From positions 1 through 51,326 of the forward strand of contig QOQC01000002.1 in assembly GCA_003331365.1 (NCBI GenBank): a DNA stretch of 51,326 nucleotides, written 5' to 3'. The first letter of the stretch is position 1. Every line of letters begins with the position of its first letter. Shown here one piece after another: positions 1-51,326 of the stretch. The position numbers and the translations under genes were made by a program. Source of the stretch: Flavobacteriales bacterium. Its GTDB lineage: Bacteria; Bacteroidota; Bacteroidia; Flavobacteriales_D; Crocinitomicaceae. The notes beneath the pieces are model-generated. The model was not told where the DNA came from. It did not search any database and saw only the letters and a program-made list of their open reading frames with translations.

Positions 1-491
1 TATTAGTTCAAATTAATCACAGCGCCTCAAAACCGAATGTAACACCCACCTTCACTAACGACTTAGATATTAAATTCCAACGTATTGGATTGCCAGATAC
101 AACTATTCGATTTACAATATCGAGTAACTCAGAAATATTTAGCATAAATAATATCGGTACCATTAATGGTACCATTACTATAGACCCGAGAAACTGGATT
201 ATTAATAAGGTCGGATCCATAACGGGAAGTAATATAACAGAAGTCGATCATTTAGAAAATAATATCGAAAATATTCAGCTGAGTCCTAATCCTTCAAATG
301 GTGTATTTAGAGTTGAAAACCTGAAAAATAAAGCAGATGTAATCGTAAGAGATATGAACGGTAAAATCAGAAAAACACAAGCCATTACACCACAAGATTT
401 AATTGATATAAAAAATTTAGGTAAAGGAATTTACTTAATTGAAATACAATTAGATAAATCAAGTAAATTGCTGCGATTAATTAGCTACTAG
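1..491 (+). CDS. T9SS type A sorting-domain protein, 3' fragment
   Basis: This is the C-terminal end of a secreted or surface protein whose start lies outside the window. The frame is open from base 3, so the TTG at 90 in the ORF track is an internal leucine codon and not a start. The last ~75 residues form a classic Por-type (type A) sorting domain: SPNPSNGVF, then VIVRDMNGK, then GKGIYLIEI and a short basic end, KLLRLISY. In this family the domain directs export through the type IX secretion system and is normally removed at the cell surface. The visible part upstream is beta-rich and Thr/Ile/Asn-rich with a GTINGTIT run; no catalytic domain can be seen. It ends 11 nt from the convergent Ppx gene. 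Confidence 0.85.
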   Translation, partial: LVQINHSASKPNVTPTFTNDLDIKFQRIGLPDTTIRFTISSNSEIFSINNIGTINGTITIDPRNWIINKVGSITGSNITEVDHLENNIENIQLSPNPSNGVFRVENLKNKADVIVRDMNGKIRKTQAITPQDLIDIKNLGKGIYLIEIQLDKSSKLLRLISY

Positions 492-502
492 AATAATCAT
501 TC

Positions 503-1384
503 CTAAAGGGCACCTTCTTTAAGAGAATAAGGAGAAATAAGGATTTTTTTAGCTCCCAATCTCTCAATAACCCACTTCGTTTTAACAGCCGCAAATGGCG
601 CCATTTTCTTTCTAATGGGGATAATAAACTCATTCTGATTTCTTTCTTCTTGCGTTGAATAAATCAAATTATTCAATGACTTCATGAAAGGTTCAATTTC
701 AAGCTCAACTGTTTCTCTTGTTTTTGGAAAAGGTTTATGATAAATGAGCTCATAAAAAGTCTCAAAGGTTCCAGATGAACCTATCAGTATGTTAACTTCA
801 TTTTTTGAGAAGAAATCCTCTGACTCACGTTCAATAAATCCCTCAATACGTTTAACATCCTCATCTGTAAAAGGGTCAGTACATGAAAAGGTCTGATACA
901 AGCGTGAAACTCCAATCTTTAGGGATACCATTTCTTGAATACCATTTTTATTAGCCTCAATAAATTCTGTGCTTCCCCCTCCTATATCCATAATCATAGC
1001 ATTGGAATCAAATTGATGACATAGTGAAACACCTTTGTAAATGTATTCAGCCTCTTTATTACCATCGATGATTTGAACTTCACGACCTACTTTTTCTTTA
1101 ACCAATCTCAAAAACAAATCTGAATTATTGGCCTCTCGAACTGCGGCTGTGGCAATAAGTTTTACGCTTGGAACTTTGTAATCCCTGATAATTTCTTCGA
1201 ATTCAACCAATGCTTTAATTGCACGCCTGATGGCATCTTCAGCGAGAATACCCTTTGTTATTCCTCCCATTCCCAATGCGACCCCTCGTTTTGTTGAATA
1301 AACAACAGAAATGCTTTCGTCAGAACAGTCAGCAATTAATAAATTGAAAGTATTCGTTCCTAAATCAATAACCCCTTTTCTCAT
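503..1384 (-). CDS. Ppx/GppA family exopolyphosphatase
   Basis: Predicted cytoplasmic exopolyphosphatase or guanosine pentaphosphate phosphohydrolase of the ASKHA fold. The ATP/polyphosphate-binding motifs are present: DLGTNTFNLLI near the N-terminus, the IATAAVREA segment, DIGGGSTEF near residue 135, and GSSGTFET near residue 205. At 293 residues it matches the short single-module Ppx/GppA proteins common in Bacteroidota and lacks the C-terminal HD-like extension of E. coli Ppx. Its ATG overlaps the stop of the upstream ABC permease by one base (TAATG), so translational coupling is likely and it is the last gene of the grpE operon. Polyphosphate versus pppGpp preference cannot be read from the sequence. 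Confidence 0.88.
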   Translation of the reverse strand: MRKGVIDLGTNTFNLLIADCSDESISVVYSTKRGVALGMGGITKGILAEDAIRRAIKALVEFEEIIRDYKVPSVKLIATAAVREANNSDLFLRLVKEKVGREVQIIDGNKEAEYIYKGVSLCHQFDSNAMIMDIGGGSTEFIEANKNGIQEMVSLKIGVSRLYQTFSCTDPFTDEDVKRIEGFIERESEDFFSKNEVNILIGSSGTFETFYELIYHKPFPKTRETVELEIEPFMKSLNNLIYSTQEERNQNEFIIPIRKKMAPFAAVKTKWVIERLGAKKILISPYSLKEGAL

Positions 1385-2712
1385 TAGTCGGATTTGAGCC
1401 AGGTCATTAATTTCCGAAGAGAAAGTGAATGACCAAATTCTAAGATTCCACCACGAAAAATCCTACCCGCAACATAGAGCATAAAGACGGTTGAAATCAT
1501 AAGAGTTACCAAAGAGACAATCAAAAGATATCCTGAACCAGGAGGATAACCTTGACAAATCTTAACCATCAAAACCACAGGTGAGGTAAATGGCACGAAT
1601 TGACATACACTGGAAAAATCAGATTGAGGATAAAGCACAGTAAAATAACCCGCATAAAGAGAAAAAAGAAGCAGTGCAATGATAGGTATAGAAAATTGTT
1701 GACCATCACTTTCAGAGCCCGATGCTGAAGCAATTAAACTGAAAAAAGCACCATAAAAGAAATATGCCAATATAAATACGACCAAAAAAACAGGCAAAAT
1801 AATTGCCAAATTGAGCCTTTCGTATATCAATTCAATCATTTCGTTTTGATGCATAGCGCCAAACTGATTGTTTAAAATGTTTGTTCCTTCATTTAATTGC
1901 ATATTAATGTATGCATCCGAAACGAAAAACTCTGTGAAAATATAATTTTGAAAAACCCACAAACCAGCACCTATAATTCCAAACCATACGAAAAGTTGAA
2001 ATAAGGCTGATAGCCCTATTCCCAACATCTTCCCAATCATAAGCTGCCTTGGCTTGACGATTGAGACCAAAACCTCCACAATTCTATTCGATTTTTCTCT
2101 TGAAACACCCCGAAGAATTGACATTCCAAACGTTATAATAAATAAAAATATGATACCTCCGAAAAATAAGCCAGCCCAGCCTTCAGTTTTAGACTCTATT
2201 CCCATTGGATCATTTATATTTCTAAAATCCATATTTAAGGGCTGTTTTATCTCTCTGAACTTGGGTACAGTTAGATTAGTGAATTCATTGACCAAAACCT
2301 CCTCTATTCTTCTTTCCGTAGTGAACTTAATTGAGTTCTTTGTATCTGATGATAAAAAATCTCTGTAGAACACAAATACTTTTTTATTATTCAATACTTT
2401 CTCATTGACCTCAAGTAGCGCATCAAATCGTTGATAATCTTTACCCAGTTTGAATTCATCTATTTCCAAATAGCTATCGACAAAGTAGTAATGGATATTT
2501 CCATTGTTCTTTGATGAGATAACTCCCTCCATAATATTTCCGGGATCCGCAATCAACACATTGAGCTCTTTCTTACCCTGATCATTGGCTTTTACCAAGA
2601 AATAAGCAAGTGTCAAAACCATCAATGGACCCAAGAAGAGCATAAAAATAAAGGAACGGTTCAGCACTCTTTCTTTGAACTCTCGCATTGCAATAATCCA
2701 GCTCTGCTTCAT
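1384..2712 (-). CDS. ABC-2 type transporter permease (NatB-like)
   Basis: Membrane subunit of an ABC exporter. One N-terminal transmembrane helix (about residues 18-40) is followed by a soluble loop of ~130 residues and then by a bundle of five or so hydrophobic helices from about residue 178 onward. This is the ABC2_membrane_3/NatB topology. A cytosolic RGVSREKSNRIVEVL segment sits between membrane spans, as is usual in this family. The start overlaps the stop of the upstream ATPase by four bases (ATGA), so the two are almost certainly partner subunits. The substrate is unknown; NatAB homologues export sodium, but that role is not established for this subgroup. Confidence 0.85.
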   Translation of the reverse strand: MKQSWIIAMREFKERVLNRSFIFMLFLGPLMVLTLAYFLVKANDQGKKELNVLIADPGNIMEGVISSKNNGNIHYYFVDSYLEIDEFKLGKDYQRFDALLEVNEKVLNNKKVFVFYRDFLSSDTKNSIKFTTERRIEEVLVNEFTNLTVPKFREIKQPLNMDFRNINDPMGIESKTEGWAGLFFGGIIFLFIITFGMSILRGVSREKSNRIVEVLVSIVKPRQLMIGKMLGIGLSALFQLFVWFGIIGAGLWVFQNYIFTEFFVSDAYINMQLNEGTNILNNQFGAMHQNEMIELIYERLNLAIILPVFLVVFILAYFFYGAFFSLIASASGSESDGQQFSIPIIALLLFSLYAGYFTVLYPQSDFSSVCQFVPFTSPVVLMVKICQGYPPGSGYLLIVSLVTLMISTVFMLYVAGRIFRGGILEFGHSLSLRKLMTWLKSD

Positions 2713-3632
2713 GCTTCTGAATTTTCGTTATTTACCAAGTCCAAAAAGATTTCCTGCATGTTTAATCGTTTTCTTGAAACAAACTCAATGCTTACATGGC
2801 CTTTAATATTGCCAATCAAATCATCTACAGATCTTTCTCCTCTTTGGATAAGTATTGCTTCAAATAAACCTTCTTCGATTTCCTCTTGATTCATGAGCTC
2901 AAAATCCGTCCATAAGGCATTTGCAAAGGCAATTTTAGTCCCTCGGTACCTTACTATGAACTTCTTTGATTGGTATTTTTTTTGCAGCTCTGAAAATGAT
3001 GAATCTGCTAATTTTTCACCCTTGTTTAAAAGTAAAATATGAGAACAAGTATCTTGAACGCTTTGCATATTGTGGGTACTTAATAATATGGTTTTCCCAT
3101 TGCTTTTGAGTTCTTTTAGCTCAGTCATGATTAAATCCACATTAATTGGGTCAAATCCACTTAGAGGCTCATCCATTATAATAAACTCAGGATCATGTAC
3201 AATTGCAGCAATAAATTGAACTTTCTGTGCCATTCCCTTTGATAAAGACTCAATTTTTTGATGCTTCCAATTATATACTTCAAATTTATTTAACCAATAA
3301 TCTATTTGTTTAAACGCATCTCCATTAGACATACCTCGAAGCCTACATAAAAATAAAAGCTGATTTCCAACGGTCATTGATTTATACAAGCCGCGCTCCT
3401 CAGGCAAGTAACCCATTTGTTTTAAATGAGTTTGATTTAATAATTCTCCCTTATACCTGAGATGACCTGCATTTGGCGCTATCATTTGATTGATGATACG
3501 AATAAGCGTTGTTTTTCCTGCTCCATTAGGGCCCAATAAGCCTGTGATTTCCCCACTAGGTATTTGAGCTGAAATATTATTCAATGCAAGGTGCCTTTGA
3601 TAAGACTTTGAAATATCACAGATTTCAATCAT
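2709..3632 (-). CDS. ABC transporter ATP-binding protein (NatA-like)
   Basis: ATPase partner of the permease downstream. Walker A GPNGAGKTT, signature SLSKGMAQKVQ (a variant of LSGGM.Q) and Walker B FIIMDEPLSGFD are present, followed by the STHNM switch histidine region. The C-terminal ~90 residues form the extension seen in NatA/CcmA-like ATPases. The ORF track starts at a TTG (3650). I prefer the ATG at 3632 because MIEICDISKSYQ is the normal beginning of such ATPases and the extra residues (YYYDA) look unnatural. It is separated by 31 nt from the CPBP protease gene and overlaps the permease by ATGA. Confidence 0.88.
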   Translation of the reverse strand: MIEICDISKSYQRHLALNNISAQIPSGEITGLLGPNGAGKTTLIRIINQMIAPNAGHLRYKGELLNQTHLKQMGYLPEERGLYKSMTVGNQLLFLCRLRGMSNGDAFKQIDYWLNKFEVYNWKHQKIESLSKGMAQKVQFIAAIVHDPEFIIMDEPLSGFDPINVDLIMTELKELKSNGKTILLSTHNMQSVQDTCSHILLLNKGEKLADSSFSELQKKYQSKKFIVRYRGTKIAFANALWTDFELMNQEEIEEGLFEAILIQRGERSVDDLIGNIKGHVSIEFVSRKRLNMQEIFLDLVNNENSEA

Positions 3633-3663
3633 AGCATCGTAATAATACAAAAAACTTAAATAG

Positions 3664-4572
3664 TTAATTCGTCTCGTTCCAAGTTTCTTTCAACGATGAC
3701 CATTTGAATATTTTTTTATAAATCAGAAATAAAATGGGAAAAACTGCCAATGATATGACTAAATCGATCCAACCAATTTCAGGAGGTGCTGTATTTACAA
3801 ATACAGCATTTGTTTGAAAAACCTGCCAGTTATTTGATACCATTAATGCCGTAAAAATATTATTTGCAGCGTGATAACCAATAGAGAGCTCTAATCCATT
3901 ATCATATAAGGCCAAAAGTCCTAAAAACACGCCTGATGCAATGTAATAGATGATCACATGATTTCCAATAGCCTCAATTTCAGGATTACCTAGATGCATC
4001 ATTCCAAACATAATTCCAGATAAAATTACAGCATGCTTATTCGAACCAATTTTCATTTTCAAACCCTGCATTAGATAACCTCTAAATATCACCTCTTCAA
4101 TCGTAGTTTGTATAGGAATGATAAGAATGGCAATAATTATAAGCACCAAAAACTTTGAAAGATCAAAGTTCAATTGATATGAATTGCTATAAAAAATCTC
4201 AAAAAATGTGGTTACCGACAAAACACCTACAATCAAAAAAAAGCTAATCAAAGTCCTTTTCCAATCAAAAGATGTTCTTCCCGTAAATATTGTCTTTACA
4301 GTTCTTTTATGGATATACTTTAAAGCAAGGAGAAATGAAATGAAAACCAGTATGAAAGGAAACATCAGCCAAAATAGAACTCTATTTTCTCCAAGTACCA
4401 AAATAAAGTCGCTCATTGATGCCTCCCCACCACCTAGACTGGCATGAAGACTATAATCGATGAATAAACCAAAAGATCCAATTACGTACGAAAGAAAAAT
4501 GATGGCTATCGTCAGAACATAGGACGCAGCACTGTTTTCCCCAAACTTACCTAGGTCAATAAAGCGCATCAT
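3664..4572 (-). CDS. CPBP family intramembrane metalloprotease (CAAX-like)
   Basis: Predicted polytopic membrane protease of the CPBP/Abi (CAAX-processing) family. About seven to eight hydrophobic helices are visible. The three catalytic motifs are in order: [10 protein letters not shown] (EExxxR) near residue 158, FGMMHLGN (FxxxH) near residue 187, and HAANNIF (HxxxN) near residue 232. The first ATG at 4572 is chosen because it overlaps the dnaJ stop as ATGA, giving coupled translation. Family members process prenylated proteins in eukaryotes and act in bacteriocin immunity or regulated proteolysis in bacteria. Its place between dnaJ and an ABC exporter may point to membrane protein quality control, but that is inference. 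Confidence 0.85.
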
Positions 4573-5678
4573 GAGAACATGTCACGCATTTTGGTAAAGA
4601 AACCTTTGTCCTTATTTTCTGGGTTAGGGATAAAATTTTCCGAATCTTGTAGCTGCTCAATAATTTCCTTTTCCTTTTTAGTCAATTTTGTCGGAGTCCA
4701 AATATTGATATGAACAAACATATCACCAGACCCATATCCTTGAACATTGGACAAGCCCTTTCCTCTCAAACGCAAAACTTTACCACTTTGAGTACCGGGT
4801 TCAACCTTAATTTTTGCCTTTCCTGAAATGGTAGGAACCTCTACACTCGCACCCAAAACCGCATCCATGAAACTAACCACCGCCTCATAATGTACATTAT
4901 CTCCATCTCTTTTTAATTCTGGATGTTCAATCTCTTCGATGACCACCATAAGATCTCCAGGAACCCCGTTAAAGGGGCCTGCATTACCTTTACCCCTCAC
5001 ATTTAATTGCATACCTTCCTCAACACCGGCCGGAATTTCAATTTCTATAACCTCTTCTTGTCTTTTCAAACCATTTTGGTCAGCACCTGCAGGTTTTTTG
5101 TCAATCATTTTTCCTGCTCCTTGACAAACATTACAAGCGGATTGAGTTTGCATGGCACCTATAAAAGTTTGGGCCATCCTTGTTATTCGACCCGTACCAT
5201 TACAGTTCGAGCAATTTTTATAGGTTACGCCTTCGGCATTAACCAATTTATTTACTTTAATTTTTTTCTTTACACCATTCGCAATATCCTCAAGTGTCAA
5301 CTTCATCTTAACCCTAAGGTTGGAACCTTTAACCACTCTAGAACCTCCTCTACTTCCACCAAAGCTACCTCCAAAAGCGCCTCCAAAGATGTCTCCAAAC
5401 TGAGAAAATATATCATCCATATTCATCCCAGCTCCTCCTCCAAAGCCTTGCCCCATTCCAGCATGACCAAACTGATCATAACGAGATTTCTTTTCGGGAG
5501 TGCTTAAAACTTCATAAGCTTCAGCGGCTTCCTTAAACTTTTCCTCTGCAGCCGAATCATCAGGATTTTTGTCCGGATGGTATTTCAGTGCAAGTTTGCG
5601 ATAGGCTTTTTTAATTTCTGACTCGGAGGCTCCTTTAGAAACACCTAAAACTTCATAATAATCTCTTTTTTGGCTCAT
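4569..5678 (-). CDS. dnaJ: Chaperone DnaJ (Hsp40), two-motif zinc finger
   Basis: Co-chaperone that stimulates DnaK ATPase activity. The J domain is clear (residues 4-70, HPD in KYHPDKNPD), then a Gly/Phe-rich linker ([17 protein letters not shown]), then the zinc-binding region and two beta-barrel substrate domains ([18 protein letters not shown]). Only two CxxCxGxG motifs are present, CSNCNGTG near residue 154 and CNVCQGAG near residue 183, where E. coli DnaJ has four. From memory this reduced zinc region is shared by flavobacterial DnaJ proteins. It lies 10 nt downstream of grpE in the same operon. No CIRCE element or dnaK was seen nearby. Confidence 0.95.
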
Positions 5679-5688
5679 TTAACTCGGT

Positions 5689-6258
5689 TTATTGTCCAAC
5701 AACTACTTTGGCATAACGCAATACTTTATCATTTAATAGATATCCCTTCTCAACGTCATCAATAATTTTACCCTTAAGCTTTTTATCCTCTGTAGGCATG
5801 TTAGCAACGGCTTCGTGCACCTCAGGATCAAAAACTTCTCCTTTGGCTTCCATAGGTTTTAAACCTTTGGTTTTGAGGATTCCAGTGTATTTATTATAAA
5901 TCAAGGAAAATCCTTCTTTAATAGCCACAACATCCTCCGAATCTTGATTGTTTGAGATGGCTCTCTCGAAGTCATCAATAACTGGAATCAAATCTTTTAA
6001 AAGTTCTGCATTCGCATTCGTAATTAGGTCTAATCGCTCTTTGTTGGTTCTTTTTCTGAAGTTTTCAAACTCAGCATAAAGTCTCATGAATCGATTATTT
6101 AACTCATTATATTTTTCTTCAGGAGTGTGCTCTTGTACTTCTTCCTTTAAAGCATCATCTACTTGCTTGTTGGAATCTACAGCTTGCTCTTGAGTATCTT
6201 GTGACTTTTCATCAAGATTCTCATTTCCCTTTTTGTTCGTCTTCTTTTTTACTGCCAT
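5689..6258 (-). CDS. grpE: Nucleotide exchange factor GrpE
   Basis: Nucleotide exchange factor for DnaK. The charged N-terminal ~50 residues (KKKTNKKGNEN, then acidic) lead into the long dimerising coiled coil with the family hallmark RLYAEFENFRKRT. The C-terminal beta domain contains MEAKGEVFDPEVHEAV and ends GYLLNDKVLRYAKVVV, both GrpE signatures. The length of 189 residues is normal. It is the first gene of the operon grpE-dnaJ-CPBP-ABC ATPase-ABC permease-ppx, reading leftwards. The 144 bp upstream is shared with the divergent nitroreductase gene; I found no convincing promoter there for grpE. Confidence 0.95.
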   Translation of the reverse strand: MAVKKKTNKKGNENLDEKSQDTQEQAVDSNKQVDDALKEEVQEHTPEEKYNELNNRFMRLYAEFENFRKRTNKERLDLITNANAELLKDLIPVIDDFERAISNNQDSEDVVAIKEGFSLIYNKYTGILKTKGLKPMEAKGEVFDPEVHEAVANMPTEDKKLKGKIIDDVEKGYLLNDKVLRYAKVVVGQ

Positions 6259-6306
6259 AAATACATTGTTTTTACCGTTTTCTTTCTGACAAAGAACTTG
6301 CCATAA

Positions 6307-6336
6307 TTGTTTTTAGGACATGCTGTCATATATTTG
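6307..6336 (+). promoter_or_regulatory. Candidate Bacteroidota promoter for the nitroreductase gene
   Basis: TTG at 6307-6309 is followed after 19 bases by TATATTTG at 6329-6336. This matches the known Bacteroidota housekeeping pattern of TTG near -33 and TAnnTTTG near -7. The predicted leader before the ATG at 6403 is about 60 nt. It is the best two-box match that I found in the window. Confidence 0.5.
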
Positions 6337-6402
6337 TCTATTTTGTACGCAAAAGTGTCAGAATTAAGTTGAGAATCAAAATTAAATACATTAAAAATCA
6401 CT

Positions 6403-7125
6403 ATGTATTCAGAGGAATTCGATAAAATTGTTCATTACAGAAGAAGTAATAGATCATTTGATCCCGAAATTGAGGTTAAGGATGAGATCATTGAGAAGAG
6501 TATAAAAAGAGCCATTTTAGCACCCAATAGTAGCAACATGCAGCTTTGGGAATTTTATTGGATAAAGTCTCCTGAAGAGCTAGCCCGGCTAACTCCTTTA
6601 TGTTTAAGCCAATCTGCAGCAAAAACTGCAAAGCATATGGTTGTTTTTGTTACCCGTAAAGACCTCTGGAGATCAAGAGCAAAATGGAACTATGAAATAA
6701 TCAAGAAAACCATAAAGGGAAAGCCAAGCAAACTACAAAAAAGAGGGCTAGCCTATTACAAAAAATTGATTCCCCTCGTATATATGAATGATCCCTTATA
6801 TATTTTATCCTCAATACGAAAAAGCATTAGTTTTTTTGGGGGAATCAGAAAACCTTTTTACAGACTTGGCGGAAAGAGCGAGCAACGAATTGTTGTTCAC
6901 AAATCTTGTGCCTTAGCGGCCCAAAACTTTATGCTATCTATTTCAGCTGAAGGCTTCCATTCGTGTCCTATGGAAGGATTCGATAAAAGACGCGTAAAAA
7001 AGATGCTAAAACTTCCATACGGAGCTGAAATCAATATGATTGTTTCAGTAGGTAAAGGAACTGAAAAAGGTATTTGGGGTCCACGATACCGTGTTCCTTA
7101 TGAAGAAGTTGTATTTAAGCGTTAG
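6403..7125 (+). CDS. Nitroreductase family flavoprotein
   Basis: Predicted FMN-dependent NAD(P)H oxidoreductase. The N-terminal HYRRSNRSFDP supplies the Arg/Ser residues that grip the FMN phosphate, APNSSNMQLWEF is the second flavin motif, and the C-terminal VSVGKGTEKGIWGPR is the closing strand with its usual basic end. At 240 residues it is slightly longer than the minimal family. The insert KPSKLQKRGLAYYKKLIPLVY in the middle is basic and aromatic and may reshape the active site. Substrate is unknown. It is a single gene, divergent from grpE. Its TAG stop abuts the stop of the convergent clpC gene with no bases between. Confidence 0.85.
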   Translation: MYSEEFDKIVHYRRSNRSFDPEIEVKDEIIEKSIKRAILAPNSSNMQLWEFYWIKSPEELARLTPLCLSQSAAKTAKHMVVFVTRKDLWRSRAKWNYEIIKKTIKGKPSKLQKRGLAYYKKLIPLVYMNDPLYILSSIRKSISFFGGIRKPFYRLGGKSEQRIVVHKSCALAAQNFMLSISAEGFHSCPMEGFDKRRVKKMLKLPYGAEINMIVSVGKGTEKGIWGPRYRVPYEEVVFKR

Positions 7126-9663
7126 CTATTCCTCCTTCTTTTTGGGACTTGTCTTTTTAGGCTTAGATTCCTTTTGATGTATAACGTCTAATCCATCTTT
7201 CGAAGAATTCAAATCTAGAGTGATTTTCTCACCTTCCTTAAAATTGGCCTTGATGATTTCCTCGGCCAATGGATCTTCAATAAATTTTTGAATCGCACGT
7301 TTGAGAGGTCTTGCACCAAATTTTTCATCATAACCATTATCTACAATAAAATCCTTTGCTTTTTGAGTTAATACAACATCAAATCCAAGAGATAATATAC
7401 GCTCATATAGTTTCTTTAGCTCAATATCAATAATTAAATGAATTTCCTTTCTACCGAGCGACTTAAACATGATCATATCATCAATTCTATTCAAAAATTC
7501 GGGTGAAAATGCCTTTCTCAATGCTTTCTGTATCACAGACTTTACATTTTCGTCTTTTGAATCCTGCTGAGCTTGAGTACCGAAACCGACACCAGTACCA
7601 AATTCAGCAAGCTGTCGGGCACCAATATTTGAGGTCATGATTATTATTGTATTCTTGAAATCAATTTTACGACCTAGGCCATCTGTCATGTGTCCATCGT
7701 CCAATACTTGTAAAAGTAAATTAAAGATATCAGGGTGCGCTTTTTCTATTTCGTCAAGTAAAACTATCGCATACGGCTTCCTTCTCACTTTTTCAGTAAG
7801 CTGACCTCCTTCTTCATATCCAACATATCCTGGAGGCGCTCCAACCAATCTTGAAATCGAAAATTTCTCCATGTATTCTGACATATCAATACGAATCAAG
7901 GCTTCCTCGGTATCAAACAGATTTTTCGCTAAGACCTTTGCCAGCTGAGTTTTACCCACCCCAGTTGGCCCCAAAAAGAAAAAGGAACCAATTGGCTTAT
8001 TTGGATCCTTTAATCCCGCTCTATTTCGCTGAATAGCCTTAACAACTTTTTCTATAGCTTCATCTTGTCCAATTACATTTTCTCTAATAGAATCTGCCAT
8101 TACAACGAGCTTTCCTGTTTCTGATTGAGAAACCTTTGTCACAGGAATTCCACACATCATCGAAACTACCTCCGCTACATTCTCCTCTGTAACTGTGATT
8201 TTATTCGTTTTAGATTCTTCCTCCCATTTCGTTTTTGCCTCCTCAAGTTGTTCTAGTAGTTTGCGCTCACTATCTCTTAGCTCCGCAGCCTTTTCATATT
8301 GCTGAGAACGAATTACCTCTGCTTTTTGATCTTTGAGCTCTTCCACCTTATTTTCGATTTCAGTAATTTCTTTAGGCACGTTTATATTCGTAATATGAAC
8401 CCGTGAACCTACCTCATCCAACGCATCAATTGCCTTGTCAGGCAAATGCCTGTCAGTAATATATCGTTCGGTGAGCTTTACGCAAGAGAGTATGGCTTCA
8501 TCTGTGTATCGCACAGAGTGATGATCTTCATAGCGCTCCTTTATATTCATTAAAATTTGAACAGTTTCTTCTTGATTCGTAGGTTCTATAATTACTTTCT
8601 GAAAACGCCTTTCCAAAGCTCCATCCTTCTCGATATGCTGCCTGTATTCATCTAAGGTAGTTGCTCCAATCGCCTGCAATTCACCTCGCGCTAAGGCAGG
8701 CTTAAACATGTTTGAAGCATCTAGTGAACCACTTGCGCCACCCGCACCAATGATCGTATGAATTTCATCAATGAACAAAATAATATCAGGATTCTTTTCG
8801 ATTTCCTGCATTACTGCTTTCATTCGCTCCTCAAACTGACCACGGTATTTTGTTCCAGCCACTAAAGAAGCCAAGTCTAATGAAATGATACGTTTGTTAA
8901 ATAATACTCTAGACACTTTTCTTTGTACAATCCTCAATGCTAAACCTTCAGCTATTGCACTTTTTCCAACTCCTGGCTCACCAATGAGGATCGGATTGTT
9001 CTTTTTTCTTCTTGATAATATTTGACTTACCCTTTCAATTTCTTTTTCGCGTCCAACGATAGGATCTAACTTACCAACCTCAGCCATTTTGGTTAAATCC
9101 CTTCCAAAATTGTCTAAAACTGGTGTTTTGGACTTGGGGTCTGATGACTTTTTAGAAGACGAGGATGAAAATGGTTCATCTTCCTCACTGCTACTTCCAG
9201 GAAACTCTGATTTCGGATCTTTTCTTTCCTCTATAAGAAGCTCGTATTCCGCTCTTGCATTTTCGTACATAATTCCGTATTTATTCAATATTTTACACGC
9301 TGCACAATCCTCATACCTCAAAATCGTTAACAAGATATGTTCAGTACCAATAATCGAACACTTAAATTGCTTGGCCTCGAGATAAGATTGTTTGATAATA
9401 TTTTCTGTTTGTTTTAATAAGGGCAAATTATTGTTTTCGATTTGTGCAACGGCTGACTTTCCCAACAACACATCTATTTCTGTTTTGATTTGCTTCAAAT
9501 CAAGCTGAAATTCTTGAATGATATTCACTGCAGTCCCTTCGTTCAACTTAATCAAGCCTAACAAAAGGTGTTCAGCACTGACAAATTCATTACGCAAACG
9601 AAATGCTTCTTGCCTACTATAAGACATTAAATCTTTGACTCTTGCTGAAAATTTCGCTTCCAT
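7126..9663 (-). CDS. clpC: ATP-dependent Clp protease ATPase subunit ClpC
   Basis: Hsp100 unfoldase that feeds substrates to ClpP. The protein has a double Clp N-domain (about residues 1-150, LRNEFVSAEHLLLG), a Ser/Pro-rich acidic linker, AAA domain 1 (GEPGVGKSA), a coiled middle segment with a UVR-like stretch (YEKAAELRDSERKL), and AAA domain 2 (GPTGVGKTQ). The UVR-type middle marks it as ClpC and not ClpA. A VGF tripeptide in the second AAA domain fits the ClpP-binding loop. I start at the ATG at 9663 (MEAKFSARVKDLM) and not at 9732, because the family begins there; 845 residues. clpS lies elsewhere in the window, at 28913. Confidence 0.93.
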   Translation of the reverse strand: MEAKFSARVKDLMSYSRQEAFRLRNEFVSAEHLLLGLIKLNEGTAVNIIQEFQLDLKQIKTEIDVLLGKSAVAQIENNNLPLLKQTENIIKQSYLEAKQFKCSIIGTEHILLTILRYEDCAACKILNKYGIMYENARAEYELLIEERKDPKSEFPGSSSEEDEPFSSSSSKKSSDPKSKTPVLDNFGRDLTKMAEVGKLDPIVGREKEIERVSQILSRRKKNNPILIGEPGVGKSAIAEGLALRIVQRKVSRVLFNKRIISLDLASLVAGTKYRGQFEERMKAVMQEIEKNPDIILFIDEIHTIIGAGGASGSLDASNMFKPALARGELQAIGATTLDEYRQHIEKDGALERRFQKVIIEPTNQEETVQILMNIKERYEDHHSVRYTDEAILSCVKLTERYITDRHLPDKAIDALDEVGSRVHITNINVPKEITEIENKVEELKDQKAEVIRSQQYEKAAELRDSERKLLEQLEEAKTKWEEESKTNKITVTEENVAEVVSMMCGIPVTKVSQSETGKLVVMADSIRENVIGQDEAIEKVVKAIQRNRAGLKDPNKPIGSFFFLGPTGVGKTQLAKVLAKNLFDTEEALIRIDMSEYMEKFSISRLVGAPPGYVGYEEGGQLTEKVRRKPYAIVLLDEIEKAHPDIFNLLLQVLDDGHMTDGLGRKIDFKNTIIIMTSNIGARQLAEFGTGVGFGTQAQQDSKDENVKSVIQKALRKAFSPEFLNRIDDMIMFKSLGRKEIHLIIDIELKKLYERILSLGFDVVLTQKAKDFIVDNGYDEKFGARPLKRAIQKFIEDPLAEEIIKANFKEGEKITLDLNSSKDGLDVIHQKESKPKKTSPKKKEE

Positions 9664-9688
9664 TATTTCAAAAGATTGAAGTATGACA

Positions 9689-9696
9689 CAAATATA
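9689..9696 (-). promoter_or_regulatory. Candidate -7 box for clpC
   Basis: On the minus strand this reads TATATTTG, a full match to TAnnTTTG, 25 nt upstream of the clpC ATG. No clear TTG is seen at the expected -33 position, so this rests on one box. Confidence 0.33.
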
Positions 9697-9797
9697 ATAT
9701 GAAATTTTTGCGATAGCCTTGTATTTATCCACAATTTATCACCATATATTGTTAGTAAAAACATGATTTTTACCTTAACAAAGGCGCTGTAATTGAT

Positions 9798-9805
9798 TAT
9801 TTTTG
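9798..9805 (+). promoter_or_regulatory. Candidate -7 box for gyrA
   Basis: TATTTTTG fits TAnnTTTG and lies about 50 nt before the gyrA ATG at 9856. The -33 region shows only a weak TTA (9775-9777), so the call is tentative. Confidence 0.35.
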
Positions 9806-9855
9806 ATACTCTTTGAAAAGAGCAATAAATAAAAGTTAATTTTTAGATTGAAAAT

Positions 9856-12390
9856 ATGGCTGAAGGAGAAAAAATAATTCAGATTAACATTGAGGATGAA
9901 ATGAAATCCGCTTACATCGATTATTCGATGTCGGTAATTGTTTCAAGAGCACTTCCAGATGTACGTGATGGTTTTAAGCCAGTTCACAGAAGAGTTTTAT
10001 ATGGAATGCAGGACTTGGGGGTTTATTCAAATAAACCTTACAAGAAGTCGGCAAGGATTGTGGGTGAGGTATTGGGTAAGTATCATCCCCACGGAGATAG
10101 TTCTGTTTACGACACAATGGTAAGAATGGCGCAAGAGTGGTCGCTAAGATATCCTTTGGTAGACGGTCAAGGTAATTTTGGATCAGTTGATGGCGACAGT
10201 CCTGCAGCAATGAGATATACCGAAGCAAGGTTGAAGAAGATTTCTGAAGAAATGCTCAATGATCTTGACAAAGACACAGTAGATTTTCGACCTAATTTTG
10301 ACGACAGCTTAAACGAGCCCTCCGTTCTTCCTACAAAAATCCCAAACCTTTTAGTAAATGGTGCTTCAGGTATTGCGGTTGGAATGGCTACCAATATGGC
10401 TCCTCACAATTTGTCTGAGGTTATTGATGGCTGTATTGCTTACATTGAGAACAAGAATATTGAAGTAGAAGAATTGTTGAATCATGTCAAAGCACCCGAC
10501 TTCCCAACAGGAGGAATAATTTATGGTTATGAAGGAGTAAGAGACGCTTTCTTAACCGGTAAAGGCCGAGTTGTGATGAGAGGTAAAGCGGAAATTGAAG
10601 ACGTTAATGGAAGGGAAACCATCATAGTTAATGAAATCCCATACCAAGTTAATAAAGCGGATTTAATTCGTAAAACAGCTGAATTAGTTAACGATAAAAA
10701 AATTGAAGGTATTTCAGATTTGAGGGATGAGTCTGATCGAAATGGAATGCGCATTGTTTTCGAAATAAAGCGTGACGCCATTGCAAATGTAGTACTAAAT
10801 AAACTATATAAATATACAGCTCTACAGACCTCATTTTCAGTCAATAACATTTGTCTAGTAAATGGAAGACCTGAACTCCTAAACCTGAAGAGTTTGATTT
10901 CTAATTTTGTAGATTTCAGACATGAAGTTGTTGTAAGGAGAACCAAATTCGAGCTACGGAAAGCCGAAGAAAGAGCTCATATATTGGAAGGATTAATCAT
11001 CGCATCTGACAATATAGATGAGGTAATAGAAATCATTAGAGCCTCTTCAAGCCCTGATGAGGCAAGAGAGAAATTAGCAAACAGATTTGGATTATCTGAA
11101 ATTCAGACAAGAGCGATAGTCGATATGAGACTTCGTGCGCTCACAGGTTTAGAACAGGATAAATTAAGAGCTGAATATGAGGATTTAATGAAGCTAATTG
11201 CTGATTTAAAGGACATACTTGACAAGGAAGACCGAAGAATGAAGATTATTAAAGATGAACTTATCGAGGTACAAGAAAAATATGGAGATGAAAGAAGGTC
11301 AATCATTGAATATAGCGCAAGTGAAATGAGAATTGAAGACCTTATTGCTGATGAAGAGGTTGTTGTAACTATATCACATGCAGGTTATATTAAAAGGACT
11401 AATTTAGCAGAGTACAAGGTTCAGAACAGAGGCGGCATGGGCTCGAAAGGCTCCTCAACAAGAGACAAAGATTTCCTTGAACATTTATTCATAGCAACAA
11501 ACCACAATTACTTACTAATCTTCACGGAAAAAGGACGATGTTTTTGGATGCGCGTATTTGAAATACCAGAGGGCAATAAAATAGCGAAAGGAAGAGCGAT
11601 TCAAAATCTTATAAATATACCGCAAGACGATAAAGTTAAAGCCTACGTAAAAGTTCAAGACATTACGGATTCCGAATACATCAATAACAACTTTATTGTG
11701 ATGTGTACCAAGTCTGGAATAATCAAGAAAACCTCCTTAGAGGCATATTCAAGACCAAGAACAAATGGTATAAATGCAATTACCATTAGAGAGAACGACG
11801 AATTACTTGAAGCAAAACTGACCAATGGTAATAATGAAATCGTATTGGCTTCAAGCTCAGGAAGAGCTATCCGATTCAATGAAAAAACGGTAAGACCAAT
11901 GGGTAGAAATGCTTCAGGTGTAAGAGGTATTAAAATAGATGGTAATACGGAAGAAGTCATTGGGATGATTTGTGTTGAGGATATATACTCTACAATTTTG
12001 GTCGTTTCTAGAAGAGGCTACGGAAAACGCACCTATTTAAATGATCCTGAAGATCATGAACCAGTATACAGAATTACCAATCGCGGAGGTAAAGGAGTAA
12101 AAACATTAAACATCACAGAAAAAACGGGTAAACTCTTATCAATCAAGAATATAGTGGATGAGGATGATTTAATGATTATTACAAAAAGTGGTGTAACGAT
12201 TCGAATGAATGTTGACGGCATAAGAACAATGGGTAGAGCAACTCAAGGAGTTAGACTCATCAACTTAAAGGGAACATCCGAAATTGCAGCAATTGCTCGT
12301 GTTCCAAGAGGAGACGAGGATGAAGAAACCACTGAATCAGAGGAGCTTGAGGGCAACTCGGAAAACAATGACACGGATTCTGAAGCATAG
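9856..12390 (+). CDS. gyrA: DNA gyrase subunit A
   Basis: Breakage-reunion subunit of DNA gyrase. The N-terminal catalytic region is textbook: [18 protein letters not shown], the [10 protein letters not shown] quinolone-resistance region, and AMRYTEARL with the active tyrosine. The residues equivalent to E. coli Ser83 and Asp87 are the wild-type Ser and Asp. The C-terminal half is a six-bladed pinwheel of repeats such as NRGGMGSKG and NASGVRGIK. The GyrA box is the variant QNRGGMG and not QRRGGRG. The tail (residues ~820-844) is strongly acidic ([18 protein letters not shown]). It is longer and more GyrA-like than ParC. An exported TPR protein follows after 52 nt. Confidence 0.95.
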
Positions 12391-12442
12391 TCATTACAAT
12401 TTGGCACAAGATTTGAAATAGGCACATTTATAATTTAATAAC

Positions 12443-13558
12443 ATGAAAAAAATAAATTACATTTTAAGTATTCTATGCATTATGACCATAGGATATGTCT
12501 CAGCACAGAAAACCAATATTACTGATGCAGCAGTACTTATGAAAAAGTACAATCCTATGGGTGGTGAAAAATCCGTTAAACTTGTAAATGAAGCAAAAGA
12601 ATTCATTGACAAAGCAGCGGCACACCCAGAAACCTCTGAAAGCATGAAAATGCACTATTACAGAGGAATGATTTATTTCGCATTGGTAGAATTGGAATCA
12701 ATGAAAGCCATGACAGGAAAGGCTCCGGATGAAGGTATGATGGAAAAATACTCAGAGATATCTAAGGAAAGCTTTTTGAAAGTTGTTAATGACCCGGACA
12801 AAAGAAAAGGTTATCAGCAAGAAGCCAAGGGCTTTATCGATACAAGAGTGAAACAATATTGGAATATTGGACTGAGCATGTATGAGTCGAAAAATTATGA
12901 GATGGCTATGATGGGATTTATGGGGTCTTACGAGGTTTCGAAATTTATTGGTGTTGATTACGAAGACGCCAAGGTCAATGCAATGGCCATGTTCAATGTC
13001 GTTACTGACTCACTTTTAAATGCAGGTGAACTAGATAAAACTGAAGAAATGGCAACTGCTGCTCAGGAAGCTTTTGGTGTAGATATGACCATCTTAACCA
13101 CTCTAATTAATGTTGCCTTGAAACAAGGAGATAAGGAGAAATCGGAAGGATACATTAATCAAGCGCTGAAATTGGATCCGAATAATAAAGAGTTATATTA
13201 CATTTTAGGTACATCATATATTGAGTTAAAAGAGAATGAAAAAGCAGAGCAAAACCTATTAAAGGCCATTGAAATCGATTCTATGTATGTAAATGCCCAT
13301 TCAAACCTTGCGGCTTTATATATGCAATGGAGTCTAGACCTTGCTGATGAGGCACAGGACCTTGACTATAGAGATCCACGAGTTGAAGAATTGAACAAAA
13401 GAAAAACCGATTTATTGGTTAAAGCCATCCCTAGCCTTGAAATTATGGCTGTTGAATTTCCGGATAATAAGTCTGTCATAAGAAACTTAGCTCAAGCGTA
13501 TAGAGCAAGTGGTAACGAAGAGAAATTTCAAGAATGGTACGATAAGCTAAAGAATTAA
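12443..13558 (+). CDS. Exported tetratricopeptide repeat protein
   Basis: A 371-residue protein with a signal peptide (MKKINYILSILCIMTIGYVSAQ, likely cut after the Ala or Gln). TPR helices are clearest at residues ~220-290 (KSEGYINQALKLDPNNKELY, then KAEQNLLKAIEIDSMYVNAH), with TPR-like helices on both sides. TPR proteins are adaptors, so it probably scaffolds other envelope proteins in the periplasm. I recognise no catalytic domain and no named orthologue. It lies 52 nt after gyrA with no obvious terminator between, so co-transcription is possible, and it is closed by a strong intrinsic terminator. Confidence 0.75.
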   Translation: MKKINYILSILCIMTIGYVSAQKTNITDAAVLMKKYNPMGGEKSVKLVNEAKEFIDKAAAHPETSESMKMHYYRGMIYFALVELESMKAMTGKAPDEGMMEKYSEISKESFLKVVNDPDKRKGYQQEAKGFIDTRVKQYWNIGLSMYESKNYEMAMMGFMGSYEVSKFIGVDYEDAKVNAMAMFNVVTDSLLNAGELDKTEEMATAAQEAFGVDMTILTTLINVALKQGDKEKSEGYINQALKLDPNNKELYYILGTSYIELKENEKAEQNLLKAIEIDSMYVNAHSNLAALYMQWSLDLADEAQDLDYRDPRVEELNKRKTDLLVKAIPSLEIMAVEFPDNKSVIRNLAQAYRASGNEEKFQEWYDKLKN

Positions 13559-13561
13559 AAG

Positions 13562-13584
13562 AAATGCCCGAGAGGGCATTTTTT
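13562..13584 (+). terminator. Rho-independent terminator after the TPR gene
   Basis: A perfect 8-bp stem AAATGCCC / GGGCATTT with a GAGA loop is followed by a run of Ts. It begins four bases after the TPR stop codon and separates that gene from the BatA gene. Confidence 0.88.
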
Positions 13585-13617
13585 ATTAAAAGATTTTTTC
13601 GGACCTCTAACTTTCAC

Positions 13618-13625
13618 TACTTTTG
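13618..13625 (+). promoter_or_regulatory. Candidate -7 box directly before the BatA gene
   Basis: TACTTTTG fits TAnnTTTG perfectly and ends only 6 nt before the ATG at 13632. If used, the transcript would be leaderless or nearly so. The -33 position is T-rich (TTTTTTC) without an exact TTG. Confidence 0.42.
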
Positions 13626-13631
13626 TCGTCG

Positions 13632-15674
13632 ATGAATTTTTTGTATCCAAATATTCTTTGGTTTATTTCACTGATTGCTCTCCCCATTATTATTCATCTT
13701 TTTCATTTCCGAAGACATAAAAAACTCTATTTCTCCTCGCTTAAATTCATCAAGACCATAGAGCAAGAGAAGAAAGCCATTAAAAAATTAAAAAACTATC
13801 TCATTTTATTGATGAGGGTTTTAGCCATTGTATTTATCGTTTTTGCATTTGCCCAACCCTACACCGGTAGCCTTAGTGACTCAAATACTGGAAATAATAG
13901 ACTCATTTCCATGTATATTGACAACTCCAATTCCATGAGTGCAAAAGGTTCAAATGGAGAACTACTTTCTCAATCAAAAACCAATGCAAAAGATATCATT
14001 CAGCAATTCCCTGGAAATCAAAAGTTTATTATCGTATCAAATGAGTTAAATGGGATACAGCAGCGAACTTTAAGTCAAAATGAAGCCTTATATGAAATTG
14101 ATCAAATCAACTACACCCCTATTCAAAGAAATATCAACACCATACTGAATTGGCAACATGAAATTTCGCAAAAGGAACTAAACGTAAATCACAATCTCAA
14201 AAATTTCAGCTACATACTACTTAGTGATTTTCAACGTGATTTTTTTAAGCTCGGGAACATCAAAAAAGATCTGAAATCGAAATATAATCTGATCCAGTTT
14301 ACACCTGAAAAAAAATCAAATTGCTTTGTTGACTCCGTTTGGTTTGAAACCCCAATACATCGAATAGACGAAGAAAATGAACTATTCTTTAGAATTGTAA
14401 ATAAAAGCAACTCTGAAATAATTAACCTAGAAGTTAGTATAGAAACTAATGATTTTACCAAAGACCTTTTCGTAGACATACCCGAAAATAATGAGCTTAC
14501 AAGCTCAGTTTTGATAAAAAACAGCAGTGTAGGCCAGGTATATGGAAAAATAGAAATTCGAGATCCGATTATGTATTGGGATGATATATTTTATTTCAGC
14601 TATAAAATTGAGCCAGAAATTAAGGTACTAATCATCAATGGAGAAGATAACGAAAACTACATATCCAAAGCCCTTTCAACTGAAAGATTTATTCAGGCAG
14701 AAGAACTCAATCAAAAGTCCGTGAACCGAAACACCTTTAATGATAAAAGCCTTATCATCCTTAATGGAATCAATGATATATCTTCTGGACTCATCGCTGA
14801 TATTAACTCCTTTTCAAGTATGGGCGGCTCTGTTTTTATTGTACCCGGTCAAAAGGCCAATAACCCAAACATTAATAAACTGATGAAAATGATGGAACTA
14901 CCATCTTTTGGAGGTGTTCGGGATATAAAATTGAATGCCAACAATGTTGTCTTTAAAGATCCTTTTTTCAAGAGCATTTTTGAAAAATCTGATGAATCAT
15001 TGAATTTACCTAATTATCAAAAGATTTATAATTGTGATTACAAAAACAGCTCAGCAATTCCTTTAATGTTTTTGAGAGACGAAAGCCCTGTATTTTTCAA
15101 ATCATTTAAACGCTCTTTTGCACTTTATTCAGACCTGTCCACAGAATCGAGCAACCTTGTAAATAGAAGTATATTTCCGGTGATATGCCTCCGAATAGCG
15201 GAGCTTTCTAAGCGTAATAATTCTTTGTACACTATTATTGGTCAAAGTCAACTAATTCCAATTACAAATGATTATAAATCAGAGACTCCAGTTAAGATTA
15301 GAAATAAAAACACTGAATTCATTCCCAAAATAATACAAAATGGATCCTACGAATTCATAGATTTATCAGGGGCTGAAGCTATTGAAAAACTGAAACCTGG
15401 TAATTATACCATTGAAGCTGATAAAACCATTGGTTCATTATCACTAAATATTGACCGAAAGGAGTCATCCATTGATTATATGTCAATTGAAGGGATTGCA
15501 AAAGCTTTAAAGTCCAAGAAGCTAAAAAACATCGAAGTTGACCAATTCTCAAAAAAGTTCGACATCAAAAAAATAAATCTCAATCTTCCTCAGGAATATT
15601 GGCGGATTTGTATATTTATTGTAATAATATGCATCGTTTCAGAAATATTAATATCCAAACTTTGGAAAAACTAA
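13632..15674 (+). CDS. BatA-domain / VWA-like membrane protein
   Basis: The N-terminus is a BatA (aerotolerance regulator N-terminal) module: LYPNILWFISLIALPIIIHL, then FHFRRHKK..FSSLKF and a second helix ending VFAFAQPY. It is followed by a VWA-like domain with a DxSxS metal site in DNSNSMS (about residue 100). The rest is a long periplasmic region of beta-sandwich type, and a single helix near the C-terminus (RICIFIVIICIVSEILI) anchors it again. The ATG at 13632 is preferred to the TTG at 13623. Proteins of this type occur as single genes outside bat operons in Bacteroidota; their role is unknown. It precedes the dihydroorotase-like gene by 3 nt, so the pair is probably one transcript. Confidence 0.8.
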   Translation: MNFLYPNILWFISLIALPIIIHLFHFRRHKKLYFSSLKFIKTIEQEKKAIKKLKNYLILLMRVLAIVFIVFAFAQPYTGSLSDSNTGNNRLISMYIDNSNSMSAKGSNGELLSQSKTNAKDIIQQFPGNQKFIIVSNELNGIQQRTLSQNEALYEIDQINYTPIQRNINTILNWQHEISQKELNVNHNLKNFSYILLSDFQRDFFKLGNIKKDLKSKYNLIQFTPEKKSNCFVDSVWFETPIHRIDEENELFFRIVNKSNSEIINLEVSIETNDFTKDLFVDIPENNELTSSVLIKNSSVGQVYGKIEIRDPIMYWDDIFYFSYKIEPEIKVLIINGEDNENYISKALSTERFIQAEELNQKSVNRNTFNDKSLIILNGINDISSGLIADINSFSSMGGSVFIVPGQKANNPNINKLMKMMELPSFGGVRDIKLNANNVVFKDPFFKSIFEKSDESLNLPNYQKIYNCDYKNSSAIPLMFLRDESPVFFKSFKRSFALYSDLSTESSNLVNRSIFPVICLRIAELSKRNNSLYTIIGQSQLIPITNDYKSETPVKIRNKNTEFIPKIIQNGSYEFIDLSGAEAIEKLKPGNYTIEADKTIGSLSLNIDRKESSIDYMSIEGIAKALKSKKLKNIEVDQFSKKFDIKKINLNLPQEYWRICIFIVIICIVSEILISKLWKN

Positions 15675-15677
15675 TTC

Positions 15678-16943
15678 ATGAAAATTTTAATTAAACAAGC
15701 CAAAATTATCGATTCATCATCCAAGTTTAATGGTGAAGTTAAAGATGTACTTATTGTAAATGGAAAAATCGAAAACATCGGGAGTAAACTTTCATCTTCA
15801 GATAAAAAAACGATTGAAGTGAGCTCCAAAAACCTCCATTTATCAAAGGGCTGGATTGACTTAAAATCTCATTTTTGTGATCCTGGAAATGAATATAAAG
15901 AAACACTTTCAAGCGGCCTAGACAATGCAGGAGCGGGAGGCTTTACAAAAGTTGCTGTTTTACCCTCGACTGATCCTGTTGTCGATCACAAATCATTAAT
16001 CGAATACATTCTCAGAAAATCAGAATCGCATGCGGTAGATACCATCCCCATGGCGTGTATCACAAAATCCATGGAAGGAAAAGAGTTATCTGAGATGAAT
16101 GACCTTAAGAATGCTGGTGCTGTTCTTTTTTCAGATGATATGAATACGCCGAAAGCGCAGGTTTTAACAAACGCACTATTGTATGGAGGTAATCATAATT
16201 GTAAAATTATTGTAAACTCATTTAATCATTCTCTATCGAAAGGAATACAAGTGAATGAAGGACTAGCCTCAATAAAAACCGGATTGAAAGGAGATCCTGA
16301 AATATCTGAAGTCATTGAAATTGAAAAACATATTCGATTAATTGAATACACCGAAGGTTCGTTGCACTTAAGTGGTATTTCTACCAAAGAGGGTGTGGAA
16401 CTTATTCGTACCGCAAAAAAGAAAGGATTAAATCTTACAGCTGATGTTCATGTAATGAACCTCTGTTTTAATGAGGAAAAAGTATTAAACTTTGACACTG
16501 CATTTAAAACACTGCCGGTTTTAAGGGATGAAAATAATGTAACAGCTTTATGGAAAGCTGTGGAGGATGGAACAATAGATTTTATAGTATCTGACCATAG
16601 ACCTGCCGTCAAAGAAGACAAGGAACGAGAATTTGAATACGCAAGCTTTGGCACACCTCAGCTTCAAACCATGTTCTGTGCATTGAACTCTCAAAATAAA
16701 ATGAGTATTGAAAAATTAGTTGAAGTCTTATCTGATAAAACGAGGGTTTTTCTCAAATACAGTGCGTTCTCAATTGAAAAAGGTAATCAAGCAGAACTTA
16801 CCTTATTTGATCCCTCTCTGGATTTCGAATTTGATTCAAAACAAAAGAAAGAGAATCAATTATACTCTCCTTTTATGAATGAAAAATTAAAAGGAAAAGT
16901 TTTGGGTGTAGTCAATAACAATAAACTCATCTTAAATCACTGA
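15678..16943 (+). CDS. pyrC: Dihydroorotase-like amidohydrolase with incomplete metal site
   Basis: By overall sequence this is a type I dihydroorotase (421 residues), the third step of pyrimidine synthesis. Family landmarks are GWIDLKSHFCDPG (residues 58-70), AVLPSTDPV, LFSDDMN, LHLSGIST and GTIDFIVSDHRP. However, the metal-binding HxH is KSH here, because the first His is Lys63. The conserved Arg after it is Cys67, and the HHL motif later in the barrel is MNL. The last Asp-His of SDH remains. The same drift is found, as far as I recall, in other Bacteroidota proteins annotated PyrC. It may be an inactive paralogue that supports another enzyme, or use an altered metal site. It follows the BatA gene by 3 nt and precedes the PmtA-like gene by 2 nt. 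Confidence 0.75.
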   Translation: MKILIKQAKIIDSSSKFNGEVKDVLIVNGKIENIGSKLSSSDKKTIEVSSKNLHLSKGWIDLKSHFCDPGNEYKETLSSGLDNAGAGGFTKVAVLPSTDPVVDHKSLIEYILRKSESHAVDTIPMACITKSMEGKELSEMNDLKNAGAVLFSDDMNTPKAQVLTNALLYGGNHNCKIIVNSFNHSLSKGIQVNEGLASIKTGLKGDPEISEVIEIEKHIRLIEYTEGSLHLSGISTKEGVELIRTAKKKGLNLTADVHVMNLCFNEEKVLNFDTAFKTLPVLRDENNVTALWKAVEDGTIDFIVSDHRPAVKEDKEREFEYASFGTPQLQTMFCALNSQNKMSIEKLVEVLSDKTRVFLKYSAFSIEKGNQAELTLFDPSLDFEFDSKQKKENQLYSPFMNEKLKGKVLGVVNNNKLILNH

Positions 16944-16945
16944 TT

Positions 16946-17503
16946 TTGTCGAAAAAAGCCTTCATAAAAGAGTTTCTTAAAAAGAAAAAAATGATAGGCT
17001 CTGTAGTTCCCAGCTCAAAATTTTTATCAAAAAAAATGTTAGACCATTTAGACTTCAGTTTCGCTGAATTTGTTGTAGAATTAGGTCCTGGAACTGGAGT
17101 ATTTACCGATAGAATTATCGAAAAGCTTGGTAAAGACTCTACTTTACTGGTAATCGAACTTAATGATACATTTTATAAAGACCTTAAGAGTAGAATTACA
17201 GATAAAAGAGTACATATAAGAAAAGGTTCAGCCTCAGATCTTCAGAAATTCATGAATGAATTAAATATATTGCAGGCAGATTTTATTGTTTCTTCACTTC
17301 CGCTTGCGATGATTCCCGATATTTTAAGAAAACGTATTATTATAGAGGTGAATACTCAATTAAATAATCAAGGTGAATTTATCCAATTTCAATATAGCCT
17401 GCAATCCTTTAAATTGTTTAAAAAAGTTTTTAATAAAGTTTCGGTCAGACCCTGCTTATTTAATATGCCTCCTGCATTTGTCTATTCATGTAAAAAAAAT
17501 TAG
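16946..17503 (+). CDS. PmtA-like phospholipid N-methyltransferase / rRNA-dimethylase-like
   Basis: A class I SAM-dependent methyltransferase of 185 residues. The SAM-binding motif VVELGPGTGVFTD (residues ~41-54) and the acidic VIELN strand are clear. The N-terminus FIKEFLKKKKMIGSVVPSSKFL closely resembles bacterial phosphatidylethanolamine N-methyltransferases (PmtA), which share the KsgA-like fold; the SSLPLAMIPD segment takes the place of the NPPY-type motif. The only start that keeps this conserved N-terminus is the TTG at 16946, two bases after the pyrC stop; the ATG at 16991 would delete it. Lipid methylation is the better guess, but KsgA-like RNA activity cannot be excluded. Confidence 0.65.
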   Translation: MSKKAFIKEFLKKKKMIGSVVPSSKFLSKKMLDHLDFSFAEFVVELGPGTGVFTDRIIEKLGKDSTLLVIELNDTFYKDLKSRITDKRVHIRKGSASDLQKFMNELNILQADFIVSSLPLAMIPDILRKRIIIEVNTQLNNQGEFIQFQYSLQSFKLFKKVFNKVSVRPCLFNMPPAFVYSCKKN

Positions 17504-17513
17504 GATTTATAAT

Positions 17514-17521
17514 TATCTTCG
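17514..17521 (+). promoter_or_regulatory. Candidate -7 box for the ABC-F gene
   Basis: TATCTTCG resembles TAnnTTTG with one change and lies 15 nt before the ATG at 17537. No TTG is found at the right distance upstream. Confidence 0.3.
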
Positions 17522-17536
17522 CAAAAAATTTCGCTC

Positions 17537-19159
17537 ATGCTTAATGTTCAAAATCTATCATTGCAATTTGGTAAAAGAGTACTTTTTGACGAAGTCAATC
17601 TTAAATTTGTTAACGGCAACTGCTACGGAGTAATTGGTGCAAATGGAGCAGGTAAATCCACCTTTTTAAAAATTCTTACTGGTGAACAAGATCCCACAAC
17701 GGGTCATATTAATCTGGAACCCGGAAAAAGAATGGCTGTTTTAAAACAGAATCATTTTGAATTTGACAAAGAGCCTGTATTGCAAACCGTAATCATGGGA
17801 CATAAACGCCTTCATGAAATTATGGTAGAAAAGGATGCCATATATGCGAAACCAGATTTTAATGAGGCGGATGGAATGAGAACAGGAGAACTCGAAGCTG
17901 AATTTGCAGATTTGGAAGGATGGAATGCAGAAACTGATGCTGCATCTTTACTGAGTAACCTAGGCATTGATGAGTCAAAGCATTACTTGAACATGGAGGA
18001 TTTATCAAGTGACCTAAAAGTAAGAGTTCTATTAGCACAAGCACTTTTCGGTAATCCTGACGTACTCATTTTAGATGAGCCCACCAATGATTTGGATATT
18101 CATACTATTTCGTGGCTTGAAGACTTTCTGCTTGAATTCAAAAACACGGTCATTGTAGTTTCACACGATAGACATTTTCTAGATACGGTATGCACGCATA
18201 TCTGCGATATTGACTTTTCCAAGATTAATATTTTCACGGGTAACTACACTTTCTGGTATCAATCTTCTCAATTGGCCTTAAAACAAAGGTCGGATAAAAA
18301 CAAAAAAGCAGAAGAGAAGAAAAAAGAGCTTATGGAGTTTATCTCAAGGTTCTCCGCGAATGCCGCAAAATCAAAACAGGCCACAAGTCGACGGAAAATG
18401 CTCGATAATTTAGATATTGAAGAAATCAAACCTTCTTCAAGAAAATATCCGGGTATTACATTTCACCAAGAACGAGATGCCGGTAATCAAATTATATCCA
18501 TATCAAATCTGAAGAACTCGACTCCTGAAGGTGTTTTATTTGAAGATGTCAATTTAATTGTGAACAAGGGTGATAAAATTGCATTTATCTCAAAAAACAG
18601 TAATGCACTGACGAATCTCTTCGAAATACTGAATAATAAATTGAAAGCTGATAACGGTGAAATAGCGGTTGGTACTACAATTAAGTCAGCTTATTTACCA
18701 AATGATAATTCAGCTTATTTCAATTCCAATGAAAGCCTTATCGATTGGCTACGAAAATTTGCAGAAACAGAAGAAGAGAGAGAGGATATATATTTAAGAA
18801 CATTTTTAGGCAGAATGTTATTTACAGGTGAGGAAGCCTTGAAATCATCAAATGTGTTATCGGGAGGCGAAAAAGTGCGTTGTATGCTCTCTAAAATGAT
18901 GCTTGCTAAGGGAAATCTACTTTTCATGGATGAGCCAACAAATCACCTTGACCTTGAATCGATTACCGCTTTAAATAACGCGATGTCAGAATATAGAGGA
19001 ACCTTACTCTTCACATCTCATGACCAACAACTTGTAAATACTGTTGCCAATAGGATTATAGAGATCACACCAAAAGGCACTATTGACAAAATGATGAGCT
19101 ATAATGAATACCTTAAAGACAATAAAGTCATTGCATTAAGAGAACAAATGTATGCCTAA
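17537..19159 (+). CDS. ABC-F family ATPase (YbiT-like) with one degenerate ATP site
   Basis: A soluble, two-domain ABC-F protein (540 residues) expected to act on the ribosome. NBD1 has an intact Walker A, GANGAGKST with Lys40, and Walker B VLILDEPTNDLD, but its signature is LSSDLKVR instead of LSGG. NBD2 is the reverse: its Walker A region reads ISKNSNALTNL with no Gly-Lys-Thr, while its signature LSGGEKVR and Walker B LLFMDEPTNHLD are intact. The linker between (RSDKNKKAEEKKKELMEF) is the basic helical P-site tRNA-interaction motif of the family. The pattern leaves one competent composite ATP site. It overlaps the next gene by 8 nt. Confidence 0.85.
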   Translation: MLNVQNLSLQFGKRVLFDEVNLKFVNGNCYGVIGANGAGKSTFLKILTGEQDPTTGHINLEPGKRMAVLKQNHFEFDKEPVLQTVIMGHKRLHEIMVEKDAIYAKPDFNEADGMRTGELEAEFADLEGWNAETDAASLLSNLGIDESKHYLNMEDLSSDLKVRVLLAQALFGNPDVLILDEPTNDLDIHTISWLEDFLLEFKNTVIVVSHDRHFLDTVCTHICDIDFSKINIFTGNYTFWYQSSQLALKQRSDKNKKAEEKKKELMEFISRFSANAAKSKQATSRRKMLDNLDIEEIKPSSRKYPGITFHQERDAGNQIISISNLKNSTPEGVLFEDVNLIVNKGDKIAFISKNSNALTNLFEILNNKLKADNGEIAVGTTIKSAYLPNDNSAYFNSNESLIDWLRKFAETEEEREDIYLRTFLGRMLFTGEEALKSSNVLSGGEKVRCMLSKMMLAKGNLLFMDEPTNHLDLESITALNNAMSEYRGTLLFTSHDQQLVNTVANRIIEITPKGTIDKMMSYNEYLKDNKVIALREQMYA

Positions 19160-20882
19160 AACTAAATTTAAATTATCTGCTCCCCTACCTCATCAGCAAT
19201 ATTTACATATTGAACTCTGCGTAAATACAAGTAATAGGCAAACTGAAATTTATCTTCCTACTTGGAGGCCTGGTCGATATGAATTGGGAAACTTCGCCAA
19301 AAACATTAGAGCTTTTAAAGTATTTGATCAAGAAAACAACCCCCTTTTGATTGAAAAAAAATCAAAACATTGCTGGTTAGTAGATTCTGCGAATACAAAA
19401 CAGTTGCGAATCCAGTATCAATATTATTCAGCAGAGCTAAATGCGGGATCAACATTTGTCGGCACAGATCAACTTTATATGAATCCAGTAAATTGTCTAG
19501 TGTATACAACTGAACAATTTAATAATCCAATACAGATTGACTTTGAAATTCCGAAAAATTGGCTTGTCGCTACTAGCATGGAATTGATAAAAAATAAATC
19601 ATTTGAGGTAAATTCATTTGATGAGCTTTTTGATTCGCCTGTAATCTGCTCACCAAATTTGGTTGAAAAAACATATGAATTAGATGGCCATAACTTTCAT
19701 ATATGGTTCAATGGCCTATTAAATATCCAATGGGACAAAATTATCCAAGACTTTGAACAGTTCACAAAAAAACAAATTTCAGATTTTGGAGAATTTCCCG
19801 TTAAAGATTTTCATTTTTTAATTCAAACACCAAATTATCCGCTCTACCATGGTGTAGAGCATTTAAAGAGTACCGTAATTGCCTTAGGACCAAAATATGA
19901 TGTTTTTGGGAGCCTTTATTCAGAATTACTAGGTGTTTCTTCTCATGAGCTATATCATGTATGGAATGTCAAATCAATTCGTCCAAGCGAAATGAAGCCT
20001 TATGATTTTCAAAGTGAAAATTATTCAAAGCTAGGTTATGTCTATGAAGGAGTTACCACATATATGGGAGATCTGTATCTCCTGAAAAGTGGTGTATTTA
20101 GTCTTGAAGAATACCTCAAAGAGTTAGAAAAACAGTTTCAAAAACATTTCGATAATCATGGAAGATTTAATTATTCTGTTGGTGATTCATCCTTCGATAC
20201 TTGGCTAGATGGATATGTAAAGGGCGCACCGGGAAGAAAGGTTTCCATTTATGTCGAAGGATGCTTGCTGGCATTTGTTACTGATTACATGATTCGCAAA
20301 GCATGTAAAAATAAGGTAGGTTTAGAAGGAGCCATGAAGCAGATGTATTATCATCCAGAAATTGTAAAAAATGGATATCAGGAATCTACCTATCGTGAAA
20401 TATTGGAAAATGTTTCTTCGATTTCATTTGATAAGTTATTTGAGAACTATTTGAATGGACTGCATTCATATGAAAGTATATTAATTGAAGCATTGGACTA
20501 TTTTGGATTGGAGCTAGTAAAAAACTCTTCTCCTTCTTATTCCGAATCTGTACTTGGTATAAAATCAATCTACCAAAATGGAAAAATCAACATTATTGAC
20601 ATCTTCCCTGGTAGTCCTGCGGACATGAGTGGATTATCAATCGGAGATGAAATAATTGGAATTAACGCTACTCAACTCAATAACAATTTGGACAAATGGT
20701 GCCGATACTATGACCAGAACGGTATAAAACTGCACATTTCTCGAAAGCAACAAATGATGATTTTTGAGATGCCTACTTTAAATCGAAGCTTTTATCAAAC
20801 GATTAAAATACAATCCTTAAAAGAGATAAGTAAAAATCAACTAAAAGCTCGTCAGGCCTGGGGTTGTTTAGGTGAACGATAA
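19152..20882 (+). CDS. M61 family (glycyl-aminopeptidase-like) peptidase with PDZ domain
   Basis: A zinc metallopeptidase of family M61, 576 residues. The order is an N-terminal beta domain (TWRPGRYELGNFAKNI is the family hallmark), the thermolysin-like catalytic domain with HELYH (about residue 264) and the third ligand in YEGVTTYMGD (about residue 297), and a C-terminal PDZ domain (IDIFPGSPADMSGLSIGDEI, about residues 475-560). No signal peptide is visible, so it may be cytosolic. Its ATG overlaps the ABC-F stop by 8 nt, which suggests co-translation. Its 3' end overlaps the convergent RND gene by 31 nt. Physiological substrates are unknown. Confidence 0.9.
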   Translation: MPKTKFKLSAPLPHQQYLHIELCVNTSNRQTEIYLPTWRPGRYELGNFAKNIRAFKVFDQENNPLLIEKKSKHCWLVDSANTKQLRIQYQYYSAELNAGSTFVGTDQLYMNPVNCLVYTTEQFNNPIQIDFEIPKNWLVATSMELIKNKSFEVNSFDELFDSPVICSPNLVEKTYELDGHNFHIWFNGLLNIQWDKIIQDFEQFTKKQISDFGEFPVKDFHFLIQTPNYPLYHGVEHLKSTVIALGPKYDVFGSLYSELLGVSSHELYHVWNVKSIRPSEMKPYDFQSENYSKLGYVYEGVTTYMGDLYLLKSGVFSLEEYLKELEKQFQKHFDNHGRFNYSVGDSSFDTWLDGYVKGAPGRKVSIYVEGCLLAFVTDYMIRKACKNKVGLEGAMKQMYYHPEIVKNGYQESTYREILENVSSISFDKLFENYLNGLHSYESILIEALDYFGLELVKNSSPSYSESVLGIKSIYQNGKINIIDIFPGSPADMSGLSIGDEIIGINATQLNNNLDKWCRYYDQNGIKLHISRKQQMMIFEMPTLNRSFYQTIKIQSLKEISKNQLKARQAWGCLGER

Positions 20883-23161
20883 AAAGTATATATCAATAAA
20901 GGCAATAAGGTAAGATCTAAAATAAGAGCAATAAATAAAGTCATACTCAGTAGGAGCCCCATGTTAAAGGTTCCCATAAATGTCGAAAATAACAGCAGCA
21001 AAAAACCTGAGCACAAAACAAGAGTCGTAAGAATCATTGCTTTACCGGTGACAACAAAAGAATGTTTTAAGGCATCTCTTACGGATTTACCCTTCATGAG
21101 CTCGAATTTAAATTTTCCCAAGAGATGTATGGTATCATCAACAGCGATCCCAAAAGCAATGGTGAAAATAATGGAGGTACTAGTTTTAACCTCTATACCC
21201 AAATAGCCCATTACCGCTGCAATAAAAATAAGCGGGATGGTATTCGGGATAATGCTTATAATTACCATCCGAATAGACTTGAAAACAAAACCCATGATTA
21301 CTGAAACCACTCCAATCGAAAGAAGTAATCCATATATTAGACTATTTGATAAGTATCTAATATTCTTATCCAATAAAAAAGCAGAACCAGTTACCCGAAC
21401 CTCAATAAACTTAAAATTCCTTTTGTTTACGTATTCTAAAAATCTATTGGTCCGACCTGTAACGTAATTATTTCCTTTATCAGGGATAGTTCCTTGAATC
21501 CTAGTGACAGTTTCAGTTGAATCAAGAAAAAGATTTAAAAGTTTACCTTGTTCTGACATTTTCAAAAAACGTCTATATCTCTTGATATCACGCTTCTTTT
21601 TGGGGAGCTTAAAATATTTCTTATTCCCTAAATGTGAGGAACGATTCAATACCTTGATTGACTGAATTAAAGAGGTCTTTAGCTCCATTCCAAAGGAATC
21701 TTCCAAATAGGTTTCAACTTCCTCAATCTCTTTTAATACATTTTGATCCCAGACATTCAAAGAGGTATCTGTTACCGTAACGGCTAGCTCAAAAGGACGA
21801 TATCCCCCATAGTGTTTTTCAAAATATCCGAAATCCTTTTTCACAGGATCGGAATCCTTTATATCATCCATAATCAAATTATCCGACTCCAGATGAGACA
21901 TGCCGTATACAGCTAGCACAATAAAAATAAAAGAAGCACCCCAAACCTTTTTTTTGTTCCCCATTACCCACTCAAAAAAATCTGGTAATAATTTAAACCA
22001 TATGGACTGTTTTTCTTTCGTTATTATTTTTGGAGAAGGAAAGTAATAAAACAGGATAGGCAACATCAGTATTGAAAGGAAAAAAGCCAGAAGAACGCCA
22101 ATACCTATTATCAAACCAAACATTTTTACTGGCTGTACATTAATAAAATAAAGTGAGAAAAATCCTACTGAAGTTGTTACTGAGGTTAAAAAAGTTGAAA
22201 AACCAACTTCTTTTATGGTCGTTTTAATCGCCTCAAACTTTGTCAATTCATCTCGAAGGGCGTCCATATACCTTGAAACCAAATGAATCACATCTGACAT
22301 CGCCACTACGAACATAATTGACGGTAAGGTGGTCAAAAGAATATTCATTGGACTGTTAAACAAGCCCATGCCACCCAATATCCATAACAAGGATGATAGA
22401 ATAACAATCTGCGGCAAAATAATTCCCCAACCAGATCTAAATGCAATGAACAAGAAAAGAATCACAAGAATGGCACTTAAACCCATAAAAAGTAGTAATT
22501 CCTTATTCATCTTCTGAATGTAATACTGTTGACCAACAGCAGTACCCGCCAAATGAGTTTCATCAAATGAAAATTCATCCAATTTTGAACGAAGCACATT
22601 TACAAGTTTCTCACTTTTTTCACGAGAAAGATCATTCTCGTGTTTAATAAAAATACAAACTGATTTTGCATCCCTAGCAATCAGGGTATTTACAAGTTCT
22701 TTACTATTATAAATCCTTGTTGAATCCTCAATTAATAGTTCTTTTATTGAAGCTGATGAGTCTGTCCACTGACTAAAATTAACATAGGGTTTTTTAGAGC
22801 TACCTCCACCCTGATATAAATAAACTTCATCTTGATTTGTAATTGAACGAACGGCATCAACATATGGAAGATCACTTTCTAATGACTTGGTCAGCGAATC
22901 AAGTTCAAATAGAAAGTCAGTCTCAAAAACACCATTCTTATTTTCAATTGCGAGCAGTATAAAATTATTATCAAACTCAAATTGCGCTCGATGTTTGTAA
23001 AAGAAATCTGCATCTTCATCTTCTGCAGGAAAAAATTTCTCAAAATCATAATCAAATTGTAAGTTCCTAACCTCAAAGCCCAATAATACGGTGACACTTA
23101 TGAGAACAACGGCGAGTACCTTTGTCCATATTGAAAAACTTTTTTCTTTGAGAAATTTCAT
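20852..23161 (-). CDS. RND superfamily exporter (MMPL type)
   Basis: A 769-residue membrane protein with the duplicated RND plan: one N-terminal helix, a large periplasmic loop, five helices, a central loop helix and second periplasmic loop, then five more helices. The MMPL signature is seen in both halves: VVAMSDVIHLVSRYMDAL in the first and FGIAVDDTIHLLGKFKF in the second, with the proton-relay Asp pair. It resembles predicted exporters of the MMPL/hopanoid-transporter group rather than AcrB-type tripartite pumps. Substrate is unknown. It overlaps the M61 gene at the 3' end by 31 nt. Confidence 0.85.
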   Translation of the reverse strand: MKFLKEKSFSIWTKVLAVVLISVTVLLGFEVRNLQFDYDFEKFFPAEDEDADFFYKHRAQFEFDNNFILLAIENKNGVFETDFLFELDSLTKSLESDLPYVDAVRSITNQDEVYLYQGGGSSKKPYVNFSQWTDSSASIKELLIEDSTRIYNSKELVNTLIARDAKSVCIFIKHENDLSREKSEKLVNVLRSKLDEFSFDETHLAGTAVGQQYYIQKMNKELLLFMGLSAILVILFLFIAFRSGWGIILPQIVILSSLLWILGGMGLFNSPMNILLTTLPSIMFVVAMSDVIHLVSRYMDALRDELTKFEAIKTTIKEVGFSTFLTSVTTSVGFFSLYFINVQPVKMFGLIIGIGVLLAFFLSILMLPILFYYFPSPKIITKEKQSIWFKLLPDFFEWVMGNKKKVWGASFIFIVLAVYGMSHLESDNLIMDDIKDSDPVKKDFGYFEKHYGGYRPFELAVTVTDTSLNVWDQNVLKEIEEVETYLEDSFGMELKTSLIQSIKVLNRSSHLGNKKYFKLPKKKRDIKRYRRFLKMSEQGKLLNLFLDSTETVTRIQGTIPDKGNNYVTGRTNRFLEYVNKRNFKFIEVRVTGSAFLLDKNIRYLSNSLIYGLLLSIGVVSVIMGFVFKSIRMVIISIIPNTIPLIFIAAVMGYLGIEVKTSTSIIFTIAFGIAVDDTIHLLGKFKFELMKGKSVRDALKHSFVVTGKAMILTTLVLCSGFLLLLFSTFMGTFNMGLLLSMTLFIALILDLTLLPLLIYTFYRSPKQPQA

Positions 23162-23171
23162 AATGACGTGG

Positions 23172-23179
23172 CAAAAGTA
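23172..23179 (-). promoter_or_regulatory. Candidate -7 box before the RND exporter gene
   Basis: On the minus strand the bases read TACTTTTG, an exact TAnnTTTG match identical to the box before the BatA gene. Ten bases separate it from the ATG, so a leader of only a few bases is predicted. No matching TTG is evident upstream. Confidence 0.42.
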
Positions 23180-23261
23180 TTGTTTTCAAAGAATAAAGAG
23201 AATAAATCTCAATAATATATTCACTATTTAGCAATTCGAGATTACAGTAAACAATTTTACG

Positions 23262-24671
23262 TTAATCGGGGACAGATGAATAAAAATTACTAGGAAAATT
23301 AACCAAAAATAAGCACTTTTTCGCCCTGGTAACAGCAGTATAAAGCCACCTTAAATATGACTTAGCTTGCATTGATTTCGGAATAAAAGAACCATCTATA
23401 TAAACATGCGACCATTGCCCTCCTTGGGCCTTATGAACGGTTGAAGCATATCCGTATTTTACATGTACTGCATTGAAGTAGGCATTATTCATCACCTCTC
23501 TATATCGCATCTGTTTATTATTTATATGGAAATAGTCCTTCTCGATTTCATAAAATAAAGCTTTCATTTTTTCTCTTCCCAATGATGCCGTATCTATATT
23601 TAAGGTTTCTACAAGAACAATTATTTCTTTACTTTCAATATCTGGATAAGTTGGAAATGAAACTTCCATTCGTATAAAGTCCCTATTATATATGCTTTCA
23701 TGCTTTATGATTCGTTCAACATATAAAAGTTCACCGTTGGCGAGAAAACCCATTGGAGATGTTGGGTTGATCCAAAAATAATTGTTTTTAATAATCAATA
23801 AAGTTTCTCCCTGATCAATGATTCCATCTCTAAAAAAAAGTGTCGTTCTAATTCCCGAATTCCATTGATTGGCTTGCTTATTTGAGAGGGTCAATACAAT
23901 TGTGTTTTCGATTCCAACTTTTTCATATGAATTCTCTAACTCCTCATGAACTTCATAGCCTTTAAGCCTTATTGTATTTTTATCTAAATAACTAAAAACA
24001 GGTGGCGTCAAATCATTTAAACTTCTTAGCAGTGTAGCATTTTTCAAAATAGAAGAAAACTCATCGGTCCGATGTGTCTCGTCTAACTTGCATTCCATAA
24101 TCTCCATTGTCGGAAATAATTCCTGTAACGATTTACCTTGTAATGCTGGGGAAAATTCCTGCCCAACAGGCGGAAGCTGGCCCGAATCTCCAATAAATAC
24201 CAATTTGCAATCCTCTGCACTAAAAACAAAATTTAGCAGGTCTGTAAAAACATCTTCTTGAGAATCAGAATATGAAGATAACATTGAAGCCTCATCAACA
24301 AAAAAAATGGTATTCTTGAAAGTATTTTTGACTGGAGTTAATCTCTTTATCTCTTCCAACTGATTTCCTCCAAAATAGATCTCTTTGTGGATGGTATGAG
24401 CCTTTTGTTTACAATAGTTTGCAAGTACTTTAGCAGCTCTCCCCGTTGGCGCCAATAAACGCGTATTATAACCCTTATTTTTGACTCCCTTATTGAGTAG
24501 CGATGTTAAACTTGATTTTCCTGTACCCGCATAACCTGATAGAATGAATATTTTTTTTGCTAAAGAGGGACCCAAAAACAACTCAAAAGACTTAATAGAT
24601 CGAACTTGATCTGCAGATAGGTCAAAATTAGAAATAGAGTCTACATAACTGAAAAAAGAGGAATCATTCAA
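23262..24671 (-). CDS. RecD-like / Dda-like superfamily 1B DNA helicase
   Basis: A 469-residue 5'-3' helicase of the RecD2/Pif1 group. Walker A is GYAGTGKSSL, motif II is FFVDEASML, motif III is GDSGQLPPVG, and the C-terminal UvrD_C_2 region contains VHKAQGGQW and YTAVTRAKK. It stands alone without RecB or RecC neighbours and lacks the long N-terminal domain of RecD2, so a Dda/Pif1-like function in replication or repair fits better than the RecBCD complex. The only usable start is a TTG at 24671; there is no in-frame ATG before the Walker A region and an in-frame stop lies just upstream. Confidence 0.82.
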   Translation of the reverse strand: MNDSSFFSYVDSISNFDLSADQVRSIKSFELFLGPSLAKKIFILSGYAGTGKSSLTSLLNKGVKNKGYNTRLLAPTGRAAKVLANYCKQKAHTIHKEIYFGGNQLEEIKRLTPVKNTFKNTIFFVDEASMLSSYSDSQEDVFTDLLNFVFSAEDCKLVFIGDSGQLPPVGQEFSPALQGKSLQELFPTMEIMECKLDETHRTDEFSSILKNATLLRSLNDLTPPVFSYLDKNTIRLKGYEVHEELENSYEKVGIENTIVLTLSNKQANQWNSGIRTTLFFRDGIIDQGETLLIIKNNYFWINPTSPMGFLANGELLYVERIIKHESIYNRDFIRMEVSFPTYPDIESKEIIVLVETLNIDTASLGREKMKALFYEIEKDYFHINNKQMRYREVMNNAYFNAVHVKYGYASTVHKAQGGQWSHVYIDGSFIPKSMQAKSYLRWLYTAVTRAKKCLFLVNFPSNFYSSVPD

Positions 24672-24729
24672 TGTTAAATCTGGGTTTTAAAAAATACTTT
24701 TGCTTTAAGCTCTATAAAATTAAATATTG

Positions 24730-24737
24730 TAGATTTG
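24730..24737 (+). promoter_or_regulatory. Candidate -7 box for the pseudopilin-like membrane gene
   Basis: TAGATTTG fits TAnnTTTG and is 25 nt from the ATG at 24763. A second match, TACTTTTG, lies at 24695-24702. Neither has a clear TTG at -33. Confidence 0.38.
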
Positions 24738-24762
24738 TATTTGTCAAAAAACAAGATTTATT

Positions 24763-25701
24763 ATGCAAAACTTCTCAGTGCTACTTAAAAAGTATTCTGT
24801 TCCTTTTTTATTCAGTGTATTAGGTATTGTGCTTATTGTTGTAAGCCTAGTTACAGAACAACCTTTTGAATTCATTTTAGCTTCGATTATTATTTTAATC
24901 TGCTCTATATTTTTATTCTTGACTGTTTCAGGATCTGTTTCAAATAAGATTACCAATATGATTGGAGGAGTATCTTTGGTGCTAGCTGCTTATGCATTTT
25001 ATACCGCCTTAAGCTCCGTAGGTTCATCTATTCAGCACAACAATGACTATGCCTTGATGAAAGGATTGGCTATCAGAAACTTGAAAGATGTTCAAACAGC
25101 TCAAAAAGAATACGAAAAAAAATATGATGTTTTTGCTGCTGATTGGAACACCATCATAAACTTTATTGAGAATGATAGTATTGCTGATATTGTTCGGAAA
25201 GGTTCTGTTCCAAATCGTAAAATCACAGAAAAAGAACGAGATTATTTGATTCCATTCGGTTTATATAAAAAGGGCCAGGCTATTGATAATAAAATGACGG
25301 ATTTAGAGGCTTATTATCTATCGAAGTCGGATATTTGTCCACCCGAGCTAATGACCTTCAAAAGAGATACTGTAATGGTATCTTTTATAGAAACTACTTT
25401 CACAAAAAATAGAGGTTACCTGACAGAGCGAGAGCAAAATAACTATGGTGAGTTTGATGCCAAAAAATTGCGTTATATCCCATTCACAAATGATAAGGTA
25501 GAATGGAATATTGATACTGTCATGAAGCCTTCAGGCACTGATACAGTTTGCTTTTTTCGTCTTGAAGGAATTCTACCAATCCCAGTAAATGAGGGAGCCA
25601 AAGCAGATGAAATCATGGCTTTAGGTAGTATGTTGGAATTCAACCTTTCAGGAAGTTGGGAGGACGAAGAAACTGAACAAGAGATTCAAATAAAGAAATA
25701 A
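24763..25701 (+). CDS. Membrane protein with pseudopilin-like segment
   Basis: A 312-residue protein. The N-terminus has three hydrophobic helices (about residues 12-32, 35-55 and 65-85). After them comes RNLKDVQTAQKEYEKKYDVF followed by WNTIINFIENDSI; this resembles the helix plus AQ..Y...YA..W..L segment of GspG-type pseudopilins. The rest is soluble and beta-rich, with an acidic end. A conserved Bacteroidota protein of this form lies next to DUF3822, rsmD and coaD, as here. No catalytic motif is seen. The similarity to pseudopilins is my inference from pattern only. Confidence 0.55.
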   Translation: MQNFSVLLKKYSVPFLFSVLGIVLIVVSLVTEQPFEFILASIIILICSIFLFLTVSGSVSNKITNMIGGVSLVLAAYAFYTALSSVGSSIQHNNDYALMKGLAIRNLKDVQTAQKEYEKKYDVFAADWNTIINFIENDSIADIVRKGSVPNRKITEKERDYLIPFGLYKKGQAIDNKMTDLEAYYLSKSDICPPELMTFKRDTVMVSFIETTFTKNRGYLTEREQNNYGEFDAKKLRYIPFTNDKVEWNIDTVMKPSGTDTVCFFRLEGILPIPVNEGAKADEIMALGSMLEFNLSGSWEDEETEQEIQIKK

Positions 25702-25764
25702 GGAGTCTTTGGTATCTCAAAAAGATATTCATTCCACATATTTCCTTTTTTATAATTTTAATAC

Positions 25765-26490
25765 ATGGCTCAATCGATAATCTTTTACGACGAAAAAAAA
25801 ATCTTTTTTTTCGATGGAAAATCGAACAAAGAGCTTATCGAACCATTACAAATTGACTCATTTAACAAGTTTGTATCTAGCCGACTTTTAAATTTAATTC
25901 AATCGAATATTATTGATAAGGGATTGGAAATTAAGGCTGTAATATCAGACTCTAGAGATGTATTTTTAATCCCAGATGAACTCTATAATTCCTCTAAAAG
26001 AGAAGAATTTTATAAACTTAATTATTCCAACATCCCCGCAGGAAAAACAATTAAAGAACAAAGTATTAGCATGTTAAATGCAACACTCATTTATTCATGT
26101 AAAAAATGGTTTCATGATTTTTTTGAACATCACTTTAAGGAAACTCCTATTCTTAACAGATCAGCCTTACATCTAAAAAAAACACTTTCGAATAGGGAAA
26201 GTATGAGAGACATTCATATCATTATTAAGAATGATACTTTTGATATCATTAAACTTAAAAATAAAAATCTTCATTCCTTTAACAGTATTGAGTATACATC
26301 AATAAATGATATCATATACTTCTTAATTGGTCATATTGAAAAACTTAATATTGAAAATCCTTCAATAAATGTATTTGGGAAAATGACTCAAATGGAAGAA
26401 ATAAAGAAGATTACGAGTAAAATGGATTCATTGAAAAATAATGAATACAATTTTAATTCGAATTTAAACTACTTAGAACTCATCTCGTGA
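25765..26490 (+). CDS. DUF3822 family protein
   Basis: A 241-residue protein that matches the size, divergence and context of DUF3822, the Bacteroidota family almost always found directly before rsmD. It starts QSIIFYDEKKIFFFDGKSNK and has IPDELY and KNDTFDIIKLKNKNL segments typical of a repeated ASKHA-like (actin/PilM-type) fold, but I see no ATP-binding motif. It has no signal peptide or membrane helix. Its stop overlaps the rsmD GTG start (GTGA). The function is unknown. With the pseudopilin-like neighbour it could belong to a reduced pilus-like module, which is speculative. Confidence 0.7.
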   Translation: MAQSIIFYDEKKIFFFDGKSNKELIEPLQIDSFNKFVSSRLLNLIQSNIIDKGLEIKAVISDSRDVFLIPDELYNSSKREEFYKLNYSNIPAGKTIKEQSISMLNATLIYSCKKWFHDFFEHHFKETPILNRSALHLKKTLSNRESMRDIHIIIKNDTFDIIKLKNKNLHSFNSIEYTSINDIIYFLIGHIEKLNIENPSINVFGKMTQMEEIKKITSKMDSLKNNEYNFNSNLNYLELIS

Positions 26491-27029
26491 GAATCATAAG
26501 TGGATTCCTAAAAGGTCGAAGAATCAAAGAATTGAAAGGTTTTCATTCAAGACCGACAACTGATTTTGCAAAAGAAGGCCTATTTAATATTCTTGAACAT
26601 TCCACTGTAATAGATGGCGCTCTAATTCTTGACCTTTTTACTGGGACCGGCAATATCTCTTATGAATTTATTTCAAGAGGAGCTAAAACGGTCTTCTCTG
26701 TAGACTCAAATTACGCCTCAGTGAAATTCGTAAAAAAAACCAGTAAATTTTTAAATATCTCCAATACCTGTCATCAAATCGTTAAATCTGATGCTATCAA
26801 GTATTTGAATACTTGTGAGTTGGACTTCAATATCATTTTTGCAGATGCACCATTTGAATACAGTGATTATGAGGGTTTAATTGATACTGTAAAAACGAAA
26901 TCAAAACTGAAAGCAAATGGTGTTTTAATCGTAGAACATTTCAAAAAAGTAGACCTAAGTAATTTAAATGGATATCAAAAATCACATATGTTTGGGAATG
27001 TCTGTTTTAGTTTTTTTAACTTTGAGTAG
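26487..27029 (+). CDS. rsmD: 16S rRNA (guanine966-N2)-methyltransferase RsmD
   Basis: SAM-dependent methyltransferase that modifies G966 of 16S rRNA in the 30S subunit. The N-terminal RIISGFLKGRRI and RPTTDFAKEGLFNIL are family signatures. The SAM motif is LDLFTGTGNISYE and the following acidic strand SVDSN. The catalytic motif, usually DPPF or DPPY, is DAPF here, a one-residue change (Pro to Ala). The start is GTG at 26487, overlapping the DUF3822 stop as GTGA. Length 180 is normal. coaD follows after one base, the common rsmD-coaD pair. Confidence 0.9.
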   Translation: MRIISGFLKGRRIKELKGFHSRPTTDFAKEGLFNILEHSTVIDGALILDLFTGTGNISYEFISRGAKTVFSVDSNYASVKFVKKTSKFLNISNTCHQIVKSDAIKYLNTCELDFNIIFADAPFEYSDYEGLIDTVKTKSKLKANGVLIVEHFKKVDLSNLNGYQKSHMFGNVCFSFFNFE

Positions 27030-27030
27030 C

Positions 27031-27489
27031 ATGCGAAGAATAGCTTTATTTCCTGGATCATTTGACCCTTTTACAAAAGGACATGAATTTATTGTCTCAC
27101 AAAGTCTAGAAATATTTGATGATCTTATTATCGGTATTGGCGTTAATACAGAGAAAAAATATCTTTTTGATATAGAGAAAAGAATTAGCCATATTGAGCA
27201 ACTGTACGCAGGAAATAAGAGAGTTTCGATTCAAGCATATGAAGGCCTTACGATTGATCTATGTGAAAAGCTCTCTGCTTCTCATATTATCCGAGGCCTT
27301 AGGAATACCATCGATTTCGAGTATGAGAAATCGATTGCACAAATGAATCGATCCATGTCGGATATAGATACCGTATTTATATTAACCAATGAGCAATTGA
27401 GTCATATTAATTCGTCAATTGTTAGAGAAATCTATAAAAACAATGGTGATATTTCTTTATACGTAACTCACCCCCAAATACTCGTTTAG
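27031..27489 (+). CDS. coaD: Phosphopantetheine adenylyltransferase
   Basis: Converts 4'-phosphopantetheine and ATP to dephospho-CoA, the penultimate step of CoA synthesis. The nucleotidyltransferase motif FPGSFDPFTKGH (H/TxGH) opens the protein, RGLRNTIDFEYE binds pantetheine, and the ISxxSSxxVRE-type loop appears as HINSSIVREI. The ORF track begins upstream inside rsmD; the ATG at 27031 (MRRIALFPGSFDP) is correct because CoaD begins there. It gives 152 residues, a normal length. It follows rsmD by one base. Confidence 0.95.
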   Translation: MRRIALFPGSFDPFTKGHEFIVSQSLEIFDDLIIGIGVNTEKKYLFDIEKRISHIEQLYAGNKRVSIQAYEGLTIDLCEKLSASHIIRGLRNTIDFEYEKSIAQMNRSMSDIDTVFILTNEQLSHINSSIVREIYKNNGDISLYVTHPQILV

Positions 27490-27490
27490 A

Positions 27491-28912
27491 ATGTGGCATC
27501 ATTTATGCAAAACAATGCGTATGAGAATCCTGCTTCTTCTTTTTCTTTCTTACCCTATTTCAGGAATGTCAAATACAAAAATATTTGGCTCTGCCCCCAA
27601 TGCCATCAATCAATATGTATATGTTAGTGGAATCGAAGATTATTTAACGAACACCGAATCAATAATTTATACCACTTCTGTGAATGAAAAAGGTCAGTTC
27701 TTGATTGAGCTAAATAATTCTGGCATAGAAGAAGTTGTCATTAGAATTAAGAACTCCTATGCGCATTTATATGTTCAAAACGATACCAAATATTATATAG
27801 AGTTCCCCGAAGAGTCTATAGATGCAATCAACTATTTTTCTGGAAGTGAAACAGAAATTTTGTTTTTTAATTTAGACAGTACTGACATCAATTATAAAAT
27901 TCTCGGGTTTGAAGCCTGGATGGATGATGTCATGGCAGACCTATACATTTTGAAAGATGTCGAGTCAACAAAATTTATTGATGGTGTATTAAAGTTTAAG
28001 GCAGAAGTACAAAAAGAATATGCAAATGATACTTCCATGTTCTTTAAAGATTATGTACGATATTCTCTTGGAAAAACGATAGACAACATCTACTATTTTG
28101 GAGCACCATCTAAAGAGACTAAATACGATTTTTTCATAAAAAACAGCCCTGTTCTTTATAAGAATTCCGCTTATATGGGTTACATAAATGACTTTTATGA
28201 TCAATACCTTTTTCAATTAAATAAAGATATTAGAGACCCATTAATTCAATCCATATACAATAGCAGCGCTCCAAATATGCTACAAGCGATTTCATTTGAT
28301 AGTCTTGTTCCTAATATTGAATTGACGGAGTTGGTTGCGCTCAAAATCATTCAACAGGAATACAATTCCAATAGGCTACCAAAAAATAATCTGATCTCGA
28401 TTACAAATCAGATTAGAATGAACACGACAAATACACAAAGTGAAATCATAGCTGAAAATCTGATAGAACAATTTTACACCCTCATTGAAGGAGACCCATT
28501 CCCCATAATGAAGCTGACAGAAGAAATAGAACTCAAACCGGCTAAAAACAGGTACCTATACATTCATTTTTTTGATCCAGAAAATCCAAACAGTTTATCT
28601 GAAATACTGGCATTAAGAAGGTTGTATGAAAAGTACAATAGCCATATTGACTTTGTTACCATTTATCTAAACCAGAGAACCGAAACAAGTGTCTTCGCTC
28701 AAAGAGTAATTTCAGGGATAAAATGGGAGTATTATGCACTTGACTATGGTCATGTTATTTGGAAATCGTTGAATATAGGGTCTTTTCCTTATTATATTCT
28801 TGTAAAAGACAACTTAGAAATAAAAGGATTACCAGCCCTAGGACCAACACCAAATGGTGTCTATGAAACAATCGAAAGAACATTTCATGATATAAAACAA
28901 GGAAAAGGTTAA
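27491..28912 (+). CDS. Exported protein with thioredoxin-like C-terminal region
   Basis: A 473-residue secreted or periplasmic protein. The signal peptide is MRILLLLFLSYPISGMS; ATGs at 27491, 27515 and 27521 are possible and the last two would give the most typical signal. An N-terminal beta domain (FGSAPNAINQYVYV) resembles the peroxiredoxin-linked DUF4369-type modules of Bacteroidota. From about residue 335 (PFPIMKLTEEIELKP, then YLYIHFFDPENPNS) the fold looks thioredoxin-like, but the CxxC pair is absent, so it is probably not an oxidoreductase. It follows coaD after one base. Its stop codon abuts that of clpS. Confidence 0.6.
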   Translation: MWHHLCKTMRMRILLLLFLSYPISGMSNTKIFGSAPNAINQYVYVSGIEDYLTNTESIIYTTSVNEKGQFLIELNNSGIEEVVIRIKNSYAHLYVQNDTKYYIEFPEESIDAINYFSGSETEILFFNLDSTDINYKILGFEAWMDDVMADLYILKDVESTKFIDGVLKFKAEVQKEYANDTSMFFKDYVRYSLGKTIDNIYYFGAPSKETKYDFFIKNSPVLYKNSAYMGYINDFYDQYLFQLNKDIRDPLIQSIYNSSAPNMLQAISFDSLVPNIELTELVALKIIQQEYNSNRLPKNNLISITNQIRMNTTNTQSEIIAENLIEQFYTLIEGDPFPIMKLTEEIELKPAKNRYLYIHFFDPENPNSLSEILALRRLYEKYNSHIDFVTIYLNQRTETSVFAQRVISGIKWEYYALDYGHVIWKSLNIGSFPYYILVKDNLEIKGLPALGPTPNGVYETIERTFHDIKQGKG

Positions 28913-29188
28913 TTACTCTATCTCTGCAGACAAACCATTTTGCGTCAATGCATTCTGCATTTTTCTCAAAATGGTAAGCTTTCCACTTTTGATATTACAT
29001 TTTCCCCTATTATGAACCAACCAAGCACATTGTTCAGCTTGAACAACATCATGCTGACAGATACGAATCAAGCAATTAATAACATGATCAAATGTATTAA
29101 CATCATCATTGTACAATACCAATGAATAAGAATTGGATATTTGCTTTTTAGATTTTTGTTCTTGCTCTGTTTTGGTTGTATATTCCAT
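28913..29188 (-). CDS. clpS: ClpS, ATP-dependent Clp protease adaptor
   Basis: N-degron adaptor that delivers proteins with destabilising N-terminal residues to a Clp ATPase. The 91-residue size is normal. SLVLYNDDVNTFDHVI carries the substrate-pocket Asp pair, and AWLVHNRGKC matches the AVHYQGKA segment with the pocket His. The N-terminal ~20 residues (KTEQEQKSKKQ) are the flexible tail. Its likely partner is the ClpC at 7126-9663. It is the last gene of the long minus-strand run, 5 nt after the giant envelope protein. Its stop abuts the stop of the convergent thioredoxin-like gene. Confidence 0.93.
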   Translation of the reverse strand: MEYTTKTEQEQKSKKQISNSYSLVLYNDDVNTFDHVINCLIRICQHDVVQAEQCAWLVHNRGKCNIKSGKLTILRKMQNALTQNGLSAEIE

Positions 29189-29193
29189 ATGGA

Positions 29194-32100
29194 TTACTTT
29201 ACTAATTCATTCAATTCATCAATTAAGTTTGAACGCTCTAGTTCACTACTCAAATAGAAAACGACGTGTTGTATTCCGTTGAAAACAACGAAACTAAAGG
29301 TTTTGTTGGATCGAAGTAACCAGTTTGCAAGCTTTCCTGGTATCTTGTCTCCAATTTCCACCTCATATTCAAAAAGTTCATTAGTTTCAAACAGCTTTTC
29401 TTCCATGCCTTTCATGTAAAAGGACATAATGGGAGTAATCTTAGCTTTATTCAAAATAGCAGATTTAATTAACGAATTTTCTTTATGATAATTAAAGAGA
29501 GCCACCCTGTTAAGGCGCTCTATTGTACTTTCGTCAAACACATCTGATTGCAATTCATAAGAAACAAATTCATCTTTAATAGTTGATTCCTTTACTCTTA
29601 TTATAGGAATTTGAATTCGATTCTTTTGAGATTCAGTAGAGGTATTCGATTGACTACTTTGCTTTTCTTTTATTAATTCTGTGGACTCCATGGATATCAC
29701 AGGCACAGTAGTCGATTCTTTTTCAAAAAGGATACTGTTTCCTTTTTCATTTAAAAGTGCTTTAGATTTTTGAATTGAAATTCGCTCACCATTATAAAAT
29801 GCAACAATAAATGCATCAGAAATACCTAAAGAGACTACCTCTTTTTGCCTTTCCCTTGCCTCATCAATTGATTCGAATTTTCCGGAGGAATATCTGTAAA
29901 GACCGGAAGATAAATAATAATTTAATTCCTGAAGCTGAGTCAATTCACCAGCTCTTATTTTTCGATTGAATGCTCCAACCTGAACAGTATAAAACAATCC
30001 ACTTACATTGACACCACTTACTACTTGAGACCCATGCTGTTCTATTCGCAATTGTTGATTGGTATTATTAGATTTAGTATTATCGGTATTTTCATTGTTT
30101 ACAAGGCTGCCATTTTCTTCGGCTCTGGAGGATTCACCACCAGACCCGGAAGAGGAAATAGTAGCATTTGAATTTTCAGCATTTATGGCAATCAATTCAT
30201 TTCTGTTTGAAGCTACACATGTACCATTTCTTTCATGTTCTTTTCCTTTCCAAAATGTCAATCGTTCATCATTACAATAGGATACAACAAAAGCATCTGA
30301 ATAACCAATTGACCTTATTGTTTTTTGTGCACCCAAAGCGTCTGAACTATTATTAAAATAGCCAGCCATATATACAATTAATCCGTTATTCAGTTTTTGC
30401 CCAGAAACTGGAGTAAATTCGCGATATACATCTTCTCTCACTGGTCTTCTGAAAGCTCCTACTTGCACTCTAAAATTCAATCCTGATGGATTAGATTCAA
30501 AAATTGGTAAAGTTTCCGTATTTCTTTCAACAACCTCTTCTTCAAGCATAGCAAAGCTATTTCTATCAGAATTTAAAGGCTGATACACCTCAAGAATTGA
30601 TTGATTAATCCTAGATGAGGATGAAAGGTTATTATTTGATAGAGAATTGTTTACATAAGATTCAAAAATTTCGGACGAGTCTATGGATTTCATCTCTTCC
30701 ACCAATGAAAGAATATCATTGGATAACCTTTTTCGTTTTCTTTCACTTACAAACTGAAAAGCATTTTCTTCACTTTCGGTGATTGACTTTTCTGATTCAT
30801 TTCTTTTTTCGTTATCTAGTTTAACCAGCTCTTCAAGTTGTAGAGAGAGTAGCGCTCTTTTTTCCACATAACTCTTAAAGGAATTTGATTCTATAAAATT
30901 ATTGTCAATAAAGTCATCAGTAGATTCAAGTTCATCGCCAATTCCCGAGATAACTTCATTTATATCATTAGTATTTCTTAGACTTTTATCCTGGTTTATG
31001 TACACTTCAGGATTTATCTCCCCTCTGAATAAATACTCAAATGTTTCAGAATCTTCCAGCTGAACAAGTTGTTCCTTTCGCTCACTTATACCCTCCTTAA
31101 GATAGGTAATGGCATCTTGAATATCTGACAGCTTTTGAATTAATTCTATTTGGTCATTAGTTAGGTCCGAACTATTAATATTTTGTCTTAAAGACTCATC
31201 AAGCTCAAACATCAACAACTCATTTTCAACTAATAAATCTTCTAACAAAAGAAATTCATCTTCAATTTTGTCTCGATTTTTTACATAATCATAATAGGCA
31301 TTACTTTTTCGAATTTCATTTGTAGAATTATCCTCTACAGCTGAATATTTTATATCAATATTATTTTTTGAAAGCGTCTTTAATTCCTCGAGCTCAATTT
31401 GCAACATATCTTTCTTTCGCTCATTTGCATCAATTAATTTTGAAATGAGTGATTTAACATTAGAAGAAGAAGCTTGATCAAGCTTCATTTTCAAATCTCG
31501 TTCTTTGAATTCCAATTCACGTAATTGTGCTTCTATATTACTTTTTCCTTCAAATTTCACATTTGAATATTTGCGTTTAATCTCAAGATATTTGTTTTCA
31601 ATTTTCTCATTTGCTATTGCTATATCAAGTTCTTTTTGAAAATACGCTTTTAAATTCTCCTCATTTGCTTGAACTATATCTCTTTCGTCTATCTTTTCCG
31701 AAGATGGATCTCTCATATTTTCCTCCAAAACCAATGAGGTCAAATATTCAACTGTCTTACTGTTTTCCTGAATAAATTGATCATCTTGATCAACTTTTTC
31801 GGTTTCTGAAGCTATTATCTCTGTTGGACTCTCCTCTTCTTTGGTATCGATGGTTTCTGCTATGGTTTCGCTAGACTCCTCTTCAACTAGATCTTCTGAC
31901 CTCGAATCAGTAGCTACAACAGTTTCTTCTTCATTCCCTTCAATTTCGGTAGCAACTACCTCTGTTGAGCGCTCCTCTTCTCTAGTTTCGATGGTTTCTG
32001 CTATGGTTTCGCTAGACTCCTCTTCAACTAGATATTCTGACCTCGAATCAGTAGCTACAACCGTTTCTTCTTCATTCCCTTCAATTTCGGTAGCAAGGAC

Positions 32101-35100
32101 CTCTGTTGAGCGCTCCTCTTCTTTGGTTTCGATGGTTTCTGCTATTGTCTCGGTAGACTCCTCTTCAACTAGCTCTTCTGACCTCGAATCAGTAGCTACA
32201 ACCGTTTCTTCTTCATTTCCTTCAATTTCGGTAGCAAGCACCTCTGTTGAGCCCTCCTCTTCGATGGTTTCAATGGTTTCTGCTATGGTTTCGGAAGACT
32301 CCTCTTCAACTAACTCTTCTGACCTAGAATCAGTAGCTACAACCGTTTCTTCTTCATTCAATTCAATTTCGGTAGTAAGTACCTCTGTTGAGCTCTCCTC
32401 CTCTCTGGTTTCGATGGTTTCTACTAATGTCTCGGTGGACTCCTCTTCAACTAACTCTTCTGACCTGGAATCAGTAGCTACAAACGTTTCTTCTTCATTC
32501 CCTTCAATTTCGGTAGCAAGGACCTCTGTTGAGCGCTCCTCTTCTTTGGTTTCGATGGTTTCTGCTATTGCCTCGGTAGACTCCTCTTCAACTAACCGTT
32601 CTGAATCGATATTGGGTACAATAGAAGCCAAATTTTCATTTACTTCAATAATCTCCGAGATATTATTTTCTGAAACCTGAATAAGCTCGCTAAGCTCTTC
32701 ATTCAACTCAAGATCATTTTCATCAGCATGTATATTTAATTGTTCAATAAATTCTGCTTCTAATACAACCAATAATGAATCCTTAATAGTTTGCGGAAAT
32801 TGGGACGAGGCAATTTTAGTTATATCATCTTCTCTATCATCAGTTATAATCTCCAGCTCTTCCTGCTTTTCAATTTCTTTGTTATTAAATATTTCATCCG
32901 CGTAAAATTTAGTTTTTTCCTCTTCTGCGATTAATAGATCAGTACTATTCATTTCGCTTTCAATACTCGAATCAGTTTCAATAAGTGTTAGATTCAACAA
33001 AGATTCTTTTGAAAGGATAATTTGTTCAGCAAGTTCTTCCCTTTCGAGTTCAAGATTCTTTTTCTTTTTTTCCTTCTTTGAAATATTAATCTCAACCATG
33101 GTTATAGAATCAGAAATTAACTTCCATTCTTCAATGGTTTTAGCTGCAAGAAGCTTTTTATTCAAATTATTGAGTGTATTTTCTTCACTCAAAACCTCAT
33201 CTTTAGCATTTGCGATTAATTTTTCCTTATTTTCAAATTCCTTCTCAAGCTGACCTTGTTTTTCCCTTGCCATTTCCGGAATGGAGGGAACCATGGGCTC
33301 AAAGCTTTCTGGCGCTTTATAACTGCTTATAAGAGTGCTTACCGAATCGAGCTTTCCATTGTATTTATTTTCACTTATAGCCTTGTTAACCGAAGAAATC
33401 TCCTCGTAATTACGATTCAGCTGCCCATCACTTGGGAATTTATCAAATAACTCCGTTTGGTCATCGAAATTCTCAATGAGTGCTTTGCGTTTCACATAAG
33501 ACTCCCTGAGTTCTATTTGCAATTTTCCTTTCTCATTTTCATCCTTGGAGTCTAATTCAGATTTAATTCTATTGATATTTTCATCAATATTGGAAAGCTT
33601 TTCTTTAGCTTCTATCAAATTTTTGGCGATTTGATTTTTTTGTCTTTTTTGATCTTCAATCTCAGCTTCTATATCATACAGCTCATCAATCTTCTCATCA
33701 ATTTCTGCATTAGAAAGAATTTCGGTAATAATACTTTCATTTATTTCTTCACTTGCCTTAATTGATTCTGAATTCACCACTAATTTTGAAAATTCCTGAA
33801 AATCAATTTGATCGATTTCAGCAATTACATCTGAATTATTAATGAGCTGCTCGTCTAGTACCACAACCTCTTTTGAATCCATCAGCTTCCGAGTACAAAT
33901 CACTTGATAATCAAAACCATCTACTTCTGGAGGGAAATTGACCTCATCCATAAATTGTATATCACTTCCTTCTATTGATGCCGTTATTTCATAAACACCA
34001 GGTGCAGGAATTAAAAAATGAACCGTACCTTTTTCATTTGTGTTAAATGGCCCAAACTTTTCTTGTGAATTTCTATTTTTTAAATAAAATTGTGCATTTC
34101 TATTTTCACTATTTATTTGATCTCGAAAAGCCAAACTAGAAACGAAAGTCGGTACTTTTTCATCGCTAAGTCTGGATTTAACCACCTCTAATAAACCAAC
34201 ATCTGAATTTCGATTCGTTGAAAAATAAGCATAAGCCGCAGATTCAACAGGAATGTATAGAAAGTCATCATAGGTTGAAGAATATGGGAAATTTAAATTT
34301 TCAATCGTTCCGTATTCGAGACTTTTTAGATTCAATCGTATCCTAAATACATCCATTCCACCAATCGAACTATGTCCATCAGAGCTAAAATACAAATACC
34401 CACTTCCTTCATCATAAAAAGGAAAATCTTCGTTGAATGAAGAGTTGACATCTGAACCCAATCGAATTGGTTCTTGCCACTCATTATCTGATCCTTTTTT
34501 TTGAATAAACAAGTCTTTTCCTGTTTCTTCTATTTTGGAATAACTGGAAAAAAACCTGTATTTCATGCCTCTCTTAAAAACATATTTAGGCACAAAACTC
34601 ATTTTTTGATTGATTTTGGAAAATTCATCATTTACCGAATAGAGCTTATAATTTTCTGAATCAAATACATATGATGAAAAATAGTCATCTAATGGCATGG
34701 ATTCCATAGAAATTACCTCAATCGCTCTTGGACTTTTTAATAAACTTAGCGCGTTTTGACATCTTTTGATTTCTTCTAAACAGCGATAGTCTTTATCTTT
34801 ATTTGACCTGATCTTTTCATAGTCCTCATACATTTCTATGGCTTGTTGAAACTGATAATTTAAATGGTATAAACGACCCTTGAAATAGAATACGTCAATC
34901 GGAAATCCTTCTTGATTCAATAGATAATCAAAATATTTCTGAGAAGATTTAGGACTCTTTGTATAATAAAGACAAACAGCATATTTGTAATTATAATCTA
35001 TGTTTTTAATATCATTAGATAATAACTGACGAAAACCCTCAATGGCGCTTTTATAATCTTCCTTTGAAAATGAAGCATTGGACTTTTTCAAAAGCTGACT

Positions 35101-35184
35101 TTCAGTTTGGGCAATACCTAACTGAATCGTACTGAGAAGCACAAAAAAAAGAACAAAACGATATTTGTAGTTATTTAAAAACAA
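29194..35184 (-). CDS. Giant PorE-like TPR/PD40 protein with acidic repeats and two SPOR-like domains
   Basis: A 1996-residue envelope protein. The order is: signal peptide YRFVLFFVLLSTIQLGIAQ; TPR helices (~25-140); a PD40-type propeller (~150-345, with DEGSGYLYFSSDGHSSIGG); a carboxypeptidase-regulatory-like fold (~350-430, with GVYEITASIEG); coiled coils (~500-760); an acidic array of 47-residue repeats (~861-1128); more coiled coil; SPOR-like domain 1 (~1570-1645, RVQVGAFRRPVRE) and 2 (~1730-1803, YTVQVGAFNRKIR), each ending in a DAFVV/DAFIV strand; and a C-terminal domain of unknown type. The first half matches PorE-like T9SS proteins, but PorE ends in an OmpA-like domain. The only start is TTG at 35184, in frame after the plsY stop 27 nt upstream. 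SPOR domains bind denuded peptidoglycan in other bacteria. Confidence 0.8.
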   Translation of the reverse strand: MFLNNYKYRFVLFFVLLSTIQLGIAQTESQLLKKSNASFSKEDYKSAIEGFRQLLSNDIKNIDYNYKYAVCLYYTKSPKSSQKYFDYLLNQEGFPIDVFYFKGRLYHLNYQFQQAIEMYEDYEKIRSNKDKDYRCLEEIKRCQNALSLLKSPRAIEVISMESMPLDDYFSSYVFDSENYKLYSVNDEFSKINQKMSFVPKYVFKRGMKYRFFSSYSKIEETGKDLFIQKKGSDNEWQEPIRLGSDVNSSFNEDFPFYDEGSGYLYFSSDGHSSIGGMDVFRIRLNLKSLEYGTIENLNFPYSSTYDDFLYIPVESAAYAYFSTNRNSDVGLLEVVKSRLSDEKVPTFVSSLAFRDQINSENRNAQFYLKNRNSQEKFGPFNTNEKGTVHFLIPAPGVYEITASIEGSDIQFMDEVNFPPEVDGFDYQVICTRKLMDSKEVVVLDEQLINNSDVIAEIDQIDFQEFSKLVVNSESIKASEEINESIITEILSNAEIDEKIDELYDIEAEIEDQKRQKNQIAKNLIEAKEKLSNIDENINRIKSELDSKDENEKGKLQIELRESYVKRKALIENFDDQTELFDKFPSDGQLNRNYEEISSVNKAISENKYNGKLDSVSTLISSYKAPESFEPMVPSIPEMAREKQGQLEKEFENKEKLIANAKDEVLSEENTLNNLNKKLLAAKTIEEWKLISDSITMVEINISKKEKKKKNLELEREELAEQIILSKESLLNLTLIETDSSIESEMNSTDLLIAEEEKTKFYADEIFNNKEIEKQEELEIITDDREDDITKIASSQFPQTIKDSLLVVLEAEFIEQLNIHADENDLELNEELSELIQVSENNISEIIEVNENLASIVPNIDSERLVEEESTEAIAETIETKEEERSTEVLATEIEGNEEETFVATDSRSEELVEEESTETLVETIETREEESSTEVLTTEIELNEEETVVATDSRSEELVEEESSETIAETIETIEEEGSTEVLATEIEGNEEETVVATDSRSEELVEEESTETIAETIETKEEERSTEVLATEIEGNEEETVVATDSRSEYLVEEESSETIAETIETREEERSTEVVATEIEGNEEETVVATDSRSEDLVEEESSETIAETIDTKEEESPTEIIASETEKVDQDDQFIQENSKTVEYLTSLVLEENMRDPSSEKIDERDIVQANEENLKAYFQKELDIAIANEKIENKYLEIKRKYSNVKFEGKSNIEAQLRELEFKERDLKMKLDQASSSNVKSLISKLIDANERKKDMLQIELEELKTLSKNNIDIKYSAVEDNSTNEIRKSNAYYDYVKNRDKIEDEFLLLEDLLVENELLMFELDESLRQNINSSDLTNDQIELIQKLSDIQDAITYLKEGISERKEQLVQLEDSETFEYLFRGEINPEVYINQDKSLRNTNDINEVISGIGDELESTDDFIDNNFIESNSFKSYVEKRALLSLQLEELVKLDNEKRNESEKSITESEENAFQFVSERKRKRLSNDILSLVEEMKSIDSSEIFESYVNNSLSNNNLSSSSRINQSILEVYQPLNSDRNSFAMLEEEVVERNTETLPIFESNPSGLNFRVQVGAFRRPVREDVYREFTPVSGQKLNNGLIVYMAGYFNNSSDALGAQKTIRSIGYSDAFVVSYCNDERLTFWKGKEHERNGTCVASNRNELIAINAENSNATISSSGSGGESSRAEENGSLVNNENTDNTKSNNTNQQLRIEQHGSQVVSGVNVSGLFYTVQVGAFNRKIRAGELTQLQELNYYLSSGLYRYSSGKFESIDEARERQKEVVSLGISDAFIVAFYNGERISIQKSKALLNEKGNSILFEKESTTVPVISMESTELIKEKQSSQSNTSTESQKNRIQIPIIRVKESTIKDEFVSYELQSDVFDESTIERLNRVALFNYHKENSLIKSAILNKAKITPIMSFYMKGMEEKLFETNELFEYEVEIGDKIPGKLANWLLRSNKTFSFVVFNGIQHVVFYLSSELERSNLIDELNELVK
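31800..32601 (-). repeat. 141-bp coding tandem repeats (47 residues), five full copies plus a partial one
   Basis: Reading on the minus strand, units start near 32601, 32460, 32319, 32178 and 32037, with a sixth, divergent and truncated copy from 31896. The core is LVEEESTETIAETIETKEEE, followed by STEVLATEIEGNEEETVVATDSRS. The units are Glu/Thr/Ser-rich and strongly acidic. Copies 3, 4 and 5 are nearly identical, which implies recent duplication or conversion and makes copy number likely to vary between strains. Confidence 0.9.
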
Positions 35185-35211
35185 TATTGAATATTGATAA
35201 ACTCGTAGAGT

Positions 35212-35841
35212 TTACGCCTTACGACCTAAAAAGTTCATTTTATTCTCCTCTCCACGAAGTAGGCGGTTAATATTTTTTCTGTGAGAAAACAAAACAATCA
35301 AGGAAACAAGAATGGAAAAAATAATCATTATTCTCGCATCCTCATGCATGGCAAAAAAGCTTATAAAAGGAAATAATATTGATGCAATAATAGCACCAAG
35401 TGAGACGTATTGCGAAATCAAAAAAACGATTAAAAATATAGCCAATGAAATAAGTGCAGTGTCTAAATTAATTGCCAAAATGATTCCCAAAGTTGTTGCA
35501 ACTCCTTTACCTCCGCGAAAATTTGCAAATACCGGAAAAACATGGCCAATTACTGCACACAACGAAGCAATCAGCTGAAGAATAAGAACTTCATCTTTGA
35601 AGCCATAATAAAGGCTACTGAGAAAAATAGGCAATGAAGCTGCTAGATAACCCTTTCCAATATCCACAAATAAAACAATCCACCCCCATTTATTTCCCAA
35701 TACTCGAAATGTATTTGTTGCTCCAGCATTATGACTACCATGCTCCCTAATATCAATATTATGAAATATTTTCCCCACCCAGACAGCAGTTGGGAAAGAA
35801 CCAATGATGTAGGAAACAAATATGAGTATGAAAAATATCAT
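35212..35841 (-). CDS. plsY: Acyl-phosphate:glycerol-3-phosphate acyltransferase PlsY
   Basis: Integral membrane enzyme that makes lysophosphatidic acid from acyl-phosphate and glycerol-3-phosphate, the first step of phospholipid synthesis. The three conserved motifs are present: SYIIGSFPTA near the N-terminus, GSHNAGATN (active-site loop), and FRGGKGVATTLG. About five membrane spans are seen in its 209 residues. The start overlaps the stop of the 1530-residue gene (ATGA), so it is translated from the same message. The giant SPOR-domain protein follows 27 nt later. Confidence 0.95.
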   Translation of the reverse strand: MIFFILIFVSYIIGSFPTAVWVGKIFHNIDIREHGSHNAGATNTFRVLGNKWGWIVLFVDIGKGYLAASLPIFLSSLYYGFKDEVLILQLIASLCAVIGHVFPVFANFRGGKGVATTLGIILAINLDTALISLAIFLIVFLISQYVSLGAIIASILFPFISFFAMHEDARIMIIFSILVSLIVLFSHRKNINRLLRGEENKMNFLGRKA

Positions 35842-38800
35842 TTTATTTTTTTTAGCCGCATTAATTCATACATTTTCCCTTCATCTCCATCTGTGAAAGT
35901 AAAGTTTTTTGACTTTCTTTTATCTTCCTTAATACTCAGAATTGTATTCATATAACCAACATCGGGAGAATAAATAAACAATTTACCATTCTTCTTTTCT
36001 TTAATGAATTTAAATGAATAATTTAATTCTGAGGCCTCATCCTGAATATCTATTTCAAATCCTTGAACAGATTCTTCAGTTCCTGACTGGAGGAAAAGCA
36101 TTTTCATAGGAATTCTTTTAAGAACAATTTTTTCATTAATTGAAAAAACAGGTGTTCGAGAATATTTGGTTATAAACCCGGAAACAGCGTCACGATCAGC
36201 GATTTTCTTATTCATGTAATATTCAAGATAAAGCTCTGGAAAAATATATGATTGATTTAAGAAGGTAGGCGTTTTTTTCAACTTATCTTCATCATAATCT
36301 TTGAACAGTTTTTCAGCCTTATCTTCACTTTTCGATAAGATCGTAAAGATATCGGTTAACCTCTCTTGCGTGGATTTACTGAAAGTATATTCCTCCAATG
36401 TATCGGACTGCTGAAAAATACCTGCCATATAATGTGAAATATTTTTAGGGAGTGGAATATCCATTTTTGTAAATGCATTGATACTTGTTAGATTCTTTTT
36501 CTTGTTGTAATTAATATCTCCAAAAGAGGTTAAAACAACTGGTGCAAGATCAATTCCCAAATCAATTTCACCTCTACCGTTCAATGAACAAGTCTTCTCA
36601 TTTAAAATCAGAGAGTTATTCCGATAAGAATATTTTTCACCAGGAAGCTGATCAGAAAGCGTAAATTGTTCCAAATCATAATCATACTCTAAAATACCAG
36701 AAGCCGAAAACATTAATACGTCTTTCTCTCCTTCTTTTTTAGATAAAAAAGTGGGGTAAACATATAAACTATCTTGAACTTCCGTATCCTTCCACAAGAA
36801 ACCAGCAGCCAATGCTCCTTTATTTTTGCTGGTTGGATTTTGCGGTATAGGAATCTGCACATTTGAAGCCAAAATCGTATCACTGAATTTCATCCAAGAT
36901 TTATTAAAATCACATAAATGATTCACTCTTGTATATCCATCACAAATTACACCATCATTTTTTGACGAAACGCTAAAGCCACCGAAATAATCAAACTTTG
37001 AGCTCAACTTGAAATTGGACTCTTCCTTTATATCAGTTTTTGCAATGGTCTGGATTTTATCAAAATAGATGCTTCCAATATCAATTTTCGTAAGAGCGCT
37101 ATCCCGATCGTAGTATAAATACAGCCCATTACCATAAAATTCATTGCGACCCTTAACTTCAACCGTAACATCAGAAAATTGATGGATTTTTGTTATTCTA
37201 TTTGCCAAAATTTTCGCATTATAAAGTGTATCCATAACTGCATTTTTTTGGATTTTTAATCTTTTCCCTTCAGGAAAGATAAACGCATCTCCCAATTCCA
37301 AAAAATTAACTTTAAAACAATTTATAGCTTCATTTTTTAAGTCATATTGTGCGCTAATTGACTTAAACTGAAGGGAATCCTGATTTTCATCCATGGAGAA
37401 AAAGTTGTTCTTCACTATACCTTCACTACTCTCAAATTTTGTTTCCGCTTCTTTGTTCTTTTCAAAATCAATTGACTCTCCATCCATCTGCCAAAGAAAC
37501 TTATCCATCTGACAGTAATAATTATTGCTTGGAAATTTAATACGTTTCGTGCCACTTGAATTAAATTCCCCAATTCGTTTTTCAAAAGAAATATATGATT
37601 TTAACCCATCAGATTGAATGGCTAATGGATTTTCACCAGCCTTAGCAAATCGATTTCTAAGATTAAACGATGATGAGTCTGAAAATACTTCCGTCGAAGA
37701 AAATGTATATTCCTCCGCAAACATTGATGCATCAAGTAAATTTAAACTACCAGAGCCATCAACGCCATTTTCAGAAAAAGTAAGTTTCCCTTTGAGGTAA
37801 CATTGATTGCCAAACATCGAAATAAAATTATCTCTATGGGTTTTTACAGTCAATACCTTTTGCCTAGGTTTAAATGAAATTTCAGCAATTTCAGCTGCAA
37901 CCTCAGGAAACTCAACACCAATTGAATCTTTGGTATTATAAAATTCTGCCAAACCAATTGTAGAGTCAGGCAAAAAAGTAAGTTTTCTTGAGATCGCCTC
38001 TGCGTTCATGAAATCAATGGTACCAGCTCCTTGCAACCCGTTATTTGACAAAACTATTTTATTTTGATACCTCGATTCAGTCTCATAAAAAGAATAACCC
38101 TCTTCTGGAGCCTTAGTCACAAAACCAAAAGAATAATCGTTCATTATTTTCAATGGCTCATCCAGATCTGGGAAAATACCATCAGACTTCAATAACCCCG
38201 TAAAGCGTAGACTTTTTTCATCAAAATTATCCAAGCTATCCAATACGAAAGGATCAAGCGCGTAATAAAATCTTGTACTATCATAAGAACCATTTACAAT
38301 AGACTTTGAATTGTAAAATATTTTAAGTGAATCTTTTACCTCAACATATGGATACTCTCCATTTCCACCATGTCGTCCTGATTTCGAATCTTGTACATCA
38401 ATGTACAATTTTCCTTTAAAATCATTAAAGCTACTCACCATATCAATTGGCCTTCCACCGTCTCTTGGATTCAATGGTAAAACACTTAAGTAAGCCTCAT
38501 TCGTTGTATCAATTGAAATGGTAAAATCTTCATAATCAAATATTGATTCTATATTATGAGTAATCAATTTACCTGACATTAGCCATCCAGAGAATATAAT
38601 GTCTCGATTTTCAAGCATTCGAATATAGGATGAGTCAGGAAACAAAACGGTTCTTTGCTTGGTTGAGAAATTAACCTGTTCAATTTCATTTAAATAAATT
38701 TCATTTTCATCTACATCTATATAGGCATAGCATGGTGTCCTCTTTCTTCTTTTTGACACTTCTTGATATTCTTTCTGCATTTTCTGTAAATATGGATCCT

Positions 38801-40430
38801 TGCGAATCTCATCTTCAGAATAATTCAGCATTTTAGGCCTAAGGTCAGTAACAAACATGAGCTCGTCATAATCCTTTTCACCTTTCTTAGATAATGCATA
38901 ATTAAGTAGTTTCTGCTCTACAATCACATGGCTTGAATTGGAGGAATATTGAATAAATCCCATACTGGATATATCAATAAGCTGAGATTTGGCTTGTCCT
39001 ACTGTTTTGCGAAGTTTACTGGCAACTAATCCAACAGGAAGATAAGTTGTATCTTCCACAATACTCAATTCTGCTATTTTCATCAAGGGATTAATATTAC
39101 CAATGCCTGAAAATTTATCAAACGTACGTTCATCAAAATAGTCCCAGGACTCAACATGCGCATATCTTTGAGATTGCGCTGTACCAACCTCATATGTATA
39201 CATGGGAAATGCTGTATTCAAACGCCAAGATAAAACAGGAGCATCAACAAATATTTTAAAATAATTATCTATAAAAGGTATAGAATTAGTGCCTTTTTTA
39301 CCTGCAGTAATCCTTAACTCTTTTTGATCTTCATTCCAATATACAACCGCATCAGTTGTATATAACGAATCCCCATTGTCGTAATACATCGAAATATCTG
39401 CATTTCTCGTAATAATTTGTTGTGGAGTCATTAAAAAATTAAGTGATCGAAGCTCAAAAAGACTTTTATCTTTATAATTAACGGTGAGTTTTGCCAGGTT
39501 ATCTTCTACACCCCTTCCGATAAAACTTGCTCCTTCAAGAGTAAATCCACCGTCATAATCAATTTGATCCCTTAATCCCTTAATTAATAATCTTTTTTCA
39601 AATGAATTAAAAATAGGACTAGATTCACCTTCTTTTAAATTAAATACCGTTTTATCTTCTAGTCTACCCAAAATCGGTTGCTCAAAATACGGTGTGGTAA
39701 GTTCCACAGTATCGACTTTTAAAATAGATTGATTTGCCTTTACCGTATAGCCCCTAACTTTAGCGAAGGTTTCATTTTTTGGGAAATGAACCTTTTCCCA
39801 TGTCAGTTTTCCTCCTCTTGCTTTCCAAATGTTTTGAGCAATATCAAAGTAACCTGTTGTATTGTATACAACAATACTATCTCTAGGTCCAGATTGATAA
39901 ACCATACATTTAAGATCTGTGCTTTTCACTACCAATCGAAGAGATTTTTTATTTTCCCATTTCAAGCTTCCTCCATCAAGTACCCATCTATGATCTGGCT
40001 TCTTATAAAAGCTTCTGTACTTAAACAGTCCCTCACTAAAATGAATAAATTCCCTAAATTCTACTGGCACCATTTCACTTAAAAAAGTTTCATAGAATGC
40101 ATGCCATTGAGCTGTAAATGAAGGAGAAAAAGAATTCGTTTTTGAATAGTAAAGGGCATATATATAATGCATTACATCTGATGACTCATATGACTTTTTA
40201 AACATTGAATTACATGTCTCAATAAATCGATTGTATTCTTGAGAATTTAATTTTGAGTTCTGAATGAATTTCGAAAAATCATGTTTGACGAAATGTGAAA
40301 AAGACTCATTTTCAATGATTTTAGGTAACTGTTTTAAGAGCTTATCTTTCTCCGATGATAGTTTCTGTGCATGAATTGAACCGAGCAAAAAGAAAAATAA
40401 TGAAATAAGTAAAAAACGCATAAACCTCAT
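35838..40430 (-). CDS. Large exported protein, 1530 residues, unknown function
   Basis: I do not recognise a domain. The signal peptide is RFLLISLFFFLLGSIHAQ. The next ~100 residues look helical (KIIENESFSHFVKHDF and so on). The remainder is a very long beta-rich region with alternating patterns and recurring DSLYTTDAVVYW- and GLYLYYDRDS-like strands, consistent with a filamentous or barrel-like beta structure; no transmembrane helix, no cysteine pattern and no sorting domain are evident. I start at the ATG at 40430, which overlaps the prmA stop (ATGA), and not at 40454. It lies between prmA and plsY. A long beta-rich exported protein near lipid genes may be a lipid- or LPS-handling bridge, but this is a guess. 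Confidence 0.6.
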   Translation of the reverse strand: MRFMRFLLISLFFFLLGSIHAQKLSSEKDKLLKQLPKIIENESFSHFVKHDFSKFIQNSKLNSQEYNRFIETCNSMFKKSYESSDVMHYIYALYYSKTNSFSPSFTAQWHAFYETFLSEMVPVEFREFIHFSEGLFKYRSFYKKPDHRWVLDGGSLKWENKKSLRLVVKSTDLKCMVYQSGPRDSIVVYNTTGYFDIAQNIWKARGGKLTWEKVHFPKNETFAKVRGYTVKANQSILKVDTVELTTPYFEQPILGRLEDKTVFNLKEGESSPIFNSFEKRLLIKGLRDQIDYDGGFTLEGASFIGRGVEDNLAKLTVNYKDKSLFELRSLNFLMTPQQIITRNADISMYYDNGDSLYTTDAVVYWNEDQKELRITAGKKGTNSIPFIDNYFKIFVDAPVLSWRLNTAFPMYTYEVGTAQSQRYAHVESWDYFDERTFDKFSGIGNINPLMKIAELSIVEDTTYLPVGLVASKLRKTVGQAKSQLIDISSMGFIQYSSNSSHVIVEQKLLNYALSKKGEKDYDELMFVTDLRPKMLNYSEDEIRKDPYLQKMQKEYQEVSKRRKRTPCYAYIDVDENEIYLNEIEQVNFSTKQRTVLFPDSSYIRMLENRDIIFSGWLMSGKLITHNIESIFDYEDFTISIDTTNEAYLSVLPLNPRDGGRPIDMVSSFNDFKGKLYIDVQDSKSGRHGGNGEYPYVEVKDSLKIFYNSKSIVNGSYDSTRFYYALDPFVLDSLDNFDEKSLRFTGLLKSDGIFPDLDEPLKIMNDYSFGFVTKAPEEGYSFYETESRYQNKIVLSNNGLQGAGTIDFMNAEAISRKLTFLPDSTIGLAEFYNTKDSIGVEFPEVAAEIAEISFKPRQKVLTVKTHRDNFISMFGNQCYLKGKLTFSENGVDGSGSLNLLDASMFAEEYTFSSTEVFSDSSSFNLRNRFAKAGENPLAIQSDGLKSYISFEKRIGEFNSSGTKRIKFPSNNYYCQMDKFLWQMDGESIDFEKNKEAETKFESSEGIVKNNFFSMDENQDSLQFKSISAQYDLKNEAINCFKVNFLELGDAFIFPEGKRLKIQKNAVMDTLYNAKILANRITKIHQFSDVTVEVKGRNEFYGNGLYLYYDRDSALTKIDIGSIYFDKIQTIAKTDIKEESNFKLSSKFDYFGGFSVSSKNDGVICDGYTRVNHLCDFNKSWMKFSDTILASNVQIPIPQNPTSKNKGALAAGFLWKDTEVQDSLYVYPTFLSKKEGEKDVLMFSASGILEYDYDLEQFTLSDQLPGEKYSYRNNSLILNEKTCSLNGRGEIDLGIDLAPVVLTSFGDINYNKKKNLTSINAFTKMDIPLPKNISHYMAGIFQQSDTLEEYTFSKSTQERLTDIFTILSKSEDKAEKLFKDYDEDKLKKTPTFLNQSYIFPELYLEYYMNKKIADRDAVSGFITKYSRTPVFSINEKIVLKRIPMKMLFLQSGTEESVQGFEIDIQDEASELNYSFKFIKEKKNGKLFIYSPDVGYMNTILSIKEDKRKSKNFTFTDGDEGKMYELMRLKKIK

Positions 40431-41260
40431 TTTTGAAGAATGAGGATTGCCCATTCATCCTTTACAGTAGTTGATATAAATTTGAATCCAACTTGATTAG
40501 CCAGAGTTTTCAACTCACTGACATCTGTACTAAAAAAACCACTTAAATATAACAATCCATTTTCACATAATGAGTCGAAATATTTCGGTAAATGTTTCTT
40601 TAAAATATTTTTATTAATGTTTGCAAGTATGACATCAAATTTCTTGCCATCAATGAGATTTACATCCCCACAAATCGTATCAATAAACTCACATTCATTT
40701 AAAACAATATTTTCTTCACAGTTTTCAATAGACCATTCTTCAATATCAATTGCGGTTATGTCTTTGGAACCCTTCTTTTCAGATAAAATGGCTAAAACAC
40801 CAGTACCTGTACCCATATCCAATACCTTTTTACCTACTAAATCTAACCGAAGGATAGCTTCACACATCAAAAAAGTTGTCTGATGATGCCCTGTTCCGAA
40901 AGACATTTTTGGTTGAATTATAATGGTGGAATTGAAATTTTCTTTGTGTTCGTGAAAAGGCGCTCTTATATAGAGTTGTTCAGCTATTTCAACAGGATCA
41001 AAGTTAGCCTCCCAGCTTGCATTCCAATTTTGATTTTCGATTTCTAATTTTTCATATGAAATTTCCACATCGTCTCCTTCTAATGATCCCAATAAAGAGT
41101 TAAAGATTAACTCATCAAAATCCGTATTCGAAATAAATGCCTTGAGTATTCCATCCTCCTCATAGAATCCATGAAAATCAATTTCTGATAGATAGGCGAT
41201 TAATATTTCTGTCCATGGCTTTAAAGGAGTTATTTTAAATTGAAATTCTAGATGACTCAT
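40427..41260 (-). CDS. prmA: Ribosomal protein L11 methyltransferase PrmA
   Basis: Methylates ribosomal protein L11 using SAM. The motif SFGTGHHQTTFLM is diagnostic, followed by the SAM site VLDMGTGTGVLAILS and the acidic ITAIDIEEW. The ILANINKNIL segment matches the catalytic N-x-N region. The N-terminal ~100 residues form the L11-binding domain. Its 277 residues are normal for Bacteroidota. The start overlaps the tpiA stop (ATGA) and the stop overlaps the next start (ATGA), so it is fully embedded in the operon. Confidence 0.93.
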   Translation of the reverse strand: MSHLEFQFKITPLKPWTEILIAYLSEIDFHGFYEEDGILKAFISNTDFDELIFNSLLGSLEGDDVEISYEKLEIENQNWNASWEANFDPVEIAEQLYIRAPFHEHKENFNSTIIIQPKMSFGTGHHQTTFLMCEAILRLDLVGKKVLDMGTGTGVLAILSEKKGSKDITAIDIEEWSIENCEENIVLNECEFIDTICGDVNLIDGKKFDVILANINKNILKKHLPKYFDSLCENGLLYLSGFFSTDVSELKTLANQVGFKFISTTVKDEWAILILQK

Positions 41261-42006
41261 TTGGAGAACTCAACTATTTGTAAAAAAGCGTTTTGTTTTA
41301 ACGATGCACCTCCAATCAAACCTCCGTCAATGTTCTGACAAGAAAAGAGTTCCTCTGCATTATTTTCATTACAACTACCACCGTACAAAATTGAAATATA
41401 ATCACTGATCGATTCAGAAAACAAATCAACCAATACACCCCTAATAAAGGCATGCATTTCCTCAGCTTGAGACGAGGATGCAGTTACTCCCGTTCCTATT
41501 GCCCATATAGGCTCATATGCAATTGATATTTTGTTGAGTTCTTCAGTTGATAATGGTCGTAAAACCTCTATTTGTTCTAGAATTATTGTTTTTTCATTAC
41601 CCAATTCTCTTTGTTCAAGAGATTCTCCACAGCAATAGACAATATGAAGGCCTGCCTCAATTCCCGATTTAATTTTTTTGAAAAGCAATTCGTTTGATTC
41701 ACCAAAAATCATTCTTCTTTCACTATGCCCAACAAGAGCATAACTACAACCCAAATCTTTAAGCTGAGTCGCACTTACCTCCCCAGTATAGGCACCTTTT
41801 TCCTCGAAATAAAAGTTTTGTGCACCAACATGAATACCTGTATTTGTCACTTGGAGTAGATCAGCAAGATAAATACTAGGCGGAAAAACAACTACTTCAG
41901 CTCCTTTATGGTCTAATAAACTTTTGCTCAACCCATTAAAGAGAGAAATAGCCTCCTTTCTTAAAAGATTCATTTTCCAGTTAGCGGCAACTATTTTTTT
42001 AGCCAT
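41257..42006 (-). CDS. tpiA: Triose-phosphate isomerase
   Basis: Interconverts dihydroxyacetone phosphate and glyceraldehyde 3-phosphate. The whole active site is visible: NWKMN (catalytic Lys), VGHSERR (catalytic His), YEPIWAIGTG (catalytic Glu in the AYEPIW motif), and YGGS near the C-terminus. The length of 249 residues is standard. The start overlaps the stop of the DoxX/MauE-Trx gene by one base (TAATG). DHAP also feeds glycerol-3-phosphate, the substrate of PlsY further down the operon, which may be a metabolic link. Confidence 0.97.
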   Translation of the reverse strand: MAKKIVAANWKMNLLRKEAISLFNGLSKSLLDHKGAEVVVFPPSIYLADLLQVTNTGIHVGAQNFYFEEKGAYTGEVSATQLKDLGCSYALVGHSERRMIFGESNELLFKKIKSGIEAGLHIVYCCGESLEQRELGNEKTIILEQIEVLRPLSTEELNKISIAYEPIWAIGTGVTASSSQAEEMHAFIRGVLVDLFSESISDYISILYGGSCNENNAEELFSCQNIDGGLIGGASLKQNAFLQIVEFSK

Positions 42007-42959
42007 TAATATTCACGTTTAATTTCATTGAGCAATTTATTTCCATCGAACTCTTTATCTCCTGTGCCATCAAAAAAGATGCGCTCCTTACCCTCATACA
42101 CGTACAATACTCCTGGAAAATCATGATTACCCCAAAATATAGGTACAAAATCTTCAATCGATAAAACTTTGTAATTATACTTAGCCCCAATGAATTCAAA
42201 AAAAGAATTTATTTCGTTAACTGAACCATTGTCTGATTCATCCATAAATAAAATTCTAACCTCTGGAATCAGACCAGGATATTTATTCTTCAATGCAGTA
42301 ATTTGTTTACCTGTTTCCATACAATGCTCGCAGGTTGGGGAGAAAAAGCACAACAATTTATTTCCTTTAGAAATATCATCAAAATATTTAGAATATTTAG
42401 ATTCTTTATTGTTTACATCAGAACCGGTAATTTCAGCAGAACTCTGTGGAAGGAGTACAAACATGAGTAAAGAACTAGATAATCCAGTAACTACAAGCGG
42501 ATTTATTTTCCTTGTCTCATCTATAAAATCTTTGAATATAGTTAAAGGTAAAATCAGTATACCAATGGTTAAAATGTTTTTGATTAATGCTTCAAGAGGA
42601 GTCATTGGAATCAATTCACCAAAACAGCCACAGTTGCTTGCATCACCGTTAACAACCTGAACCAAGAGGTGAATTGAAAAAATAGATAATAAAGAAATCG
42701 TTGTAGGGAGAACAATTTTCTTGAGATAGTATGGTAGGAGCAATAAAATGGCTAAGGATATCTCAAATCCAATTAGTAATCTTGAAACTACCTTTGCGAA
42801 GCCTCCATCAATACCAATTGCACCCAAATATTTGGTTTCAAATGCCGCAATACCCATCACCGGCGAAGGATATAATTTAGCTAAAGCAGATAAAACAAAT
42901 AAGGCCGAAACAAGTACTCTGATACCCCAAACAAGTTGTCTTTTTGATCTATTATTCAT
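42006..42959 (-). CDS. DoxX/MauE-like membrane protein fused to a thioredoxin-like domain
   Basis: A 317-residue protein. Residues ~10-165 hold four hydrophobic helices of the DoxX/MauE type, including a SNCGCFGE loop. After one further helix comes a thioredoxin-like domain (~190-317) with the CxxC pair CEHC in FFSPTCEHCMETG. It resembles the Bacteroidota family typed by BT_3928, found beside DUF1599 and tpiA. The combination of membrane cysteines and a thioredoxin domain suggests electron transfer across the membrane to periplasmic thiols, analogous to VKOR- or MauE-based disulfide systems; this is inference. It overlaps tpiA by one base, and DUF1599 lies 57 nt upstream. Confidence 0.8.
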   Translation of the reverse strand: MNNRSKRQLVWGIRVLVSALFVLSALAKLYPSPVMGIAAFETKYLGAIGIDGGFAKVVSRLLIGFEISLAILLLLPYYLKKIVLPTTISLLSIFSIHLLVQVVNGDASNCGCFGELIPMTPLEALIKNILTIGILILPLTIFKDFIDETRKINPLVVTGLSSSLLMFVLLPQSSAEITGSDVNNKESKYSKYFDDISKGNKLLCFFSPTCEHCMETGKQITALKNKYPGLIPEVRILFMDESDNGSVNEINSFFEFIGAKYNYKVLSIEDFVPIFWGNHDFPGVLYVYEGKERIFFDGTGDKEFDGNKLLNEIKREY

Positions 42960-43016
42960 GATTTTATTTTTGAAATTAATCCAATTATGATTATTAAATT
43001 CGATTTTAACACTTAT

Positions 43017-43559
43017 TTAACCTTCTACATCTAAATGAATTAAGGCAAAAACAGCATAATTCATCATATCAAAATAATTTCCTTCTACCCCCTCACTTGC
43101 AATTGTTTTACCCGAGTTATCTTCTATTTTTTTAATTCTCAAAATCTTGGTTAAGATTAAATCCGTTAAGGAACTCACTCGCATATCTCTCCACGCTTCG
43201 CCATAATCATGATTTTTACTCTCCATGAGCTCAAACGCCTCTTTAAATACAGCGTCATACCATTCCAATGCCTTCTCACTTGTCAATTCGTCTTGTTCAA
43301 AATCAAATTTATATCTCAATTGCACAACAGCCATTGCACAATAATTAACTATAGAGGAAAATGCATCATCGAAACTCTCTCCTACTTTATTTTCTCCCGT
43401 ATCTTGAATGGTACGTATGCGGTTAGCCTTTATAAAAATTTGATCTGTAAGCGAGCTGGGACGCAAAATCCGCCATGAAGTACCATAATCAATTGTCTTA
43501 TTTCTGAATATTTCTCTACAAACATTCATTACCTTTGTGTACTGTTTTGTTGTTTTCAT
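43017..43559 (-). CDS. DUF1599 family protein, internally duplicated
   Basis: A 180-residue soluble protein of DUF1599 (nucleotide modification associated domain 1). Two copies of the domain are obvious: YGTSWRILRPSSLTDQIFIKANRI (first half) and YGEAWRDMRVSSLTDLILTKILRI (second half). The conserved acidic and tyrosine positions match between the copies. Its molecular role is not established. It sits in the conserved Bacteroidota block DUF1599-folP-BT_3928-tpiA, divergent from folP with starts only 8 nt apart. The folP promoter candidate lies inside its coding sequence. Confidence 0.85.
   Translation of the reverse strand: MKTTKQYTKVMNVCREIFRNKTIDYGTSWRILRPSSLTDQIFIKANRIRTIQDTGENKVGESFDDAFSSIVNYCAMAVVQLRYKFDFEQDELTSEKALEWYDAVFKEAFELMESKNHDYGEAWRDMRVSSLTDLILTKILRIKKIEDNSGKTIASEGVEGNYFDMMNYAVFALIHLDVEG
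43530..43537 (+). promoter_or_regulatory. Candidate -7 box for folP
   Basis: TACCTTTG fits TAnnTTTG. It lies inside the 5' end of the divergent DUF1599 gene, 30 nt before the folP ATG at 43568. The -33 region lacks an exact TTG. Confidence 0.37.
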
Positions 43560-43567
43560 TGTCAGAA

Positions 43568-44419
43568 ATGTATATTGATCAAAAAATCTATAAAGCTAAA
43601 AGCATAAATATTAACGGAAAATTATTCCAATTTGATGAGCCAAAGATAATGGGAATAATTAATTTGAGTCATGATTCATTCTATGAAAATGATACGAATT
43701 CTCCAATTAAAGACATTCTTAATAAAGTAAAAAGATTTATTGATAGTGGGGCTGATATCATTGATATTGGAGGAGCTTCAACAAGACCAGGTGCAAAACT
43801 ACCAAGCGTTAACCAAGAATTAAATCGAGTTATTCCCATACTTAAGAAAATCAGAACTAAATTTCCGGAAGTAATTATCTCTATTGATACGGTTCGTTCA
43901 AAGGTTGCAGAAGAGGCGGTTTTAAATGGCGCGAATATCATAAATGATGTTAGTGGTGGTTATGGTGATCAAAAAATAATTGAAGTTGCCAATCGTTTAA
44001 AATGTCCATATATATTGACCCATAATATTGAAAAGAGCATTAATTCAGACCATTTAAAAAGTGATCATGTTATTAAGGAACAAATCCGTTTTTTTTCACA
44101 ACGAATTAAAGAGTTAAAAGAAAAAGGGGTTTATGATATTATTATTGACCCAGGTTTTGGTTTTTCAAAGAATCGTGAACAAAATTTTAATCTTATTCAG
44201 TTTTTCGAAATGCTCCACGTGCTTCATACACCAATTTTGGTGGGTGTTTCAAGAAAATCAATGATATATCAAACTATTGGAGGAAATGCAGAGGAGTCAT
44301 TAAATGGTACAACTGCAATGCATTCATTTTTAATTTCAAGAAACGCTTCAATATTTCGTGTTCACGATGTAAATGAAATGAAAGAAGTGAAAAAGTTATG
44401 GAAGGCATCATTTAAATAG
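43568..44419 (+). CDS. folP: Dihydropteroate synthase
   Basis: Condenses p-aminobenzoate with hydroxymethyldihydropterin diphosphate in folate synthesis; target of sulfonamides. Motifs: IIDIGGASTRPGA (pterin loop), SIDTVRSKVAEEA, NDVSGG, DPGFGFSKN, GVSRKSMI and the C-terminal FRVHDV. The first loop, normally NVTPDSFSDGG, reads NLSHDSFYEND, so the conserved Thr-Pro and Gly-Gly are replaced. The ORF track starts at a TTG; the ATG at 43568 (MYIDQKIYKAKSI) is more likely and gives 283 residues. Divergent from DUF1599. Confidence 0.9.
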   Translation: MYIDQKIYKAKSININGKLFQFDEPKIMGIINLSHDSFYENDTNSPIKDILNKVKRFIDSGADIIDIGGASTRPGAKLPSVNQELNRVIPILKKIRTKFPEVIISIDTVRSKVAEEAVLNGANIINDVSGGYGDQKIIEVANRLKCPYILTHNIEKSINSDHLKSDHVIKEQIRFFSQRIKELKEKGVYDIIIDPGFGFSKNREQNFNLIQFFEMLHVLHTPILVGVSRKSMIYQTIGGNAEESLNGTTAMHSFLISRNASIFRVHDVNEMKEVKKLWKASFK

Positions 44420-44451
44420 TGAATGCTACTATAAATTGAAACTTTTTTAAT

Positions 44452-44459
44452 TACTTTCG
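44452..44459 (+). promoter_or_regulatory. Candidate -7 box for the T9SS type B/PorP pair
   Basis: TACTTTCG differs from TAnnTTTG at one base and lies 27 nt before the ATG at 44487. A TTG at 44436 is too close (13 nt) to be the usual -33 element. Confidence 0.27.
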
Positions 44460-44486
44460 TAAAAATAATATGTAAATTTAAGTCTT

Positions 44487-45431
44487 ATGAGGTTCTTTGC
44501 CTTCTTTATTTCCGTAGCATGTAGTTTTTTGGCGTTAAGTCAAGCACCTACAGCAAACTTCTCGATGTCGGATAGCCAATTATGTCAAGGTGAATGTATA
44601 ACACTTACGAATAATTCCACGGGTAATCCCATCAATTTTGAGTGGACATTTCAAAATGGAACACCCGAAACATACAATGGATCTAACCCAGGACCAGTTT
44701 GCTTCAATACACCCGGAACATATACCATAACATTAAATGTTTCAAACACCTTTGGAAGCAACCAAACAGCTCAGACTGTAAATGTTGGCGCTACTCCTTC
44801 TGTAGTTGCAACTCTTTCTGACACCGTAAATGGAGCATATGTCGAGATTGAAGATACTACAATTGCCATGTACGAAGAGGCATACTTATATGCGACAGGA
44901 ACTCCACCCGGAGGTAGTATGATTTGGTATCCAAGTGGTGTGATTTCTGATAGTTTGTCACCATTACCAAATGATTCTTTAATCGTAACCCCTTTCTATG
45001 ATACTTATTATGTAGCCGCGTATACAACACCTGAGGGATGTACTTCTTACGACACTGTGCTGGTTTCAGTATGGTTTCAAGACACGCTTGCAACAGATAG
45101 CATATTGGTTGGTATTAATGTTTCTCTTCCCAATTCATTTTCACCTAATGGAGATGGTCAAAACGATTATTTTAGGGTTTTAACCAATGTGGACGCAGAC
45201 CAAAACTTCAGTAATGGTTTTTACGAAGGAGGAGCGATTGTTGAAGTTGATTTTAGGATTTATGACCGATATGGCCAAATGCTATTCAGAACAACTGATC
45301 CACATGAAGGCTGGGATGGAAATTATAGAGGTAAACCGGTAAACCCAGCTACCTATTCTTATTTACTCGAATATCGTCTCATTGACGGCGTTTCAAAATT
45401 ATTAAAAGGAAACGTAACCTTATTTAGATAG
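44487..45431 (+). CDS. PKD-domain protein with T9SS type B (gliding-associated) C-terminal domain
   Basis: A 314-residue exported protein. The signal peptide is RFFAFFISVACSFLALSQ. A PKD domain follows (about residues 22-105, with FEWTFQNG and GTYTITLNVSN), then a ~100-residue beta region, and the type B sorting domain begins at LPNSFSPNGDGQNDYF, continues with FRIYDRYGQMLFR and ends with GNVTLFR. Type B domains direct secretion by T9SS, and proteins with them are generally retained on or released from the surface. The adjacent PorP/SprF-like gene, 5 nt downstream, is probably its dedicated partner. Confidence 0.9.
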   Translation: MRFFAFFISVACSFLALSQAPTANFSMSDSQLCQGECITLTNNSTGNPINFEWTFQNGTPETYNGSNPGPVCFNTPGTYTITLNVSNTFGSNQTAQTVNVGATPSVVATLSDTVNGAYVEIEDTTIAMYEEAYLYATGTPPGGSMIWYPSGVISDSLSPLPNDSLIVTPFYDTYYVAAYTTPEGCTSYDTVLVSVWFQDTLATDSILVGINVSLPNSFSPNGDGQNDYFRVLTNVDADQNFSNGFYEGGAIVEVDFRIYDRYGQMLFRTTDPHEGWDGNYRGKPVNPATYSYLLEYRLIDGVSKLLKGNVTLFR

Positions 45432-45436
45432 TTGAC

Positions 45437-46453
45437 ATGAAAAAAATTGCACTTGTAATCATTTTATTAGGAGCCCATCAAGTTTTTGGGCAGCAAGATA
45501 AGTCTATGAGTATGTGGTCTCAATCTCCGATGATGTATAATGCTGGTTCTGTGGCTACTGGAGAAGAAGATTATAGCTTTTTTACAAACTTCAGATATCA
45601 GTGGTTTACTGTTGGCAACAAGCCAATGAGGACAAACATATTGAATGCGAGTTTTAAAATACCTGATGGTTTTTTAGGTTCAAACAATTTTGGAATAGGT
45701 ATTAATGCGGTAAATGATCAAACTGGTGATATTGGTTTTATGACCACTGCCGTTTCTGTGCCAATCAATTATACAATGGCCCTAGACAGAAGAAATAAAT
45801 TATCTGTTGGAGTTGCTCCTGGTTTTTATCAGCAAGGTTATGACCCTACACTTCAAACATGGGAAAGTCAATGGACAGGAGGAGGATTTAATCCAAACAT
45901 CAATAGTGAACCGTCATTAGATCCAGATGCAAGTTATTCCACAATCGATATCAGTTCGGGTGTATTTTATCAGCATACATTAAGAAATAAAACACTTCTT
46001 TATGGAGGAATCGGATTAAATCACCTCACTAGACAAAAAATTAATTTTTCCTTTACAGGTGATCGACTATATATGCAGACTGTTGTCCATGCAGGAGCTA
46101 ATATCTTTACAAAAAAGAGAGATTTGAGAATACAGCCTCAACTTATGTATTTCAAAACAGGGCCTGGTTCTAATCTCATAGGCGGAGTATCGCTTGAGCA
46201 TATATTAAAAGAAGGTTCGGCGATTACCAACATAAACAAAACAGTAACCGTAAATTATGGATTTTATTACAGACACAACGATGCGTTAGTAACCACATTT
46301 GGTTTTAAGATTAAAGGATTCAGGTTAGGAGTTTCTTTTGATGCTAATCTTTCTTATTTCAATCAAGCTACAAATAGTTTGGGGGCATTTGAAATATACT
46401 TGAAGACACTTCATCTGTATAAAAATTCAAATAAAAGAGATAAAATATTGTAA
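45437..46453 (+). CDS. PorP/SprF family type IX secretion membrane protein
   Basis: A 338-residue outer membrane beta-barrel protein. The signal peptide MKKIALVIILLGAHQVFGQ is followed by the family motif SMWSQSPMMYNAG and then FRYQWFTVGN, and by alternating amphipathic strands to the end. In Flavobacterium johnsoniae SprF supports export of SprB, a type B sorting-domain adhesin, and many PorP/SprF paralogues are linked to one type B cargo gene. Its position 5 nt after the PKD/type B protein therefore fits a cognate cargo-anchor pair. It ends one base from the convergent deaminase gene. Confidence 0.9.
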   Translation: MKKIALVIILLGAHQVFGQQDKSMSMWSQSPMMYNAGSVATGEEDYSFFTNFRYQWFTVGNKPMRTNILNASFKIPDGFLGSNNFGIGINAVNDQTGDIGFMTTAVSVPINYTMALDRRNKLSVGVAPGFYQQGYDPTLQTWESQWTGGGFNPNINSEPSLDPDASYSTIDISSGVFYQHTLRNKTLLYGGIGLNHLTRQKINFSFTGDRLYMQTVVHAGANIFTKKRDLRIQPQLMYFKTGPGSNLIGGVSLEHILKEGSAITNINKTVTVNYGFYYRHNDALVTTFGFKIKGFRLGVSFDANLSYFNQATNSLGAFEIYLKTLHLYKNSNKRDKIL

Positions 46454-46454
46454 A

Positions 46455-47351
46455 TCAATATTTGCTCAATCCCCCTGTATGGATGAACAAAATTCTTTGA
46501 TTTCGAAGATCATTGATTTTAATGAACTCGTCCAGTGCGTACATTACTTTACCTGTATAAATAGGCTCAATACAAAAGTTTGATTTTTCATTAAAGTTAT
46601 TGACGAAAATATCTAATTTATTATCTGTTTTGGCATACCCTCCGAAATGAAAATCGTTAAGTACTTCCACCCGATTTTTATCGAATGGCACCTCACATTG
46701 TATTGCCAATGCTTCCATTTCTTTAATTGCATCAAAACCGCGTAAAACGGGAACAACAATAAGCTTTGTTTTTTGATGTAAACTAGAAGATATACCCAAA
46801 CTTGTGGTGGTAGTCCCCTGTGCTAAAATCACATAATCATAATCATTTTCTGTTTCTCTCATTATTTCTGAACAACCTTTCACCCCTTCCCTATTAGCGC
46901 CTCCCTCTGGGATATTCCAAATTTGAGCATCTGAAGAATCTATACCGTCAAAATACTTAAGTTCATTATACTTTTTTCGTGAATGAAAGATCAACTCCAT
47001 ATTCAAATCGGAACATTTACGGAGATTCGGATTGGAATCCATTGTCAATTCATCACCTCTGACATTACCTCGGGTTTTCAAACCCAGCTTATTACCAATA
47101 GATGCCACAGCCAATAAATGATTTGAATATGCGCCACCATAGGTATTTATCAATTTACAATTGTGATTCATTGCTGATACAAGATTCCATTTCAACTTCC
47201 TCCATTTATTACCAGAAACATCCGGGTGAATCAAATCATCACGTTTGATGAACAATATATTATTTTGATTGTTTTTATTGAATAGGTTAAATTTATGCGT
47301 TTTCGACAAAGAAGTGCGTTTATCGAAAATAGAAACTAAATCAGGCAACAT
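46455..47351 (-). CDS. PLP-dependent ACC deaminase / D-cysteine desulfhydrase family protein
   Basis: A fold type II PLP enzyme of 298 residues. The PLP lysine lies in KRDDLIHPDVSGNKWRKLK, the substrate loop is YGGAYSNHLLA, and the phosphate-binding region is IPEGGANREG. The family covers 1-aminocyclopropane-1-carboxylate deaminase and D-cysteine desulfhydrase; with no plant partner known, D-cysteine or related D-amino acid use is the simpler guess, but sequence alone does not decide. Its ATG overlaps the ATG of the divergent DUF5522 gene by two bases. Confidence 0.85.
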   Translation of the reverse strand: MLPDLVSIFDKRTSLSKTHKFNLFNKNNQNNILFIKRDDLIHPDVSGNKWRKLKWNLVSAMNHNCKLINTYGGAYSNHLLAVASIGNKLGLKTRGNVRGDELTMDSNPNLRKCSDLNMELIFHSRKKYNELKYFDGIDSSDAQIWNIPEGGANREGVKGCSEIMRETENDYDYVILAQGTTTTSLGISSSLHQKTKLIVVPVLRGFDAIKEMEALAIQCEVPFDKNRVEVLNDFHFGGYAKTDNKLDIFVNNFNEKSNFCIEPIYTGKVMYALDEFIKINDLRNQRILFIHTGGLSKY

Positions 47352-47520
47352 GAACGATGATTTTTCGCGGTTTTCGAAAAGAGATACGATGGATAAAAAG
47401 GACTACTATCTTAGCCAAGATGGTTACATTGTTTTTACCGAGAAATACCATTTGAAAAGAGGTTATTGTTGTAAAAGTAGTTGTAAACATTGTCCCTATA
47501 ATTTCAAAAGAAAGAAATAG
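47350..47520 (+). CDS. DUF5522 family small cysteine-rich protein
   Basis: A 56-residue protein with the DUF5522 pattern: DYYLSQDGYIVFTEKYHLKRG followed by YCCKSSCKHCPY and a basic end. The five Cys and one His could form a small metal site, but the function is unknown. The ORF track extends upstream into the deaminase gene; the ATG at 47350 is preferred, and the ATG at 47389 (43 residues) is an alternative that would also fit the family length. It stops 2 nt before the convergent PlsC-like gene. Confidence 0.85.
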   Translation: MNDDFSRFSKRDTMDKKDYYLSQDGYIVFTEKYHLKRGYCCKSSCKHCPYNFKRKK

Positions 47521-47522
47521 CA

Positions 47523-48071
47523 TTAATCTGGTTTAATTCCGTTTTCAGGGACTTTACCAGAAAACTGAGACAAAATTTTTTTAATTTCTTGAACGTCATT
47601 TTCAATATCTCCTGTTGGTTCGAATAAACTATGAAAACCACCTATTTTTTTCGAATAATCAACATAGGCTATGTATATAGGTACTTTTGACTCAATCGCT
47701 ATATAGTAAAAGCCCTTTTTCCAATTGGGATTGTAGCTTCTTGTTCCTTCGGGCGTAAATACAAGAAATAATTCATCATTTTCTAAAAAAAGCTCCTTAG
47801 CCTTTTGAGTAATATTATTTTTCTGTTTTCTATCCACAGGAATTCCACCCATTTTTCGAAGTAAAAAACCAAAGGGGAAAAAAAAAGCTTCTTTCTTTAT
47901 TAAATACTTTGCCTTAATTCCATAGGATATGAAGGCCATCTTACCCAATACAAAATCCCAATTCGAGGTATGCGGCCCCATTACGATTACGCATTTTTTA
48001 ATCCCAATTGGTGAATGCTGATCTATTTTCCATCCAATTATTCTAAAAAAAAATCGCGCCAAGCTTTTCAT
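47523..48071 (-). CDS. PlsC-like lysophospholipid acyltransferase
   Basis: A 182-residue acyltransferase of the 1-acyl-glycerol-3-phosphate family. The catalytic HxxxxD is GPHTSNWDF, the substrate motif is FTPEGTRS, and GGIPVDRKQ matches motif III. Like other short Bacteroidota members it lacks the long N-terminal membrane region. I start at the ATG at 48071 (MKSLARFFFRIIGW); the ORF track uses a TTG further upstream. It probably transfers acyl groups to lysophospholipids or ornithine/glycine lipids; the acceptor is not determined. plsY elsewhere in the window supplies the first acylation step. Confidence 0.85.
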   Translation of the reverse strand: MKSLARFFFRIIGWKIDQHSPIGIKKCVIVMGPHTSNWDFVLGKMAFISYGIKAKYLIKKEAFFFPFGFLLRKMGGIPVDRKQKNNITQKAKELFLENDELFLVFTPEGTRSYNPNWKKGFYYIAIESKVPIYIAYVDYSKKIGGFHSLFEPTGDIENDVQEIKKILSQFSGKVPENGIKPD

Positions 48072-48100
48072 ACTCAAAAATAAATAAATCAAATTAGTTA

Positions 48101-48108
48101 TATCTTTA
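48101..48108 (+). promoter_or_regulatory. Candidate -7 box for the anchored hypothetical
   Basis: TATCTTTA differs from TAnnTTTG only in the last base and ends 4 nt before the ATG at 48113, so the transcript would be leaderless or nearly so. Confidence 0.28.
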
Positions 48109-48112
48109 TAAA

Positions 48113-49339
48113 ATGGGTAAAAATATTCGTGAGACCATTTTATTATTGGTGTTGTTTGTATTTACAATACTGATTTTAAAATTAACTAGTATTCACGATA
48201 AAACAGATACGAACCAAATACAAATCCCTAGTAGTTGTAATATTTTGGTCAGAATCGATGTTCAAAGCTTATCAAAAAAGATAGTATTAAGTGAGCTATA
48301 TAGCTATCGTGCCCCAGATCTGATTCGAAATTTGTTCGAAATGAACAATCTAGAACACGATGATGATGATGTTTACAATCAATTTGTTAATCAACTTGAC
48401 GACTTTAGTAGTCCATTAGAAGTTTTATCCTTACATATTAATGATCAAAATCTTTTGTTTCTCCGGGGAGAAAGCTCCTTTAAAAGCAAAACCCCGCTTC
48501 TATTTAGCTCAAAAAATAATTTTCTTTATCTACAGGTATACGGAGCCAATTTACCTCGTGAAGTTATCCTGAACGCAATTAATGATATTAAAACTTTTAA
48601 TCTTGAAAAAACTAACCTATCTGATATTGAAATATACGAGAATGCAAATAATCTCAAACTGAAAGCATATGTTAATACGTCCAGTGATAAAATTGATTTA
48701 CATTTAATACAACAGAAAAATGAATCCCATTCAATGATTGGCCTGGAGCCTAGTGGATTGCATTTTCAGGCCCCTGCTAGTTTTATTGAATATTTGATTG
48801 GTCCAAATAATATTCACCAAATATCTTTAAATTATTTTGGATTCAATTTTAATGATAATTCTAATTGGTACCCGAATACAGATATATTATTCACCTTTCG
48901 AGACTCAATAGAAAGAGAAAGCCTTGAGAAATCAGCCAAATTATTATATAACACAAGACAAGTGAAGATTCTCGAGGACGAAGGGAAAGAAAAATTAATG
49001 ATTGATGATATGGCGTATTCGATAAATGATATCCCTCCGAATAAGATATTTCTAAGCACGAATGAAAGAAAACCACGTTTAGCTACAGATTCTTCGAATT
49101 CATTGGTTTTGAGTGGGAATGCTTCTCAAATATTTCAAATTAATACGAATAGCTGGCAAGGTTTTTTGGCTAATGAAATCTTATCAGGAATTGGTTTAAT
49201 TAATGAAATAAAATCAATGTTCAGCAAATTTGAACCGATACGTACTATTCAATTAAAAAATGAATCCATTATTACCTTTGAAATCAATAAAAAGCATTCG
49301 ATTTATGCTTATATCTTTTCTATCTTAAGTAAAGTATAA
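48113..49339 (+). CDS. Membrane-anchored hypothetical protein
   Basis: A 408-residue protein with one N-terminal helix (about residues 9-26, ETILLLVLFVFTILILKL) and a large periplasmic part; no signal-peptidase site is clear, so it is probably anchored. The body is rich in Asn, Ser, Asp and Ile, with repeated hydrophobic-strand patterns (SCNILVRIDVQSL, LHINDQNLLFLRG, DILFTFRDS), which suggests a DUF3352-like duplicated beta/alpha fold. I do not recognise a named family with confidence and no catalytic motif is visible. It is monocistronic, convergent with glnA, and separated from it by a bidirectional hairpin. Confidence 0.6.
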   Translation: MGKNIRETILLLVLFVFTILILKLTSIHDKTDTNQIQIPSSCNILVRIDVQSLSKKIVLSELYSYRAPDLIRNLFEMNNLEHDDDDVYNQFVNQLDDFSSPLEVLSLHINDQNLLFLRGESSFKSKTPLLFSSKNNFLYLQVYGANLPREVILNAINDIKTFNLEKTNLSDIEIYENANNLKLKAYVNTSSDKIDLHLIQQKNESHSMIGLEPSGLHFQAPASFIEYLIGPNNIHQISLNYFGFNFNDNSNWYPNTDILFTFRDSIERESLEKSAKLLYNTRQVKILEDEGKEKLMIDDMAYSINDIPPNKIFLSTNERKPRLATDSSNSLVLSGNASQIFQINTNSWQGFLANEILSGIGLINEIKSMFSKFEPIRTIQLKNESIITFEINKKHSIYAYIFSILSKV

Positions 49340-49366
49340 AAAAAGGGTCAGCGAAACTGACCCTTT
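49340..49366 (-). terminator. Bidirectional hairpin terminator between the hypothetical gene and glnA
   Basis: AAAGGGTCAG / CTGACCCTTT, a 10-bp perfect stem with a CGAAA loop. On the minus strand the stem is followed by a run of seven Ts, so it is a good glnA terminator. On the plus strand the T-run is short (TTTAAAT), but it may also stop the hypothetical gene. Confidence 0.85.
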
Positions 49367-49388
49367 AAATACAAACACAAAACATCAA

Positions 49389-50417
49389 TTAGGAGTTCTC
49401 AACTGCGGTCAATTCAGCGCTTTTAACTGTTTTAATAATTCGTGCGGCAATCTTGTAGGGATCCCCATTTGAAGCGGGGCGTCTATCCTCTAACCAGCCC
49501 TTCCAACCATTTTCAACGGTCATAATTGGAATTCGAATTGAAGCTCCACGATCAGAAACTCCATAACTGAAATCGTCTATTGATGCCGTTTCATGTAGAC
49601 CAGTTAGTCTTTGATTGTTAAACGCACCATATACGGAAATATGCTCTTGAGTTACCGGCCTAAAGGCTTCACATATTCTTTCATAAACTTCTTTAGAACC
49701 ACAGGTTCTTAAAGTTGAATTTGAAAAATTCGCATGCATACCTGAACCATTCCAATCACCCTTTATTGGTTTAGGATGATACTCTATATAGTATCCATAT
49801 TTTTCCGTTAATCTATCTAATAAATATCTTGCAATCCAAATTTCATCCCCAGCAATTTTAGCTCCCTTCGCAAAAAGCTGAAATTCCCATTGACCACTTG
49901 CAACCTCTTGATTTATACCTTCAAAATTTAAACCTGCCTTTATGCATAAATCTGCATGTTCTTCAACGAAATCTCTACCATGAGTGTTTCTTCCTCCAAC
50001 TGAACAATAGTAAAGCCCTTGCGGACCAGGAAAACCTCCTCTAGGGAAACCTAAAGGCAACTCTGTTGATCTATCCATTATAAAATACTCTTGTTCGAAG
50101 CCAAACCAAAAATCATTATCATCATCATCAATTGTAGCTCTTCCATTAGAAACATGATTTGTACCATCTGAGTTTAATACTTCAGTCATTACCAAATATC
50201 CATTTTCCCTTGCAGGGTCGGGATATATAGCTACTGGCTTTAATAGACAATCCGAAGAGTCACCCATTGCTTGTTTGGTTGAGCTTCCATCGAATGACCA
50301 CATAGGACAATCTTCCAACTTACCTGAAAAATCATTAACTACCTTTGTTTTACTTCTCATATTTTGGGTAGGTGTATAGCCATCTAACCAAATATATTCC
50401 AATTTACTTTTTGCCAT
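49389..50417 (-). CDS. glnA: Glutamine synthetase, type II (eukaryote-like)
   Basis: Makes glutamine from glutamate, ammonia and ATP. At 342 residues it is far shorter than bacterial GSI (~470) or GSIII (~700) and matches GSII: LEYIWLDGYTPTQNMRSKT, the catalytic WSFDGSST, WFGFEQEYFIMD (metal-binding Glu), GINQEVASGQWEFQ, and NGSGMHANFS. The C-terminal RGASIRIPI and EDRRPASNGDPY complete the active site. GSII occurs in Bacteroidota. The usual adenylylation loop of GSI is absent, so control by GlnE is not expected. A TATCTTTG box lies about 120 nt upstream. Confidence 0.93.
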   Translation of the reverse strand: MAKSKLEYIWLDGYTPTQNMRSKTKVVNDFSGKLEDCPMWSFDGSSTKQAMGDSSDCLLKPVAIYPDPARENGYLVMTEVLNSDGTNHVSNGRATIDDDDNDFWFGFEQEYFIMDRSTELPLGFPRGGFPGPQGLYYCSVGGRNTHGRDFVEEHADLCIKAGLNFEGINQEVASGQWEFQLFAKGAKIAGDEIWIARYLLDRLTEKYGYYIEYHPKPIKGDWNGSGMHANFSNSTLRTCGSKEVYERICEAFRPVTQEHISVYGAFNNQRLTGLHETASIDDFSYGVSDRGASIRIPIMTVENGWKGWLEDRRPASNGDPYKIAARIIKTVKSAELTAVENS

Positions 50418-50537
50418 TAGCTCTAAACATTTAACAATTAAAAATTAAAAACACGCTTAACTTCGGTAAAGGTATTATTTAACTTCATTTTTATTTTGTA
50501 AAATCGTAAATTAAGGACCCTTACACGCTATTGTAAA

Positions 50538-50545
50538 CAAAGATA
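50538..50545 (-). promoter_or_regulatory. Candidate -7 box for glnA
   Basis: The minus strand reads TATCTTTG, an exact TAnnTTTG match, in the intergenic region, giving an untranslated leader of about 110 nt. The -33 position shows only a T-rich sequence. A short inverted repeat TAAGG-AC-CCTTA at 50513-50524 in the leader could be a regulatory site, but this is weak. Confidence 0.38.
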
Positions 50546-50599
50546 CATTATATTGAAAATTGAAAGTTTCCATTAGCATTTTTTTTTATTAACAATTAT

Positions 50600-50607
50600 T
50601 ACTTTTA
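50600..50607 (+). promoter_or_regulatory. Weak candidate -7 box for the Nudix gene
   Basis: TACTTTTA differs from TAnnTTTG in the final base and lies 11 nt before the TTG start. Support is low. Confidence 0.22.
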
Positions 50608-50618
50608 TTTCACTGCCA

Positions 50619-51230
50619 TTGACAAAAGAGGAAATCAAATATAAACTTGAACATTTCACATATGGAAATATGCTCTGGAATGAATTTGCTCCTTATCGAA
50701 ATAATGAAATACCAAAAGAAGTAGATGCCAAAAACGCGGCAGTCGCCCTTCATATAAAGGTTTTTAAATCAAAAATTCATATTATTCTTATTGAGCGATC
50801 CAAGTATCCAGGAATGCACAGTCAACAAATTGCCTTTCCTGGAGGCAAAAAAGACAATAATGATTTAAGCTTGCAACACACTGCGAGAAGAGAGAGCTTA
50901 GAAGAAATTGGCATTGAAATTTCCAAGGGGGTTTTAGTCGGGGAACTTAGTGAAGTATATATCCCTGTATCAAAATTTAAGGTAAAGCCTTTCGTCTTTT
51001 TTCATAAGGAATACCCTCCATTACAGAGAAATCACCGTGAGGTTAATTCTATTTTTCATTGTTCACTCGACGAAATTGACACCTTTACAAAAAAATCATT
51101 TAAAGACATAAAAATCAATAAAGAACTAACACTTAAAAAGATTCCTGGTATTCAATATAAAGAGCACTTTATATGGGGAGCAACAGCTTTAATATTACAT
51201 GAATTCAATACGGCAATGAAAACCGTTTAA
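50619..51230 (+). CDS. Nudix hydrolase, CoA diphosphatase-like (NudL type)
   Basis: A 203-residue Nudix protein. The UPF0035/NudL pattern is seen: HSQQIAFPGGKKDNNDLS followed by TARRESLEEIGIE, the Nudix box with an Asp at the place of the first Glu (GGKKDNND). This subfamily hydrolyses CoA and acyl-CoA to 3',5'-ADP and phosphopantetheine, which would balance coaD in the window. The frame has no ATG before residue 18, so the start is the TTG at 50619 (MTKEEIKYKLEHF). It is followed by a hairpin. Confidence 0.82.
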   Translation: MTKEEIKYKLEHFTYGNMLWNEFAPYRNNEIPKEVDAKNAAVALHIKVFKSKIHIILIERSKYPGMHSQQIAFPGGKKDNNDLSLQHTARRESLEEIGIEISKGVLVGELSEVYIPVSKFKVKPFVFFHKEYPPLQRNHREVNSIFHCSLDEIDTFTKKSFKDIKINKELTLKKIPGIQYKEHFIWGATALILHEFNTAMKTV

Positions 51231-51235
51231 ATCAA

Positions 51236-51267
51236 AAAGAGGAACAAACCGTAACTTGTTCCTCTTT
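51236..51267 (+). terminator. Hairpin terminator after the Nudix gene
   Basis: AAAGAGGAACAA / TTGTTCCTCTTT, a perfect 12-bp stem with an ACCGTAAC loop, begins five bases after the stop. The T-run (TTT) is short and within the stem, so it could work in both directions. Confidence 0.75.
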
Positions 51268-51326
51268 CTGCTAAACCATGCTAAAACTATAAAACTCAAA
51301 AATTACAACTATGAAATGTAATTTTC

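Follow-up and report, generated by a model that had tools for sequence, protein, structure and literature searches.

The window analyzed here, a stretch of 51,326 nucleotides from a Flavobacteriales metagenome-assembled genome (MAG) that is 68% complete, encodes a homolog of class I dihydroorotase (DHOase) with a disrupted active site, referred to below as pseudo-DHOase. We consider it likely, with a probability of roughly 80%, that this catalytically dead protein acts in Bacteroidia as a non-catalytic, PyrX-like partner of class A PyrB (class A2), and that the dihydroorotase reaction is carried out by a separate PyrC of the PRK09236 type with a QVH motif. Comparison across genomes showed active-site loss, purifying selection, a second DHOase, exclusion of PyrI, a class A PyrB, and joint loss with PyrB. 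The first-pass annotation had suggested a pseudo-enzyme that supports aspartate carbamoyltransferase (ATCase) in the manner of PyrC' (PyrX), and this suggestion is supported by the second DHOase, the clade-wide loss of HxH, the PyrI exclusion, the joint absences with PyrB, and the PyrB class.

Features of the window (positions counted from its first letter)
Feature	Position	Strand	Basis
Membrane protein with BatA-like N-terminal domain, 683 aa	13623..15674	+	Pfam BatA 3.5e-19
Pseudo-dihydroorotase (PyrX-like), 421 aa	15678..16943	+	ATG start; ORF list and alignment
Codons 63–67 (KSHFC) at the HxHxR metal site	15864..15878	+	Translation and alignment to Aquifex DHOase
RrnaAD/SAM-methyltransferase-like protein, 185 aa	16946..17503	+	Pfam
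1996-aa protein adjoining the 1538-aa protein	29194..35184		SPOR domain near the C-terminus
1538-aa protein	35838..40454	-	No Pfam match
DUF1599 (nucleotide modification associated domain) protein	43017..43559	-

Fold, active site, and the second dihydroorotase

The earlier description of the open reading frame as dihydroorotase-like was confirmed, as homology to class I dihydroorotase spans the full length of the product in NCBIfam and PDB searches and in the predicted fold. TIGR00857 gave 267 bits against a model cut-off of 279, and none of the NCBIfam models shown reached its own cut-off. Among solved structures, the DHOase of Aquifex aeolicus was the best match along the entire protein. 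An AlphaFold model built from a 20-member alignment (mean pLDDT 89, pTM 0.90) had as its top PDB match the same enzyme in its ATCase-bound state (3d6n_A, TM 0.92). The protein has the amidohydrolase fold and displays no homology to PyrI-type regulatory chains. A tRNA scan of the window gave no hits.

In Aquifex DHOase, the α-site zinc is bound by His61, His63, and Asp153, with Asp305 close by, and His180 and His232 form an empty β-site that can be removed with activity kept (PMC3880350). The alignment showed that in pseudo-DHOase His61 is replaced by Lys63, Arg65 by Cys67, and Asn95 by Ser97, and the β-site ligands His180 and His232 by N180 and G233, respectively; H65 (His63 of Aquifex), D153 (Asp153), and D306 (Asp305) are kept. 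The HxH plus Asp153 α-site of an active class I dihydroorotase is therefore incomplete, its first histidine being a lysine. The first-pass annotation had read the HxH as KSH, the following arginine as cysteine, and the HHL motif as MNL, and had stated that several metal or substrate ligands are gone while FSDD, LHLSG, and SDH remain. These readings held: the motif is K63-S64-H65, with the first histidine alone lost in the window copy, the HHL/NHL site is M260-N261-L262, the three retained motifs lie at residues 151–154, 229–233, and 305–307, and N180 and G233 add two further losses. Because the Aquifex β-site can be dispensed with, the decisive loss is, as judged from the alignment, that of the first histidine of HxH together with Arg65 and Asn95.

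The HxH pair was kept in none of 147 non-redundant relatives from the Bacteroidota clade. Position 61 was occupied by K, S, F, R, Q, or N and position 63 by N, S, H, or D, and D153 was retained in only 56 of the 147 (the columns were read off an automatic alignment, so that individual counts may deviate slightly). Since losses at the same sites recur across these relatives, they are not a quirk of sequencing or assembly, and the variable replacements at 61 and 63 look as expected once metal binding escapes selection. The H65, D153, and D306 of the window copy and the histidine after the Asp306 position, which is invariant in 20 divergent clade members, would be compatible with an amidohydrolase that is still active but has an altered metal centre or another substrate, and the loss of the β-site is in itself indecisive. 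However, the variation at 61, 63, and 153 came with no alternative conserved ligand set across the 147 relatives, and the presence of the gene tracks PyrB and PyrI status (below). We thus regard an active enzyme as quite unlikely, and the altered-metal alternative of the first-pass annotation is disfavoured.

That annotation had also proposed a search for a second pyrC carrying HxH; a second pyrC was found, but its motif is QVH. This PRK09236-type PyrC (QVHFREPG) was detected in 242 of 246 sampled Bacteroidia genomes, full-length in nearly all relatives and as a fragment at the end of a contig (C54) in the source genome. It shares superfamily and host genomes with pseudo-DHOase, but it is a separate gene (represented by PDB 2gwn of Porphyromonas gingivalis) that keeps the H180, H232, and D305 positions, and the two are only about 21–32% identical. 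All 12 genomes with PyrI have this PyrC and no pseudo-DHOase, so in these genomes it must be the active enzyme, and we infer that it is also the functional dihydroorotase where pseudo-DHOase is present.

Co-occurrence with PyrB, PyrI, and the neighbouring genes

PyrI was found in 12 of the 246 genomes and pseudo-DHOase in 0 of those 12 (Fisher 3e-12, kinship ignored; the exclusion partly reflects one clade). PyrB was absent from six near-complete genomes, five of which were also without pseudo-DHOase (Fisher 1.6e-4). Four of the double absences are clear (G249, G264, G294, and G203) and the fifth genome (G395) is heavily fragmented; G264 and G294 belong to one genus, which leaves approximately three independent joint absences (G249, the G264/G294 genus, and G203). 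Pseudo-DHOase was present and PyrB undetected in G347, which is 95% complete. Partnerless PyrB also exists, since G051, G132, G255, G282, and genus g151 carry PyrB with neither pseudo-DHOase nor PyrI.

In the source assembly neither PyrB nor PyrI was found, and the absence of PyrB is probably due to incompleteness of the MAG. The earlier remark that no pyrB is nearby thus extends to the entire assembly. Adjacency to pyrB, a usual although not strictly defining trait of PyrX, was seen at 0 of 80 named Bacteroidia loci. Relatives of the source genome have the combination of class A2, namely a class A PyrB and no PyrI. In a PyrB tree, which was quick and had several long branches so that the broad split alone was used, the PyrBs of genomes with pseudo-DHOase grouped with class A ATCases of PyrX-bearing Alphaproteobacteria, Collinsella, and Nonomuraea, and were set apart from the PyrI-linked PyrBs by a very long branch. 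The PyrB of G051 joined those of Bacillus and Fusobacterium.

The PyrB of genus g151 (genomes of ~2 Mb; G363 and G399) lies on a very long branch beside the pseudo-DHOase-linked PyrBs and may have become partner-independent. In G350 a PyrB of the PyrI-linked type accompanies a second PyrB gene, and G307 has a PyrB placed close to the PyrI-linked group; both oddities are likely MAG contamination.

The stop codon of the BatA-like gene lies 3 bases before the start of pseudo-DHOase, and the RrnaAD/SAM-methyltransferase-like gene, a neighbour in close relatives only, starts 2 bases after it. Of 82 loci, 61 had the BatA-like gene upstream, most of them outside Chitinophagaceae, and this recurrence would suit a pseudo-DHOase that has the membrane protein as its partner, instead of PyrB, and a role in the cell envelope. 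However, Chitinophaga and relatives have pseudo-DHOase without the BatA-like neighbour, and G041 and G128 have pseudo-DHOase and gave no BatA-like match. Conversely, the BatA-like gene is found without pseudo-DHOase in three PyrI-positive genomes (G339, G360, and G438). The four clear PyrB-less genomes also keep the BatA-like gene, suggesting that the loss of pseudo-DHOase goes together with that of PyrB and is not tied to the neighbouring gene. As the two genes are separable in both directions, we rejected a partnership with the BatA-like protein as quite unlikely.

Distribution, selection, and origin

Matches to pseudo-DHOase at E <= 1e-60 were present in 214 of the 246 genomes (~87%), the source genome included; this count may be slightly high, as near-limit matches (e.g. 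G313, G364, G400, G409, G423, and G437) and G109 were counted uninspected. Values of dN/dS in several pairs of close relatives were 0.04–0.09 (two saturated pairs were discarded), indicating purifying selection and hence that the gene is not decaying, and 30 columns were invariant over 20 divergent clade members. The product of a functionless pseudogene would also show lost and variable active-site residues, but this reading is contradicted by the selection and by the full-length distribution, and it is hardly credible. On a 12.5 kb circular record, plasmid 2 of Rufibacter tibetensis (NZ_CP012645.1), pseudo-DHOase and the gene upstream of it are accompanied by DUF4199 proteins and by two glycosyltransferases; the setting resembles that of Chitinophaga-like chromosomes, is odd for a plasmid, and is perhaps an assembly product.

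All 15 orthologs from sister classes within the phylum keep H61, H63, R65, N95, D153, H180, H232, and D305, and pyrB lies within the short fetched flank in five of the 15; HxH was lost in all five further Bacteroidia copies compared alongside them. Because the sister-class orthologs retain the whole active site, DHOase catalysis was, on this evidence, lost within Bacteroidota. After masking of the active-site columns, the Bacteroidia clade (100/100) nested in an active-type Bacteroidota clade (98/97.9), beside one active-type group (93/87) and apart from alphaproteobacterial PyrX. The trees were built without Pseudomonas sequences, and alphaproteobacterial and Acinetobacter copies served as stand-ins. 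Common ancestry with proteobacterial PyrX had reached 94% SH-aLRT in a small tree, but it was no longer resolved once the active-site columns were masked and, with active Bacteroidota enzymes included, gave way to a position nested among them; forcing the Bacteroidia and proteobacterial pseudo groups together was not rejected (p-AU 0.29). The inactivation was, on these trees, probably independent of that in Proteobacteria. On a plasmid of Hymenobacter canadensis, the gene right after pyrB encodes a class I DHOase that has the full set of active-site residues, unlike the other Bacteroidia copies compared; it falls on a different branch and was possibly acquired.

We tentatively suggest, at less than even odds, that a Bacteroidota ATCase-DHOase of class A1 turned once into class A2, independently of Proteobacteria, after the PRK09236-type PyrC had taken over catalysis, and that the dead subunit went on to become the standard PyrB partner in most Bacteroidia, possibly a regulatory one, instead of PyrI.

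Proposed role and comparison with known systems

In Pseudomonas, the inactive pDHO is required for ATCase and converts PyrB from a monomer to an active dodecamer (PMC7053772), and disruption of smc01361 (proposed PyrX) of Sinorhizobium meliloti results in pyrimidine auxotrophy (PMC5929573). In view of these precedents, scaffolding of PyrB is by analogy the most likely role of pseudo-DHOase. In this role the protein would bind trimers of PyrB, probably in the manner of the dodecamers of Aquifex and Pseudomonas, and would be needed for the assembly or activity of PyrB, with the dihydroorotase step performed by the QVH-type PyrC.

Like Pseudomonas PyrX/pDHO (class A2, PMC7053772), pseudo-DHOase is a class I DHOase homolog of ~45 kDa that has lost zinc and substrate residues, with an active PyrC encoded elsewhere, a class A PyrB, and no PyrI. 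In contrast with it, the Bacteroidia copy is unlinked from pyrB and belongs to a clade placed inside active Bacteroidota enzymes. The copies of S. meliloti and other Alphaproteobacteria likewise have lost HxH and occur with class A PyrB, but they adjoin pyrB. Since a sister-class ortholog can adjoin pyrB, we regard the missing linkage as a difference and not as an objection. The DHOase of the Aquifex ATCase-DHOase dodecamer (class A1, 3d6n) is the closest solved relative in sequence and fold, whereas it is active and keeps H61, H63, D153, H180, and H232.

No published report of a Bacteroidia pseudo-DHOase was found in the open-access literature searched. The find extends across the class and is a variant, probably of independent origin, of a known arrangement. 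Should the proposed PyrB partnership be real, an early pyrimidine-synthesis step involves a pseudo-enzyme subunit in the majority of Bacteroidia, such as Flavobacterium, Chitinophaga, Polaribacter, and related genera, and the current annotation of this subunit as an active dihydroorotase misleads metabolic models. The sharp change from active orthologs in the sister classes to dead copies in Bacteroidia offers a clean comparison of the states before and after the loss, in which to ask why the DHOase scaffold persists without its chemistry.

Follow-up and report, generated by a model that had tools for sequence, protein, structure and literature searches.

A PorE-like head joined to SPOR domains in a giant, predicted periplasmic protein conserved across an order of Bacteroidota

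We find that one gene in a 51,326-nucleotide stretch of DNA from a Flavobacteriales bacterium (contig QOQC01000002.1; the whole stretch is called the window below) encodes a giant protein in which a head homologous to PorE is followed, from N- to C-terminus, by a spacer of ~1,100 residues, two SPOR domains (SPOR-A and SPOR-B) and a folded tail. The gene (29194..35184, on the minus strand, as are all its parts described here), marked at these positions in an earlier note made from the DNA letters, has homologues in the order; it starts with TTG and runs for 1,996 residues without an internal stop. The domain plan is conserved across the order, the genome carries a separate PorE-like gene, the SPOR subtype is shared with an amidase, and the upstream neighbour is conserved as well. 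From this we infer a protein that may bind glycan at particular places in the cell wall and keep a partner there on a leash.

The protein opens with a typical Bacteroidota Sec signal peptide (residues 1-26, 35107..35184), delimited by alignment and ending ...LGIAQ, with AQ at the end; the earlier note, too, had placed a signal peptide here. None of 64 family members has a lipobox cysteine, so that no outer-membrane anchor is seen, and we propose from the signal that the protein is exported by Sec to the periplasm. Behind the signal come a TPR region (~residues 27-150, 34735..35106), which hits TPR families in Pfam and, in a profile search, TPR structures; a short PD40-type propeller region (~151-345, 34150..34734), assigned through PD40 and an HHalign alignment to PorE; and a carboxypeptidase-regulatory-like region (~346-445, 33850..34149), assigned through CarboxypepD_reg and a match to the CHU_0125 model that extends to residue 406. 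Across 21 family members Pfam detects TPR families in up to 11, PD40 in 6 and CarboxypepD_reg in 2, the last leaving CRD homology to PorE weakly supported. Searched by sequence against the PDB, the whole protein returns weak TPR-type matches and nothing else.

The NCBIfam model of PorE scores the giant at 54.4 bits (E 7e-15), against a curated cut-off of 600. The head's best NCBIfam match, to the CHU_0125 family OmpA-like proteins (NF053607; 82.7 bits, E 2e-23, best stretch residues 190-406), is far below the 620-bit cut-off, and the OmpA end of that family is absent in the giant. Profile-profile comparison with HHalign of the head (residues 24-445) against an alignment of 20 PorE-like proteins from the same order gives a probability of 99.9% (E 3.4e-37) over TPR and propeller, which bears out the PorE resemblance proposed in the earlier note. 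The propeller of that proposal is indeed homologous to PorE's, but since ~100 residues of the PorE propeller are unmatched in the alignment, it is shorter by about that length. Neither OmpA_C nor any other OmpA family is found in the giant and 20 homologues (0/21), in line with the note's view that the protein ends differently from PorE.

At the other end, SPOR-A (residues 1567-1647, 30244..30486) and SPOR-B (1729-1805, 29770..30000) are recognised by Pfam as well as by predicted fold. Against a cut-off of 21 bits for SPOR (PF05036), SPOR-B (1731-1794) scores 34.5 bits in the whole-protein search and SPOR-A (1571-1634) 21.8 bits when searched alone; AlphaFold models both at pLDDT ~90. Foldseek with the C-terminal model finds the SPOR domains of CwlC (1x60, TMt 0.72) and RlpA (6i05/6i09, TMt 0.57-0.58), and the rows ranked near these SPOR structures are mostly other ferredoxin-like folds with poor TM. 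The two stretches singled out as SPOR-like in the earlier note (1570-1645 and 1730-1803) are thus SPOR domains, and what that note missed is a folded C-terminal module behind them (1872-1996, 29197..29571; pLDDT 76-90), predicted to consist of two beta-alpha-beta-beta-alpha units. By sequence, HHalign of this tail against SPOR-A and SPOR-B gave no usable match. We call it SPOR-like in predicted topology only, because of that topology and because distant homologues of other families (L085, L118, L127, L131) have a third recognisable SPOR at the tail position.

In RlpA, residues Q270, F274 and R309 contact denuded glycan (PMC6895207). When equivalence is set by motif rather than by residue-level structural superposition, the Q270 position holds an invariant Gln in both SPOR-A and SPOR-B (39/39) and the R309 position of SPOR-B holds R in 36 and K in 2 of 39 members, while the corresponding SPOR-A residue is V1604 here and R in 20 of 39 members. 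SPOR-A here, with V1604 for R309, may bind weakly or differently. A C-terminal SPOR fold with a conserved Gln at the predicted glycan-contacting position is a feature that the giant has in common with DamX, DedD, FtsN and RlpA. The first three are inner-membrane anchored with one SPOR each and RlpA is a lytic enzyme; to our knowledge, neither a TPR/propeller head nor so long a spacer occurs in any of the four.

Which wall material the SPOR domains might read is best indicated by a gene elsewhere in the genome. The only Amidase_3 gene detected in this 68% complete genome (L178:1361-2551, minus strand) has a SPOR-like C-terminal domain that Pfam misses. HMMs of the giant's SPORs score this C-terminus at 49.5 and 42.5 bits, and reach at most ~9 bits on the two further proteins of the genome in which Pfam finds SPOR. 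By HMM, the giant's SPORs and the amidase's C-terminal domain are of the same subtype. The match recurs in other families, where the giant's SPOR profile also finds amidase genes (L135, L138, L139 and L140); L135 and L139 match in both regions, and L138 and L140 are identified as amidase genes by their catalytic domain. A search of 30 genomes, this one and those of relatives, found Amidase_3 in every one. These Bacteroidota amidases are catalytic proteins of ~400 residues, whereas the giant would be a scaffold, and identity of subtype is no proof that the ligand is the same, because the amidase's own SPOR-like domain is without the GAF motif. The match is nevertheless the best pointer we have, though an indirect one, to amidase-processed peptidoglycan and hence to septa or growth zones. 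A location at the division site, as the earlier note suggested, would follow by analogy from SPOR biology, and it gains indirect support because the giant's SPORs match this amidase-linked domain.

Between head and SPOR pair lie ~1,100 residues that are charge-rich with few Pro and Gly, made up of a charged first part (~residues 446-870, 32575..33849), an acidic repeat array (~863-1122, 31819..32594) and a second part, again low in Pro and Gly (1123-1566, 30487..31818). Judged by composition, a coiled coil is plausible here; the coiled coils of the earlier note are a statement on composition here, from the low Pro/Gly content, with a heptad signal that is patchy and confined to parts of the spacer. 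The acidic array that it described is real, with 5.5 copies of a 141-bp unit at 91% match in TRF (47 aa x 5.5). It is almost missing from the closest relative (locus L052) and so is a recent local expansion; for the same reason we reject it as the functional core. An antisense open frame of 279 residues (31841-32680, plus strand) mirrors the acidic repeat and is an artefact, not a gene.

Across homologues the spacer varies from 730 to 2378 residues, with the head (414-427 residues) and the SPOR pair constant, and from this combination a leash is expected rather than a ruler. A straight helix of 1100 residues at 0.15 nm per residue would span an estimated ~165 nm, several times the width of the periplasm. 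Both points disfavour a strut of fixed length between the outer membrane and the wall. The bridge between outer membrane and cell wall proposed in the earlier note loses ground on two counts: a radial bridge is geometrically unlikely with so long a spacer, and no outer-membrane anchor is visible.

Drawing on the Pfam- and fold-supported SPORs, their invariant Gln, the amidase match, the PorE-homologous head and the variable spacer, we put at about an even chance a reading in which the giant acts as a leash in the periplasm, linking an envelope partner to peptidoglycan that the amidase has processed. Sec would export the protein to the periplasm, where the C-terminal SPORs would hold it to glycan strands freed of stem peptides by the amidase. 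The partner complex, which is probably an envelope protein, would dock on the TPR/propeller head, and the spacer, as a leash of variable length and not a strut fixed between outer membrane and wall, would keep that docked partner at amidase-processed wall, mostly septal or in growth zones.

Is this architecture a peculiarity of one genome? A taxonomic survey gives the answer no. The common plan (head, spacer, SPOR-A, SPOR-B, then tail or third SPOR) is present in all 63 full-length homologue loci, which include some same genomes fetched twice. Of 238 near-complete genomes from the order, which comprises Crocinitomicaceae and allies, marine and freshwater Bacteroidota, 188 (~79%) have the giant by a search with the SPOR-pair profile, and so do 50 of 60 genera. 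Searched with the head profile, 49 of 60 genomes each have a single strong match, which nearly always falls within a giant frame. Of 393 genomes sampled across the phylum, only three, all of this order, give matches at full strength (E below 1e-40). Around one fifth of the order's near-complete genomes are without the gene and, since several clades lack it, the giant is not universally required and is dispensable in some. Named carriers include MAGs of Brumimicrobium, Taishania and Fluviicola. Some database labels look doubtful: L071 (CP034120.1), titled Glaciecola amylolytica THG-3.7, has a Crocinitomicaceae-type gene cluster and is probably mislabelled, and the MAG titles Actinomyces viscosus, Chryseobacterium gleum and Chitinophaga pinensis also look wrong. 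One homologue (L072:2645-9959) is split into two frames of 2074 and 399 residues, probably by a sequencing frameshift in the MAG.

We now ask how the giant relates to PorE itself, a scaffold with a peptidoglycan-binding end (PMC7192894). PorE (PG1058) shares with the giant the TPR-propeller-CRD-like order at the N-terminus, a periplasmic location and an expected hold on peptidoglycan. It differs in being ~650-700 residues long with an OmpA_C end, whereas the giant lacks OmpA_C and adds an 1100-residue spacer and a SPOR end. P. gingivalis PorE also has a lipoprotein signal, unlike the giant family. The source genome encodes a separate 710-residue protein with TPR, PD40 and OmpA, again without a lipobox, which aligns with the PorE model end to end and gives the genome's best score (366 bits, below the curated cut-off of 600). 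Such an OmpA-ended PorE-like protein is found in 30 of 30 genomes searched. With OmpA_C missing and a separate PorE-like gene present, we reject the giant as the PorE orthologue and consider it a paralogue of the PorE-like group.

This bears on an alternative in which the giant is an accessory of T9SS or gliding, with its PorE-like head placed within the T9SS ring or next to it, and with its SPORs replacing the OmpA_C wall anchor. The homology of the head to PorE speaks for it, as does the presence within the same window (44487-46453, plus strand) of a T9SS type B sorting-domain protein followed by a PorP/SprF gene, a typical T9SS substrate-anchor pair. However, the genome's own OmpA-ended PorE-like gene weakens the T9SS role implied in the earlier note. 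In two genomes (G030 and G034) a PorE-like protein scores 480-515 bits, yet no full-length giant was found there, and many other paralogues in these genomes have the same head with OmpA_C, so that this head by itself is no sign of T9SS. We regard this role as unlikely.

The gene neighbourhood offers a different clue. Directly upstream of the giant in 55 of 59 testable loci is a gene for a 1,538-residue protein with a signal peptide (35838..40454, minus strand), for which no Pfam or NCBIfam family was found. The structure model of its C-terminal 1,108 residues is an all-beta chain at pLDDT 85. This neighbour is more conserved than the giant itself. PlsY (35212..35841, minus strand) lies between the two giants here and in the upstream stretch of 44 of 59 testable loci, and ClpS (28913..29188, minus strand) lies downstream in 43 of 59. 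Throughout the genus, the giant keeps synteny with a gene for a secreted protein of 473 residues (27491-28909, plus strand) whose C-terminus is weakly thioredoxin-like.

One could read this arrangement as a joint role of the two giants in the biogenesis of outer-membrane lipids or LPS, for instance as a wall hold for a periplasmic lipid-transfer structure. The adjacency, often with PlsY between, and the confident all-beta model, whose best Foldseek matches are LptD chains (E 4e-6), lend this some appeal, but the LptD matches are local and weak (TM <=0.15, 8% identity) and inherited gene order may be enough to explain the adjacency, as ClpS and CoaD also stay near the giant. Because other orders, too, have the neighbour with no giant next to it, the link between the two is suggestive, not strict; in G032 they are on different contigs. 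We think a lipid or LPS role quite improbable. A tether in division-linked outer-membrane constriction, taking over part of the Tol-Pal role, would have room in these bacteria, as TolB_N is absent from 25 of 25 genomes searched (controls detected), and would suit a SPOR subtype common to giant and amidase, but we consider it very unlikely given that the many OmpA-domain proteins present could do the job, that TolB absence is not tied to the giant (G030 is without both) and that no outer-membrane anchor is seen.

The leash reading can be extended, speculatively and with little confidence, to an order-wide, wall-guided scaffold in which a PorE-derived leashed head would place an outer-envelope complex at amidase-processed septal glycan, together with the all-beta periplasmic neighbour, in bacteria without TolB.

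Each domain is known, and the combination appears undescribed in the literature searched, as the earlier note had supposed. Searches on SPOR with Flavobacterium, Bacteroidota or PD40, over literature with few subscription papers, returned nothing on the giant protein and no paper on SPOR proteins in Bacteroidota division. New here are the amidase-like SPOR subtype, the folded last 125 residues, the conserved all-beta neighbour and a spacer of 730 to 2,378 residues. A PorE-type head has been combined with a second wall reader of different chemistry, SPOR and not OmpA_C, and this combination is kept across the order. With head plus SPOR as a signature, and with the conserved gene upstream, direct tests are possible in Brumimicrobium or Taishania cultures. 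Should the SPORs bind denuded glycan, PorE-type scaffolding would be tied by a single protein to amidase activity, and so probably to cell division, in Bacteroidota.
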